From: Obelidium mucronatum
Taxonomy: Eukaryota > Chytridiomycota > Chytridiomycetes > Chytridiales > Chytriomycetaceae
Assembly: GCA_025765595.1 (NCBI GenBank)
Contig: JAIVFH010000005.1
Location: 124,001 to 188,000 of the forward strand
Reading direction: 5' to 3'
DNA length: 64,000 bases
A program made the translations under genes and the position numbers. This document shows positions 1-64,000 of this stretch, piece by piece (positions within the stretch are counted from its first letter, which is position 1; each line of letters opens with the position of its first letter). The notes beneath the pieces are model-generated. The model was not told the origin of the DNA and did no database searches. It saw nothing but the letters and a program-made list of their open reading frames with translations.

Positions 1-122
1 TGCAGGTCTTTGAGAAAACGTTTTGAAACTAAGCAGAATTTGACTAAAATTTTTTTTTCGAATGTTCAACCTGAAACCAAAACAAACTTGAACCTAGGGT
101 TTCAGTGAGCCTCAAAAAAAAC

Positions 123-130
123 TATATAAG
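123..130 (+). promoter_or_regulatory. TATA box of secreted-protein copy A
   Basis: TATATAAG lies 42 bp upstream of the ATG at 172, in a region conserved between both repeat copies. The matching element in copy B is at 1052-1058. A TATA box this close to the start codon implies a very short 5' leader and typically marks strongly or conditionally expressed fungal genes. The expression level is inference. Confidence 0.6.
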
Positions 131-171
131 CGCGCCACTCCTCCACAACTAGGAAAAAAAAACAATTCGAA

Positions 172-440
172 ATGCAAATCAAGAACGTTCTCGTTGCAGT
201 TGCTCTCGCTGCTACCTCCTCCTATGCTGCACCAGTTCCTCAATCTTCTCCACCTGCTTGGTGGACGAATCTCTGGGCGATGTACATTAATCCACAGGGC
301 CAAAGCCAAAACACTGGATTGGGTCTATCAGGGTGGACAAGGGTGCCATTGTGTTGGGGGAAGAACTCCCCCAACCAGCTCCAGTCCAGCCAGTTATCCC
401 ACCTCCACAGGGAGTCGGTGCTGGGGGTATTGGCTTTTAA
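172..440 (+). pseudogene. Small secreted Pro/Gly-rich protein, copy A, frame broken mid-gene
   Basis: The ATG at 172 opens a classic signal peptide (MQIKNVLVAVALAATSS, then AAPVPQ, a plausible cleavage region), followed by a Trp/Pro-containing mature segment ending near NPQGQSQ. Compared with copy B, copy A lacks 2 nt near 324 and gains 1 nt near 347. It therefore leaves the frame used by copy B and reads on to 474 in a Cys/Ser-rich frame. Copy B keeps the presumably ancestral 3' frame, which is Pro/Gly-rich and ends at the TAA matching 438-440. The shared ancestor would be a secreted protein of about 90 residues. I do not recognise a family, and whether the indels are real or sequence error is open. 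Confidence 0.6.
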
Positions 441-927
441 TGGGAACTCCTTGATCAGACTCAGCTGCTGTTGAAATTCTAATAAAACTTAATGTTTGGA
501 ACAATTGAAACTTATCTACTTTCTAAAGGCCAATGTGACCAACCTTGCTGGTTGTGGTAGCGGTCAATGCGATCGCTTGTGAAACTGGCAGAGTCGGAAA
601 AATTATCGTATGAAAAGGAGGCGTCAAACGATACAAATTAAATTCCAAAGCTCGTTTTTTATTTATTTTTATTAGCATCATTCGTTTGAAAAGCGATTAA
701 TATTGACAGTCAGTGGAACGTTAGCGGGAATACTAGTTTACAATTTAGAGGGCGCTTCAGAGACGATGTGAATTTTTTCCCCCTCCTTGCTTTCATAAAA
801 GATTTTCAGCACGCTCCCAAAAAAATGAGGCGTTTCAGCATCCTGTCGACTTCAATCTAGAAAATACAAAACAAGTGCTAGATGATGCTTTACCAAAATA
901 ATGGAACCTCCCCGTATCCCCTGTCAG

Positions 928-1647
928 TGCAGGTCTTTGAGAAAACGTTTTTGAAACTACGCAGAATTTGACTAAAATTTTTTTTCGAATGTTCAACCTG
1001 AAACCAAAACAAACTTGAACCTAGGGTTTCAGTGTGAGCCTCAAAAAAAACTATATAAACGCCACTCCTCTCCACAAATAGAAAACAAAAAACATTCGAA
1101 ATGCAAATCAAGAACGTTCTCGTTGCAGTTGCTCTCGCTGCTACCTCCTCCTTGCTGCACCAGTTCCTCAATCTTCTCCACCTGCTTGGTGGACGAATCT
1201 CTGGGCGATGTACATTAATCCACAGGGCCAAAGCCAAACCGCTGGATCTTGGGTCTATAAGGGTGGACAAGGGTCCATTGTGTTGGGGGAAGAACTCCCC
1301 CAACCAGCTCCAGTCCAGCCAGCTATCCCACCTCCACAGGGAGTCGGTGCTGGGGGTATTGGCTTTTAATGGGAACTCCTTGATCAGACTCAGCTGCTGT
1401 TGAAATTCTAATAAAACTTAATGTTTGGAACAATTGAAACTTATCTTCTGTCTGAAGGCCTAATGAACTGACCAGCTTTGCTTGTAGCGGTCAATGCGAA
1501 TCGCTTGTGAAACGGGTAGAGTCGGAAAATTATCGTATGAAAAGGAGGCGCTAAACGTTAAACATTTACAACTCCATAATTCCAAGGCTCATTTTTTATT
1601 TATATTTATTTATTCGTTTGAAAAGAGATTAATATTGACAGTCAGCC
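928..1647. repeat. Tandem direct repeat, copy B
   Basis: Second copy of the unit at 1-713, opening with the same TGCAGGTCTTTGAGAAAACG. It carries the same TATA element, start codon context and 3' end, with its own indels. It has an extra insertion near 1555-1580, so the match weakens towards its end. See the two gene entries for the coding differences. Confidence 0.88.
1101..1369 (+). pseudogene. Small secreted Pro/Gly-rich protein, copy B, frame broken after the signal peptide
   Basis: The gene has the same start and signal peptide as copy A. A 1-nt deletion in the TCCTCC(TA)TGCT stretch near 1151 shifts the frame directly after the signal peptide. The downstream sequence is intact in another frame, which encodes a Gly-rich stretch, a PAPVQPAIPPPQGVG segment and a TAA at 1367-1369. 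As it stands the gene makes only an off-frame 100-residue product ending at 1403. Promoter, start and polyadenylation region match copy A. Function unknown. Confidence 0.6.
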
Positions 1648-1945
1648 AAATTTCTTGCCCATCACTGGCGCTACCAGAGGAGCGAGTATTATGTCTCCGA
1701 GCTGAACATGAACCACTTGAACGAATTTTGAAACTGTCTCTCATCTTCTTCATTTTTTCGTGGATTATTGATGTCTGTGAACCAGTTCGATTCATTGGTG
1801 CAGAGTTTCCAATCAAGCCTTTGGGATGACTAACAGGGCTACTGTTGCTACCACTCGCTTTTCCACCTAGTTCTTCTGTTGACAGTCCCCAATGTTGCTG
1901 CTTTTACTCTTTGGAACCGCGAAACCCTTAACATATCCGGCTCCT

Positions 1946-4081
1946 TCAAAATCGCACGTTCGTAACGGGCTGTTGAACAAGAGTGACACCATTTACAAAG
2001 GTGCTTGGATCAAGCAAATAAATACTGTACGAAATGGGAGGCGTTGGATTGGCAGACCGTTGCTGTTGCGAGCCACTATTTCCACTCATTCCATGAGCGC
2101 GATTGCGTTGAAGCGTTGCCTTCAAAACAAACTTTCGGCTCACCAAATCATCTTCAACCCCCTGAAAGATCCCATATTCACCACCCCCATGCACACCCTT
2201 CCCCGCCTTCAAGTCATCCAACGATTTTGACCGATTCATTTGAAACAGACTGGGAGGCTTCGAAATGCCAGATCGCGGTGGGACATCATCCATTTCCTTT
2301 TTTTCATACTTTTCATTCACCTCGACAGCAACCAAGACCCGATAATCAATCCCAGCGCATTTCACGCCCTCACTCGCTACAACGCACTTTTCCCCCTTTC
2401 CAACAGCTTCCAAATTATCCATTACAAACCCATATAGACCCTTCAAACAAACACTGAACCTGAAGGGTCCCACAACTCCAGGAAATCCATTCGACAGGCC
2501 ACCACTGCCGATTTGTTGAAAAGGAGTGGTGAACCGATTGATGAGCTCGGCCTGCATCCAAAAAGAGTTTAATACAGCAGTGTCGCTGACAATCCGATCC
2601 GCCTTGACTTTTTCAAGCTGGGCGAAACTCATGTATGTGTAAATGATGCCCGTTTCAAACATTTGGAGAACAAGAGTTTCTTCATCCCGAAATGCGGACA
2701 GTTCATTTGTTTTCAGGTATTCTTGGCCGTAGAGGTTGACCAGTCTTGAAAGGTAGCTGGTGGGGGCTGGGGGTCCGCTGTGATTGTGTGATTGGCCGCC
2801 ACCACAAATGCTGCCAAAGACGCTACTTTCAAAGGAGGCCACACTGCCTCGGAGTGAGCTGGGTATTCTGGTGCTATGGATACTCGCAGTGTCCAAGTTT
2901 TGTTTGATATTGGAAGCAGATGGACTGCTTGGTAGAGATGAAGATGATGCGGAAAATAATGATCCAAAGAAGGCTGTCATTTTTTTGTTTCCAATGGTGG
3001 ATACACGTTTGATTCCATCGTCTGTTGCTGAACCCGTGGTTGCCTTTCTCCATCGGTAGGCAGCAGCCTTTTTCAAGAGCTGATAGCGAGAGAATTCGTC
3101 TGGCACGGCGAGCATTGGACTTTCAATAATGCATTTAAACCACGCCTGAGGAAGATCGGAAAGCAGAGAGAATAAGTCTTCGGTTATGCCTCGAGTAGAT
3201 GCCGACTCGGAAGCCGTAGATTGAGCCGACGCGAGGCAGGTAACGACTCCGAAATTAATAGTGTGACAAAGGAACGATTCAATATGGGGAAGAAGGGTAT
3301 CACGCGCAAGGTTCTTCAGCCGGATGTAGTCTCTATTTGTAGACACGTTTATGAGTCTCGAGTTCCCACCAAAAATGGTGTCAATATGAAGGCAGTATGT
3401 CGCGATGGTTGATTTTGAGAGTGTTGTCAGAATCGTGTTTGTGCAAAAAGATATCAGCTCCTGTGTTTGCAAAAAACAGGCGGCCAACATCACGGAGAAG
3501 ATATTATTGCTGTTGATTAATTCAGCTCTTCGTGTTGTAGCATATAAATCACGGAGGGCTATTTGCAAGGATTCTGGATTCACGCCTGCTTCGTCCAAAT
3601 CCAGAGTGGCAGTAGAGCCCGCCACGTCCAGCTCGTAGGAACACGAAGCGACGCTGGTCTTTCCGCTGAACAGCGCATCAAACAGGGGGCTTTGGAGCAG
3701 CACAATGCGGTGCAGCTTGAGCGTCCTGCCGCCAAACAACACGTCGATGTCCGAAAAGCGCGCCAAGTCGACTGCGGCCACGGGCGATAGAAGATTTAGG
3801 ATAGAAGAATAACAAGTAACAAATAAAGAATAAATACACTGCGCCGCCCAGTTCGCCGCAGCCGCGCTGCCGCCGCCGCCGCCGTCCGTCGCCGCGTCGC
3901 CGTCGTCTCCGCCGTCGGCCTTTGCGATTCCGAGCAGCGAAAGAACCGTCGGCCGCCGGCGGCGCGAAACTGTCGGCGTCGACGAAAGCATTTTTTGTTT
4001 TTTGTTTTTTGTTTTTTGGTGTTTGTTTGACAAACTCAATAAACAGCTTTCGACACACTCAGCAGCCGTCTTCAGGTGCAT
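1946..4081 (-). CDS. BTB/POZ-domain protein, fungal type, 711 aa
   Basis: This is a single-exon reading frame of 711 codons. After a basic, Gly/Ala-rich and very GC-rich N-terminus comes a BTB/POZ core at about residues 105-230 (FSDIDVLFGGRTLKLHRIVL, then SPLFDALFSG). That region reads as the usual DV.F....LKAHR..L...S..F...F pattern. The rest is a long alpha-helical/low-complexity region, including a Ser-rich linker near residue 365, with no second domain I recognise. BTB domains dimerise and often recruit cullin-3 ubiquitin ligases; that role is inferred from the family. The start at 4081 is preferred by length. The Met at 3991 (residue 31, before LSSTPTVSRRRRPTV) is an equally good start and would remove a Lys/Gln-rich leader. 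Confidence 0.75.
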   Translation of the reverse strand: MHLKTAAECVESCLLSLSNKHQKTKNKKQKMLSSTPTVSRRRRPTVLSLLGIAKADGGDDGDAATDGGGGGSAAAANWAAQCIYSLFVTCYSSILNLLSPVAAVDLARFSDIDVLFGGRTLKLHRIVLLQSPLFDALFSGKTSVASCSYELDVAGSTATLDLDEAGVNPESLQIALRDLYATTRRAELINSNNIFSVMLAACFLQTQELISFCTNTILTTLSKSTIATYCLHIDTIFGGNSRLINVSTNRDYIRLKNLARDTLLPHIESFLCHTINFGVVTCLASAQSTASESASTRGITEDLFSLLSDLPQAWFKCIIESPMLAVPDEFSRYQLLKKAAAYRWRKATTGSATDDGIKRVSTIGNKKMTAFFGSLFSASSSSLPSSPSASNIKQNLDTASIHSTRIPSSLRGSVASFESSVFGSICGGGQSHNHSGPPAPTSYLSRLVNLYGQEYLKTNELSAFRDEETLVLQMFETGIIYTYMSFAQLEKVKADRIVSDTAVLNSFWMQAELINRFTTPFQQIGSGGLSNGFPGVVGPFRFSVCLKGLYGFVMDNLEAVGKGEKCVVASEGVKCAGIDYRVLVAVEVNEKYEKKEMDDVPPRSGISKPPSLFQMNRSKSLDDLKAGKGVHGGGEYGIFQGVEDDLVSRKFVLKATLQRNRAHGMSGNSGSQQQRSANPTPPISYSIYLLDPSTFVNGVTLVQQPVTNVRF

Positions 4082-4439
4082 CTCAGCACTTGCAATTCAA
4101 TATTGGAATCGGAGCAAGAGTCCCGCTGGTACATTGCGTTTTCAGCGCTCCAAATATTTTTTTAACACGCTTTCGCCAAAAACCGTAAGCAAGGTGAAAG
4201 CGAGGCGTCTCTCCATCCAACAGCAACGGAAAAAGAGCAGGACAGCAGGTAATATAAGTTACACCAAACAAGTTCAGTCTTTTCCGTATCACTGTTGATG
4301 TTTTTCCCACATCAAATCAAGTACCAACCAAAAGCCCGCAGAAGACAAATGCCGCCTCGAAAGAAGCTCACAGTTGGCACAGGGACAGCAACGGTGTCTG
4401 TGTTCAAAACGCTTGGCCTCGAACGAGACTGACGAAGCA

Positions 4440-5559
4440 ATGAAGCTTCTTCGAAAGATTGCATGCCTCGTTTCACCACTGATGGAAAAACGCGGCTGGA
4501 TTCTTCCACTTCTGAGAGAGTTTCAGCCGGAGGATAAGTGTTTGCTGGGCGTCAACGTGAACAGGGGAAGGGAGATCAGACTCAGGTTGCGCTATCCAGA
4601 CTCGCAGGGGGCATTCTACGATGAAGACTTTGTGCTGGGAACAATGTTGCACGAGCTTACGCACAACAGTATGTTTTCTAAATTGGGTCATGGTTTTTGC
4701 TGACGTTCTCCATCCTGCAGTAAGAGGTCCACACGATGCCGAATTCTACAAGAACCTAGATATGCTCACAAAAGAACATGAAGACAACGTAGCTAAAGGC
4801 TGGAAAGGAGTTGGATTTGATGGCATTGGTATTCGGTTAGGACAAGGCGTTTCCCACGATTTGGATCCCCATAAAGCCAAGGAAACGGCTCTAAAGGCTG
4901 CCGAACAACGCGCTAAATTGAACAAGAATATTATTCCCGCGGGTGGTCGGAAACTAGGATCAGGAAGCAACAGCGACCTGAAGATGCTTGAACAAGTTCT
5001 AACTCCTCGTGAAATGGCTGCAATGGCCGCAGAAAGACGAATGCGGGATCGAGTTTGGTGTGGAAGTGCAGAGAGCAACGACTGTGGTGGTGAACTTGGA
5101 AAGGGAGCGAGTGCCGGGGGCTCAAACGGAACTGCCAAATCAAGACCTACATCAGCGTCTACTCGTGTATATTATATTGACTCTTCTGATTCGGAAGAAG
5201 GCAATATAGACAGGGATGAGTTACTCCCATCAACAAAGAAAAGACGTTCTCGAAGTCCATCCGCCGAAATAAGTTCAAAGAAACCAGAACTCGGCGGACA
5301 TATCGATGCATCAAAAAAGACTTCTTCTCCATCGAATTGGATATGTTCGAGCTGTACCTGGCCATTGAATATGTCGAACTCTGTTTTTTGTGAGGCGTGT
5401 TTCGTAAGTGCGACCTCGACCAGCCCCACCAGTAATGACAAATTTGGGGATTCAGCGTGGACTTGTGAATCTTGTTCTCTTGTCAATGATATATCTGCGA
5501 CGGCCTGTGGAGCTTGCGACAGACCGTCACCAGCACTCCTGGCCGAACTCGAACTTTAA
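4440..5559 (+). CDS. WSS1: WSS1-type WLM metalloprotease with two RanBP2 zinc fingers
   Basis: This is a zinc protease of the Wss1/SPRTN class, which degrades proteins covalently trapped on DNA and works with SUMO and Cdc48. The WLM domain runs from MKLLRKIACLVSPLMEKRGW to about residue 130. The active site HELTHN..GPHD is rebuilt across a 52-nt intron (4669-4720, GTATGT..CTGCAG). VYYIDSSDSEE is a likely SUMO-interacting motif. Two RanBP2 fingers follow: WICSSCTWPLN..FCEACF and WTCESCSLVND..CGACDRP. The start is uncertain. The frame is open back to about 4374 without an ATG, while an ATG at 4349 in another frame gives a family-like VFKTLGLERD before hitting TGA at 4430. A 1-nt indel or an unrecognised splice there would restore about 28 N-terminal residues. 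I use the in-frame ATG at 4440. Confidence 0.85.
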
Positions 5560-5819
5560 TTTAAGCGTTTTTTTGCAGTTTGCCAGGCTGTTCATCTTTT
5601 CCCTTGGACGCTTTCCTTGAACAAGTTATGGCGATACTCCCTACCCCAATAAATATGTATTTTTAAGCTTAATTTGGTGATTGCGCGTTATGGCCGTGGT
5701 TGGTTAACACAGCCACATCTTCAGAAAAATTTAAAAATTGTGAATTTGTGGCTGGTCATCAAACGCCTCTGCCTGGAATTATATATAATTGGCGAGACCA
5801 CAATTGAAACAATACAGCT

Positions 5820-7772
5820 ATGATTCCGGCACTCAATGCAAGGCAGCCAAGCTCTTCCCCTATCGACTCTCTCGCTTCAAAGACAGAGAAAGGGATTGAC
5901 GTCTTCGAGATCGAGTCGCCCATTCCATCAGACGAAGATGTGGCTCTGCCTCTGACTCGTCTTCAGTTCAGTCATGGTTATTTCTTCCTTGTTTGCTGCA
6001 ATGGTGATGGGAGCGCTGGACAACACAATCGTATCTACAGCTTTGCGGTCCATTATTCTTGACTTGGGGCGACAAGATCTTGCTCCTTGGATTGGTGAGA
6101 CAAACGCTTTCCTGCCCTTCTATGCCAACGCTAATGCATCTTGCATCGAAGGTTCGGCGTATATGATTACGAGTGCTGGTCTCGCTACTCTTTATGGAAA
6201 GTTTGCTGGTAAGTGACAGTATTATGGCTTTACTCTTAAATTCTCAAATCAACTGTTTTAGACATATTTGGCCGCAAGATTATGTTTATTTTCGCCATGA
6301 TTGCTTTCGAGCTTGGTAGTTTAATCTGTGGTATGGCTGGGACAGTTGAGACTCTCATTGTTGGTCGTGCCTTAGCTGGCGTTGGAGGTGGTGGTATTGG
6401 TGTCCTTGTGCTTATCATCATCTCTGATATTGTTCCCTTGCGGGAGCGTGCCAAGTGGCAAAGTGTTATGGGTGCTGGAGTTGGGGTTGCATCTATCCTC
6501 GGGCCCGTTGTAGGCGGTATCTTTTCAGACAATCTCAGTTGGCGATGGTAAGTTTGAAATGATGCCATCAATTACTGCTAACGGCTTCTGAACAGGTGCT
6601 TCTACATCAATATTCCTTTTGGGATCTTGATCATTCTTTGTTTCTTCTCAATGAAATTCAATATTGTCGAAGGAAATGCGCTGGAGAAAATTAAACGTGT
6701 AGACTGGTTCGGAATCGCCACTCTCTTTGGTGCCATTGTCTGCTTTGTCACTCCTTTGCTTCTTGGGGGTACTATTTGGGAGTGGAATTCAGCGCCAGTC
6801 TTGATCCTCTTGCCGCTATCGGTTCTTCCTCGCCACTGCCTTCACTTACATTGAACTGAAGGTGGCGCAAGACCCAATCGTGCCTCCAAAAATGTTCGTC
6901 AACCTCAACTATTCCAGTTCTCCTTGCCATCACATTGAACGTCGGAGCTTCCTTCTTCTCTGCTGTCTACTTCATTTCCCTCTTTTTCCAAGTAGGTCAA
7001 TGGTACTGAGCGCATCTGCAGCTGGTGTGGCTACAATCCCTCTCGTCTTGGGAATGGTCACTACGACAATGGCCTCTGGAATTTTGGTTACGAAAACCGG
7101 GAAATACACCCTCTACTTTTACTTAGGCCCCGTCTTTTTGATTGTCGGGACCGCATTGATGTCGCTTCTAAACAGCGAATCCTACGTAGTAGAGCGTGTT
7201 TTTTACCTCTTGATATTTGGATTTGGGGCTGGTTTCATTTACCAAACACGTGTAGTGGCACTTCAATCCAGTGTTCCAACAAAGTATATTGCTGTTGTGA
7301 CTGCTTTGGCTACCACATGTTTGTTACTCGGCGGGTATGTCGTTATTAATATTCGATCTTCTTCGTGACATACAAATTTAATTTGAATCTATAACACAGG
7401 GCAATCGGTATTGCTGTTACTGGGTCTGTCTTCAACAATCTCGTAGATTCGTCTGCAGAACAGTATCCAACTCTCACAAAGTTTGTCGATGGTCTTCAAA
7501 AGCAAGGCTACCCTGCCAGCACGACAGAAGTTCTGGGACTTCTTTCCATGATACACAAGGCTGCCGAAAAGTTTCCAACATTGTCTGCATCTGCAACGGA
7601 AGCAACATCTCAATTGATCGCCTCATTCAACAGTGCTTACAAAATAGCTTATTTGAGCTTGCTTCCTTATCCGATTATTATGTTGTGTCTGGCTTTCTTT
7701 GTGAGGCAAATGACTCCAGACCGACCAGAAGTATCGAAACCATTGCCTCCACTTCCAGTCGAAGAAGCTTAA
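5820..7772 (+). pseudogene. DHA2-type MFS multidrug exporter, multiply frameshifted (MFS1)
   Basis: It is a paralogue of the transporters at 7929, 21759 and 24135, on the opposite strand. Family landmarks are clear: DNTIVSTAL in TM1, the motif-A region DIFGRK, RALAGVGGGG, and the antiporter motif C as GPVVGGIFSD. Introns fall at the same places as in the paralogues, for example before GSAYMIT and after LSWRW. The frame breaks near 5972, 6820, 6905, 6995 and 7005, each by 1-2 nt, on comparison with the paralogues. The remaining N- and C-termini read well. Five independent breaks in one gene, beside an intact paralogue, argue for a pseudogene rather than isolated base-calling errors. Confidence 0.8.
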
Positions 7773-7928
7773 GCCCTCCATTTACCATATTCAGCCTCTT
7801 GGTTTTAAACTTACGTACAATGCACAATACATTATTCTTACTGATACAAATCTTCTATATTAACCACTCTATTTATTTTCTGTTTGAATCTAATGAAGAT
7901 ACAAGGCTGACTGATACTAACATAAAGG

Positions 7929-10067
7929 TTACTCTGAAACAACAGGTTCACTCACTCCCACTTCCTTTTTTTCCCCACCGCCAAGCGAGAACTGCTTCAC
8001 AAAGAAGGCCGCAACAAAAATCGCCACCGCATATGGAACAATACATAAATAGGCGATTTTGAAAGCCCCATTAAATCCAGTGACTAATTCATCACGAGCC
8101 AGAGCAAGCGTGGCATTGTACTGAGCGGCCGCAGCCGGACTTCCTTGTGGGTAGAATGCCTTGGAAGCATCCAAAATACCCAACAACGGGAGGACTTCAG
8201 AAGTCTCGATCGAAATGCCTCTTGTCGCCAACTTTTTAATAAACCCTTGCAGTTCCGCATCGTTGGCAGTGTTGGAGACAACAACGTTGTTGAAAATGGT
8301 TCCAGTGATGGCAATTCCAATAGCAGCACCAAGAGAATTACATGTTTGCGCAACCGCGGTGGCGATGGCTATGAGTTTTCTTGGAACTGACGCTTGGAGG
8401 CCGAGGACACGTACTTGAATCATGCTCCCGACACCAAGCCCCAAAATGAAGAGGTAGAATATTTGCTGGATTGTGGAAGAGTTTCGGTCCAAGAAAGACA
8501 CCAGGACCACACCAACAGCCATGACAACTGGACCAATGAACAGGAAGTGGCGGTACTTGCCAGTTTTTGACACAAGGATTCCACTGGTGATTGACATAAT
8601 AACCAGCCCAAAAACAATTGGGATAATTTGAAGACCGGCAGACGTGGCAGATGCATCGAAAACGACTTGACTGGACTAAAAGTTAATTTAAACCGAAAAA
8701 TAAACACAAGAACTTACAAGTACAAACTAATGTAATAGATAGCAGAAATAAACCCTGCCCCCAATGCCAACGAAATGAACAAGAAAGCAGTCACGGATGA
8801 ATTGACAAAAATTGTAACCGGGACAATCGGTTCTTTTGCAACCTTGAGTTCAACATAGGACGAATACGGCAAAGAGGATAGCGGACAAGACAAACATAAC
8901 AATCGTTGGAGTCGAGTTCCAGTCCCAGATTGATCCACCCAATTGCAGAGGAGTGACTAAGGCGACAACTGCAGCAAAAAGGACAACGGCACCGAGGCCA
9001 TCGATTCTTCCAATCTTTTCACGGATAGTACCCTCTTCGGGAGGAAAGTTCAGGAACGCAATTACAGTGGCAAGAGTAATGGCACCCAATGGCAAGTTGA
9101 TATAAAAGCACCTGGAACCCGATTTTTTAGACAAAGGTTACTTCAGACAGTTCAAACTCTACCATCTCCAAGTAACATGATCACTGAAAGCGCCTCCCAA
9201 AAGTGGCGCAATAACAGATGCGAGGCCAAAGCAAGCACCGATTCCGCCTTGGAACTTTCCTCTGTCCCGCATACTCACAATGTCGCTGATGATGATAAGG
9301 ACAAGGGAAAAAATTCCGCCACCTCCAATACCAGCAATAGCTCTGGAGGCAATAAGCATTTCCATAGAAGTGGATGCACCTATCAGGTGCATTAGGCTAT
9401 TTCAATACATGTGTTACGTGTACAAAGGAATCAAGCGCATACCACACAAAAGGGATCCGAGTTCGAATACGACAATCGCAAAAACGAAGACCCATTTGCG
9501 ACCAAAGATATCTGTAATAATATTCATTACCGGTGCCTCAATGTTTATTTCATGGCTGCACTCACCAGCGAACTTTCCATAGAGAGTTCCTAGTGGTGCG
9601 GCAGTCAATAAATACGCTGAACCTGTGGGTGTTTGAAGATTCTAGTTAGCCGATCAAATAGTCAAGGAGTCTGACTGGCATACCAATCCAGGGGATAAGG
9701 TTCTGTTTTCCAAAATCATCGACGATAGCTGTGTTCAAGAAGAATTAATTCACACTATGATTGGATTCCAATGGATGTAGACGAACATTTCAGGGCAGTG
9801 CTATTGGAATAAGAAAGACTCAGTCACCATTATTGAATGAGAGCGAACTTACGCAACAATGGTCTGATCCAAAGCAGCCAATAAAATTGCCAACAGCAAT
9901 CCAATGTAGACTAGAATGAATGCGCTGCGGGACAGTGGTACTTTCACAACATCGGCGTTATCATCTACTTCAAGCTCAGGCTGACTCTCTCCGTCAAAAG
10001 CGGCTGGAGTGACAGCAGAAAGATCAATATCCTCCTTGCGCTCGATTATTACTACTGACGAGGTCAT
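7929..10067 (-). CDS. DHA2-type (14-TM) MFS exporter with one apparent frameshift (MFS2)
   Basis: Likely a plasma-membrane drug:H+ antiporter. In order it has an acidic cytosolic N-terminus, DQTIVATAL, DDFGKQNLIPWIG, GSAYLLTAAPLGTLYGKFA, DIFGRKWVFVF, SRAIAGIGGGG and the motif C relative VIAPLLGGAFSD. The C-terminal bundle ends in SEPVVSE. At least seven introns are readable. One exon near 9780-9800 is only about 14 nt long (encoding roughly TALK). Near 8866 one extra base shifts the frame between FAVF and YVELKVAKEPIVP; all else is continuous. Either this is a recent single-base lesion or a sequencing error. It converges on MFS1 with about 155 bp between the stops. Confidence 0.75.
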
Positions 10068-10177
10068 TTTGGGGAGTTAATTGGAAGTTGGATACAAGTG
10101 GGTTCTTCAAAAACGATTTGAAATGATAGCCAATCATTTGCAATCGTCAAATCAAATTTGTCAACACATAACAAGAC

Positions 10178-11783
10178 TTAATTATGTTTTTGACGACACT
10201 GCAGGACGTTTGAGCGACGTGTTTGATAAAAAAGGCTGCAGCAAAGACAAGGCAAGGGTACGGCAATAGCCACAGATACGTTAAAACCGGAAATAAGTTG
10301 CGCGCGAGCATCTACGATTATGGCGTTGCTGGAATACTCGACATCAGAGGCATCAAGCCACTCAAGCAATTATAGAACTTCACTCCTTTTGACAGGTTTT
10401 CCTTCTGATTGAAATCGAGAAACGGAAAATTGCAATGCATGATTCGATAACATTATTGAAAATTGTTCCTGTGATTGTCACACCCAAGGCTCCACCAAGG
10501 GTCATACCCGTCGTTATTGCAGCAGTGGCGACCTGAGCGGCGACGGCAATATATTCTCGAGCAACCGTTGCTAAGAGTTTCCCAATTAGCTGGCAAAATG
10601 ATGTATGACTGCAACAAAAACCTTGAATGGCAATCACTCTCATCTGAACCATGGTGCCCAGCCCGATACCAAACAAGAGCAGAGAAAATACGCCACAAAC
10701 TAGTGAAGTATTCGAATCAAACCCTGTTGAAGGTAGTTAACCTTTATTGATATACAATCTTAGAATTCGAGACACGTAAGTTAAGAAACACAAGAAAACT
10801 CCAAGTCTACCCCAGCTTCAGTTCCATCTTTGTAACCGTAAACCACTGGAGACAAGCGAATTAGTAATCAAGACGCGAGGTGGGGAAAGGGGACAAAATG
10901 GAATATAAAAGTGAAACAACCTGAAACGGGGTTTAAAAGGAGGTGTACGTTCTAAGAATAAACAATCAATAGTTCCCAGAAATGTATTACAACTCACCTC
11001 TTAGTGAACATATTTTCCTGAAGCATGCGTGAGAACTTAGAACTGCAAAGAATTAGACTGACCATATTTATAAACCATAAACCCGATAGTGATGCACAGA
11101 CTACGCCAAATACTAAAGTAATGCTCTCCAGTCCAGCAGCAGTAGCAGAGTCGCCATTAATGACTTGACGATGAAATCACTCAAATTCAGCATGCAACAT
11201 TGGAAATTCTATCCAGAACTCGAAATGTAATAAACACCGCTAAAAAAGAAGATCCCAAGCATAGGGTTAACAACAGCAGAGCTGTAACTGACGCATTTGA
11301 AAGCATTTGAGACAGAATAAGAGGATCTTTGGCAACCTTGATTTCAATGTATGCAAATATATCAATTCGGTGAAGCTTTTCTTTAATTGTACCATCAACA
11401 GAGGGGAAGTTTAGAAATGCCACCACATAGCAGAAGCACATAAATATTAATGCAACATATTATTAAGAACAGTGGAGAAGCCTGGTAATAATAAACACCA
11501 GTGCCAAGAAATATGATCCAAGAACGCTCCACCAACCAATGGTCCAATGACAGACCATAAGTAACCCCAATCATACCCTGGAATTTCCCAATAACATTTT
11601 GTTGAATTAGGCCCCAAGACAGTCATCAGTTGTCTTCCATACCCCTATCACGAATTGCGACAATGTCACCGAGAACTTTCATGACTAACGCAAAGATGCT
11701 GCCTCCTCCAATTCCGGCAACAGCACCGCAGCACTTTTTTTGATATGCAATTAGTAATATTACTGAGACAAGATCAAAATACC
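10178..11783 (-). pseudogene. DHA2-type MFS transporter, 3' part, cut by a retrotransposon (MFS3)
   Basis: This is the C-terminal two-thirds of an MFS gene whose N-terminal part lies at 21125-21696, beyond the inserted elements. Recognisable pieces in minus-strand order are AVAGIGGGSIFALVMK (about 11700), the motif C relative SVIGPLVGGAF, VVAFLNFPSVDGTIKEKLHRID, ALGVTITGTIFNNVIES and a worn last bundle to about 10178. Besides the insertion, roughly 55 codons are missing between LHRID and FAYIEIKVAKDP. Several frameshifts and stops are also present, so the gene is dead independently of the transposon. Confidence 0.85.
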
Positions 11784-11980
11784 TGATGTGTCCCCGCTCA
11801 CGCGGGGGCGGCGTCGAGGGTGCAAATGAATCCTTTGGAACCTTGACAGTTTATTGGATGATAATAATCATATGATATATAAATAAGGTGCAAAATGCAT
11901 AGCAGGTAGGGCTGCAGTTTGCGGAGACAGACAAGGGCCGCAGTGATGCCGCAGGTTCGGCGCCACGTTCAGACACAACA
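11784..11980 (-). repeat. Left LTR of the Ty3/gypsy element
   Basis: About 197 bp, TGTTGTGTC..ACATCA on the minus strand. It shares blocks with the right LTR, notably GCGGCCCTTG, GTCTGTCTC and GCAAACTGCAGCCCTACC. It is otherwise clearly diverged, so the element is old or the two ends come from different relatives. A 6-bp GC stem with a 4-nt loop lies at 11792-11807, and AATAAA-like sequence is present. Confidence 0.65.
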
Positions 11981-11989
11981 TCACTCGCC

Positions 11990-13030
11990 CTAGACGCTAT
12001 GGGTCTGGATCTTTTTGACTTCTGTTGTTGGTAGGAAGGATGTGTTGGGCGAGATGTCTTTGAGCTGGTGAGGTGCGTAGTTGCACGCGAGCAGGTGGCC
12101 GTCTGGGTCGAGGAGCTGGTACATCCCGTTGGTGGTACGCTTCACGACGCGGTAGGGACCTTTGAAGCGAGGGTTGTCTTTTGAATTTCGGAAATCCGGT
12201 CCTGCCATCACGTAGGAGTTGATGGGGAAGAGCTCTGCTTTTACTTCTTCTTCTCATTGTAGCTTGTGGCCATGGCTTGTTGGTATCATTCTAGATTTCC
12301 TGTAACTGTCAGGAATACCATGTTGTGCATCCGGTCTGCGCGTTCTTGGAGTTCTTCGATCGTGAGTAGGGCAGCTTTGTTGTTAGCATAGTCGGAAAAT
12401 ATATTGAGGATGCGTCCAAACATGAGAGAGAATGGGCTGGACTTGTGGGTGCAGGAGTTGCTGGCATTAATGAACATCTGGATCCATGGGAGGAGCGATT
12501 CCCAGTGGTCGAAGTTGTCTTCCAGGTGTTTGAATATGGTGTTTTCTGCGTTCTCCACCAGGCTTTCTGCTAATCCATTTGCTTGGGGGTTATAGGGGGT
12601 TGTCAAGTGGTGTGCCATTTTTGAGGTGGCTAGGAGCCCTTTGACGAGACAGTTAACAAATTCCTTGCCGTTGTCTGATTGGATAATCTTTGGATTCCCA
12701 AAGTTGCAGAAGATTTGAATTAGTGCTCTGGCCATTTCCGTTTGGGTTTTTGATTGCAGAGGCCTGAGGATGACAAATTTTGTTGCTACATCAATAATTA
12801 CTAGAGTAGACGCATCCTGCGTTCGACGCCTTGACTTGTGCGAGTTCCATTGCTATGTGGTCAAATGGAAGGGCTGCTAAAATTGGTTGCATGGGATGGA
12901 ATCCCGTTCCATCTTTGGCAAGCAATGCATGAACCGACTGCGTCCACCACGCCTTGCTTCAAAGATTCCCAGAACCATCCATCTCACCACAGTTTTGCTG
13001 CTATTTTTCCTGCACCAATAGCCTTTGCTT
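11990..13030 (-). pseudogene. Ty3/gypsy integrase, frameshifted
   Basis: From 5' to 3' on the minus strand there is a worn zinc-binding N-domain (IGAGKIAAKLW.DGWFW), then a catalytic core broken near 12770-12840. The core then reads well: NFGNPKIIQSDNGKEF, TTPYNPQANGLAESLVENAENTI (the D and E of the DDE triad), NASNSCTHKSSPFSLMFGR. It ends with a chromatin-facing C-domain PRFKGPYRVVKRTTNGMYQL, the GPY/F module specific to Ty3/gypsy. Two in-frame breaks separate these segments (near 12285 and 12780). Confidence 0.8.
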
Positions 13031-13099
13031 CTCTTCTTTTGTTTCTGGTTCTTTGTCGGATAGCATGCAGTGTTTTCTTCTTCAGGTGTATTGGTTCCT

Positions 13100-13935
13100 C
13101 TGTTGTATCAAAGTGAAACAAATGGATTGCTGAGATAGGGAGCGGATCTGGGTTTTCTGGAGGTGGGAGTCTGGATTCCAGGAACTTCCGATTCAAAGGT
13201 TTGCAGGATTCGACTGGGGTCGTCTAGGATTGATACTATTGCTGCAGTGTCTACCAGCTCATGTAGATCATACTTTTTGTACAGTTCTACACAGGAGTGG
13301 ATGAGTTCTCCTAGCGCTAGCTTTTTTTGCTTGGTGGGAGTCGCTGTTTGGTGCACGTTGGATCAGGAGGGTCAAGATGGGCATGGCTGTTTGGGGAGAA
13401 AAAGTTGAGGGCCGGAAGCCGAAAAAAAAGAAAAAAGGTGAGCAAAGTGAAAATTCTATTTTCTAATTTCCTCAGTATTCGAATTCAGTGTTGTCATTGT
13501 AGTCAAGTTTGTCCTCATCCACGTCTTCTAGGGTGACTTCCGTGGTCTTGATGGTGTTGAAACGCGTGTTTTCGCTGGTATAAACTGCAAGTACTAAAGT
13601 GTTTGTTAGTACAGAAACAAGAGTCATAACCCTTGCAACTCTGGGGACATTCTTACCAGGTTGGGATCTTAATGTCACAAGTGTTATCGCAACAGCAAAG
13701 TTATCGGAGGATCGCGAGAGTGTTATAAAATGTGTTGAGAGTTAGTGAACAGTTTCTGTATTAATAAAGATAAGATTTACCTCTGAATTAACAGTTGCAA
13801 TGACCAAGAACTAGGCATGAAAGTCCACGTCTCAACAGATGGTGATTGCTTCTTCTGCGCCTTCTTCTTTGTTGGCGTCGAGCTTCTTTTGGGTGATTTT
13901 TTGGCGTTTTTTAGCAGGTGCTGCTCTCATGGCTT
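13100..13935 (-). other. Unassigned gypsy interior, no RT visible
   Basis: Between the gag-like frame and the integrase there are only short minus-strand frames, for example at 13108-13356 (Gln/Lys start, then ELYKKYDLHELVDTAAIVSI) and 13472-13678. Neither shows reverse transcriptase or RNase H motifs (no YxDD, no LxQGP). The plain reading is that most of pol was deleted. Confidence 0.5.
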
Positions 13936-14990
13936 TCATGACCAGGGACTGGATTCTCTTTTGGTTGGTCCGTTGTAGGCCGATTCTTCAAGGGTGAAGT
14001 TGATGTTCAAGCTAGGGTGGCTTTCCGCAAGTGTTCTGCATTTGGTACAGGTTGGTCTTCTCCCTGATTTTTGTGGGATGCGGGTTGGGATGCGTTCTTG
14101 CTGCGGTTCCGCTTCTTCTTGTCCCATGCCTCTGCGCTCGCGATTGTTGCTCCTGCATGGGGCGGTTTCTGGGATGTAGTGGATGGCTGTAGCACGTTCT
14201 GCTTTGGCTGGTACTTCAGGTCCACTCTTTGCAATGCAGTAGCTGAGGGCTGACTTAAGGGGTCCGGGGAGATGGCATCGTCTGTGTCCACTTGAGGAAC
14301 CATTTGTAGCAGGTGTTGTACACTGCAATGTGCTGCCCTGGAGAAAGTAGAGGTCGATCATGGCTTTGCAGAAGCGGTCTGGGCTGAGGTTGTTTGTGAG
14401 TTCTGGCTTGTTGATTGCAGCCCAGTACGGTCCGGCGCAGGCTCTTGTCCAGGTTTCCAGTTTGTTTGGTCTCACTTTGTCCAGGATTTCTCTCATGCTG
14501 ATGATGTAGGGGATGAGTGGGTGGGTCCTCTCCATGGTGAAAGTTCGGCTTCTGGCGGCATCAGCTATCTGTCGTGGGACTGGTCTCACTTTCTTTGCAG
14601 CTGCTGGTCTGGCTGTTGTGCTGGTTGGGCTGACTGTGGTTTTGGTCAGTTCTTTGATATCTGAAACAATTGCTTCTAAGTTTTTGTTATCTTTGTCCAA
14701 TTGGCTCATTTCTGCATTCGCAATGCACTGGCGGATGCGTTCTCCCCGCTTTATTAAAGTTGGTCCTTGAAGTTGTTAAGCTTCTCTGTGAATTCTTTGG
14801 TTGCGTCCTTGGCTGATAGGGCGGCTTTTTTGCGGGTCACTTCTTCAATCCTTTTGGCGTCACTGGCTTTGAGAGCTCTTGCGCCTAAGAGGCGTGGGTC
14901 GTCTGCGGCAGTGCCTTCAATGTTCATCATCTTTCTGTAGTTTTGTCTTGGTGGCTGTGTTTGTGGTGTTTGTGGAGGGGTCCCCGTCAT
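13936..14990 (-). pseudogene. Ty3/gypsy Gag-like frame, interrupted
   Basis: Two adjacent minus-strand frames make up the probable Gag. An N-terminal part (14990-14754) is rich in charged helix-forming residues and ends with FTEKLNNFKDQL. A longer part (14709-13936) contains MREILDKVRPNKLETWTRAC and a basic Pro/Gln-rich tail. No CCHC knuckle is visible. The assignment follows from position at the 5' end of the gypsy element and composition, not from a diagnostic motif. A stop and frame change lie near 14730. Confidence 0.5.
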
Positions 14991-15100
14991 AAAATAAAAA
15001 GAAAAAAAAAGAAAAAAAAGAAAACAGAAAGCAGAAAATGAAGGAGAGAATAAAATAAAGAATAAACGAGTGAAGTAGAATTGTTTAGGTAGATGTGTGT

Positions 15101-15158
15101 TGATGTGGTTTTGATTTTTTGGAAGGTGTGGTTGCTCATGTTATGCATCCCCTAGTTG
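15101..15158 (-). repeat. Right LTR of the Ty3/gypsy element, inner part (outer part at 21015-21124)
   Basis: The LTR on the gag side is interrupted by the copia element. Its outer 110 bp are at 21015-21124 and this inner part ends with CCACATCA on the minus strand. Rejoined it would be about 160 bp, against 197 bp on the left. The assignment rests on the shared blocks in the outer part and on the TG..CA ends. Confidence 0.5.
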
Positions 15159-15518
15159 TGTGAAAGGTTCTCAATCCCTTATCGGCTATCTACAATCTCC
15201 ATCTTCTTTAAATATCGGGAGCCACCCAATTTTGCTCGGTATCTTTTCAGTTTGTAATTGAATCGCTGCCGTCGACACTTCCACCACCGTTGCTCACATC
15301 CAACGCAACGCTTCTAGGGTTAGCTCCGGGTCTCTATTTATTATATTATTCTGTGGTATTAAATAAAGGATTTTTCAGTTTGTAATTGAATCGCTGCCGT
15401 CGACACTTCCACCACCGTTGCTCACATCCAACGCAACGCTTCTAGTGTCCCGACCGCAATCGAGTCAATTCTTCCAACCCGGGAGTTACCGACGCCGCTA
15501 TCGCTACATCGCTTCATT
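15157..15518 (+). repeat. Copia 5' LTR, 362 bp, with a 128-bp extra segment
   Basis: It matches the 3' LTR except for about 128 bp. The stretch beginning TTTTCAGTTTGTAATTG (15243) and running to CAACGCTTCTAG is repeated at about 15371. A spacer containing TATTTATTATATTATTC and AATAAA lies between the two copies and has no counterpart in the 3' LTR. The LTR ends in GCTTCATT and is followed by GATTAAGAAG, where the tRNA primer site should lie. Confidence 0.88.
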
Positions 15519-15641
15519 GATTAAGAAGTCTTATTTGCCTCTCGTATTTGTCTGTCTGTCTGTCGTCTGTCCAACGTCTATCCTGTATCCGTCTTCGTGT
15601 AACCCAATTTGTCCATCTCCACTCTCTTATCTGCAACGACA

Positions 15642-17081
15642 ATGGCCAGAACTGAGGTCACCAAACTCACCCGCCAGAATGCTTCAACCCATCGGCAATC
15701 CATTATGAAATCAATGACTCTAGCAATCAACGCCATTGAGGGACCAAGCCGAATGTATCGCCCAGCCATTGCAGCTGGTTTTCAAAACATTGACCTCCTA
15801 ACTGTGGATCATCCTGCCCCAGACGCCACCAAATTCCGCGGCACCCGCGTTCCAGCGCAACCTGCCGTCGCTGACGTGGGAGTCCCTGGAGCAGATGATT
15901 TCGTTCCTGGTCTTCCTGCAACTCCTGCCTACCTGGACATGCGGGAACTACTTCAACAGACGGACCACTGGAATTACCTAAAAGCAAGAATCACCGAAGA
16001 GGTTGCCAAATACCTTGACGACAACCTTGGAAAGTATCTTGTACCAACTGCCGGAAACCCTCAAACACTTGTTCAGATGTGGGCGGCTATCAATCGAGAA
16101 ATCAACCATAACACCATCACGGCTATTGACACTATGAAAGGGGAGCTTGACCGCATGCGTCAGGGATCTTCGGAAGCAACTCTCGATTATGCCCTGCGCG
16201 TCGAGAGGATCATCTACCATCTCAGTCTCGAAGGCTATCCCACAGCGGGAAACTTTGCTACAGTTCATGCTGACTGGGCCAGAAAGTTTCTCCTCGGTCT
16301 TAACTCGGATGTCGTTAGATACTACAAAGATGCTTTTGCTCGTAATCTGGATAACGGAGTAGCTGCCCCAATCAACACCATAGCCGGAATGACAGAATTT
16401 CTTCAAAACGAAGCTGCTTTCGACCGCCTTGCGTCTGTCCATTGTGGTGAAGGTCCTTCAGGTGCAGGTGCCGCTCTTCAAGCAAGCAACCACAACAGCA
16501 GTCAAAAGAAGCCGAAGACTAACCAATCTACTCCCGCTGCTGCCGCTGCGGCTACCACTGCTCCCGCCCCCCGTGTCCCTGCTTCTGCATTCCAGGCGTC
16601 CGAAGGCCCACGCCTCTCTGCTGGAAGGTCTGGAGGATCTCCTCCAACGTCCGGAACAGAAGTCTTCATTAAACACTTACCAATGGACAATCCTGTATCC
16701 AACGAAGTCCTCAAGGCCGCCATGGATCGTTTTGGACCAACCTCACGTGTCAATGCTGGAACTGGGAAGGTTGCAGGTCTCGGATGGGCTACGTTCGACT
16801 CACCTGATCATGCTAGCAATGCTGTTGCATGCAAGAACATGTCGCTTGGAAAGCTTGGACCTGACGGAAAGCCAATTGCTATCATTATAGCCTTGTCCTC
16901 CAAGACACCAAGAGGTCAAGCCTTCGCTGCCAGAGAGATTCCTAATTACGGTGTTCAGTTTCTTCCAATAAACGATGATCAACAGTACTCTTTCCTCAGC
17001 AATGATCACATCATTGTAAATGTAGACTCAGCCGCCACCGGAAGCCTCGGAAACCATCCCATATTCAAACAAGCCCCGTGA
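15642..17081 (+). CDS. Copia Gag with an RRM-like domain plus protease start, ends at an in-frame TGA
   Basis: The ATG at 15642 (MARTEVTKLTRQN) opens a Ty1/copia Gag. The capsid-like helical core lies at about residues 90-270 (AAINREINHNTITAID, YHLSLEGYPTA, DWARKFLLGLNSDVV). After an Ala/Pro-rich linker there is no CCHC zinc knuckle. Instead there is an RRM-like fold: VFIKHLPMDNPVSNEVLKA (RNP2-like) and, 40 residues on, KVAGLGWATFDS (RNP1-like). The protease follows with NVDSAATGSL, where Ala replaces the usual Gly of DSGAT. A TGA at 17079-17081 then interrupts the frame inside the protease; the same frame continues from 17082. Confidence 0.85.
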   Translation: MARTEVTKLTRQNASTHRQSIMKSMTLAINAIEGPSRMYRPAIAAGFQNIDLLTVDHPAPDATKFRGTRVPAQPAVADVGVPGADDFVPGLPATPAYLDMRELLQQTDHWNYLKARITEEVAKYLDDNLGKYLVPTAGNPQTLVQMWAAINREINHNTITAIDTMKGELDRMRQGSSEATLDYALRVERIIYHLSLEGYPTAGNFATVHADWARKFLLGLNSDVVRYYKDAFARNLDNGVAAPINTIAGMTEFLQNEAAFDRLASVHCGEGPSGAGAALQASNHNSSQKKPKTNQSTPAAAAAATTAPAPRVPASAFQASEGPRLSAGRSGGSPPTSGTEVFIKHLPMDNPVSNEVLKAAMDRFGPTSRVNAGTGKVAGLGWATFDSPDHASNAVACKNMSLGKLGPDGKPIAIIIALSSKTPRGQAFAAREIPNYGVQFLPINDDQQYSFLSNDHIIVNVDSAATGSLGNHPIFKQAP

Positions 17082-20000
17082 GCCGCGACAGTGTACGGCG
17101 GAATAGGAGGGGAAGCAATCATTGGCTCTGGTTTCGAGGGATCCATCTGTGGATCGACTCAGGTCGACCACATCTACTCCACGCCACCGTTTGAACACAT
17201 TCCAACGGCAAGTCACAATCTGATGAGTGTAAGCGACATCCTATCCAAGAATGGCCACAGTGTCCTATTTGACCAATCAGATATGAGTGTGAACATTGGC
17301 CACTTTCCACCAAACCAGCCTCACACCATTCTCGCGAAGGGAATAAAGGATAAGGGTCTCTTTCCAATTGTGATCAATTGCGCAGTAGTCGAGCCCGTTG
17401 GAGGTAGTACCACACAAGGCTCTGCTCTGTCCGCTCGTCAACCGACCTACACTACCAGGAATAGGACCTGGCATGGCAGAACCCACATTGGAGACACACA
17501 ACTGGAGCGCAGCTATCGTCTCAAGGCAGTTGATGGACTTGACCTTGACCCCCTCTCATTCACCGATGGTCCCTGTCCATGCTCAGCATGCTACTCAGCC
17601 AAGATGCATCGTATACCCCATCCAAGGTCACATGGATCTCGCTACGTCCCCGACGACCTTCTAGCTGTAGTCTATGTGGATCTCATAGTCTTCTCGAAGA
17701 ACAACAAATCCCTCGGAGGAAGTCAATACTGGATCTCTTTCTCAGTCCCCAATGCCCTTGGATACAGATTTGGTTTTGGCGTTGATGGAAAACACAAGAC
17801 GGCGCGACATCTTCAATGGGCACAACAACGGCTGGAAAGAACCACTGGGCAGAAATTGAAAGCGTGGTTCCTTGACAAAGGTGGTGAAAACCATCCCCGA
17901 TGGTTTCTCGATGTCTGTGAGGAGGAAGAAATCTCCTTCATCAACTCTGGTACTGAAGAACACCAATCCATGGGACTTGAAGAAGGATGGCATCGAATCG
18001 CCATTGACTGCCACCGCGCACTACAAATTGCAGCCAACGCCCCAACAAATCTGTGGGTAGACGGACTCAACAACCAATGCGAAATATACAACTCTTTCCT
18101 GCACAAAAATGACACTATCACTCCACACCAAGCCCTTCACAACAAGAAACCAACTGTCAGGGACCTACAAACATTGTTCTGTCTGGCTTATATCAAAGTG
18201 CTACCTAAGAATCAAGCCCAAGGAAAGTCCAGCCCCCGCTCAATTGCAGGAAGATACATCGGTCACTCCAACTATCCTTGGCAACCAGTTCGTGAATCTC
18301 CTGGATACAGAATTCTCACCAAAGATGGCGACCCAGGATCCATACGCATCGGTCGCGACGTAGCTTTCATCGAGGACCAATTTGATGTTAACAACATCCA
18401 ACCACTGAACAAGCCAATCCCGACAATATCTTGGTCAGATCTCCGCAACAAAACGGGTCTATCTCATGACCCTCAAGAAATAGCCACACACCTCCGCCGC
18501 AGAGATGATTGGGACGAACTTACCAACTGTCCTGAAACATCAACTCTTGAGTTCCGAAGATTAATGACTCCGACTCCATCTCTCGATAGTGAGTATCTCT
18601 CAGTAGAGGAAGACCCACAATCTCCGTCATTGTCTCCAGAGCTACCGCCATCCACTGCAATCTCACTACCTGGACGCGTAAGCTCCGGTCGTGGACTAAA
18701 TCAAGACATACCCTTACCAGATCTGCTGAGCGACTCCGATAACGAGTCCGATTTCGACGATGCTCCATCAACACCAACACCGGCGCCACGACAAATTCGA
18801 TCAACTCGATCAAATACAACTCTTCCACCTTTCAGCAGGACACTTGGAAACGACGGCTTTGAAGATACAAATATTGCCGAGCTTGCAGCATCCTACGCTC
18901 CCTCAACCCCAAGACGAACAAAAGCAGACCGTGGAGCTATTCATTACGCCTCTAGATCTCGAATCAAGCTAAACCATCAACCCAAATCTCTGGCTTTCCA
19001 CCCGCACGAGGGTCTGGCAGCATTGTGCACCCCGGAGACAATGACTGACCATTTTGCCGGCTTTGCCTCCTGCGCCCAAGCTCTACTAGTGCAAGACGAA
19101 GACTTTGACAATGTCTACATGGATGAGGAGAAGTTCATTACTGCCATCGGCCAGCGATACGGCCTAGCGCTATCATCCCTCAATGGTCCAACAATATCGG
19201 AGGGCCTCAAAGACGAGAAGTGGCGTGTTGCAATCAACAAAGAGCTATCGAAATTCTGGGGTCTAAAAGTATGGAAGCTGGTCTGGCTGCCTGCCGGGGA
19301 ACGAACCTTGGGAACAATCTGGGTGCTCAAGATAAAAAAAAACGATGTGACTGGAGAAGAACAATACAAAGCTCGCCTCTGCATGGATGGTCGCAAACAA
19401 ATCTATGGAAAGGATTTCGTGCAAACCTTTGCATCCACACCACATATGAACTCTCTGAAGGCACTGGTAGCAGTCCTAACTGAGCGGGAACAAGTCACTC
19501 GCCAATGTGATGCCAAGGCGGCCCACCTAACTACTGAGCGAGACCGCGTAATGTATGTGAAAATTCCGGTTGGTATGGAGGTAGCCGCCGAGGACCGAGG
19601 AAAAGTCCTGGAACTACTCCGAACCATGTACGGTCAGAAACAAGCTCCTCTAATGTGGGAACAAAGCCGCGACTCTGCCTTGGAAGCAATAGGAATGCAG
19701 CGCTGCCCGCATGAGCCTCTTCTATTCAAGCGCAAAATTGTCAAGAATGGCACAAAGCACTACGTATTCTGCCTTGTCTGGGCCGACGATTTCTTCTTCT
19801 CGGCGGACCCCCAAGTAGAGTGCAAACTGGACCACATGATCCAGGACCTCGGAAAGCACTTCGAACTAACTGTCAAGCCACAAGTGGATCAATTCATCAG
19901 CTTAGTATTTGATTTCAAGAAAGGTGCGACGTCCATCAACCAAAACGCATAGCAAGAGGCCATTCTCCAGGAATTCCTTGAAAACCCGACTGCTGAGAGA

Positions 20001-20768
20001 CGCGTAGCCTGGCGAAAGGCTGACGACACCGACTTTGACGCAGTGCAGGACCCTTCACCAACAGACAAGGAATTCCTTACGCACCGAAACTTCTTTCGCC
20101 TGGTTGGTTTGCTCCAATACCTCACCATAACTCGACCAACCATACAGCACGCCGTCAGCAAACTAGCTCGACACACACTGAAAACCCGAAAAGTCCACTG
20201 GCTCCGTGCACAAGAACTCCTCGAATATCTGAATGGAACGCGTAACTTCGGCCTTGTTTTCCGAAAATCATCAAGCCCAGAAGAATTTGCTCTTGAAGGC
20301 TTTGGAGACGCCGACTGGGCCGGGGACACTGAAACCAGAAGATCTACAACAGGAGCAGTAGTACGAATCGGAAAATCTGCAATCCTCAGTTTCAGCAAAC
20401 GGCAGCCAATCGTAGCGGACTCAACAGTATCCGCCGAAGTCATCGCTGCCTGCTCACTTGCAAAGGAAGTAATCTGGACTCGAAATCTCCTAATCTGGTT
20501 TGGTTATCCGCAAGAAGGACCGTCTCGTATCTGGTGCGACAATCAGGGAACAGTGTTCAATGTTGAGGAAGGTGCCCATCGCCACAAAACCAAACACATG
20601 GATGTGAAGTACATGTTCCTCCGGGACTTAGTACGTCAGAAATTGGTCTCAATTGCCCATCTACCGGACACGCAGATGATAGCTGACGCCCTTACCAAAG
20701 GTCTTGGATGGATCAAATTTGAGTTCTGTCGCGACGCGTTTGGGGAATTTAACGTAGATACCCTGTAA
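17082..20768 (+). CDS. Copia Pol: protease end, integrase, RT and RNase H, one in-frame TAG
   Basis: It is in the same frame as Gag, after the TGA. The order is: protease remainder; a pre-integrase zinc domain (WHGRTHIGD..CPCSACYSAKMHR); integrase core with VYVDL, AWFLDKGGENH and GLEEGWHR as candidate D, D and E; and a GRYIGHSNYPW..GYRIL region. RT follows with KARLCMDGRKQIYGKDF, QCDAKAAHLT and VWADDFFF, where Trp replaces the usual Tyr of YADD. RNase H has GFGDADWAGD, RSTTGAVV and ADSTVSAEVIA. A TAG at 19950-19952 lies between RT and RNase H (before QEAILQEF). The frame ends TAA at 20766-20768, just before the polypurine tract. The two stops make the polyprotein defective unless read through. 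Confidence 0.9.
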
Positions 20769-20780
20769 TGTCTTGGGGGG

Positions 20781-21014
20781 TGTGTGAAAGGTTCTCAATC
20801 CCTTATCGGCTATCTACAATCTCCATCTTCTTTAAATATCGGGAGCCACCCAATTTTGCTCGGTATCTTTTCAGTTTGTAATTGAATCGCTGCCGTCGAC
20901 ACTTCCACCACCGTTGCTCACATCCAACAGAACGCTTCTAGTGTCCCGACCGCAATCGAGTCAATTCTTCCAACCCGGGAGTTACCGACGCCGCTATCGC
21001 TACATCGCTTCATT
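20781..21014 (+). repeat. Copia 3' LTR, 234 bp
   Basis: It is preceded by the polypurine tract TTGGGGGG and starts TGTGTGAAAGGTTCTCAATC. It matches the 5' LTR apart from the missing 128-bp segment and CAACAGAACG versus CAACGCAACG-type variation near 20927. Confidence 0.9.
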
Positions 21015-21124
21015 AGTTGGCGTCTTTGGTTTTGGGTTAGTGGGTAGGGCTGCAGTTTGCGCAGCCGAGACAGACAGTAGTAAGCCTATGGTTATTAAGC
21101 CAAGGGCCGCACCTGCACACAACA

Positions 21125-21696
21125 ATACCCACCAGAAAGAAGAGATCCCACTTTGAAAACCAACACGGCAAACAAAAATGTAATTTTACGTCCAAAGATA
21201 TCTAAGGAGAGGTGGCACCGCCATGGCGATGAATACAATTGGAGGTTTCAACAGGTGACTCACCGGCAAACTTTCCGTAGACAAGACCCATCGGCGCAGC
21301 AGTGAGTAAGTAGGCGCTTCCTTGATAGTTAGTAATATTTATTTCAGTGAAGATCTTATTCTGTCCGGCCTCAGTCTCACCAATCCAAGCAATGAGTTCT
21401 TGGCACCCAAATTCCTCCACAACAGCTTGCAACGCTGTTGCAACAATTGTTGGATCAATCAAGGCAAGCATGATCGCAAGCATCAATCCAATCATTACCA
21501 AGATAAATGCACTTCAACTGAGAGGAACCCGCACTTCAGTTGTTGGGTCCACAGCCTCAGAGACTTCGAAGATCTCCAACAAGGAATCCTGCGATTCTGC
21601 TTCATTTAAACCCTTTGATTCGTTTGTTGCAGATGCAGCTAGGAAGTCTTCTGTGTGTGGCTCAAGGGGAATGGCCTCTGTGTCAGTGGTAGGCAT
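21125..21696 (-). pseudogene. DHA2-type MFS transporter, 5' part, separated from its 3' part (MFS3)
   Basis: The minus-strand start at 21696 (MPTTDTEAIPLEPH) leads into an acidic N-terminus. One break near 21510 follows, then IDPTIVATALQAVVEEFG, GSAYLLTAAPMGLVYGKFA and, past an intron, DIFGRKITFLFAVLVFKVGSLLSG. The sequence stops matching the family at 21125, exactly where the gypsy LTR begins. The next family segment is found at 11780, on the far side of the insertion. The break lies at the intron site that follows GSLLCG in the paralogues. Confidence 0.85.
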
Positions 21697-21758
21697 TTTT
21701 ATGACAGTTTTAATTTAGGTTAAGTGGGTGAAAAAAGTGGATCAAGATTTTTTTATTG

Positions 21759-23736
21759 TTAAACTGCCAATGCAACCTCCTTTCCTTCCTCGATGCGGTA
21801 CTCTTTGATCAGAAATGCCATGACAAAAATAATCACAGGGTAGGCTAAAAGCGACAAGTAAGACACTTTGAATGCACCGTTAAACACCCGAATCAAGTCA
21901 GCATTCGCTTCAGCTCCATTAGAAAGAAATGTAACGGATGTGAGCAATTGTGAGAGCGCAAGAACATCTGTGGCTTGAATATCAATGCCTTTATCGTGTA
22001 GTTGCGACAAGGCATTCATCAAAGTTGGATAATTGACAATGTCATTAGCAATTAAATTGTTGAACAAGGCGCCTGTGATTGCAATTCCGACTGCCCTATA
22101 GTTTGAACCATGTAACCATGTATTATTAGTGATTGTCTATATCCATGCGATTGACCCCTTACCCTCCAAGTGGAACCGCAGTTTGAGCCAAACCAGTTGC
22201 GATTGCAAGATATTCTTCAGAGCATGAAATTTGTGCTGCCGCAATGCAGGTTTGAGTAACAAGACCGGTACCGACACCAAAAATGAACAGGTAAAAGATT
22301 TGTTGGACAAGGTATGAGGTGCCATCCAAGGTGCTAATCAATGAGATTCCAGTTATCATGAATATGGGAGCCATAAAGTATGTGTATCTGTAGCTTCCAT
22401 TTGCGGACATAATGACGCCAGTTACGATACATAGAACAATGTGGCCAAACACAAGTGGGACTGCTTTCACACCTCCGACTGTCGCAGAATCCCTGTTCAC
22501 GATCTGAAAGAACAAAGAAACTGGAAAAAGAAAGGAACTGAGTTAAGGGAAAAGCAGCTTTCCAGCTCATTCTTACTGTAGTAAATTGCACCAATAAAGG
22601 CAGCACCGATAGCTAATCCAGAAATAAGGATAGCTGTTATACTAGTGTTCGAAAAAAGACCAGGCGGCACAATGGGCTCCTTTGCCACTCTGCTTTCAAC
22701 ATAAGCAAACAGACTCAAAAGAATGGCTGTCAGGACATAAAGCAGAATAACTTGCGGAGAACTCCACGCCCAGACACTGCCGCCAAATTGAGTAGGTGTA
22801 ATTAAGGCCGCGATAATGCAAAATGTAAGAAGTACACCAATGATGTCAATTCGTTTGCATTTCTCGGTGAAACTTCCAGTTGGCGTGGGAAGCCGGAGAG
22901 ACCAAATAACAGCTGGAACGGCTATAGCTCCTATAGGCAAGTTGATATAAAAACACCTGCAACAGTACTTAGTTATATCCAAAATTTCACTGTTTGGGTG
23001 CAAGGTACCATCTCCAAGTGACGTGATCAGAAAAATAGCCTCCCACCAATGGTCCAATAATGGTGGCAAGACCATAAACACCTCCAACAATTCCTTGATA
23101 CTTTGCACGGTCTTTGTATTCTGCAATATCAGCGATGATGATGAAGGCAATCGTGAAGATTCCACCTCCGCCAATGCCTGTCCAAACCAAAAACGTTCGT
23201 TAGTTAACATTTAAATGAGTTCAGATATGCTAGGCATTACCGGCAATGGCTCTCCCCAAAATAAGCACCGACATATTTCCCGCTACACCACAAATCAAAC
23301 TTCCGATCTCAAAGACCACCATTGTAAAAACAAACACGTATTTACGACCGAACAAGTCGGCTAGTTTCCCATACATAATTCCGAAAGGCGCACTGGTAAG
23401 CAAGTATGACGATCCAACCCAAGGAATCAAATCTTGCCTCCCAAAGTCCCCCACAACGGCTTTGAGTCTAGCCAATGGTATAGTTATGGTAGGTGCATTA
23501 TCTTTCTGGAAAACTTACGCAGTTGCAAGAATAGTAGCATCCAAGGAAGCCATAAGCACAGCCATAGCAAGACCAAGCAGAACAGAGGTAAACTCTCTGC
23601 CGCTTAAGGAGACAGCGGGTCCCTTTTTAGCGTCAGTAGCAGTGCTTGCGACAGGATCGAGACGATTTGCCAAAGCCGTTCCGCCAGCTGCAGCCTCAGA
23701 GATGAGGAGGTCGGGTGGCATAGTGTTCTCAGACAT
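21759..23736 (-). CDS. DHA2-type (14-TM) MFS exporter, apparently intact (MFS4)
   Basis: The only member of the five-gene cluster I can read without a frame break. Exons in order are MSENTMPPDLLISEAAAGG to SLDATILATA; LKAVVGDFGRQDLIPWVG; GSSYLLTSAPFGIMYGKLADLFGRK; GRAIAGN; GIGGGGIFTIAFIIIADIA with motif C TIIGPLVGGYFSD; CFYINLPIGA to IYYS; then ISLFFQIVNRDSATVGG (joined across an intron near 22540) and the last bundle to KEVALAV. Predicted role is proton-driven export of hydrophobic compounds at the plasma membrane. Motifs A and C support antiport; the substrate cannot be told. Confidence 0.85.
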
Positions 23737-24134
23737 CTACAAATTGGATCTGGAGAATTTTCTGATCCTGGGTTTTATGTCTTTTGAATTTGTCAACAGA
23801 ATAATCATCTCTTCAGTGTTCTGAATTCGTCAACAGTTCCCACTTGTTTCGTATGCCGCCAAGTGCCACTGGCCGGCTCTTTACACCTTCCCCAGCGCTG
23901 CTGCGTGTGATGATTAATAATCGTTCTCAAGCGGCCCACAGGTTGGTATTAAGTTTGCCCACCGTTTTCTCCTACCAAAATAATGTGCCGCCCACTTTTG
24001 ACAGCGTCGGAGACATTATACTCAGGATCATTCGGAAAAGCACCGCGAAACATTTGTCGCAAACATCCGTTAATCAATACTTTTATATTTCGAAAGCAAA
24101 ACCCAGTAAATAAAAAAGATGCAGAATATCGTGA

Positions 24135-26135
24135 TCATTTGTTCTCGACAGGCGGGGCTCTCATACTGAACTGCTTAATGAAGAAAGTCATACCCAAGAT
24201 GGTGATTGGGTATACTAACAAAGTCAAATAAGCAATCTTGTACCCGTGATTGAATACTGCAATCAAGTCACTGTTGGCAGCGCTTCCATTCGCCAAAAAT
24301 GGTATCGACTTGAGCATTCCTGATAAAGCCAACACCTCGGTGGGATGGGCTGGAATTCCGTGAGATTGGAGTTCTTTAACGGCAGCAAGAAGGGCAGGGT
24401 AGTTTCCAACGTCGGATGAGATGATGTTGTTGAAGATTGTTCCAGATATGGAGACACCGGAAGGGCAGGGTAGTTTCCAACGTCGGATGAGATGATGTTG
24501 TTGAAGATTGTTCCAGATATGGAGACACCGAAAGCGCCACCTAGTGTCATGCAAGTTTGAGAGACAGCCGTACTGTAAACAGAAGATTCAGCAAGCAAGC
24601 TTTCTCAGTATAACTCACTCACACTATGGCAATAAACTCAATAGGAACGGACGCTTGGATAGCAAGAACTCTGGTTTGAATCATGGCTCCACAACCAATA
24701 CCAAAGATCAAGAGGTAGAAAATCTTTTCGACAAGCAACGAATTGATATCCAGAAATGAAACTAAAACAGACCCAACAATCATAAATACAGGTCCAATGT
24801 AGAGGAAACGCTTGTAGTTTCCAGTTTTCGAAATGTAGACTCCAGAAGTTACTGTAGACCTTGTAAGAAACCCGACTAAAACCTTCCTAACACTTACTTG
24901 AAAGAATAACAACTCCAAAGACTAAGGGAATAGTCTTGATTCCAGCAGATGTTGCGGAGTCGCCGTTGACCACTTGGAAAAAGAGGGAAATGTAGTACAC
25001 AGCACTGAAGAATCCAGCCCCCATACAGAAGGCAACAACCAGTAAAGCGGGAATAGAAGAATTAAGAAACATACTGGCTGGAATGATAGGTTCTTTCGCG
25101 ATCTTGAGTTCCACATACGCAAACATGGCAAACAAAATCGGAGCCAAAACAAACAAAGCGACAGTTGGGCCTGAATTCCATTCCCAAATAGATCCACCAA
25201 GCTGAAGAGGTGTAATAATGGCAATAATAGCTGCAAACAAGGTAACAATTCCATAACCATCGATTCGTCGGACTTTAGCAGCCAAAGCTCCTTCAGGAAT
25301 TGGGAAGTTCAAGAAGACAATAACAGTCCCGACAGTCACAACACCCAGTGGTAAGTTGATATAGAAGCACCAGCGCCAAGAGACATGGTCAGAGAAGGCT
25401 CCACCAATAAGTGGCCCAATAACTGATGAAAGTCCAAAGCAAGCTCCGATCATTCCTTGAAACTTTCCACGGTCTTGGATGCTTACAATATCACTGATAA
25501 TGATAAGAACACAACTGAAAATCCCACCACCGCCAACACCGGCAATTGCTCTTCCGAGAATCAAGGTTTCCATTGTTGGGGCAATTCCACACAAAAAGGA
25601 ACCAATCTCAAATACAATCAGGGCAAATACAAAAACCCACTTTCTGCCGAATAAATCGGCAAACTTTCCATATAGAGCGCCGAATGGTGCAGCAGTCAAT
25701 AGGTAAGCGGACCCTGATAGAATTCAGTTATCATCAGTGGTGGTAGATGAGTAAGCCCAACTCACCGATCCAGGGAACCAAGTCTTGGTGACCCAAATCT
25801 TGCACGATTGCTAATTATTTGGGATTGTACGTTTGTATTAGAGATTGCAAAGCAGCCGAGGCAAAGAAGAGAAACAAACCTTTCAACGCTGTTGAAACTA
25901 TGGTCTGATCCAATGCGGCCATCATAATACCAAGCATCAAACCAATAAAAACGAGAATGAATTGACTTCGTGTGAGCGGAACCTTGATGCCAGAGTCGCT
26001 TTTGCTTGCAGCACCAGAATGGTCAATCTGGAGAGCAACATTCTCTAGTGTTTGAATAGCGACCGGCGAATCGCTTGAGGCGGCAGCTGAAACTAGAAGC
26101 CCAGATGCAGTGGTTTTTTCGTTGTGGGTTTCCAT
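24135..26135 (-). pseudogene. DHA2-type MFS exporter, frame broken by a 71-bp tandem duplication (MFS5)
   Basis: The start at 26135 (METHNEKTTASG) and all domains match the intact paralogue: DQTIVSTALK, IQDLG-type linker, DLFGRKWVFVFALIVFEIGS, RAIAGVGGGG, motif C SVIGPLIGGAFSD, SLFFQVVNGDSATSAG, TSGVYISKTGNYK and TLGGAFGVSISGTIFNNII. Introns splice cleanly, for example the 3' splice before TSGVYISK at about 24855. The only lesion is a 71-bp duplication at 24391-24532, which repeats SGTIFNNIISSDVGNYPAL and shifts the frame by two bases. Removing one copy would give a complete gene ending APPVENK, so it is either freshly inactivated or an assembly artefact. Confidence 0.8.
24391..24532. repeat. 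71-bp perfect or near-perfect tandem duplication inside MFS5
   Basis: AGGGCAGGGTAGTTTCCAAC begins at 24391 and again at 24462. The 71-bp units differ only at the last positions (ACACCGGA versus ACACCGAA). 71 is not a multiple of three, and no AG dinucleotide is available on the coding strand within the unit to splice it out. Confidence 0.93.
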
Positions 26136-26343
26136 GTTTCAAACAGGATTTTTTTGGAGAAGTTGATTGGAAATCGATTGAAATCAATGAGGTGATTTGC
26201 AATCGTAATGACACATCGAAAACAAATGTCCACTCGGATTATAATGTAGGGTTCGTTCGTTATCTTCGACTTCGGATGTCCATTGCTGACTGAAGATGCT
26301 GGAATTTGTATCGGTTTTATTTCTTTTTTTTTTTTCAATCAGC

Positions 26344-26848
26344 ATGGTCAGTCAAACGTCAACACTATGGGAATCTAACGACCTCAACAACACAGGGTCG
26401 CAACGCCAAGTTCACGAAAAGGTTGACTAAGAAAGAAAAAGACAGTGTTCGTATCACTGCCAACTCTGTGTCAAAGAATGCCTTGGGTTATGACCACGAC
26501 ACCAAGTCTACCTTGAAGAAAGCAGCTAAGGCTCTTGGTGCAAAAGAAGGGCTTAAGTCGGGCGGCGTCAAGACTACTCTAGGTCCAGCCGGTGGACTTC
26601 AGGGGAACTTGGGCTCGGATCCAACCAATGTACCAACAGCTCCCAATAAGAAGGACATATTCGCACTTGTGAACTTATCAATCAAGAAAAGCATCTCTAA
26701 AGAAGCGGGTAGTATGGATATTGACCTGCCGGTACCAAGGACGGACAAGAAAGAGAAGGCTCCATATGTAACTGCAGGAATGGTTGATTATGTCGATCTC
26801 ATGAACTCACGTAACCCCAAGAAACTCGTACGGAAACTGAAGAAATAA
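26344..26848 (+). CDS. Small basic protein, Lys-rich, family not recognised
   Basis: The best model has a first exon of only the ATG (26344-26346). A 51-nt intron follows (GTCAGT, branch CTAAC, 3' ACAG), then GRNAKFTKRLTKKEKDSVR onward to KKLVRKLKK and TAA at 26846, about 150 residues. The N-terminus is strongly basic, the middle Gly/Lys-rich, and a short acidic SMDIDLPVP segment precedes a conserved-looking YVTAGMVDYVDLMNSRNP. Basic composition with one acidic patch is typical of small nucleolar or ribosome-assembly proteins, but I cannot name a family. It diverges from MFS5 with about 210 bp between the starts. Confidence 0.6.
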
Positions 26849-26906
26849 AGTTATCAGTGGCAATTTTTTATTTATTAGGTGTTTATGAGGCGACAATATG
26901 CATACA

Positions 26907-27152
26907 TCAAATTGAAAGAGGGTCAAGTTCAAAGTCCATCTTCAGACTGACAAGTGCGTTGATTCTAGATCGAAACTTTCCGGCCTTTGATAGAACCTTT
27001 TGTTGCTTTTGTTGTGTCCGGCATTTGGAGTCTCGACTGAGCATCGAAGACGATAAAGAGGGATATTGGTACGTTTGAGACTCGGAGCCAGCCGTTAACC
27101 GCTCGGTACTGCTAGATTTCGAGAGCCTGCGGTATTGATGAATGCGGTTCAT
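26907..27152 (-). CDS. Possible small gene, 81 aa, or untranslated sequence
   Basis: This is the only credible frame in the 500-bp gap between two genes. It has an ATG at 27152, a Ser/Arg/Lys-rich 81-codon frame and a stop at 26907. It lies on the strand of the downstream PX-channel gene and 3' of it. No domain is visible and the composition is unremarkable, so it may be chance. The rest of 26849-27356 holds nothing I can identify beyond AT-rich 3' sequence. Confidence 0.25.
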   Translation of the reverse strand: MNRIHQYRRLSKSSSTERLTAGSESQTYQYPSLSSSMLSRDSKCRTQQKQQKVLSKAGKFRSRINALVSLKMDFELDPLSI

Positions 27153-27356
27153 AATTATTTCTTTTCTTTCAATGCATCAATATCATTGTTTCGTTTTGTC
27201 TTCGCAACCAGCCACACCAATGCCCAGGAGAACCAGCCACGTTTCTGGTTCACTACCAAACCAGGACGAATCAAAAATAATAAGGTTCATTTTTATTTAT
27301 ATTCTATTTCTATCTCTCTAAAGAGGAGGTTCAATTGAATTCATCAAATAAATCAC

Positions 27357-30300
27357 TTATTCCTTCGACGGTGTTTCAAAGTAACTCGAAAGGGGGCTCA
27401 ATAACGACGACCCCCACCCTGTGGATCCTGATATAATTCTTTCTATGGGGCTATAACTTTCGTCCAGAAGAAACCTTCGCAATGCCTGTCGAAGTGTGGG
27501 TTAGACAGGTGGAATACAAAAAACTGAGAAAATTCAAACCATTGATCTGGTGTGTATGTAGGAATCTGCAGCAACTCTATTAGGGAGGATCAAACAACTG
27601 TTAGGGAAACTTCTTGACTATCCATAGCTACTCACGACTTCAAGAATGATGCAAATGCTAGACGGCGCGCCTCAACAACATCCTGAGATTTGTTGAACAA
27701 AACAGATACCTTCGGAGGAATCGGCGCAAAGTTTCGGCTGTTGAAAGGTATAAGAAGTCGTAGTCAACACAGCCAAAAAGACTCACGTGGGAAATTCATA
27801 GACTAAATCCTTCCTAAACGCATCAAAATCTCTATATCTACGTCTCGCATTTCCTGTTTGAGGATAATTTGGGATGCTCATCTGTGTTTTTTGTTTAACC
27901 TCTCGGCGTTCAAAACCAATGGTGTTACCTTTGATACGACTTCATACTCTACATAGTGATCTTTTCCTACAATATGCTCTCTTGGATTCAAAACATCGAC
28001 TTCCAGAGAAGTCACGATAACAGGATCAGCCTTACGAACATAGTATATTTCAGGCTCATCGCTGGCAGGTGCGATTTCCTTCGTTTCGAAAACGGATAAA
28101 TCACCACCCTGTTCTATGGGTGGCTCCTCCTCTATAACGTAAGGCTCGGAAACGTTAACTTCGGGTTCCTCTATGTGCTCAATGACAGCTGGTTCTACAT
28201 CTGTAGAATGGGTTTCGGGAACTTTTACACCAAAATCCGAGCGATCAACCTGTTCGAAGAGAGGAGGTTCTGCAGCTGAGATATTTGGCTCCAGAGATTT
28301 AGAACCGTCCTCAACCTGTCCCGCAACCTCCGGGCCTTCAATGGCATCCAAGAACAATTCGGATTCGGTGACAAATGGATTGTGACTTTGAGTTTTATCT
28401 ACCGGTTCTGGAATTTCCGTTCCTGGCAAATTCTTGGGCCCTTCATCGAAGTCCTCTGCATTTTCATCCACAATAAGCAAGCTTTCCTCATTCTTGAGTT
28501 CTTGGTCAGGAGCAAGACGAGGGATTGAAGCTCGAATGATAACCATTTCGACATCCATACTCGCTTCCGCAGGAACAGCTTCCACTTCGTTGGAAGATCG
28601 CAAGTCGACTAATGCAACTTCGTCATAAATCAATGGGCCTTCTTCGACAATAACTATTTCCTCAACCGAAACAGTTTTTTCTACAAGGTCGGTGGGTTCT
28701 TCCGATGACCTTTCGGTCTCGGACATTGAGGTTTTCGTCTGCTCTACAGGGTCCTCAAAAAGAGCTTCGACCACTTCTTCATCAGTTGCTTCATCTCTAG
28801 GCTCTTCCACAACGATTTCGGGTACCACAACTGATGGAGTTTCTTCGCGTGAGTTGCTTGCATCAGCAGGCGGATCTTCGTCATCATGGCTACTTTCCGC
28901 CGCACTTCCAATATTTCCCGCCAATTCTCTTTCAATTTCTACCGCAACCTTATCTTGAATCGAAAGCTCTTCGAGACTTTCCGGAGGTACGCCACCCATT
29001 GCTTCCAACTGGCCCATACTCAGATCTTGAATCTCTTGATAAGACAGTTCGCTGGCTTTCCCACCTCTCAACAATCTTTTTGCAATATCCTGCTTCCGCG
29101 CTTGTAAGGAAGGCAACGATAGAGCCCATGCACGGACACGGGGATCGTTTGGATCTTGGGGGGCTCTCACGCGTGGGGTATAGCATTCTTGAATTCGTTG
29201 GGAAGTGTATTTGGGATCCAGTAAAACTCGAGGGAGAGGAGTGACGAATTCATGATTGAAAACTTGATACTTCAGAGAAAGTCTCACATCTTTGCCCGCT
29301 TCAGCCGCAAAAGTTGCAGGAGATGCTTTTGATGCCTTAGATTCTGGGTCAGATAGCTCCAAAAGGTCATCGACGCAGTAAAGCCCTTGTGGAATTCGAA
29401 ACATCCGCATCCATAGCCACAATAAAGCAGTGATAATAGGAAGAGGTGCCAAAATCATCCATTGCTTGAAAGCTGGGATACTGTCTGCGGGGGAATAAGA
29501 TGTCGACGCATTTTGAGCAAACACGACAAGAAGTGTAATCAGTTGAAAAAAGAAGACTGATACTGAAAGAACATTGAAAAGCTTCGGAAAGAAAGAGCCG
29601 TGTGTTTCCCGTTCGACCTCATAAACATACTGAAAAACCTATTAGTGAAAAAAGTAAAAGCAGCAACCATTACCATCAGTTGGTACTTCATCACCACAAA
29701 CGTGATTCCAAAAAAAAGCATGCTGAATGGAAGAATAAAGGGTGCAATGATGGAGAAAGTCAACGAGATAGTGAATGCCATCACCAAAGTAACATAGAAC
29801 TGGTAGAAAAAGAATCAGAAAAAAAAAATTCTCTGACCAAATCCCGTCTAACCTGAACAAAATCCATTTTTGCCATCCCATTCAACTCGTATTCGTCGCG
29901 TGGTGTCAATTTGAAAAACTGACGTCGTATGAAACTGATAATGAGCTTCAGACCTTGAAGAATTTCGAAACCGAAGCCGGCATAGAATGAGGCCAGCATC
30001 GTAATGTAAAAATACGAGTTCTGTAAGCGAATCACAAAACATTTGTTAATCATCATAGCGAACAAGCGGAAATTGTACCTGAGCGAGACTTTCAATGGCA
30101 GTAACGACCTGGTTCAGTACTGGATCCGTGTATACATATGTCGGAAGTTGGCTGGTTGTAGCCGCGTTATTCTGGATCATTCCGGAGATCAGAGCAAACA
30201 GAAAAATTTGGATCATGTTAAAAACATAGTTCTTGTAAATGATGCTCCTGTCGCACCCTGCGCCAGACTTGACTCCTTGCAGAAAGGTGATAAATTCGAG

Positions 30301-32279
30301 GATATATGGCAGTAGAACATTGCAAATCGCGACAGGAATGGGGCAAAGAAATGTTTGAAAAAAGTTTTGCCATCCAGGATTACTTTGAAGCCAAAGTAAA
30401 GCAGAAGCATTGTTTTGGAAAAGGACCGTCAGGTTCTGCAGAGTCGACAAAATTCCAAGCAACATGATAAACCCGACAGTGACTGCAACCGTTATCACCA
30501 CAGCAAAAAATCTCCTCGTATATATTTCGGCGGGAGAGCGACCAATGTTCGACCAATAAATATCTGGAAATTCAGGCGCAAACTTGATGTGAAGCCCCCC
30601 AAATTTTTTGATATACTTTGGATGTGACTTGAGAGTCTTGATGAGGCGATGTGCTTGTTGGGGAGTTCGAAGAGACAAGAATCCCGATCCATTAGATGGA
30701 TTTTGGTCTTCAGGAATGCTGCGAATAGCCTCAATAGCCTCCTCGAGTTTATTAATCTCGCTTTCCAGCACCTTGACCTCGTCTGCTCGCTCTTGCTGCG
30801 TCTTTGATTTTGTTCTGAGTTGCTTCAAAATGTCGTCCTTAATTCGCGAAGTTTTGCTCTGGAACTTGTAGTTGTCCTGGGGTTCGTGACCAGCCTCCAA
30901 AGCGCTGACACTAGATCCAGAATGTTGATGACTTGCATTGTATAAATCGTCAGACAAAGTGTGGGGTTGGTTTTCCACAAGAGCGGTGCTATCCGTTTCC
31001 TCTCGAACACTTGATCCCAATTTCTCGGAGTCTTCGGTTTCAAAAATATTGGTCAAGAGCACCTCAAGCTCCTTTGTTTTTTCTTTGTGCTCTTGTAGTA
31101 GTTTTCCCAATCTCGTTGAGTTCCTGTTGATGGTGGCTTCATCAATTTCTAGAGATGGGTCTCTGAGGTGAACAAATTCAACGAGCTCCTGACTCGTCTT
31201 AATGTTGGGAATATAGGTGATGAGTAAGGTTCGATGGGAAACTTGTTCCAAAAATTCAGCTGTTGTGAAATAGAAGCGGCGATGTTTGACATAGAGTTGG
31301 CAGAGTTTAAACAACATCCCATAGGCCACGATACTGAAAATCCAAGTCAACGCAGTTGGCAGCCAAAACCAGCTGCTTTTAGTGTCGATTTGCAAGAGAG
31401 TGAGAGAGCTCAGCCCCGAGGTGACAATCAACGAGGCGTTTACTGGCGGATCAGTGGATGCCTCTGACTCGAGGCGCAGTGCGAAGGAAATGGATTTACT
31501 TGTGTTCGAGCAAGCGATCACATCCCGGTAGCAGAGCAAGCCATTTGGACAGTCGGCGTCAATCAAGCAAATGCCCCCACACGTTGAATTTGCATTCGCC
31601 CAACTTGACCCGCAGCGAACTTGAAGAGAAATAGACGGTAAGGTCGGAGATGGTCGAATGATTGAAGTAGTTGTGGCAGTGGGGGCTGGTGTAACAACTG
31701 CAGATCCGTTATTGGTGACTGAATCGTAGACGGTTTGGTCGATCCCGTTATTGGCCGAAGATCCAGTGATGTCAGTAAAATACAAATTAAAAATAGAGTA
31801 AGGAACTCCGATGCATGTAAGAACCACGAAAGTGAGAAAGAGATATTTGTTGAGCTCAAGAAACATAGTCGCATCGCTAGCCGATAAATAGTTAGAACGC
31901 CTAGTGATAGGCATGCAAAGTACTTACAGCCCTAAGCGAGTTACTTTATGGTGCCCTTTCGCTCGTTTAAAGATGGGTTTCGTCCATGCCAGTGGTCTCT
32001 TGTCCAACGGATCAGGCGCCGTGTCTACTTCCTTTTCAGCGAATTCCAAACGAGGCTGAAATATATATCGATTCGAGCCGTGTGGACGAAGAAGCGAGAA
32101 TGCCAAAATGCAGACTGTGGATGGTTGACAGTTAGCCAATTTCCATAACAAGCGTAGGGCAGACCAAGGGCCACAAAGGTTTGCAGAGCAAAGGAGACGA
32201 GGACTCCAGCTACGGTTACGTCTCCAGAGATGGCGATGATCGAAACTACCGCATCATAATCTGCAGTTAAGTTGCTCAT
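27357..32279 (-). CDS. CSC1/OSCA/TMEM63-type cation channel fused to a C-terminal PX domain, 10 exons, ~1493 aa
   Basis: Exons on the minus strand are 32279-32150, 32114-31928, 31876-30079, 30020-29853, 29799-29674, 29638-27929, 27881-27787, 27737-27636, 27576-27540 and 27485-27357. They sum to 4482 nt with every junction in phase. The N-terminus has a TM anchor, the family motif GLDATMFLELNKY, an extracytosolic Cys-containing loop and the cytosolic RRM-like segment (TLLITYIPNIKTSQELVEF). The 7TM channel core follows (SPAEIYTRRFFAVV, LQGVKSGAGCDRSIIYKNYVFN, LVMAFTISLTFSIIAPFILP, QYVYEVERETHGSFFPK). Next come about 400 acidic, Glu/Val-rich residues and a PX domain assembled from five exons: DHYVEYEVVSK, RRRYRDFDAFRKDLVYEFP, FAPIPPKVSVLF, EARRLAFASFLKSVAAD and LRRFLLDES. 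CSC1 proteins are osmosensitive Ca2+-permeable channels and PX domains bind phosphoinositides. Their union in one protein is what the sequence shows. Confidence 0.85.
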
Positions 32280-32774
32280 GCCAATCGAACCACTTTAAAC
32301 GAAGAAAAAAGAATTGGATGTGTTCTATTTACTCATCATGCCTCCATCCTTCACCCACTTCAATTCTACAATCAACTTCTTAACTAAAAAGTCCTGGTTT
32401 CAATCCTCGATTGAAAATGCGGCCATCCAGCCAAATACTGGCAAAGGCTTCAACTTGCTTTAACGTAACTCCACGATTTATAGAAAAGACGATTGACGGT
32501 GGATTGGCGAGAGCTCTTCCAGCTTTTACGGCAGTACTAGGTAGCTGTAAGCTGCTAGATGTTGGTCTTCTTTCACTAAGAAACCCTGAAAGAAACCCCT
32601 CCAGGTGTTTTGAGAGTTTCTCCTTCACAACTTTTGGACTAATCAGCCAAAATCTGCATGGACTTAAACTTAATAATTAAAGTGGGAATGATTTTGGTGA
32701 TGAATTTTAACAACAACTTGTCGTCTCACATCATTATGAAAAGGCTAATCAAAAACTTCCAGCAAAGCAAACAA
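32280..32774. other. Spacer without a supported gene
   Basis: About 500 bp between the divergent channel gene (start 32279) and the secreted-protein gene (start 32775). Short open frames exist on both strands (32411-32680 plus, 32380-32628 minus), but neither has a domain, a signal peptide or splice support. The segment presumably holds the two promoters. Confidence 0.5.
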
Positions 32775-34701
32775 ATGTCTGTCAGACGACTTTCCATCAC
32801 GCTTCTAGTAACTCTGGCTGCACTGAGTGCACAAGATGTATCAGCCTCGCAGATTGTGGAAATCGTCGAGCTCCCTGTACAAGTTATTCAGCAAGTCCCT
32901 CAAATTCAACAAGTTGTTCAACTTGAGTCCCTTCCCATTCGTCAGCAAATTCAAATTCTCCAAGAACAAGGAATTCCCATTGACATTCAGCGCCAAATTC
33001 AGATCATTCAACAGCAGCAAAGGCAGGAAGAAATTCGAGTACTTCAGCAAACTGGCCAAGTTATCGTGCAGCAAAGGCCGCAACCACCGCGACCAATTGC
33101 TGTGGGCACCAAACCAAGTGCTTCCATTAACAAGGTACTAGACTACCAGTGCCTTGTTTCCTTGCCATTATATCTGTACTTAACGCATCACTATAGCCCA
33201 AAATTGTTCTAGCGCCTGAAAGAGCGACTGGTGTCAAGCAAGGTGGCGAGGCAACCAAATCAAACCAGCCTCCTGCCAAGAATCTTCCCGCTAAACCCGT
33301 CGAGCCGATCAAATCAGAGCAAGTGAACCCGAACGCTCCTCCAAAATCACTTCCAACGCCGGAATCTACAAAAGCAATTGCAGAGCCGGGAATCAAGGCT
33401 GCCGTGGAGAAGGGAACCTTAAACGGGGCAGCGAAGGGCGCGGCCAACGAGAAGACAGGATCCATTGAGACCAAGACCACTGGAACTACTGAGATTAAGG
33501 CAGCCGGGACTACCGAAAGTAAAGCTGGAACCACTGAGGGTAAGCCTGCTGGAAACGCCGAGACCAAGGCCACTGGTATCGAAGGATCTACCAAATCAGA
33601 CGAATCTGTGGAGAAGGGTGCCTCGAAGAAAGCTGTCATTTCTAGCGAAAGCAGTGTCGGTGAAAAGACCATGGGAACTCAAGTGGAGGGAGCCGGTGGT
33701 GAAGGGGTCCCCAAGCCTACCAAAACCATAGCTAGCGGCGAAGAAAAAGCCAGCGAAACCGCTGCAACCAAAATTGCGGAAGAAACCACTGGTGCAAAAA
33801 AAACTAGCACCGTGAGTGCTGGCGAGGGAAGGATGCCAAGCAAGAGTCTGGAAAGGGTGCCGCAACAACAAGTGAAAACACCGAAACGTCCAAAGGAGTT
33901 GGAAAAAGTTCTGCGGCTGAAAATGCCAACACTGGTGTCAAGGAAGAGAAAACAAGTACTGGAAGCAAAGAACCTCCCAGAGAAAAGCCAGTTATTGCTA
34001 GCAAAGAGACGGGATCCATGGAAAGTGGTACTGTTGAAGGAAATCCAAGTACCGAAGTGAAAGCAACCGTGGAGAAACCATCCACAGGAACTACGGAAGG
34101 GAAGGAGCCTGGTTCCGCTGAAACCAGAGTTCTCGAGGAAAAGCCAAAGGACAGCAACACTACAGAAAAGAACTCTTCGTTGCCACCCTTGCCGGAACCA
34201 ATCACTAAGCCAGATACTTCAGCCGAGACGTCGACGAGTTCAAAGGAGCTACCACCACCACTCCCACAGCCAATTGTCACCAAGCCCAAGCCAATTCCAG
34301 CAAACGGAGATAATGCGGGCACTGTTTTGAAGGAAGCTGCAGCTTCTCCTGCGAAAGAAAAGAGCATTGAAAAGGGTGTTGAAAGCGGGGCTGGGATTGA
34401 AAAGGGTGTTCAAAATGGGGTTGGGATTGAAAAGGGTCTTGAAAATGGGGCAGGAATTGTAAACGGTTCTGTCACCACTGAAAGCGAAGGTATTACAAGA
34501 ACTACAGGAAAAGTTACGAAGGCAGTTAAGCCTGCAAAAGCTGAAACCGACGAGAAGTCGGCAGCTGAAAAGCCAGCATCGGGCGTAAATACTGACGCCA
34601 ACAGTGTTGTAGCGAAGGGGATTAATGCACCACCAGCAATCTATTTGAATGGTGGCGTCAAAGAGTCTACTCCAAAGGGTCCAACTGGTGAAAGACGTTG
34701 A
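32775..34701 (+). CDS. Secreted Thr/Lys/Glu-rich repeat protein, possible wall or mucin-like protein; one frame break
   Basis: The ATG at 32775 gives a signal peptide (MSVRRLSITLLVTLAALSAQDVSA). A Gln/Ile/Val-rich amphipathic stretch follows (VIQQVPQIQQVVQLESLP). A 62-nt intron (33136-33197, GTACTA..TATAG) joins NK to PKIVLAPERATG. After it come about 480 residues of degenerate Thr/Lys/Glu/Gly repeats (TTEIKAAGTTESKAGTTEGK) and a triple (G)IEKG(V/L)(Q/E)NG motif near 34370-34450. Around 33820 the frame must shift by one base to stay in the repeat composition (SAGEG to DAKQESGKG); a 1-nt indel there is likely. No GPI or TM anchor is evident. A function in the cell wall or extracellular matrix is inferred from secretion and composition. 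Confidence 0.65.
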
Positions 34702-34833
34702 GATATTTTTTAGGCCTTTCAAGGATATTCCCTTTCATTTGTTGCATGGCATTCTGCATTTCATTTTTGGTTTTCTCTAATACCAATTAATAAAAGCGGC
34801 TGGTTCGTTAACTAATTGATTTGTTTAAGCGTT

Positions 34834-36564
34834 TTATTCTGCTTTGGCTTTCCCTTTTATGACGCCATTTGGTACAGCCACATGCATCAGTAAAGCTAAA
34901 CCACCAATTGCAAAGGATCCGATACTGTACGAAACGGGACTTCCCAAGATCCAGTAAGCAGAGCAGGCCGCCAATGGACCCATAGACCGGCCACTGCAGA
35001 GTTTGTCATCAACACCTGAAACTTAAAATATACATACTTACAGTTGTCCTGCCGATCTGAATTTTCCTAAAATCATTCCTTGATTTTTTGAGATTCCTTT
35101 TGGTGCCTCGTCATGTTGGTTGATTTTTGTCCCACTAATTGTCAGACTTGCCAATGAAGTCAATGTTGTAACCACCGTCCTGAAAAAGAAAAAGATTGTT
35201 CAAGTGTCAGTCAAAATTAATAGGGAATTCAAAACACTCACCCGCTTGTGAAAGCCAGAAAGACTGCACCAACATATAACCAGATAACTCCGTCCACACC
35301 AACAGCAAAGACGCCAATTAAATAAAGCCCGATAGAGCAACTCAACATCCCTTGAATAACAATAGATTTTTCCGTGACAACTTTATGTGCAAACCTACGC
35401 ACATAGCCTCCTTGAACTAATGCAGACACCACTCCTAGCAGAGCCAAATATTTTCCTTGCTCAGCATGAGAAAAGCTAAAGCGATCATACGTCAAAAACG
35501 TCAAAGTAAATTCCATTCCGGAAAAGAAAAATAGGAACAGAAAGTGGAATAAGGAGAGTGTCGTGAGCGTTCTTTCAGCCGCCTTTTCATCGACAGGCGA
35601 TGCAACGGTTTTAGCAGCGCTTGACTTTTTCTTTTTTAGAAGTATGTTGCTCCTCGCGCACGGCTGCATCTTTCTTAAACCCAAGAGTTTCCGGTAGGTA
35701 GAATGCCATATACGTCGTTTCAATGACAATTAATGCAAGCGCAAAAATGGCAGGCGATGAATATGAATTGATTCCATATGCTTTCAAAAAAGGGAATCGT
35801 TCCAAGAGATCGATGGATGCAAAGTAGGCACCAATAGGAGGCCCAACTGTAAAACCAAGCGAAAATGCGATTCCAACAAGAGCCTGGTAGCAGGTTCAGA
35901 TGAAAGTTCATTTCATTATAATTAAATAAAACCCACCAATCCACGCGATCTCGTTTCAGGTGTCGTGATATCACTGATCATTGCAATTGACATTTGAACA
36001 TTTCCTTCTGTCAAACCACCAACAACCCGAGACATTACGAAAATAAAGAAAGAATTTGAAAAGATCCACAGAAGCATCGAGATAGCGTTTCCGATCTGCG
36101 AGATTTAAAAGGGTTACTATGGTATCTGCCTTCAAACTCGCACCTCCACACCCTATCTCACCATACTCAGAAGCAGGACATTTTTTCTTCCGTATCTGTC
36201 ACTCAAGCTGCCAATAACAGGGCTGCTGACAAATTGCAGGAAGGAAAACAGACTACCAATCATTCCGCCAAACAACACAATATCCAACCGCGATCCTGTT
36301 CCCCCAATAGTCTCCCTGAACTTCCGCACGAGAATCAATATAGAGTAATAAAAAGAGTCCTGTGCTCTCACAGTTAGGTAGTTGTTTACACCAACCAACA
36401 CATCTCGTTTTCATATCAACCTTATTCGCCCCATCCTGCACATGATAATAATTGAGGATACGTGGAAACAGAGGCAATATAATAGTGAATGCGAGAATGT
36501 CGATCAAAAGAGCCGTGAAGATGACGCTGAGAGACTTTTTGACAAAGGCATCTTTTGAAGCCAT
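34834..36564 (-). CDS. MFS transporter, MFSD10/tetracycline-transporter-like
   Basis: The start is at 36564 (MASKDAFVKKSLSVIFT), leading into LLIDILAFTIILPLFPRIL. It continues through YYSILILVRKFRETIGGTGSRLDIVLFGGMIGSLFSFLQFVSSPVIGSLSDRYGRKNVLLLS, which contains the motif A loop SDRYGRK. That layout, with the VLFGG.IGSLFSFLQF.ASP signature, is characteristic of MFSD10-like 12-TM organic-anion carriers rather than the DHA2 cluster upstream. The second half (GLVFMAFTSG-type, then MEFTLTFLTYDRFSFSHAEQGKYLALLGVV) and an end at 34834 (PNGVIKGKAKAE) are separated by about six short introns. Exact splicing around 36300-36420 and 35600-35730 is not fully resolved. Confidence 0.75.
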
Positions 36565-36769
36565 TTTGGGAAGGAAAATGACATTCAAAATGAAAGTTGA
36601 TTGGCACCCAGACCCGAATGAGTCTGACAACAGCCTCATCGACCATAATCGACATGAATCAGGTGCTCATGTAAATCCATCCAGTCCATTGTGCTTCCCA
36701 AATTTTTAGTTGGTGAAAAAACCCACTCTTGCCAACAATGTCTGCGTGAGTTGAAAGAATCCCTCTCTG

Positions 36770-37348
36770 ATGCGCTGCCGACACTGTAAACTTATGAAAT
36801 AGAAAAAACTCCGCTTTACTATAGATCAACGCGTACATCTTCGGCAGCGCCACCAAGACCAACATCAAGTGGCTCCAGTGCACTCAAAAGCAAGCTCTCA
36901 CTCTGGCTCGAAAACTCGCGTTGGCCCTATTCCTCCAGCTCCGCAACAGCAACCATCTTCGCAAAAGCAAGGGGAGGAATCAGCAACAAATCTCCTCAAA
37001 CAGCAGGCAAAAAAGAAGCCATCAATTGGACAGGGTGGAGGCAAAGTTGGTGTGAAAGACTTGGTGCATGGCGATGCTAAAGATGGAATGGGAATCTTAT
37101 GGGGAAATCACGATGAAGAAGAAGAAGAAGATGATGGGCATAAACCAAATCGTAATGAAACAAAAAAGAAGGATGCCCCCCCAAAAGACAAAAGATTGAT
37201 CAACCAAGTTGTTTCTGGCAATGGAAAGGAGGGAATGAGCCTACTATTTGGGGATAAGGATGCTGATTATAATGACCCTCCTTCACAAACTCACGCAGCT
37301 CTGAAAAAGACAGGAGGTCAAGCATCCATCAACATGGGGCATTCATGA
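36770..37348 (+). CDS. Small hydrophilic protein with a repeated GM..L.G motif, unknown function
   Basis: There is no in-frame ATG in the long exon. A 16-nt first exon (36770-36785, MRCRH), a 39-nt intron (GTAAAC..CTATAG) and exon 2 from 36825 give an in-phase start. The protein is Lys/Gln/Ser-rich with an EEEEEDDGH patch. It holds two clear repeats: VKDLVHGDAKDGMGILWGN and INQVVSGNGKEGMSLLFGD. A third, degenerate unit (MKQVMTGGVRDGV, then FDALFGHSEE) follows the stop at 37350-37430 but is split over two frames, so the gene has probably lost its third repeat to an indel. I do not recognise the family. Confidence 0.5.
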
Positions 37349-37501
37349 AGCAAGTTATGACGGGTGGTGTTAGAGATGGAGTTCGATGCCTTATTTGGTC
37401 ATTCAGAAGAGCAGGAAAGAAAACCATCGCAGCATTGACACCCCATCATTCGGTTTATGAGTTATTTGGCATCAAAACAAAAGAAACAACAAATATTTGA
37501 T

Positions 37502-40500
37502 TCATTCGTCATCTTCATCTTCCTCATGATCCCATGCGTGATCGAACGCGTCCTTTGGTGTTCTGAACCAACGCGCTTTCGCGAAAGGGACTTCTACAGG
37601 TGCGGACCCAAACCTCGCACCCATCTTTCCGACCCTTCCAGTTCCACTACTGCCACCACCTTCACTATTTGCAGCAACAGTACCACCGGAAGCGACTTGG
37701 TTCGGCGGAATAACTAGATTCCCTCCGCTGCTATTTCGTCGAGACAAGTTTCCTTGTAGCCTGCAGAGGCCTTTCCGCACTCAGCTGCCCGTGATGGAGT
37801 GCTTCCAACGCCACCATCAGCCGGTCCAGTGAGCTGCAGGACGCTGATTTACCGCAGTCGATCGAAGCGACGTGCTTAATGAAGACGCAGTCGCAACGAT
37901 GGGCCCAGCAACGATACCTCCAGCACCAACACTACCCCCGCTCGTCCCACCGATACCAAGCGCCTCGATTGCCAAAAATGGGGTTTGGTTGCGTTGATGA
38001 GACTCACTGTGTGCATCGCTGCGCCCCATCCCTGGTCCCCCACTCCAACTTGTTCGATCACTGACACTGCGTTCACCACCTACAGGGAAAAATCCACTAC
38101 TAACTCGTGCCGGATTTTCTCCTGTAAACACATTTCCGCGTTGCGGCTTCCCATGACGTCTCATGGCGTTGCTGCTGCCACTGGCGCCTGCTGTTTCTGG
38201 AAACATCATTGGCAACAACAGAAGGCACATCAGCTAATACAAGTGGCGGCGGTTTCTGAGGATTTCGATCGCGAGTGTCCAGAGAAGTTCCAGAGGGCCC
38301 TGTACCCAAATCGCTGGCGAGTGGTGATTCTTCTGTAATAGGGGACCCCGCCGAAATGACGGCGTTTGACGCAACTGGTCCACTGTTTACCCCAACCAAC
38401 ACAGAATCTCCGCTACCGCTTTCACTCATAACCGTGCTCAGGACCGTTACCTGTTGCAACGAGCTTGGCGCTCTACGCACCCCATATTGTTTTTGCTGCT
38501 TTTCCAATGATGCACTTCCGGGCGTGGCTGTTGACACCAGCGGATTCGTGAATGGTTCTCCAATTAAAGGAGAATGTGCCCTGATCCCCATGGCGTCTGA
38601 CTTTGGGCTTGTTCCGCTCGAAATGGAAGGTATATTGTGGGACATGGAGCCTCCCAAGAGAAGCCACAGGCGGAGAACTACTGAACGTGACAGGAGGGGG
38701 CGTACCGCTTCCAGAGATACTTCGCCACTTTCCGTCGCGGTTTCATGATATCTGCACTTCCACCCGTAGCTACAGTGAGTGAATCCGAAAACTCGTGATA
38801 CGAGTCTTTCAGTTTTGAGAACTTTAAAAGACTCGCGGTCTGTTTTTAAATAGGTAATTCACATCAACTTCTTTTGTTTTCGATAATAAATCAAAGACTC
38901 ACCTTGTTTGTGGATGTAGCTGCCTTCTTTTTCTGTGCAGAAGCAACAACGAGCGCAGTCTGACCAGGATTACTACTAGAATCGCTTGCATCCAGCGGAG
39001 CAGCAGGCAGAACCGGAATGTTATCCCTCTCCGCTGATTCACCAACAAACTCTTCCTCCTCCCTTCCACACTTTTCAAAAAATCACCAATGTCACTCGCC
39101 ACAGACCCAGCAGAACCAACATTGAGATTATGATGATGAACGAGGGATGCTCCACCCGCACTGCTCCCATACGAAGCCCCTGTTAGACCTCCGAGAAGCT
39201 CTGAACTGACACGACGACCTACAGTGCCACCTAAATTCGTCATTGTGACAAACGGCGGTGGTGTTTGCGCACCGAATCCAGTTGTTCGCGCTGGCGGCTG
39301 AAATAAGCTGATACGGATTCAGAGGTTGTGTTTTGGAGAGAGATGTACTGAAATTGTGGCGTGGAGGTGTCGATCCAGGTATAATTGGGATTCCGCTGCC
39401 ACCACCACCACCATTACGAGATACAATAGCTGTGGAAGTTGCAGATGAGTTTGAATGGTGTAAAGATGGTTGTTTCGGGTGGTTTCCATCGATGCAGGAT
39501 TGTATTTGTGAATGGTATTGTTGTCGGTTGTGAGAAGGCGCCGCCAGCGTTTGTGCCATGAGATCTAGGGAAACGTAATCGATTGGACGTTGTGTCAGAC
39601 TTGCCGTTGAATGTATTGGAATGATTCGATGATACCTGATGTCCCATACTTTGGAAACTTCAACGAAAATAAAAACAACATCTTAGTCACTTGCTTAAGT
39701 GACTAGCAAAAACAGAGTGGGGTTTGAACTCACCTTCCCAACATCTTTACTAAGAAACACGTTAAACGGCGGACTTTCCTCCATCCCTGAGAAAATATCC
39801 TCCAAACTCTTGCGATCACTGTCCATAGCATCCTGCCTCGCCGCCGCCTCCGCCGTTGCTGCTGTTGCCGTTCCGTTCTCATCACCACTTTGCTTGACAC
39901 TGAACGGTAACCCACGCTGCGCGCCATCAAACAAACCCATAGCGATTGCATCCGCAAGCCCGCTTTTCCCTTCTCCACCTCCTCTCCCACCACCTCCATT
40001 GTTATTACTCCTTATCGAAGTATTCGTAAAACTCCTTGGAAACGAGCCACTGAGTGTGAAGGCGGGACTCACACCTCCCGCCATAGACCCCGCTGCCTTC
40101 GGAATAACCACTGGAGGTGGTGGAGGTGGCCCCATAGAACCACCACCACCACCACCACCACCGCCATTTACATTATACTGCTGATACGCTAATGCATTCG
40201 GTAAACTAGTTCTGGTCCCAGCTGCCCCGAAACTCCTTGGTGAACTCGACAGAATACTAGGTCTCCCCGACGCCATACCACCACCGCCGCCACCACCACC
40301 ACCACTACTCGCAAAAGGTCCCACAGTGTTCGATCGAGGAGACCCAGAATAATACCCACCAGCAACCGGCGCCGATATCCTTCGATTCACATTCCCACCA
40401 CCTGTAACAGAACTCGAGGCGCTTGAATAAGCATACTCGTCACCGTGATGAAAAGAACCGCCTCCAACAATCGGACGCATTGGATCGGATACAGTGAAAT

Positions 40501-41647
40501 CGCAATCCACGCGGTACATGACGTGTAAACAGACAGTTCCGATTGAGGTTTCCAGGCTTCCGAAATTGTATTCTGAAGTCAGTTGACGGTGTTGCTGCTG
40601 TTGTTGTTGGTTGTTGGCGGTGTTGTAGGTGTTGTTGTTTCATGGTGAATGATGAGGATTGAGTGGTGGTTGTAGGGGCTGGAAGGAGGGTGTCGCCGAG
40701 TCCGGCTTCGTCGACAGGTAATACTCGACTCGAGGAGAGGCGATATCCTATTCGGAAGGGAGGCTGTTGTTGTTGGTCGCGGTCGGTTTTGGCGAGGCGG
40801 CGATGGAGGCGGTAGGAAGGGAGGAGGCGGATATGGGTATATAAAGATCGAAAGAACATGACACATTTCTTGTACATTACTGGAGTTTCCGGCGGAGAAC
40901 GTGGCGGTGGTTGTCTATTGTTACATTTTTCTCAATGGCGACAGTCGAGTAACTGCCCAAAAGGATTTTTGGCCCAAAACTTACAATAAAGTCAATTGCC
41001 AAGACTCCAACAGTATCCGCTTCTTTTTCACATCAAAAGAAGTTCCCGTGATGGGATCCATTGAAGACCCAACCAGATATTCATGTGGAACTTTATGCCT
41101 CCTCAACGAAACTTCATCCTTCAGTACCAAATGCTGTGATGTGGAATACAGGTCACTAATGTCAAGATAAATGTCTAGAATCAATGGTTGCATTTGCGTG
41201 TGTTGCTGCTGTTGCTGCTGCTGCTGGCTTTGAGACGAAATCTGGGCAATCATGGTCTTCCAGAATTTGAGTTCGCCTCGCAAAGGATCAATATCAACTG
41301 TATCGAGATTGAACTGTATTTTTTCGTTGATGCGCGCGCGCGTGATTGTTAACAAGAAACCCTCTTCCCAAAGAAAAATAAAACCCCCCCTGCCTCCTAC
41401 GAACCCATTTATTGCTCTTGACGCCACTATTCTCCTTTTCCTTATTACTACTACTGTTGTTACTGTTATTACTGTTACTGCTGCTATTGCTTATTACTCT
41501 CGCGTCAACGATTATCTGCGCGACTTTCGAAAACAGGTTCTGCACAATCGCCTCATCCGTTGTTGGCTTTGACGAGCTCGTTTGGTTGTTTGGGTTTGAG
41601 TTGTTTGAACGAGATGAAGCTAGGGACGAGGCGAGGTGAGATGTCAT
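37502..41647 (-). CDS. ATG13: Autophagy protein ATG13, HORMA domain plus long disordered tail
   Basis: This is the regulatory subunit of the Atg1 kinase complex, which starts autophagosome formation. Exon 1 (41647-41405) ends SNKW. It splices over a 91-nt intron to FNLDTVDIDPLRGELKFWK, recreating the NKWFNL signature. Exon 2 (41313-40985) carries PLILDIYLDISDLY, LVLKDEVSLRRHKV and ILLESWQL. Exon 3 (from 40914) has TPVMYKKCVMFFRSLYTHIRLLPSYRLHR and FRIGYRLSSSR. Then FGSLETSIGT, HVMYRVDCDF completes the HORMA. The tail is Gly/Ser/Pro-rich with poly-Gly, poly-Pro and poly-Gln runs, includes SDIGDFLKSVEGRR near 39050, and ends in an acidic DHAWDHEEDEDDE at 37502. Splicing near 40700 (GTATTA..ACAG is in phase) and between 39400 and 37800 is provisional. 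Confidence 0.85.
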
Positions 41648-41697
41648 TTTTTTGGGTTGGGTGGTGGTTAATGGGTGGATAGAGATTCTCAATAAAA
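41648..41697. promoter_or_regulatory. ATG13 half of a compact divergent promoter
   Basis: About 50 bp separate the ATG13 start from the TAA duplication of the inserted transposon. Another 26 bp (44877-44902) lie between the transposon and the prefoldin start. Without the insertion the two start codons would be under 90 bp apart. No TATA box is visible; the right side is an (AAAAT)n tract. Confidence 0.6.
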
Positions 41698-41910
41698 TAA
41701 GGCCCCGTTTGGCAGGGAAAATAAAATTTGAGTTATTCCAAATCCCAAATATTGGGTCAACTCGAATATTTCAAAATATGGAGGTCCCGATATTTGTAAA
41801 TTGCCAATTTGGCTCAGTTCAGTGATATTTCCAAAAAAAAAATGAAATAAAGTCAAATATTTGATTACAAAAGCAAAATATTGATATATTCTATAAAATT
41901 TCTAAAAACG

Positions 41911-43195
41911 TCATCTATTTCCCACGCGACGCTGATAGTCCTGCCACATTGCCTCTGCAATTGAGTCCCTCCAAGCCTTGGCATCTCTATCCCCACCTCT
42001 TGAACCACCCACGGCCACCATTTCTTCTCGACCACCAACCCCCTCCACTGTCTCAGGCTGGTAATCAAAGCCCATTCCGTCATTCCGGTACAGCTTTCGT
42101 ATGATGTTAAACAAGGCGCAAAGGGCAATTACAAGATCCCGCTGAGTTTCGAGTGTGTAACCTCTCATTGCTTTCAGGATAGGGAAACGTTTACAGGTGC
42201 AACCAAAAATCCGTTCGACAACGTTCCGGAGTTTTGCATGCCGCAAATTGAACAATTCTTCGCGATTTGCAGGTCTAATGTCATAAAATGGTCAAACAAT
42301 CATCAATCATAGAGACAAACAAAGTTACCTAAGATGCACTTGTCCCCATTCCTTCAGATGATAACGCACTCCTTGATATGGAACCAGAACTTGTCTTGTC
42401 AACCCATATCCAGCGTCAGCGACATAGTACCGTGATGGTGGTATTGTGAATCCCTTTTCCAAGGCATCTTGAAGAACCCGTCCATCATGAGCAGAGCCCT
42501 CCCATCCCGCATGAATATGCTGATACATCATATCGAATCCGCAGGCTCCAAACACATTTTGAGACAGTCCTCCACCTTTTCGATCTCTATAAGGGGCACT
42601 CTCGGTTTCACCAACAACGGCGTGGATGTGGGTTCCATCAAATGCCCCAACACATCCATCAAAATAAGGGGAAAACTTACTATCACTTGAGATCTCTTCC
42701 GGAATAGGGCATCCTTCTTGTGGTACCTTCATAAAGCGTGGTGCCAACTCCAACAATGCAGCCAAGCACCCGTGGAAGCACTTGCTAACGGTCTCTCCAG
42801 ATCTTTGGAAGCGTTCCTGTGTGTCTCGGTTCGAGTTATTGCCTCCCACAATGTGAAGGAATATAGCAACTTGCTCGCTGGGTGTCATGGACCTACGAGG
42901 TGGCAAACATCCTGTTTGTGCCATCAAGAAAGTAAGACCACTACAACTCCGAGTTACATCAAGGAGACTCATAGCAACAAAAGTAACTTACTCAAACGTT
43001 TCAACATCCATTCGCAAGTTCTCATGGATGCGTACTTTGCTGCCAGTTCGCAACTCTTGCACCCAGTCGGCACCAGTAAGTGCCGAAGTACGGCAAGGAG
43101 TCCGATGCAGACGGTTCTGCACCAGCTGTATAGCTTTGGCTGCTGTTAACGCAATGACCAGGATAGCAAGACGACGGCGTCTTTCTGGTGAGTCG
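41911..43195 (-). CDS. Harbinger DDE transposase
   Basis: Exons are about 43195-42994 (RTSALTGADWVQELRTGSK..LRMDVETFE), about 42914-42325 and 42255-41911, with introns GTAAGT..ACAG and one of about 69 nt. The DDE_Tnp_4 core is plain: VGAFDGTHIHAVV (first D), YYVADAGYGL (second D) and LRNVVERIFGCTCKRFPIL (E). An N-terminal helical segment and the SMTPSEQVAIFLHIVGG motif also fit. The exact start codon is not clear, because the first exon's frame runs into a stop upstream without an ATG. Confidence 0.9.
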
Positions 43196-43335
43196 ATTCA
43201 TTGAAAAAAAAACAAAGTCAAAAAAATCACAAGCCTTGCATGACGCAATTGGTTCCGGAACACAATTGACCAATCGGCATCTTCTGATCACAAGACCTGT
43301 CACGTGCCGTTGGTTGTAACAGTGTCTTTCACTAT

Positions 43336-44500
43336 TATGCAAATGAGAAAAATAATGTCGTCAAGACACAACTGGACGAATGAGCAAGAGACGTATCTAC
43401 TGGAGCAGCTCCGTTCCCAAGCTGAAGCAGGAAAGCGTGCTGGCCAATCGTTCAAGGATGATGCCTGGAACTTGGTGCTGGAGCGTATAAACACCAAGTT
43501 CAAACTAAACCTCACCGGGAAGCAACTCAAGTCCAAGAACAATACCCTGAGAACCCGTCTCCAAATGACCCTCAAGATGAAAAGCCGTAGTGGGTGGGGT
43601 TGGGTTGAAGAAACTCATACTCCTACAAATGACCCGGGCGTGATCAAGGCATACATAGAGGTGACTTGGACTTTATTCAAACCTGCTCCCTGCCATGAAT
43701 ACCTTTAACCTTGTATTACCTTTTTCTTTCAGACCCTGAGAAAGGAGCATCAAGCGACTGCTCGCGAAATTACTACGCAGGGCTGCCGTGACTTTCTGCT
43801 ACTCTCGGAACTCTACGAAAAAAACATGGCCACTGGGGCGCTAGCACTGAGTTCTGTAGCGGCTGGCACCGAGTGTGCATCTGGACAAGCTGCTGGCGAC
43901 AACGACGATGGAGAGGAATCTGAAAAAGAGAACGACTCTCTTGAATCATTACTACCAGCAGCTTCCAGCTTCAGCCTCAATTCTTCTAGTAATGGCTCCA
44001 GGTCCAACTCCAACGCTTCCAACGCTTCCAACGCTTCCAACGCTTCCAACGCTTCCAACGCTTCCAACTATTGCAGCTCCATCTCAGCAGGTGGCTCCGC
44101 CGGCACAGCTTCAAAGGGGGCGAAGCGATCCGCAACTTCAGGACTCGGAGAACGTGAAAAGCGTGTCCACAAGAACCCAACTCAACTTGATGCTCTGACG
44201 AATACCCTTGGCCAAGCCCTGGAGATGATGAAACCTCCTCCAATTGATCGTTGTTCTGCAACATCGTTCAAACTTCCTGAGTCAGTTCAACTGACAATGG
44301 TAGTTGCCAAAAAACTGAACGACCTCTTGATGCGGTACAATGGAGAATATGAGGGCGAGTACTGTTCTTGGCTGCATCCACGAATGACATACAAGTTTGG
44401 AAAAGTTTTGGCTGATCCACACAATGCGGCCATGTTCTTGGGGACTGATTCGGACGAGGCGCTGGTTGAGTTGTTGAAAGATCTGCAGGATGAGTTTTAA
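43336..44500 (+). CDS. Harbinger Myb/SANT-like accessory protein
   Basis: The start is at 43336 (MQMRKIMSSRHNWTNEQE). The Myb/SANT-like DNA-binding domain spans WTNEQETYLLEQL, FKDDAWNLVLERIN and LTGKQLKSKNNTLR. An intron at about 43660-43733 joins AYIE to TLRKEHQATAREI. A spacer with an (Asn-Ala-Ser)n run, encoded by a 9-bp minisatellite near 44004-44069, leads to a conserved C-terminal helical part (QLTMVVAKKLNDLLMRYNGEYEG, DEALVELLKDLQDEF). In PIF/Harbinger elements this protein brings the transposase to the TIRs. Confidence 0.85.
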
Positions 44501-44902
44501 GTGATCTAAGCATGTTGTCTCTTTATTTTCTCTGTTCTTTCTTGTTTTACTTCATTACTGTTTATCATTATTGTTGGTTTTGAATAGAATTCATATTTTT
44601 ACTTTATCAGATTTTTTTCTTCCGATTTTGTGAAATATGCCATTGAAATGCAGGTTCAAGCTGCATCTGATATTTACGCGATATTTGACCAAAATATTTG
44701 TTTTTTGCATTTGGGTTTTTTTGGATATTTACAAATACTGAATTTGACCAAAATCTGAAATATTTTTTTGAAATCGTCATTTTTGGCAAATTGGTATTTA
44801 CAAATATTTTTTTTCAAATATTTATTTCTTATTTTCATTTTTCCCTAGGGAAATTTTCCTGCCAAACGGGGCCTAAAATAAAATAAAATAAAAGCAATTT
44901 GA

Positions 44903-45675
44903 ATGATGCAAAACATGGTACTTGCAGAGATTCGATATCCTCTGAATCTATCGCAGAGTCAATACTAAATCCGTTGCCAAAAAAAACAATCCTTCAGTTG
45001 CAGGAAGAGAATGCACAGGAAGATATCGAAGTCACTTGGGAGGACCAAAGAAACATCAACTCCTTTGCCAAAATGAACTCGAAAATGTCTGATTTGGAAG
45101 AAGAGTATGAGGACAAGAAGGTAAATAAATGTGATGGTTGATGTTTCTGTGGAGTATCCTTGGTTGTGGTTATCGACTTGTTTTTGCTGAGCGGACCTTC
45201 CACCCCCCTTGTCTGGAACGGAAACGATACCAATACAAATCTGCATCCAATGAAGGCAGCGCTGAAAAACTCTACTTTTTTTCATCTGTGGAAGGCCTGC
45301 ATGTTGTGTTAATACCATGTATTGAACATTTACAGAAAGATCGAGAATACTTGGAAGATCTGGAGCAAGAGTTGGAACTGGCAGATGACGAAGAGCCTGT
45401 ACGATACAAAATTGGAGACGCATTTATTCACATGTCGTTGGTGAGTCGCTTTTTAAACCCTCCTTTTTTTTCGCAAGGGCTCTCTTTGTTCCTAAACTCG
45501 ATTTACTCCACTTCAACAGGAAGCTGCTCAAGGACGCGTTGTAGGAGACAAAGACCAAGTCATTTCTGAAATCGAAACTCTGAAAACAGAAATGGACGAC
45601 TTGAGTGTTGAAATGGAAGCCTTGAAAAAGGTTCTCTATGCTCGATTTGGAAAGTCGATTAACCTGGAGAAATGA
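44903..45675 (+). CDS. GIM3: Prefoldin subunit 4
   Basis: A beta-type subunit of the hexameric prefoldin chaperone, which hands unfolded actin and tubulin to the CCT chaperonin. Exon 1 (MMQNM, 44903-44917) is spliced by a 79-nt intron (GTACTT, TACTAAAT branch, CTTCAG) to LQEENAQEDIEVTWEDQRNIN. A roughly 210-nt intron after EYEDKK leads to KDREYLEDLEQELELADDEEPVRYKIGDAFIHM. The last intron (GTGAGT..CAACAG) leads to the second coiled-coil helix, ending ALKKVLYARFGKSINLEK. The two helices flanking the EPVRYKIGD hairpin and the terminal LYARFG.SINLE are diagnostic. Confidence 0.92.
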
Positions 45676-45747
45676 TTCCTCCAGTTATTATTAATGCAAA
45701 TAAAGAAAAAAAAAAAAAAAAGAGTCAAAAAATCAAATTCATCAATA

Positions 45748-46557
45748 ATGATCAAACTCATCCTCAGTCATCGCGGCACAAAGTGGATCACACTCGGCTG
45801 GACAGCATTCATTGCTGAAAACTTGGTTCTTTCGGAAAACAGAGAAGCCTTGGTTTCAGCATTTGGAGAAGACAACTTTATCAGAACATATGCTGGCCTG
45901 AGCTCGATCGCATGTGGGTCGATTGCTTACGGATACTTGGTTCACGGCCATCGGAAAGGGCCACTGGTGCATTCGTTCTCAAGCACGCGGGGAGGACGGG
46001 GTCTGATTCTTGGATTGCAAGCTCTTGGACTGATTGGGCTCTCGCAATCGTTGCCGAAGCTGCAGATTCCAATCGGTTTGACTTCTACAGCGACAACGGC
46101 TGCGATTATACCTGCGTCTGAGTCGGGTCTCTCCTCGAGTCCTCCTCCTCCAGCAGCAACCCCGAAATTCAAGATTCTCTGCCCAATCGATATCGCCCAC
46201 GCCAAATCATCCAACCCAAACGAACTCGGTCTCAACAGAGTCACACGGCACCCGCAATTATTCTCGCTTGGGTTTCTGGCGCTGGGAACGGCACTTGCGT
46301 CTCCGTTCTTGACGTGTAGGATCCTTTGTGGGTTCCCGATTCTTTTTGCATTGATTGGCGGGGCGCACCAGGATCGGAGGTTTGAGAGGAGTGGGAAGTA
46401 TACACGCGAGTATTTGGATCAGACGAGTTTGATTCCGTTTGTGGCTTTGGTGACTGGGAAGCAGGAATGGGAGGTTTTGAATAAGGAAATGAAATGGGTG
46501 AATTCTGGGGTGGGTGTTGTAAGTGCTTTGGTGCTTAAATGGGGCAGAGCAGGTTGA
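45748..46557 (+). CDS. NnrU-family integral membrane protein
   Basis: 269 residues, one exon, start MIKLILSHRGTKW. There are about six hydrophobic segments. The family core is LNRVTRHPQLFSLGFLALGTALASP, with the RHP motif that carries the likely haem- or metal-facing His, and a later GGAHQDRRF. NnrU relatives include bacterial denitrification-linked proteins and the plant zeta-carotene isomerase Z-ISO. The substrate here is unknown; a role in carotenoid isomerisation is possible but unsupported by neighbours. An earlier Lys-rich start at 45694 is rejected as translated A-tract. Confidence 0.75.
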   Translation: MIKLILSHRGTKWITLGWTAFIAENLVLSENREALVSAFGEDNFIRTYAGLSSIACGSIAYGYLVHGHRKGPLVHSFSSTRGGRGLILGLQALGLIGLSQSLPKLQIPIGLTSTATTAAIIPASESGLSSSPPPPAATPKFKILCPIDIAHAKSSNPNELGLNRVTRHPQLFSLGFLALGTALASPFLTCRILCGFPILFALIGGAHQDRRFERSGKYTREYLDQTSLIPFVALVTGKQEWEVLNKEMKWVNSGVGVVSALVLKWGRAG

Positions 46558-46606
46558 TGGCCTTTTTTTATACTCAAGAATACAAGCCTCAAGGTTTTCA
46601 AAACAA

Positions 46607-47860
46607 TTAATTTATTGATTTCTCTTGTAATAACTGTTCGATTGCACGTAACTCATTTTGTGCAATGCCGGGACCTCCGTTTGCAACAAGAAACGTATCC
46701 ACTTGCTTGAGGACTCCCTCCCAATCTGATTCTGTCAACACCCATCCTTTTGTTTTTGCATAGTGACGAACAGCTTCTCGCGCCGTTACTCCTTCCGACT
46801 CAAAATACAGTTCCCGTACAGCCGTGTAAAAATGGTGAATGTCCTTATTCCAATGAACACTCACAGTCTCTCCTGTTGTGAACGCGCTGTAATAAAACGG
46901 ACTATCGACTTGATCGTGGAATTTGGCGCGATCCGACACCCAGTTCACGTATACACCTGTATGGTTCACCCACCGCCCTGTTGTCAAATCCTCATGCCCA
47001 ATTCGGTTCTCAAAGACCCATTCCCGGTCCGTCATTGTAATGTACTCTACGAGCGATGTACTCAAGATGTAGAGCGAGCCTGTCATGTAGTGCAACCAGT
47101 TTGGGGGGCCAGTGTACATTGTGCCAATGTAGTTGGGGTCCTTCTCTTGAAGGGATTTTAGAAACGCGTTTAATCGATCCACGTGCACCAATGTATCGTC
47201 GTCTGTTTTACCGATATACTTGTATCGTGGGCACCACGCGTCTTTTTCAGTTGGGTGAGGAGTGTAAGCTCTGTTTCGTGCTTCGGCGAACCAATCAAAT
47301 GTTTTCCCGTCGTTCATGTTTTCTGGGTTTGGTAATATGACCGTATCGTTTGGGTACAGTAATTGTTCAAGGTATAGTGATTCTTTCTGGATGTTGTTGT
47401 CTTGGTTATTTTTGGGACCGCCAAAGACAAAGACGAAATCAATCTCGCTGGAAGAGTTGGATTGGGAATACGTCGGCCGCAAGTATTGTCGTCGCATTGA
47501 GTTGTTCGGGTCTGTGACAGTGATGACGCCAATGAGGGCGGTTTTTGGTTTTGGACAGCTTGAAGAAGTTGGGAAGAGCAGTGAGTGTTTTCCGTGATTG
47601 TCGGCCGCGGTTGATCGAGAAGCGAGACTGTTTGACGGAGATTGAAACTTTGGTGATGGTTTCAGCGGAACTTCCTTGGCAGGTGGAGGTGGTGGTGAGG
47701 GTTGATGAGGTTTCTGTTCAACGACCAAATCGTGGTGGGGCTCTGGAACCGTTGTGATTGGCTGTTTCTGATTGCTGGCAACGCTTGCGGAGTTGAGAAA
47801 GACCAGCAGCGTGGCGGCCAGCAGCAAGGCGGCATAGACCAGCCTGTCGACTCTGCTCAT
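46607..47860 (-). CDS. Type II membrane GT31-like glycosyltransferase
   Basis: 417 residues. A short cytosolic tail (MSRVDRL) and signal anchor (VYAALLLAATLLVFLNSA) are followed by a Pro/Ser-rich stem to about residue 105 and the catalytic domain. The galactosyltransferase-31 motifs are present: SMRRQYLRPTY (RR..R.TW type), VFVFGG, the metal-binding KTDDDTLVH, YMTGSLYILS and GHEDLTTGRWV. Family members transfer beta-1,3 sugars in the Golgi. Acceptor unknown. It is tail-to-tail with the NnrU gene (49 bp apart) and head-to-head with glucosidase II (45 bp between start codons). Confidence 0.85.
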   Translation of the reverse strand: MSRVDRLVYAALLLAATLLVFLNSASVASNQKQPITTVPEPHHDLVVEQKPHQPSPPPPPAKEVPLKPSPKFQSPSNSLASRSTAADNHGKHSLLFPTSSSCPKPKTALIGVITVTDPNNSMRRQYLRPTYSQSNSSSEIDFVFVFGGPKNNQDNNIQKESLYLEQLLYPNDTVILPNPENMNDGKTFDWFAEARNRAYTPHPTEKDAWCPRYKYIGKTDDDTLVHVDRLNAFLKSLQEKDPNYIGTMYTGPPNWLHYMTGSLYILSTSLVEYITMTDREWVFENRIGHEDLTTGRWVNHTGVYVNWVSDRAKFHDQVDSPFYYSAFTTGETVSVHWNKDIHHFYTAVRELYFESEGVTAREAVRHYAKTKGWVLTESDWEGVLKQVDTFLVANGGPGIAQNELRAIEQLLQEKSIN

Positions 47861-47905
47861 GTTGATTGATGTCTAAAAATAGATTTAATTAAATAAATAA
47901 AAGAA

Positions 47906-50900
47906 ATGAAAACGCTCCTCGCCCTCCTGCTCGTTGCGCTGGGGACTGCGGCCGTCAAGCGCCACGACTTCAAGACGTGTGCGCAGAGCGGGTTCTGCAC
48001 CCGGCAGCGGGCGTTCGGACACGTGTCCGAACACCAAGAGACGCCGCCCGAGACGTACTCGCTGCTGGCGTCGACGCTCGCCGTCGCCGGCGACCAGCGC
48101 AGCGTCGAAGCGACGGTGCGCGCGGACGCGTCGCTGGCGCTGTTTGCGCTGCGCATCGACGCGGCGGCGGGCGGCGGGCTGCGCGTGCGGCTGCGCGAGG
48201 CGGGCGGCGACGCGTTCGACCTCGGCGGCGTCGCCGGGCTTGCGCTGGCCGCGGAGGCAAACGCGACGGCGGCGGCCTTCGCGCGCGTCGGCGCCGGCGG
48301 CCGCGTGCTCGAATTGGCCAATCAGAACACGCTGCACATCGACGCGGCGCCGTTTGCGCTGCGCGTCGTCGCCCGCAGCGGCGCCGTGCTGGCCGTCTTC
48401 AACGAGCGCGGCTTCCTCAACTGCGAGCACCGGCGCGCGAAAGTGGATGAGTCAGCGGCCAGCACGGGCGAAGCGGCGGCGGACGCCGATCTGTCCGAGG
48501 ACGAAAAGCGGCTGAAGCAGTGGAAGGAAGATCTCAACAAGGACAAGTGGGAAGAGTCGTTTGGCGGAAAGACGGACTCAAAGCCAAAAGGTAGGTTGAT
48601 GTACTGATGGTCATCTCATTCTCAATCATAATTGATTTTGAATCATACAGGTCCCACTTCGATGGGTTTTGATTTGTCGTTTCCGGGTTTCAGTCATGTA
48701 TACGGTCTTCCTCAACACGCTTCTTCTTACTCTCTCAAAACTACTCGCGGTCCAAACGCTCCGTACTCGGACCCATACAGACTTTATAATTTTGATGTCT
48801 TTGAATACGAATTGGATAACCCGATGGCGCTTTATGGCTCTGTTCCCTTTTTGTTGGCTCATTCGGCTCAACAAGGTTCCGTTGGTGCACTTTGGGTGAA
48901 TTCTGCTGAAATGTGGGTCGATGTCGAAAAGCGTGCTTCTGGTGGTTTTTCCAAGAAGAATAATGAGGTTTGTTGACTACTGGTAGTAGTCTACTGTCGA
49001 ACAAACGCTGAATGCATTCTTTCGCTATTCACTTGTTCCATAAAACAAGAATCCAAGACTAACAAAACTTATTAGGCCAACCTGAACAAGCAAGAATCCA
49101 GAGACTCCACTACAAAACCTAGTACATCGACACACTGGATGGCTGAATCCGGAATCATTGACCTCTTTCTGTTTTTCGGTCCAGACCCTGCCTCAATTGC
49201 AGACCAACTCACGCTATATACTGGACGCAGCGCTCTTCCTCAACATTTCGCGATCGGATACCATCAGTCTCGATGGAACTACTTGGATGAACAAGATGTG
49301 GACGATGTCGACAACAAGTTTGATCAAAATGATATCCCGTACGATGTTTTGTGGTTGGATATCGAACACACGAATGGAAAGAGATACTTTACTTGGGATA
49401 AAGTAAAGTTCCCTAATCCCACCGAAATGCAGGAAGCTTTGGGAGTGAAGGGTCGCAAGGTTGGAAGTTTGTTTTTCTTTGGTTTATTTGTGTTTAAACC
49501 TTTAGTTTCTTGATCTTCCATAGATGGTTACAATTATTGATCCACACTTGAAGCAAGACGATGGTTATTCTGTTTCCAAGCAGGCCAAAGATTTGGGTCT
49601 CTTGGTCAAAAACAAGGATAACGGAGATTTTGATGGATGGTGTTGGCCAGGAACCTCATACTGGATTGATTACCTAAACCCGGATGGGCGCAAATTCTGG
49701 GCTGAGCAATTCAAATACTCCAACTATGAGGTTTTTTTTACAAAACAATTGGATTTGTTGGACGGTCCTCTTAATTTCTTTTTTTTATTTTGTCAGGGAT
49801 CGACAAAGTTCCTCTACACTTGGAATGACATGAATGAGCCTTCTGTATTTAGTGGTCCCGAAATCACAATGCCAAAAGACAACTTGCATTACGGAGGTGT
49901 TGAACACCGTGATGTTCACAACATTTATGGAGCCCTTCAACACAGAGCCACCGCTGAAGGCCACAAACTTCGAAGCGACAACACGGATCGCCCCTTTGTC
50001 TTGTCCCGTGCCTTCTTTATCGGCACGCAACGGTACGGAGCAATCTGGACCGGTGACAACACAGCCCAATGGGAACACTTGGAAGCCTCTATCCCAATGC
50101 TTCTCACCATTGGAGTATCTGGAATTACATTCTGTGGTGCAGATGTGGGAGGATTTTTCGGAAACCCAGATACCGAGTTGTTGATTCGGTGGTATCAAGC
50201 AGCCGCTTACCAGCCCTTTTTCCGTGCTCACGCGCATATTGACACCAAAAGACGTGAACCGTGGTTGTTTGGAGAGCCATACACGAGTCTGATTCGGGAA
50301 AGTGTGAGAAGACGGTACAGGATCTTGCCGTACTTGTATACATTGTTTTGGGAGGCGAATCAGAATGGATCTCCAATCATGAGGTAAAATTTATTTTTCG
50401 GTCATGTTGGAGTTTTTGGCAGGGGTTGTTTGTTGATGTTGCGGAACCCCACAAAAATTTTTTAAGATCTCTGATGCATGAGTTCCCAACAGATGAAAAG
50501 ACGTTTGACATTGAAAATGCGTTCATGCTTGGAAGTGCTTTGTTGGTGCACCCTGTTGTCAAGAAGGACACATCTTCTGTTGACGTGTATTTGCCGCCAT
50601 CTGCAGTAAGTTGCTCTATTCTAATTTTTTTTTCTTTGGAAGTACACCGATTCTAATGACATCCTCTTTTTTTTATTTTTACCTTCCCCGAAAACAGAAA
50701 TGGTACGACTACGACACATTTGCGGTAATGAAAACCGGCCTCATCAATGTCCCCACTCCGCTTGAAAAAGTGCCCACGTACCTACGAGCGGGTACAATCC
50801 TTCCCCGCCGCGACCGTATCCGGCGTGCTGCAAACCTGAGTCTGCGGGATCCATATACTCTGATTATCGCGTTGGATGATCAAGGAAGCGCGAAAGGAAC

Positions 50901-51231
50901 GCTGTATGTGGACGATGGACATTCATATGAACATGAAACCGATGGAAAGTATATTATCGTTGACTTTGTGTATGAAAAGGGTGTTTTGAAGGCATCTTCG
51001 AAGCGAAGAATTGAGGAAAGTAAGGAGGTTGGTTTGACGAGACGAGTGGTTGAGAGTTTGGGGTCGAGAGTGGAACGATTGGTGTTGGTGGGTGGGAAAG
51101 TCAAGAGCGTGACTGTTGAGAAGGAAGGGGAAGAGAAGAGAAGGTTGGAGTTTAGAAGTGAAGGGAATGTTGTTATTGTTAAGGATCCCAAGGTTGTTGT
51201 GGGAGATGAGTGGAAGATTGTTGTTGCATGA
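47906..51231 (+). CDS. ROT2: Glucosidase II alpha subunit (GH31), ER glycan trimming
   Basis: It removes the two inner alpha-1,3-glucoses from N-glycans on new glycoproteins in the ER. Start [25 protein letters not shown] is a signal peptide plus the typical [12 protein letters not shown] opening. The N-domain (extremely GC-rich, 47940-48500) is followed by [29 protein letters not shown] and [20 protein letters not shown]. The nucleophile motif [10 protein letters not shown] is near 49820-49849 and the acid/base region [15 protein letters not shown] near 50040-50080. [26 protein letters not shown] and a C-terminal beta domain complete it. Introns occur near 48593, 48967, 49458, 49730, 50383 and 50606. 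No HDEL-type signal is present, as expected for a subunit held by its beta partner. Confidence 0.94.
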
Positions 51232-51593
51232 GAACTGTGTTTTTTTTTGGTTTAAAAAAAAAAGTATCACAATCATCCGTTATGATTTTGGAAAAGTCAA
51301 CGTTTGACAAATGTGTTCATGTTCTTGTTTTATTATTCGAAACGTGGATAGTTTAAGTCGGAAGTCAACGTGATCCATGACAAAACGCCAAAAGATCACG
51401 GCTTTCCTTGCATTCGAAACGCGTTTTACCTTTTACTCTCGAATGCCTGTGTCTTGTAGGCTTCTACAAACAGCCCATCCATCACCTGCAAGCATTTTCA
51501 TTAACTTCTGATTTTTTTGGAAATTGTCACTTCGGGCAGCCACGCGAAAAAAGAAAAAAAAACAGCGATTTCCCGTTTATCCTGAACTATCAA
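51232..51593. other. Intergenic, no gene seen
   Basis: About 360 bp between the glucosidase II stop and the receptor start. There are T- and A-runs and a short open frame at 51408-51605 without features. It probably holds the 3' end of one gene and the promoter of the next. Confidence 0.6.
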
Positions 51594-52101
51594 TGCATCA
51601 ACTGAACTTCTATATATTCCTCCACCTGGCACTTCTGTACTTGATCCCTACATCCAACGCCTCAGTCCACCCACTATCACTAGGCGAGGCCATCAACTGG
51701 ACCGCCGCCAATGTGGACACAAACAACGGCTGGTTTTACAATGCTCCAGCAGGATGTCAGCTCCCCGCTTCGAACTGGACGAAACTCAAGTATCCAGACG
51801 GTTCATCGTACACAGGATCAAAGAGACCTATCGTGTTACTGTTTGATCAAAAGGATTCGTCTATTTTGGCTACCCATGTAGTTCAATATTTGTTGCAGTC
51901 GATGGGATACAAGTTGAGTTCTCGGACCTTTTTTTTCTTTTATTCTTAGTGTTTAATGGGGGTGTTTTTTGGGTTTGTTGTTGCGGCGATTACGCGCGTT
52001 TTTTCTGATTGTGATTACTTTGGTTGGTTTTTTAGTGTGCAAGTGGTCACGGTTTGAGATTTGTCACAGTTTTTTTTTTCTCCCACTAATCACGACTGTT
52101 T

Positions 52102-52141
<40 letters not shown>

Positions 52142-55100
52142 CGAAAAAAAAATTAGAGACTAAAGTATATTCTGGGCCCAGAGTTCTCCCTTGTTGATTT
52201 AGAATTGGAAATTTGTAAATTCGCATGCATATTTTTTTAGGGGCATTTTCACTCATGAGACTAAATTTCTTTTTTCTTTTTGGGATAGGGCAAAACGACT
52301 TTCAAGACATGAATCAAATAACAAGAGACGGTAGTATAGTGAATATCGGAAATACGGGGTGAAGCCTTTTTTTTTGTGCTACTTTTTTTTTTTTTAAACC
52401 ATCTATATTTTTTGGGTGAAGTTAACATAAAACAATCCTATTTTTATAGATACAATGGAAACTTTGGACTCTATGTACCCAGCTATATGTTGGACGATAA
52501 TCCCGACATATCTCTTGACTTTTGGCGATTCTTGTCCAAAGCGAGTGAGATGGAGGAAACAGGGCTTCCAAAGGCTGGGTCTGGTCCTTATAGCTTGGTT
52601 AATGGTGTTCCAGTGTGTGATAAAATGGCGGGAGTTTGCAAGAATGGGGTTTGAGAGACTTCTTTTTTTTTTTTTTTTTAAAGATTTAATTTTTTTTTTA
52701 GAGTTACGTGCCAGCACAATGCAAAACAAAGGGAAGCCAGTGCTTTGAGCTATGGCACTACGACACGACATTTGCACCTTCAATGTACCAAAGAATCGTG
52801 GATGGGCTCAACTTGTCTCTTGTAATCAACTTTCTGGGTGCCGAACAAGCGCCAAAAATCATTCAATCCGCAATCGACAAAAGGAAACCGGTTCTGTTTT
52901 TCAACTGGACTCCAAGCTCTTTTGTGGCGAGCAATGATTTATCGCGGGTCATGTTCCCGTTGACGAATTCTAAACAGTATAATACGTTTCGAAAGAGTTA
53001 GTTCAAGGCGTTTCTGTTTTTTCTTTGTTTCTTTTTGCTGTTTCTCTAATTTCCGCGTATTTGTATTTTTTTTTTCTTGTTGCAAGACAAGACGATTCCT
53101 TTAACTTCAGACCCAGCCGCCACACAAATCAGGAAACTGGCTTCTGCGCAGTTTATGGCAGATTTCCCAGAGTTGAATTCATTTGTATCGCAGATTCGTA
53201 TTTCAGATGAAAACATGAACGCAATGCTTAAAAGTAAAGTGGTAAATAAGTGGGGTAACGCTGAAGCTGCGTGCGACTGGATTAATAATACAATGTCCGA
53301 ATGGAAAGGTACAGAAAATGAAAGAAAAAGACGTTTAATTTTATTTATTTATTGTTTGCCTTTTTTTTTGTAAGATTGGATGCCAAAAGTTCCAAAATCT
53401 GCAGGTGACTTTTAAAAAATGCACTTCTTGGGGGGGTTAATGATGGACCTCTGACTATTTTTTTTATTACCCTGAAAAGCTGTATGTCCAATCGGAAAGG
53501 GTCGATACCTAACAGGAATAACGTATTCTTGCATTACGTGTCCAACAGGGAGTTATAATTGGAAAGTCAACAATACTGCGGAATGTCTGGTGAGTGATTG
53601 CCATTCCGATTATTTTGTTTTAAATTATTCTGTTTTTTGAAATCCAGCCTTGTCCGAATGGGTTTGATTGCCTCGGGGGATCTCAAGTGAATGTGCTCCA
53701 AGGCCAATGGATGCCAAATGACTCCCTTGTACCAACCAGTTACATATGTCCATCGCACGAAGCTTGCTGCATCGAAGAGAGTTGTCCCCCGCTAACGTGC
53801 CAGCACAAGTTCACAGGACTCTTGTGTACAGAATGCAAAGCCGAAAACGAGTATATTTGGGGAAATGAGTGCCACAAGTGCTCCAGTTACGGAGGCGCAA
53901 GTTTCTACGTTCTGATTCTGGTTGCGTTTTTCTGTTCCTTCCTGGTGCTCCTTCTTCCGTACGAGGAAGCGCCGACTGTGGAGCTCCTCTTCTTTTATTT
54001 CCAGGTTGCCAGATATATTTTCGAAACGCAAGTGAATGGGATTCTCAGTGTTCCTGGAATCAGTACATTTTTGTCAATCGCTGCTCTTAATGTGGATGGT
54101 TTTGTGACGGATTGTCCGTTACCTGTTACAGGAGTAAACAAACTCTTGTTTCGGTTCTTCTTGCCGCTGTTGATGCTGTTTTACATTGTGTCCTTGTATT
54201 ATTTCTTGAGAATACTGCAGGCCCGTTTTTCTAGTGTGGGTCAGGCGATTGTTCGGTGGACACCGTATTGGTTGAAGGGTGATTCTGTTAGTTTGATTTG
54301 CTTTCGCGCCGTTATCATCACCATGACTTTTATCATTATGCCATTAGTCGATAGTAGCTTGTTATTGTATGTTTTTTTTATTTTGGTTGTATTTTTGATT
54401 GCGTTACCCTAAACTTTTGTTTTTGTTTTTTTGGCAGGTTACAATGTCAAACCATCGAGGGAAAAAATGTCCTTACGCAAGCCCCCCAAATTGAATGTTT
54501 CAGTGCACAGCATGTTGGAGCAGCAGCATTTGCTATTATCATCATATCCATCATGATGGTGGGACTTCCACTTGGACTGGCGTATCTCTTGTACAGACTT
54601 TGGAAGGGAGACATGATCAAGTTTGAGCATTCGGGGCTGTCGCCATTGCAGAAATTGTTTCAATGTCTCTATATTATATTTAAACCGGAACTCTTTTTTA
54701 TGATGCCTGTCACGATTCTTGAGAAGGGTCTGGTTTCGGTGCTATTCACTTTAATGTCGCGATATACAGGTTAGGCCTGCTTTGTTTTTATTTTTGGAAG
54801 ATGCAATACTTTATGCATATATAATAATTTAATATAAAGGTCGTGTTCAAATGAACGTTTACGTCATGGTACTGTCACTCCTCTGTGCCACAAGAATATA
54901 CATCCAACCATTCTCCAATCATTTGGAAGCCTACTTGAATCGCGAAATCGCTCTTGGGATCTTGGCAATGATTGGACTTCGACAATATACTGACCAATAC
55001 GGAGTTTCCACGTTGACTCTTTTGGAAATTGGACTCGTGATTTTCTTGCCGCCGTTCTTGCATATCATCCGATGGACGCAAGGGAACTATCATAAACACA

Positions 55101-55408
55101 AGGAGGTTATTCATGAGGTTGTTAGCAAGCGGAGTCGAAATGGAAGCCGCAGTGGGGGAAGCAGCAGCTTTAGTGGAGTCAAGAGCCTTGAAGTGTCTAC
55201 ACAATCTGTTGCTGCAAGTGCAACTGGAACTGCTATTACTTCGAGATCTTTGATTGCCCATGGCGCTAAAGGCTCAATCGAGAAACTCTCATGTCATTCA
55301 AGATCAAATACTGTGAGAAGTATGACTTTATCACGAAAAACTACCGTGGAGGATAAGTCGCGAAAACCAGATGAACAAATCCCCCTGAATATTACGCCAG
55401 CTCCTTGA
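51594..55408 (+). CDS. Receptor-like protein: signal peptide, type II substrate-binding domain, Cys-rich module, multi-TM core
   Basis: Start MHQLNFYIFLHLALLYLIPTSNA is a signal peptide. An OpuAC/glycine-betaine-like type II binding fold follows: RPIVLLFDQKDSSILATHVV, YNGNFGLYVPSYMLDDNPD, LSLVINFLGAEQAPKIIQ and RKPVLFFNWTPSSF. Next is a GCC2/GCC3-like Cys-rich module (CPIGKGRYLTGITYSC..CPTGSYNW, CPNGFDC, QGQWMPND, FTGLLCTECKAENEY). The membrane core has roughly 7-9 TM segments, from ASFYVLILVAFFCSF to LTLLEIGLVIFLPPFLHII, and a Ser-rich cytosolic tail ends LNITPAP. At least eight introns are needed. The exons between 51915 and 52450, including one with QNDFQDMNQITRDGS near 52290, are provisional. 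Binding-protein fold outside and GPCR-like core inside suggest a small-molecule sensor; the ligand is unknown. Confidence 0.75.
52102..52142. repeat. (AAC)n microsatellite in an intron of the receptor gene
   Basis: About 13 uninterrupted AAC/ACA units lie in the long intron region of the receptor. The poly-Asn frame it produces is an artefact. Confidence 0.9.
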
Positions 55409-55540
55409 TCATCATCATCCCTCTAATCTATCTTGGAACTTTCTTTTTCTGCTTTCAGTATCGTTTTCTTACAGTTAATAAATACCACAACAACTTCAGC
55501 AAAACTCTGACAAAAGATTCGATATCTTATTTCATATTTT

Positions 55541-56575
55541 TTATTCAGTACTGACTGTCATTGCAATACATCCCACTTTCTTTCCGCTCTCAGAATATGT
55601 ATGAGCAGCAACCGCTTCATCCAGTGTAAAACACCTATCCATAACAGACTTGATTGACCCATCTTCAAACATCCTTGTGAGAGTTTTAAAGTCTTCTGGT
55701 TCATACGACGCCATTCCCAACACCATCTCTTTCGTTCCTTTCCTTGGAAGAACTTTCGAGGCAAGTTCAGAAAACTCGTACATTCCCTTCGCATATCTCC
55801 CATGCTCGTTTAGAATCCGTCCGCATTCTTCGAACGAGCTTTTCCCAGGTGTGTCCAGGATCACGTCGAACCGCTCAGTCGTCTTCTTGACAAAATCCTC
55901 CTTTGTGAAATCAACCACCTTATCCACGCCAAGAGACTCCAACATATCCATCTTGTTTGTACTATCAATCGCAACAACGCGACTTGCTTTGAAATGCAGT
56001 TTCGCCAGCTGCACTGCAAACGAGCCAATATTCCCACCAGCGCCCAGCACAAGCACGCTCTCGCCCTCCTTCACCCGCGCCTGCTTCAGGAACGAAATGG
56101 CCTCCATCGCACTCAGCGCCGCCACGCTGGCCTCCTCGAACGACAGCCGCGCCGGCTTCCTCAGCAAAAACGCGCCGTTCGCCGGCGCCTCGGGCACCGC
56201 CACGTACTCGGCGTAGCAGCCGAACTTGATGCCCGTGCTGCCGTACACGGCGTCGCCGACTCTGAAGGCGGTAACGTTTGCGCCGACCTGTGCCACGACG
56301 CCCGCAAACTCCTGGCCGAGGATTGTGACGCGCGAGGGCTTGAGCAGCCCAGTGATCGCAAGGATCGGCGCGCGGATGTAGAACGGCATGTTGAGGCCGC
56401 GCATCTCGCAGTCGCCCTGCGCGACGCCGGCGGCGCGGACTCGGACGAGGACCGAGGAGGGCGCGAGGGCTGGCAAGGGGACTTGCTGCGCTTGGAGGAC
56501 AGAGGGCGGGCCGTACTGCGTCCAGACAATTGCTTTCATTCGTGCGGTGAGGGGATTGCTGCTGGTGCTGCTCAT
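55541..56575 (-). CDS. Zinc-independent MDR oxidoreductase, quinone-reductase-like
   Basis: 344 residues, one exon. The ADH-like N-domain (MKAIVWTQYGPPSVLQAQQVPLP, ILGQEFAGVVAQVG, RVGDAVYG) has no catalytic Cys/His zinc set. The Rossmann domain carries VLVLGAGGNIGSFAVQLAKL and VVAIDSTNKMDMLESLGVDKVVD, the nucleotide loop. Members reduce quinones or enones with NAD(P)H in the cytosol. The acidic D in VVAIDSTNK hints at NAD(H) rather than NADP(H), but weakly. The first 180 codons are much richer in GC than the rest. Confidence 0.88.
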   Translation of the reverse strand: MSSTSSNPLTARMKAIVWTQYGPPSVLQAQQVPLPALAPSSVLVRVRAAGVAQGDCEMRGLNMPFYIRAPILAITGLLKPSRVTILGQEFAGVVAQVGANVTAFRVGDAVYGSTGIKFGCYAEYVAVPEAPANGAFLLRKPARLSFEEASVAALSAMEAISFLKQARVKEGESVLVLGAGGNIGSFAVQLAKLHFKASRVVAIDSTNKMDMLESLGVDKVVDFTKEDFVKKTTERFDVILDTPGKSSFEECGRILNEHGRYAKGMYEFSELASKVLPRKGTKEMVLGMASYEPEDFKTLTRMFEDGSIKSVMDRCFTLDEAVAAHTYSESGKKVGCIAMTVSTE

Positions 56576-56713
56576 TCCAGTGTTCTTTTTATGGCCTTGT
56601 CCTATTTAATCTTAAACTTTTTGGTTTCTATCGTTTAAAAATCAATTTTGCTTGTTTTTGTCATCGACCTAATTTGTCGTTGATTTGTCAAAGTGGGAAA
56701 AAAAACAGTTTTA

Positions 56714-57718
56714 TTACAGCCCAAAGATGGCATCGATTTCATCCGCGCTGAGTTTGTTTGTTTTTCCTTTAACTGTCGCCTTCTTCTTCATCTTTACTAT
56801 CGCTTCTACTTTCTTTGAAACCTTCAAATCAGCCTTTCCAGCAGGCGATTCTAACTGAGGAGTTTTCTTCTGCTTCTTTGCTGCCTGCTTTTCGACCTCC
56901 AACTTGGAATCACTCTTTTCTGCTAATAAATCTCCGGCGAGCCGCTTCTTGCTTTCAGACTTCAAAGGGATTGCTGTTGGGATGGCGGCGCTGCTGAAAA
57001 ACATGTCCAACTCTGGTGCGAGAGTCTCTACAGGCAACTGTTCTAGAACTTGCTCCTTCGTGGCGTCTTTGGCAATTGATTCAAGCATATCCGTTGTTGA
57101 AGACGTGTTGTAATCAAATAAGTCTGTAGAACCAGTCTCACGAAATCTAGACCAAAAAAATTCCGCTGGTTATTTTCTTTTCGGTGGGTTGGGTGGTGTT
57201 GTGAGATAATTGCGAGAGCTTACAAATCGTGCAAGTCCGTGTTCAACATTGGCTCCAAATCTCGGAAATCAATTGATGATGCAGCAGCTGCTGATGTTGC
57301 AGTTTTCACAGATTTCGCGTTCAGCTCTTTGGTTGCGATAGAATAGAGAGACTGATAGCTATCTTCGAGATCCTTCATCACTGAAAGCGATATTTGATGT
57401 AAACGAGCAAAGACCGCCATAAATGAAAGCATCAAGGGAATAAAATAAGTTTGGGCGGCAACTACTTTACAAGAACTATAAATCCGGGAGAGAGAGAGAA
57501 AAATGTATTAATAAGGCATAACTCTTTGGAGCAGCAAAAAAAGTCAAACTGACCTATAACCAGCACGTGTCGAACAAACTACGTGTTTGAGGAGGGTATG
57601 ATGATTGGCCACAGCAATGAGTAAATCAGCTATTAAACTCGCTTCGGGAAGCTTATCATCTTTTGACGGTTTGTAGCTCTTTGGGTTTCTATTGGTTGGT
57701 TGGTGGCTGTCAGAGACA

Positions 57719-57764
<46 letters not shown>

Positions 57765-58010
57765 GACCGCGAACCTCACGCCCATTTGATCCAGAAGAGC
57801 TTTCGCCTTTGCAACTACTTGACTAGACTCCAGTCGTTTGACAAGTTTCCGTGTCCTCATGGCCATTTGGTAGTATTTGGCTGATTTGTGCTGGTTCTTG
57901 TTTTTGTAGCAAAACCGCTCAAAGATTGCTGCTTCGACTGTAAACTGAGGCGGTATAGTTTTGGCTGAAAGAAGCGACGAGTGGCGAACGCATTTTGCAG
58001 TTGTGCTCAT
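56714..58010 (-). CDS. NEPRO-like nucleolar protein (Nepro_N/DUF4477)
   Basis: Exon 1 starts at 58010 (MSTTAKCVRHSS). It carries the family-like FTVEAAIFERFCYKNKNQHKSAKYYQMAMRTRKLVKRL and ends MGVRF at a 5' splice in front of a 43-bp A-tract (minus strand). Later exons read RNPKSYKPSKDDKLPEASLIADLLIAVANHHTLLKHVVC, then SCKVVAAQTYFIPLMLSFMAVFARLHQISL, then a disordered Lys-rich tail ending LSADEIDAIFGL. That DEID.IF end is found in several nucleolar pre-rRNA-processing proteins. Role in RNase MRP or pre-rRNA handling is inferred from the family. Confidence 0.65.
57721..57763. repeat. 43-bp homopolymeric T tract (A on the coding strand) in a NEPRO intron
   Basis: An uninterrupted run of 43 T. 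It lies in the first intron of the NEPRO-like gene and generates a false poly-Lys extension of exon 1. Confidence 0.95.
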
Positions 58011-58352
58011 TTCTCTTGTTTGTTAAGATTCGAAAGAAAAAAAAAAAAAGAATAACAATATAAAAAGCAACGATCCGTTTGCGCGAATAGCCGAGGAAGC
58101 TGTTTTAGGAGTATGATCATCAAGTCTATGCCATACCGAGCAGTGTATCATAGTCTGGAGCTGAGAAACAAAGGAGTGCACTGGTTGCAGTAGACACAGC
58201 AACAAAAAGACGGGGAATAACGCTTTGGGATACCCGGAATTCCGGCAGAGTACTTCATGTCATTTTTTGTCTTACTATTACTGAGAATCAAAACTCTCTG
58301 GCGGGTGGTAGTTCAGTATAACGACGCTTTTAACGCGAGACAACAAATTTTT

Positions 58353-58680
58353 ATGAATCCACCTCTCCTTTGGTTTCTGCTCGTGGACACTGGAGAGCCG
58401 TACAAGGGAACCAGTGCAGATAAAGTCGCCGTCTCCTCTTTGTGCTGATATCGCCGACTTTCGAAAAGCCGTTAAAGCCGCGCACTCTCCTCGTCTACAA
58501 AGGACATGACTGCATTTAGCAAAAAAAAAACTTTCCAGCAACAACGACAACAATGAAAAAGAGGAACCAGCACTCGAAGAAGACTTTCTTGTGGAAGGAC
58601 TGGGAAGCAAAAGAAGCAGGCACTCGTTGTCCTTGTTCCATTGACTCAATCTTCAATGTTCCCGAATGGCATCAACAAAG
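58353..58680 (+). pseudogene. Decayed Crinkler-type (CRN) N-terminal header
   Basis: The frame from 58353 reads LLWFLLVDTGEPYKGTSADK, then ADIADFRKAVKAAHSP. After a stop and frame changes comes EEPALEEDFLVEGLG, and in another frame KKQALVVLVP. This series (aromatic-rich first strand, DFRKAVK helix, L..GLG, then A.VV.VP) resembles the ubiquitin-like header of Crinkler/RHS proteins described in chytrids, oomycetes and glomeromycetes. Nothing resembling a C-terminal effector domain follows before the phosphatase gene at 58816. At least two lesions (stop near 58508, frame change near 58605) make it a relic. The family call is by pattern memory only. Confidence 0.45.
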
Positions 58681-58815
58681 CAATCATCACATTTCGCATA
58701 AAGCATACATATCTCTTGTACATATTCAGATTTCAAGACCAAGTGCGGATATCCAATGTTACTTTATATTTGCTTCAAAAGAACTTCAAGAATACGCTGG
58801 TTATAAATACAGGAG

Positions 58816-59634
58816 TCACTGTTGCAGTTCCTCGCCCAGGATATTAGCGCGCATGGCAGCTTGCGTGCTTCTTGAGACGCCAATCGAGTCCAAGTAGCCC
58901 TCGACGCCCCCGTAGGTTGCGTCGATCCACGCCAGCAGCTCGACGATTGCGTCTTCGCGGCAGTCAACAAACTCGTCGACGCGCAGCCCCATCCGCGCAA
59001 CTTCGTCCGCCATGAACGGCCTGACAGCGGCCAGCGCCGCGTTCGAGCGCAGATAGTCGTCGACGATGGCGGGGTCGGGCGCGCCGACGAGGCGCAGCAG
59101 CAGCGCAGCGACGACGCCCGTGCGGTCTTTGCCCGCGGAGCAGTGCACGAGCACCGGGAACGCGTCCGCGCGCGCGAGCACGGCGCACACGCGCGCGACG
59201 CCGGCGCCCGAACTGCTCTGCAGCAGCGCGCGGTAGAAGGCCGCCAGCGCGTGCGCGCGCCCCAGGAACGAGTGGCGCAGCAAGTGGCGCCGCGCCGCCG
59301 CCGGCCGCCAGAGCAGCAGCAGCAGCGCCGCCGCCCACGCAAGCTGCGCCAGCCCCACGCTGCCCAGCGCAGCCAGCGCCACGCGCGCCGCAAGGTCCAC
59401 GCGCACCCCGTTGCCGCCGAACACGCCGCGGAACGCCCGTCCCTGCGTGTCGCGCCGCACCTCGCCGTCAGAGCGCAGGTCGATCACCGTCCGGATGCCG
59501 AGCTCGCTTAGCAGCACGCGGCACGACGCTGCGCTGCCCGACGGGTTGGCGCTGCGGAATATCCGGGACGATCCGGGCACGAGCGGCCGCAGGTTGAGTG
59601 TCTCCTCGAATGCAGGAAGGGCGGCTTGGCCCAT
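58816..59634 (-). CDS. CX5R tyrosine/lipid phosphatase (Y_phosphatase3-like)
   Basis: 272 residues from the Met at 59634 (MGQAALPAFEETLNLRPL). The order is LNLRPLVPGSSRIFRSANPSG, IRTVIDLRSDGEV, an Ala/Leu-rich helical insert and the P-loop VLVHCSAGKDRTGVVAAL (about 59105-59155, catalytic Cys and Arg). After it come VDDYLRSNAAL and a C-terminal YGGVEGYLDSIGVS. This matches the PF13350 type, which includes bacterial and fungal phosphatases acting on phosphotyrosine and phosphoinositides. The alternative start at 59700 would overlap the divergent GPCR gene and is rejected. GC content is very high throughout, unlike the flanks. Confidence 0.85.
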   Translation of the reverse strand: MGQAALPAFEETLNLRPLVPGSSRIFRSANPSGSAASCRVLLSELGIRTVIDLRSDGEVRRDTQGRAFRGVFGGNGVRVDLAARVALAALGSVGLAQLAWAAALLLLLWRPAAARRHLLRHSFLGRAHALAAFYRALLQSSSGAGVARVCAVLARADAFPVLVHCSAGKDRTGVVAALLLRLVGAPDPAIVDDYLRSNAALAAVRPFMADEVARMGLRVDEFVDCREDAIVELLAWIDATYGGVEGYLDSIGVSRSTQAAMRANILGEELQQ

Positions 59635-59665
59635 TCGTATCGAAAAATACTTGTAAATCAATTCA

Positions 59666-62600
59666 ATGTCAATGCAAATCACCTTGGGCTTCATCAACAA
59701 CTATTGCACAATCCCAAACATTGCGTTAGTCAGCGGTGCTCTACTGGCAAACACAAGTCTGGAGTATGATCCAGTCGCGATCGGCCTGCACGGAAACGCG
59801 GCAGATGCTTTCTACAGCGACGCGATCATGAGCTTCGCTATCAACGTTGTAAACAACAGCAGCCAGATACTTCCAGGAATAACAGTCAACGTGAAAAGAT
59901 TCACAGGTATATCCGGCTGTGATTTTATCTGCTGCAATAACGAAAACGCAACATTCAGATTGTGGCCCTTTTTATCCAGAAGCAGATTCCGAGTATTATG
60001 GAAACTCTGGCGGTTTCGCCTCTTCAATTATGGCTCTGGATATTGTCGAAAATCATTTGGATGTTATTGGGGTTATTGGAACAGAGTATTCCACAACTGC
60101 AAAGTGAGTGAAACTTTTGAAAACGAGAGAGAAGAACAACTGATTTAACAATCTATACAGAGGACCTGCCGAGATACTTTCAAACAATCAGATTCCATAC
60201 TGCACTTCAGCAACAGCCGCTATGCGGTATTCTGATAAAAACAAGTACCCATACTTTTGGAGGACTCTGTCTATACATAGTAAGATCCTTCTTTGCATTA
60301 TAGTTCTAATTCTAAATACATGAATCATTTTGTTTTTTTGATTTGCTATTTCTCTTTTTGATCAGACTTTGGGAATCAATTCTACCTCCTCCTAAAGGAA
60401 TGGAACGTCAGGCAGATTGGGATTGTGTATGCAAACACTGAATTAGGCCGCGGGGGTATGTACACTTATTGACTCATGATTCAAATCTAAAGCTCTTTCT
60501 CTCTTTTTCTGGTTAAAAAAAAATTGTAAAAGGCACTCATGCACTGCTACAGTCAATGCGAGAAAACAACATTGCCGTCGTGGTAAAAGTGCAATTGAGT
60601 TCTGATTACAGCATGACAGACATTGAATACGCATCCCGCCAAATCCGAGGCATGAAGGCCCAATACGTTGTCATTCTAGGCGACGCCTTCTTCACAGGCA
60701 TGAGTCTCCAAAGTTTCAGTGAAGCCGGAATGATGAGTTCAGAAAGAGTATGGATAGTTTCGACATGGCCAAAGTATTTCAACAGTCTTCCGGAAGATTG
60801 TGGGTTCTTGGAGGGTGTTGTGCTTGTTGAACCGTTTGGGAATCGGCTTGGGTATTTCGAGGAGAGTGAAATCACGGCTCCGTTTCGAGAAAAGTATCCG
60901 GTGGTCGTGGACGACTATAATATGAGTGGTTCACTGGATTGTGTTATGATGATGTTGTTGGGGTTCCATCGGTTGTTGTTGAAGGCGGGGGCTGAAATGC
61001 TTGCTGAGAGGAAGCTTCAGAATCAAATGAACTTTACGCTGTTTCAAAATTTAGGCTAGTAAGTCGTTTCTTTTTTTTCTTTTTTTTTTTAGTATTTTAA
61101 TGCAAGAGAAACACAGGATATTCTGGCTTTTACAATGACCCCATGGTCCTGACTGACACTGGAGACTTGAAACTGTAAGAAATCCTTAAAAAAGGTTTTA
61201 CTTAAAAAACGAATTCAAAAGTTGACCGAAATCTTTTTTTGTGTTAGTGCTTACAGCGCCTGGTATTTCACCGGAAACTATCTGAATTGCACACAATTTG
61301 GAGCAACCAATGCCGATGCTACAGAATTCAAACTTCTGGCTAATGCTACAGCTGTGTTTTATGGAGGTTACTTTATTTTTTCGCAATCACCCTACAGAAG
61401 CTAAAACAAAAAAACAGGTTCCACAATTCCGCCATGGGACGGAATGACAGTCCTACATGAGCTAAAAGTCTATGAACAAATGCGTCTCACTATTGTTATC
61501 ATTTCCGTTTTCGGCGCAATCCTATGCATTGGTTCCATTTGGACGCTCACAAGATCTTCCAAGTCCAGCAGAGGTTCAACATGGCTAACAATATACATTG
61601 TTCTCGGGTGCATGCAAGGATACGTGTTTACTGCAACCTACGCGATTCCACCGTCATTCGAAACGTGTGTGGCAAGAACAGGGATCTTGTTGCTCGGTTA
61701 TTCCACGTTTCTCGCGAATTTAGTTTGCAAACATGCTCTTGTAGCGAATATTGCGTCAAAGCGGGCTAGAATCAAGAACCCGCAAAAGATTGTCTTGTTG
61801 TATCGTGTTGTTTGCGGGCTCGCAGTGTTCTTTGAAATGGTATATTTTTTTAAAAGAATCCGACAAAAAGAAAGAGAAGCCTTGTCATTTTAACATGAAT
61901 TTTTTCAACCGCCCCCGCGCGCAAAGGTTTTATTCATTTCTTACGCCCGTGTCTCTGATATATCTGTGCACCAAATCGAAACCGAAGCATACTATTTCCA
62001 AGCTTGCACAACTGACCATGCTTCCAACATTCAACATATTCTCACAGCATACAACATTATACTATTCACTGCTTTATTGGTTACCGCATTCATGCACACT
62101 TGGCTGCTCACCTGCACCGAACTGAACGAATCCGGAAGCCTCACACTTACATCCATCATCATCGCCTTGACCTATTTGCTCTCTGCATCTCTTTCAGTTC
62201 CTGGAGACCCGTATTCAGAATACAAAATATCTCTGTGTGTGCACATTGGAGTAACGCTCGCGTTTTGCGTGGCTGTGGGGAAAAGCGTTGTGGCTGCTGC
62301 TGCAGTTATGTTGTACAGCCAAGTCTCACGGCAAGTGTTGAGTTCACAGGTGAAAACAAATACCGTCAGTGTTGATGTTGTTGTTGGGGATTCATCAAAA
62401 CAAGAGTCAAAAAGCAAGTCTGAGGTGGGGTTGTTGCTTGCCAAAAGAACAGTGTGGGCTTCCAAGATGGTTATTATTCTTTCAAATAACTCATTTTTTT
62501 TTTTTTTATTTCTTGGTGATTTTGCTCACACCGCCCACCCCTCCCCCCCCCCCAAAAAAAAAAAAAAAAAAATTAAGGGGCCTTCAACTATTGTATACAA

Positions 62601-62934
62601 GACATTCTCAAAAAGCCCGATACTACTACTTTCTCCAAAGTGGATTGAAGCTGTTTGCGAGCTAAACAAACTAGAATCTCGAATGTGGCTCTCCTTCACT
62701 TCTGCCGAGACTGTGGATACATTTGTTTTAAACGAGAGGGATTTATTTATTCAAGGCAGTTTGATTCACTTGGAAAGGTTTGGGGTTGTGGAGTTTGCGA
62801 CAGAGATGGATGCAGTTGCTTTTTTGGTTGAATTGAAGGAGAAAAAACGGGGTGATATCTGCTCCCAGAGAAATTGTAAAGAAAAAATAGGGAAATTAGA
62901 GAAAAAGGATCTTTTGATAAGTGGTGGCACATAG
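59666..62934 (+). CDS. Class C GPCR, GABA-B-receptor-like, with ANF/type I ligand-binding domain
   Basis: The start at 59666 (MSMQITLGFINN) lies 31 bp from the divergent phosphatase start. The ligand-binding domain reads DPVAIGLHGNAADAFYSDAIMSFAINVVNNSS, then across an intron DCGPFYPEADSEYY, LDVIGVIGTEYS, TSATAAMRYSDKNKYPYFWRT, WNVRQIGIVYANTELGRG, YVVILGDAFFTGM and LAYSAWYF. The 7TM_3 region begins MRLTIVIISVFGAILCIGSIW, with VLGCMQGYVFTATY, LVCKHALVANIASKRARI and YNIILFTALLVTAFMHTWLL. A cytosolic tail ends LLISGGT. No NCD3G Cys-rich linker is seen, as in GABA-B types. The join near 61055 does not splice cleanly, and the tail intron at about 62480-62576 contains poly-C/poly-A. Confidence 0.8.
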
Positions 62935-63327
62935 TTACAAGTGTTGATATACCAATTTATTGTGTCACAGGTGCGTATAGCACTCATTTTGTAACAAGAA
63001 TGGTATTCATTGTTAACACAGCAATGTCCTGTATTTATAGGGCCTTGCCTCACATCTGAAACACCCCTCTAAACTACAACACAACTAATAGAGCTGTAAT
63101 ACTGTATTTATTCAAATAAAGTAATTGACAAATACTTAGCTGTGGAGACAATGGTCAAGAAATATGGAATCAATTGAGTATCTATTCTTGTTTCAGATTT
63201 ATCAAGCATGCCAACAAATGTGTTGTTCAATGCACTGTTGAATTATTGAAAGATTTGGGCATACACTAAATAAATAATACTTCTATAACGTACAAAAAAA
63301 TCTATGTTTTAATTTCTTTCCAGTAAA
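62935..63327. other. Intergenic, convergent 3' ends, no gene seen
   Basis: About 390 AT-rich bp between the GPCR stop and the PEX7 stop. AATAAA-like motifs are present (for example near 63114 and 63270). No credible coding frame. Confidence 0.65.
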
Positions 63328-64000
63328 TTACTTAATTGTGAAGATATGCACTCCTTCATCCCAAGCACAAGTGGCAATTAATCCGGGAATGAACATGTTG
63401 AAATCAAGGCCCAAGACAAACTCTGTATGCAAGTCGTGCATATGCACTAGATTGTTGTAGCTGCGACTGATATCCCATACGCGCATGGTCATATCATAAC
63501 TTGCTGAAGCAATGACATTTCCAGAATGGGGTGAGCATTTGACGCGTCGTATTGCATATTCGTGACCTCGTAAAGTCGTTAGATCTTTTGACGTATTTCT
63601 GATGTCCCATACTTTGACGCAGTGATCCACTCCTAGTATTCATTGCTAAATCAATATGTAAAAACGTGATTGGAGATGGGACCAACCTGCAGAAACAAGA
63701 ATGTTGGGGTCGTACTTATTCCAATCTAATGCTAGGATTTCGTTTGTATGGGCCCTAAAAGTTGCAGCTGATCGAGGATTGCGAACATCCCAGATTTTAA
63801 TAGTTGTGTCGCCAGAGGCAGAAGCGAATCTTTCTGCCACATGAGGACTCCAAACTGTGGAATAAACGCAGTTCGCATGTTCCTTCCAGGTTGCAAGTGA
63901 CGTATTCGACTCAGGAGACCACTATTCCATTATTAGGCTCCAAATACAATGCCACGGGAATTACAACGTACGAGCTTGATTGTGTGATCCCAAGATCCCG
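63328..64000 (-). CDS. PEX7: PEX7, peroxisomal PTS2 import receptor, 3' part
   Basis: A WD40 propeller truncated by the window end. Minus-strand order: GSWDHTIKL, an intron of about 50 nt (GTACGT..AATAG), WSPESNTSLATWKEHANCVYSTVWSPHVAERFASASGDTTIKIWDV, HTNEILALDWNKYDPNILVSAG. A second intron of about 50 nt joins SAG to VDHCVKVWDIRN. Then come LRGHEYAIRRVKCSPHSGNVIASASYDMTMRVWD and the PEX7-specific end DLHTEFVLGLDFNMFIPGLIATCAWDEGVHIF, stop at 63328. The YSTVWSPH, YAIRRVK.SP and HTEF..GLDF signatures separate PEX7 from other WD proteins. Confidence 0.92.

What the first reader, a model, noticed from the sequence alone, without database searches (positions are those of the whole stretch)
27357..32279. 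A CSC1/OSCA/TMEM63 mechanosensitive channel with a C-terminal PX domain
What look like three separate reading frames, plus a stretch with no long frame, join into one 10-exon gene of about 1493 residues with all junctions in phase. The channel core runs directly into a 400-residue acidic linker and then a PX domain whose first strand (DHYVEYEVVSK) is encoded at the end of the acidic exon. PX domains bind phosphoinositides, so the channel could be tethered to, or gated by, PI3P-containing membranes. I know of no described CSC1-PX protein, though I could not search.
Basis: partly seen in the sequence, partly recalled or inferred. Interest (0 to 1): 0.82.

Follow-up and report, generated by a model that had tools for sequence, protein, structure and literature searches.

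The report
Stretch channel with lipid-binding tail
A chytrid fungus gene encodes a mechanosensitive-type ion channel with a lipid-reading PX domain on its inner tail and a small cysteine-rich module, also seen on chitinase-type proteins, on its outer side; related chytrids have it too, and what it does has not been tested.

Summary
The finding is real. Window 27357-32279 (-) is a 10-exon gene of Obelidium mucronatum; the deposited model is 1485 aa, not 1493, as two splice sites differ. It carries the three OSCA/CSC1/TMEM63 Pfam domains and a PX domain, all over cut-off. The PX is of SNX3/Grd19 type; its first 26-28 residues lie in the exon of the last channel helices and acidic linker, and the four residues required for PtdIns3P are present. 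PX, whole or partial, is in models of four other genera; the sixth genus of the clade, Chytriomyces (MP71), shows none. All seven clade rows are from family Chytriomycetaceae, sister to channels without PX.

I read the protein as a stretch-gated cation channel whose PX steers it to PI3P membranes; lipid binding, wall binding and gating are inferred. My paper searches found no description. New variant of a known kind.

The parts
27357..32279 (-). whole coding gene, 10 exons (32279-32165, 32114-31928, 31876-30079, 30020-29853, 29799-29674, 29629-27929, 27881-27787, 27737-27636, 27576-27540, 27485-27357), 1485 aa
29399..32279 (-). OSCA/CSC1 core, about residues 1-875 (exons 1-5 and the start of exon 6, with introns): RSN1_TM, PHM7_cyt, RSN1_7TM and the last predicted hydrophobic helix
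   Evidence: Pfam; matches to solved OSCA chains; hydropathy
31510..31614 (-). six-cysteine module (P0001 residues 189-223) in the TM1-TM2 loop, extracytosolic by OSCA topology (topology recalled)
28013..29326 (-). acidic linker, about residues 900-1337 (boundaries set by eye), net charge about -66
27447..28012 (-). PX domain of SNX3/Grd19 type, residues 1338-1456, over exons 6-10 (four introns inside)
27882..27928 (-). intron 6 (47 nt), the junction that joins the linker exon to the rest of the PX

Best explanation
Shown: one gene model, matching the deposited one, encodes an OSCA/CSC1/TMEM63-type channel core followed by a roughly 430-residue acidic, probably disordered cytosolic linker and a SNX3/Grd19-type PX domain; the TM1-TM2 loop carries a six-cysteine module that in the same genome also occurs on secreted-type, partly chitinase-type proteins. 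Inferred: the core is a stretch-gated, calcium-permeable cation channel like its relatives; the PX binds PtdIns3P and so steers or holds the channel on endosomal/vacuolar membranes or recycles it from them (a sorting nexin built into its own cargo); the outer module binds wall or chitinous glycan when the channel is at the cell surface. I think targeting/recycling by the PX is the likeliest role, with tethering in trans and lipid gating behind it.
For: Domains; solved OSCA relatives. PX is SNX3/Grd19-like (7blq 1.5e-15, 1ocs 7.4e-13), and SNX3/Grd19 PX selectively binds PI(3)P (PMC7990337, passages). The four residues stated to be required for PtdIns3P (Arg-Tyr pair, PPK-loop Lys, alpha2 Arg; PMC6449406, passages) are all present in the window protein and in Siphonaria P0002. 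Same architecture in related genera: PX whole or nearly so in Physocladia P0005 and Entophlyctis P0006, partial in Siphonaria P0002/P0004 and Podochytrium P0003. Clade 100/100, joined to non-PX Chytriomycetaceae channels at 96/92. Module on GH18/CAP proteins of the same genome. Allele comparison dN 0.0036, dS 0.0162.
Against: No transcript, localisation, lipid-binding or electrophysiology data. The PI3P site is not uniform in the clade: Physocladia has Lys for the first Arg, Entophlyctis has Gly in the PPK-Lys column. Chytriomyces MP71 P0007 has no PX in its model, and for Rhizoclosmatium globosum, of the same family, only a non-PX channel was found. The module has no Pfam match in the channel and no fold match, so glycan binding is guilt by association. 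Allele differences are too few for a per-domain test (PX region: no substitution at all; linker dN 0.0055, dS 0.0085, i.e. close to neutral).
Confidence: 0.55

Rival explanations
1. Two separate neighbouring genes: a channel that ends after the acidic region and a short PX gene starting at the ATG at 27881.
For: An ATG sits exactly at the start of exon 7, and without splicing the linker exon runs into a stop after 16 further codons.
Against: The SNX3/Grd19 match starts 26-28 residues before the junction, inside the linker exon; a gene starting at 27881 would lack that part of the PX. Four of seven related models hold channel and PX together by Pfam, and of three truncated models two stop at the places of introns 8 and 7 while the third leaves the family sequence at intron 6.
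Confidence: 0.03
2. Trans tether: the channel sits in the plasma membrane and the PX on its long linker grips PI3P on a nearby endosome or vacuole, making a contact site.
For: A linker of about 435 residues, acidic and poor in conserved positions; outer module of a kind found on secreted-type proteins.
Against: Nothing shows the channel at the plasma membrane; contact sites were not looked at; a flexible linker serves cis binding as well.
Confidence: 0.2
3. Lipid-gated channel: PX occupancy by PI3P in cis changes the open probability.
For: PX and pore are in one chain; PI3P-site residues intact in the window protein.
Against: The long, poorly conserved linker (254-470 residues in the six rows measured, boundaries by eye) makes tight coupling to the pore less likely.
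Confidence: 0.13
4. The PX no longer reads lipid and serves protein contacts, or is decaying.
For: One of the four PI3P positions is changed in Physocladia and another in Entophlyctis; no PX in the MP71 model.
Against: Four of four residues kept in Obelidium and Siphonaria P0002; no substitution between haplotypes in the 363 bases of exons 7-10.
Confidence: 0.09

Closest known systems
OSCA/CSC1/TMEM63 channels (e.g. Arabidopsis OSCA1.2, PDB 6mgv/6oce)
   Same: RSN1_TM, PHM7_cyt and RSN1_7TM in the usual order; sequence match to solved OSCA chains, best E 2.8e-24
   Different: long acidic tail ending in PX; six-cysteine module in the TM1-TM2 loop; OSCA-type chains match only the channel part and sorting nexins only the PX part, no chain both
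SNX3/Grd19 sorting nexins
   Same: PX of the same type, aligned over about 110 residues; PI3P residues kept
   Different: SNX3/Grd19 consists only of a PX domain and acts as a separate retromer adaptor (PMC7990337, passages); here it is the tail of a channel
non-PX sister CSC1 of the same family (Rhizoclosmatium globosum P0013, Podochytrium P0014, Chytriomyces MP71 P0015; Obelidium C54)
   Same: closest channel relatives; Obelidium C54 is 72% and 64% identical to P0013 over two stretches
   Different: no PX in the Pfam lists of P0013-P0015, no six-cysteine module by pattern, 894-1015 aa; no PX in the 9.9 kb C54 stretch searched
Rhizoclosmatium hyalinum P0012, 'Sorting nexin-3, partial'
   Same: its two PX domains are 54% and 51% identical to this one, the closest found outside the channel clade
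   Different: PX-PX-coiled coil (coiled coil judged by eye), no channel in the 932-aa fragment; the Obelidium relative of the coiled coil shows no PX within about 1.5 kb

Membership tests
OSCA/CSC1/TMEM63 | RSN1_7TM (PF02714) over cut-off | tested here: met
   137.8 bits, cut-off 28.7
OSCA/CSC1/TMEM63 | RSN1_TM and PHM7_cyt before it | tested here: met
   56.9 and 66.7 bits, cut-off 27 each
OSCA/CSC1/TMEM63 | sequence relation to members with solved structures | tested here: met
   chain 6oce, stress-gated cation channel 1.2, E 2.8e-24
OSCA/CSC1/TMEM63 | stretch- or osmotically gated cation current | not testable with these tools
   no experiment
PX domain, SNX3/Grd19 type | PX (PF00787) over cut-off | tested here: met
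   45.8 bits, cut-off 21.6
PX domain, SNX3/Grd19 type | SNX3/Grd19 are the nearest solved relatives | tested here: met
   17 sequences at E<=0.01, the top six are SNX3/Grd19
PtdIns3P-binding PX | Arg-Tyr pair, PPK-loop Lys, alpha2 Arg | tested here: met
   R1380, Y1381, K1406 and R1421/R1422 in P0001, criterion from PMC6449406; Physocladia and Entophlyctis each miss one
PtdIns3P-binding PX | lipid binding | not testable with these tools
   no experiment
SNX3-retromer adaptor | binding to VPS26/VPS35 | not tested
   retromer-contact residues were not examined
carbohydrate-binding module | match to a known CBM family or fold | tested here: not met
   no Pfam match to the module in the channel (at E<=1, at E<=0.1); Foldseek 0 matches, model pLDDT 70.8
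carbohydrate-binding module | found beside glycan-active catalytic domains | tested here: met
   3 of 5 module-bearing frames scanned hold GH18 over cut-off; the five were picked by eye from 28 other loci
carbohydrate-binding module | binds glycan | not testable with these tools
   no experiment

The most novel reading that the evidence does not exclude
A doubly anchored mechanosensitive channel: outside, the six-cysteine module grips wall or chitin; inside, the PX on a long acidic leash grips PI3P membranes, so that strain between wall, plasma membrane and endosome/vacuole is turned into calcium entry. OSCA/TMEM63 channels are usually described (recalled) as gated by bilayer tension alone, so this would be a force-from-tether member of the family, born by gene duplication in the Chytriomycetaceae.
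Probability: 0.2. Interest if true: 0.85.

Novelty: new variant of a known kind. Interest (0 to 1): 0.6.

Why it matters
Chytrids alternate between wall-less zoospores that pump water out with contractile vacuoles and walled, turgid sporangia (shown for Batrachochytrium dendrobatidis, PMC12818911, passages including part of the summary). A channel that carries its own endosomal lipid reader and an outer module shared with chitinase-type proteins is a candidate for linking wall, membrane tension and the endosomal/vacuolar system, and gives a test of whether OSCA/TMEM63 channels can take force or location cues from built-in anchors. It also shows an SNX3-type PX fused to a would-be cargo.

Tried and rejected
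Separate PX gene at 27881: rejected. PX by exon-wise genome search: the window's own PX is not among the 21 matches, because it is split over exons; so that list cannot show that other channels lack PX. I therefore searched 9.9 kb stretches around the four other CSC1 places (C54, C80, C5:294 kb, C168) with a PX profile of the clade: best of the four E 0.75, against 8.6e-15 for a piece of the split PX in the C593 copy. A PX further away would be missed.

Sensitivity of the protein searches is limited and the misses show it: the PX-region search did not return P0005 and P0006, which do hold PX, and the channel-region search did not return P0005. So 'no other PX channel found' is weak evidence of absence.

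Known name for the six-cysteine module: none found. Pfam gave WAP just over cut-off (21.2 against 20.8 bits) on one chitinase frame and Dickkopf_N below cut-off on another protein, nothing on the channel; PDB sequences gave 12 matches at E<=10, best 0.0077 (OCT2), not convincing; folds none. Its CG-x2-W-x6-C opening recalls CBM1 (recalled only). One general paper search on chytrid cysteine-rich/GH18/CBM terms was only looked at as a listing, 12 of 69. Retromer cargo motif: a PEIY[YF]V stretch precedes the PX in P0001-P0004 and loosely resembles the consensus discussed in PMC8041195 (passages); P0005-P0007 do not keep it in that form, so I give it little weight. Acidic-hydrophobic repeats in the linker (e.g. 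EEIVIV, DDEIVFIK) were noted by eye, not tested.

A published CSC1-PX description: listings (3 of 3; 14 of 14; 20 of 58; 10 of 970; 10 of 14; 15 of 28), and passages of PMC10655083 (a PX protein only as a predicted partner of an alfalfa OSCA), PMC2837644 (no occurrence of channel or DUF221) and PMC4102429 (no occurrence of DUF221 or channel) gave none. The library lacks most subscription papers. PMC9108448 was seen in passages on the tether model; (Obelidium genome) gave two TPPP papers, listing only. The structure of the whole protein was not predicted (1485 aa, limit 1200); one of two structure jobs was unused.
Full report
Where it is. The window is G000:C5:124001-188000. The protein encoded at 32279-27357 (-) is deposited as BDR26DRAFT_851353 of Obelidium mucronatum on a 712,742-base contig, the length of C5. 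The deposited 1485-aa model is recovered letter for letter from the window with ten exons. P0003 sides with the deposited version at both, P0006 and P0007 at the second; P0002 and P0004 have extra residues at the second site.

Is it one gene? The Pfam hits on the joined protein are RSN1_TM, PHM7_cyt, RSN1_7TM and PX, all over cut-off (scanned on the 1493-aa version). The PX match to Snx3 (7blq) and yeast Grd19 (1ocs) begins at residues 1340 and 1338, that is 26-28 residues upstream of the 27929/27881 junction, in the exon that also encodes the last channel helices and the linker. A PX gene starting at the ATG at 27881 would lack that part. Three relatives' models break off near PX introns: P0002 at intron 8 (P0001 residue 1431), P0003 at intron 7 (1397), and P0004 leaves the family sequence right after intron 6, as expected if automatic prediction failed at introns in shared positions; their DNA was not seen. 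P0002 and P0004 come from the same strain and are marked UNVERIFIED_CONTAM by the source.

Second haplotype. Contig C593 holds a copy of window 21014-34222 at about 99% identity, with neighbouring frames in the same order, so I take it as an allele. It keeps the frame (one stop, at the end), differs by 12 amino-acid changes and one missing residue, dN 0.0036 and dS 0.0162. PX exons 7-10 carry no substitution; the linker (dN 0.0055, dS 0.0085) looks less constrained than the channel (0.0034, 0.0228), on very few changes.

Relatives and origin. The whole-length search gave 11 proteins: the window protein, six more of the same clade (Siphonaria twice, Podochytrium, Physocladia, Entophlyctis, Chytriomyces MP71) and four others without PX. 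All seven are of family Chytriomycetaceae, order Chytridiales. Of the seven rows, Pfam lists PX for four (P0001, P0002, P0005, P0006); P0003 and P0004 show its beginning by alignment; P0007 shows none. The PX-region search gave 5 proteins, 4 of them from the clade and one the Rhizoclosmatium hyalinum PX-PX fragment; it missed P0005 and P0006. The channel-region search from Entophlyctis gave 18 proteins; none outside the clade carries PF00787; it missed P0005. These searches see only proteins that share exact words, so absence elsewhere is not proven. In the tree of 19 of 24 proteins the seven rows are one clade (100/100), joined at 96/92 to P0013-P0015, with Blyttiomyces (Chytridiomycetes incertae sedis) outside. 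Podochytrium and Chytriomyces MP71 have members in both clades, and Obelidium has its second one at C54 (72% and 64% to P0013 over two stretches), so the split is best read as a gene duplication. Rhizoclosmatium globosum, of the same family, appeared only with a non-PX member. The far part of the tree holds long branches and is not used.

The six-cysteine module. In the loop after TM1, residues 189-223 read C-G-x2-W-x2-A-x3-C-x3-C-x5-C-x5-C-x6-C. The pattern is whole in five of seven clade rows (twice in Physocladia); P0007's model starts inside it and P0004's after it; none of the 17 other proteins held matches. Twenty thousand shuffles of the loop gave no match (pattern chosen after the fact). 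In the own genome 40 places match at E<=1, two of them this gene and its allele, and some of the others allelic pairs; the count is a lower bound. Of five other module-bearing frames, picked by eye from 28 loci, three have GH18 over cut-off (two of them also CAP) and two have no family over cut-off. Several other frames show a signal-peptide-like start or a hydrophobic stretch near the end by eye. By OSCA topology (recalled) the loop is extracytosolic, which agrees with secreted-type relatives and with N-x-S/T sites there (one search prints the loop). AlphaFold gives mean pLDDT 70.8 with seven rows; no PDB fold matches. I therefore call it a candidate wall- or chitin-associated module, not a CBM.

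PX function. PMC6449406 (passages) states that the human PX domains that bind PtdIns3P have four side chains: Arg-Tyr at the beta3/alpha1 junction, Lys in the PPK loop, Arg in alpha2. The window PX has R1380, Y1381, K1406 and R1421/R1422 opposite the same letters of Grd19. Siphonaria P0002 keeps all; Physocladia has Lys for the first Arg; Entophlyctis has Gly for the Lys (a Lys follows two residues on); Podochytrium shows only the first two, both kept. So PI3P binding is likely in Obelidium and Siphonaria and less sure in the other rows.

Mechanism. Shown: architecture, clade, conserved residues. Inferred from family knowledge: stretch-gated cation conduction. Inferred from PX type: targeting to or recycling from PI3P membranes, in which SNX3/Grd19 works with retromer (PMC7990337, passages including the abstract). 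Tethering in trans and lipid gating remain possible. A link to the switch between contractile-vacuole and turgor modes of chytrids (PMC12818911, passages) is speculation; that work is on Batrachochytrium, order Rhizophydiales.

Novelty. The fusion is visible in public protein records as Pfam hits on hypothetical proteins, so the data exist; my paper searches (partly capped listings) found no description. It is a new variant of a known channel family with two added modules, not a new kind.

Noticed in passing
G000:C64:88341-90320 (L067-L069) and P0012: In Rhizoclosmatium hyalinum two PX domains of this type head a protein that looks coiled-coil; the Obelidium relative of that part shows no PX nearby, so this PX type seems to have moved between proteins, or one record is misassembled. 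The second PX has Ser for the Arg of the Arg-Tyr pair.
   Followed up: partly
G000:C494, C319, C61, C8, C27, C64 and others (L033-L060): A large family of six-cysteine modules on secreted- and surface-type proteins (GH18, CAP, Ser/Thr-rich stalks) for which no Pfam name was found here.
   Followed up: partly
window 33197-34701 (+): Low-complexity, repeat-like reading frames; the corresponding frames on the C593 haplotype are arranged differently.
   Followed up: no
P0005, residues after about 1350: The deposited Physocladia model runs from channel-PX into BMT5-like and ankyrin domains, probably a mis-joined neighbour gene.
   Followed up: no
window 28037-28054 (-), P0001 residues 1324-1329: PEIY[YF]V stretch just before the PX in four of seven clade rows, loosely like an SNX3-retromer cargo signal.
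   Followed up: partly
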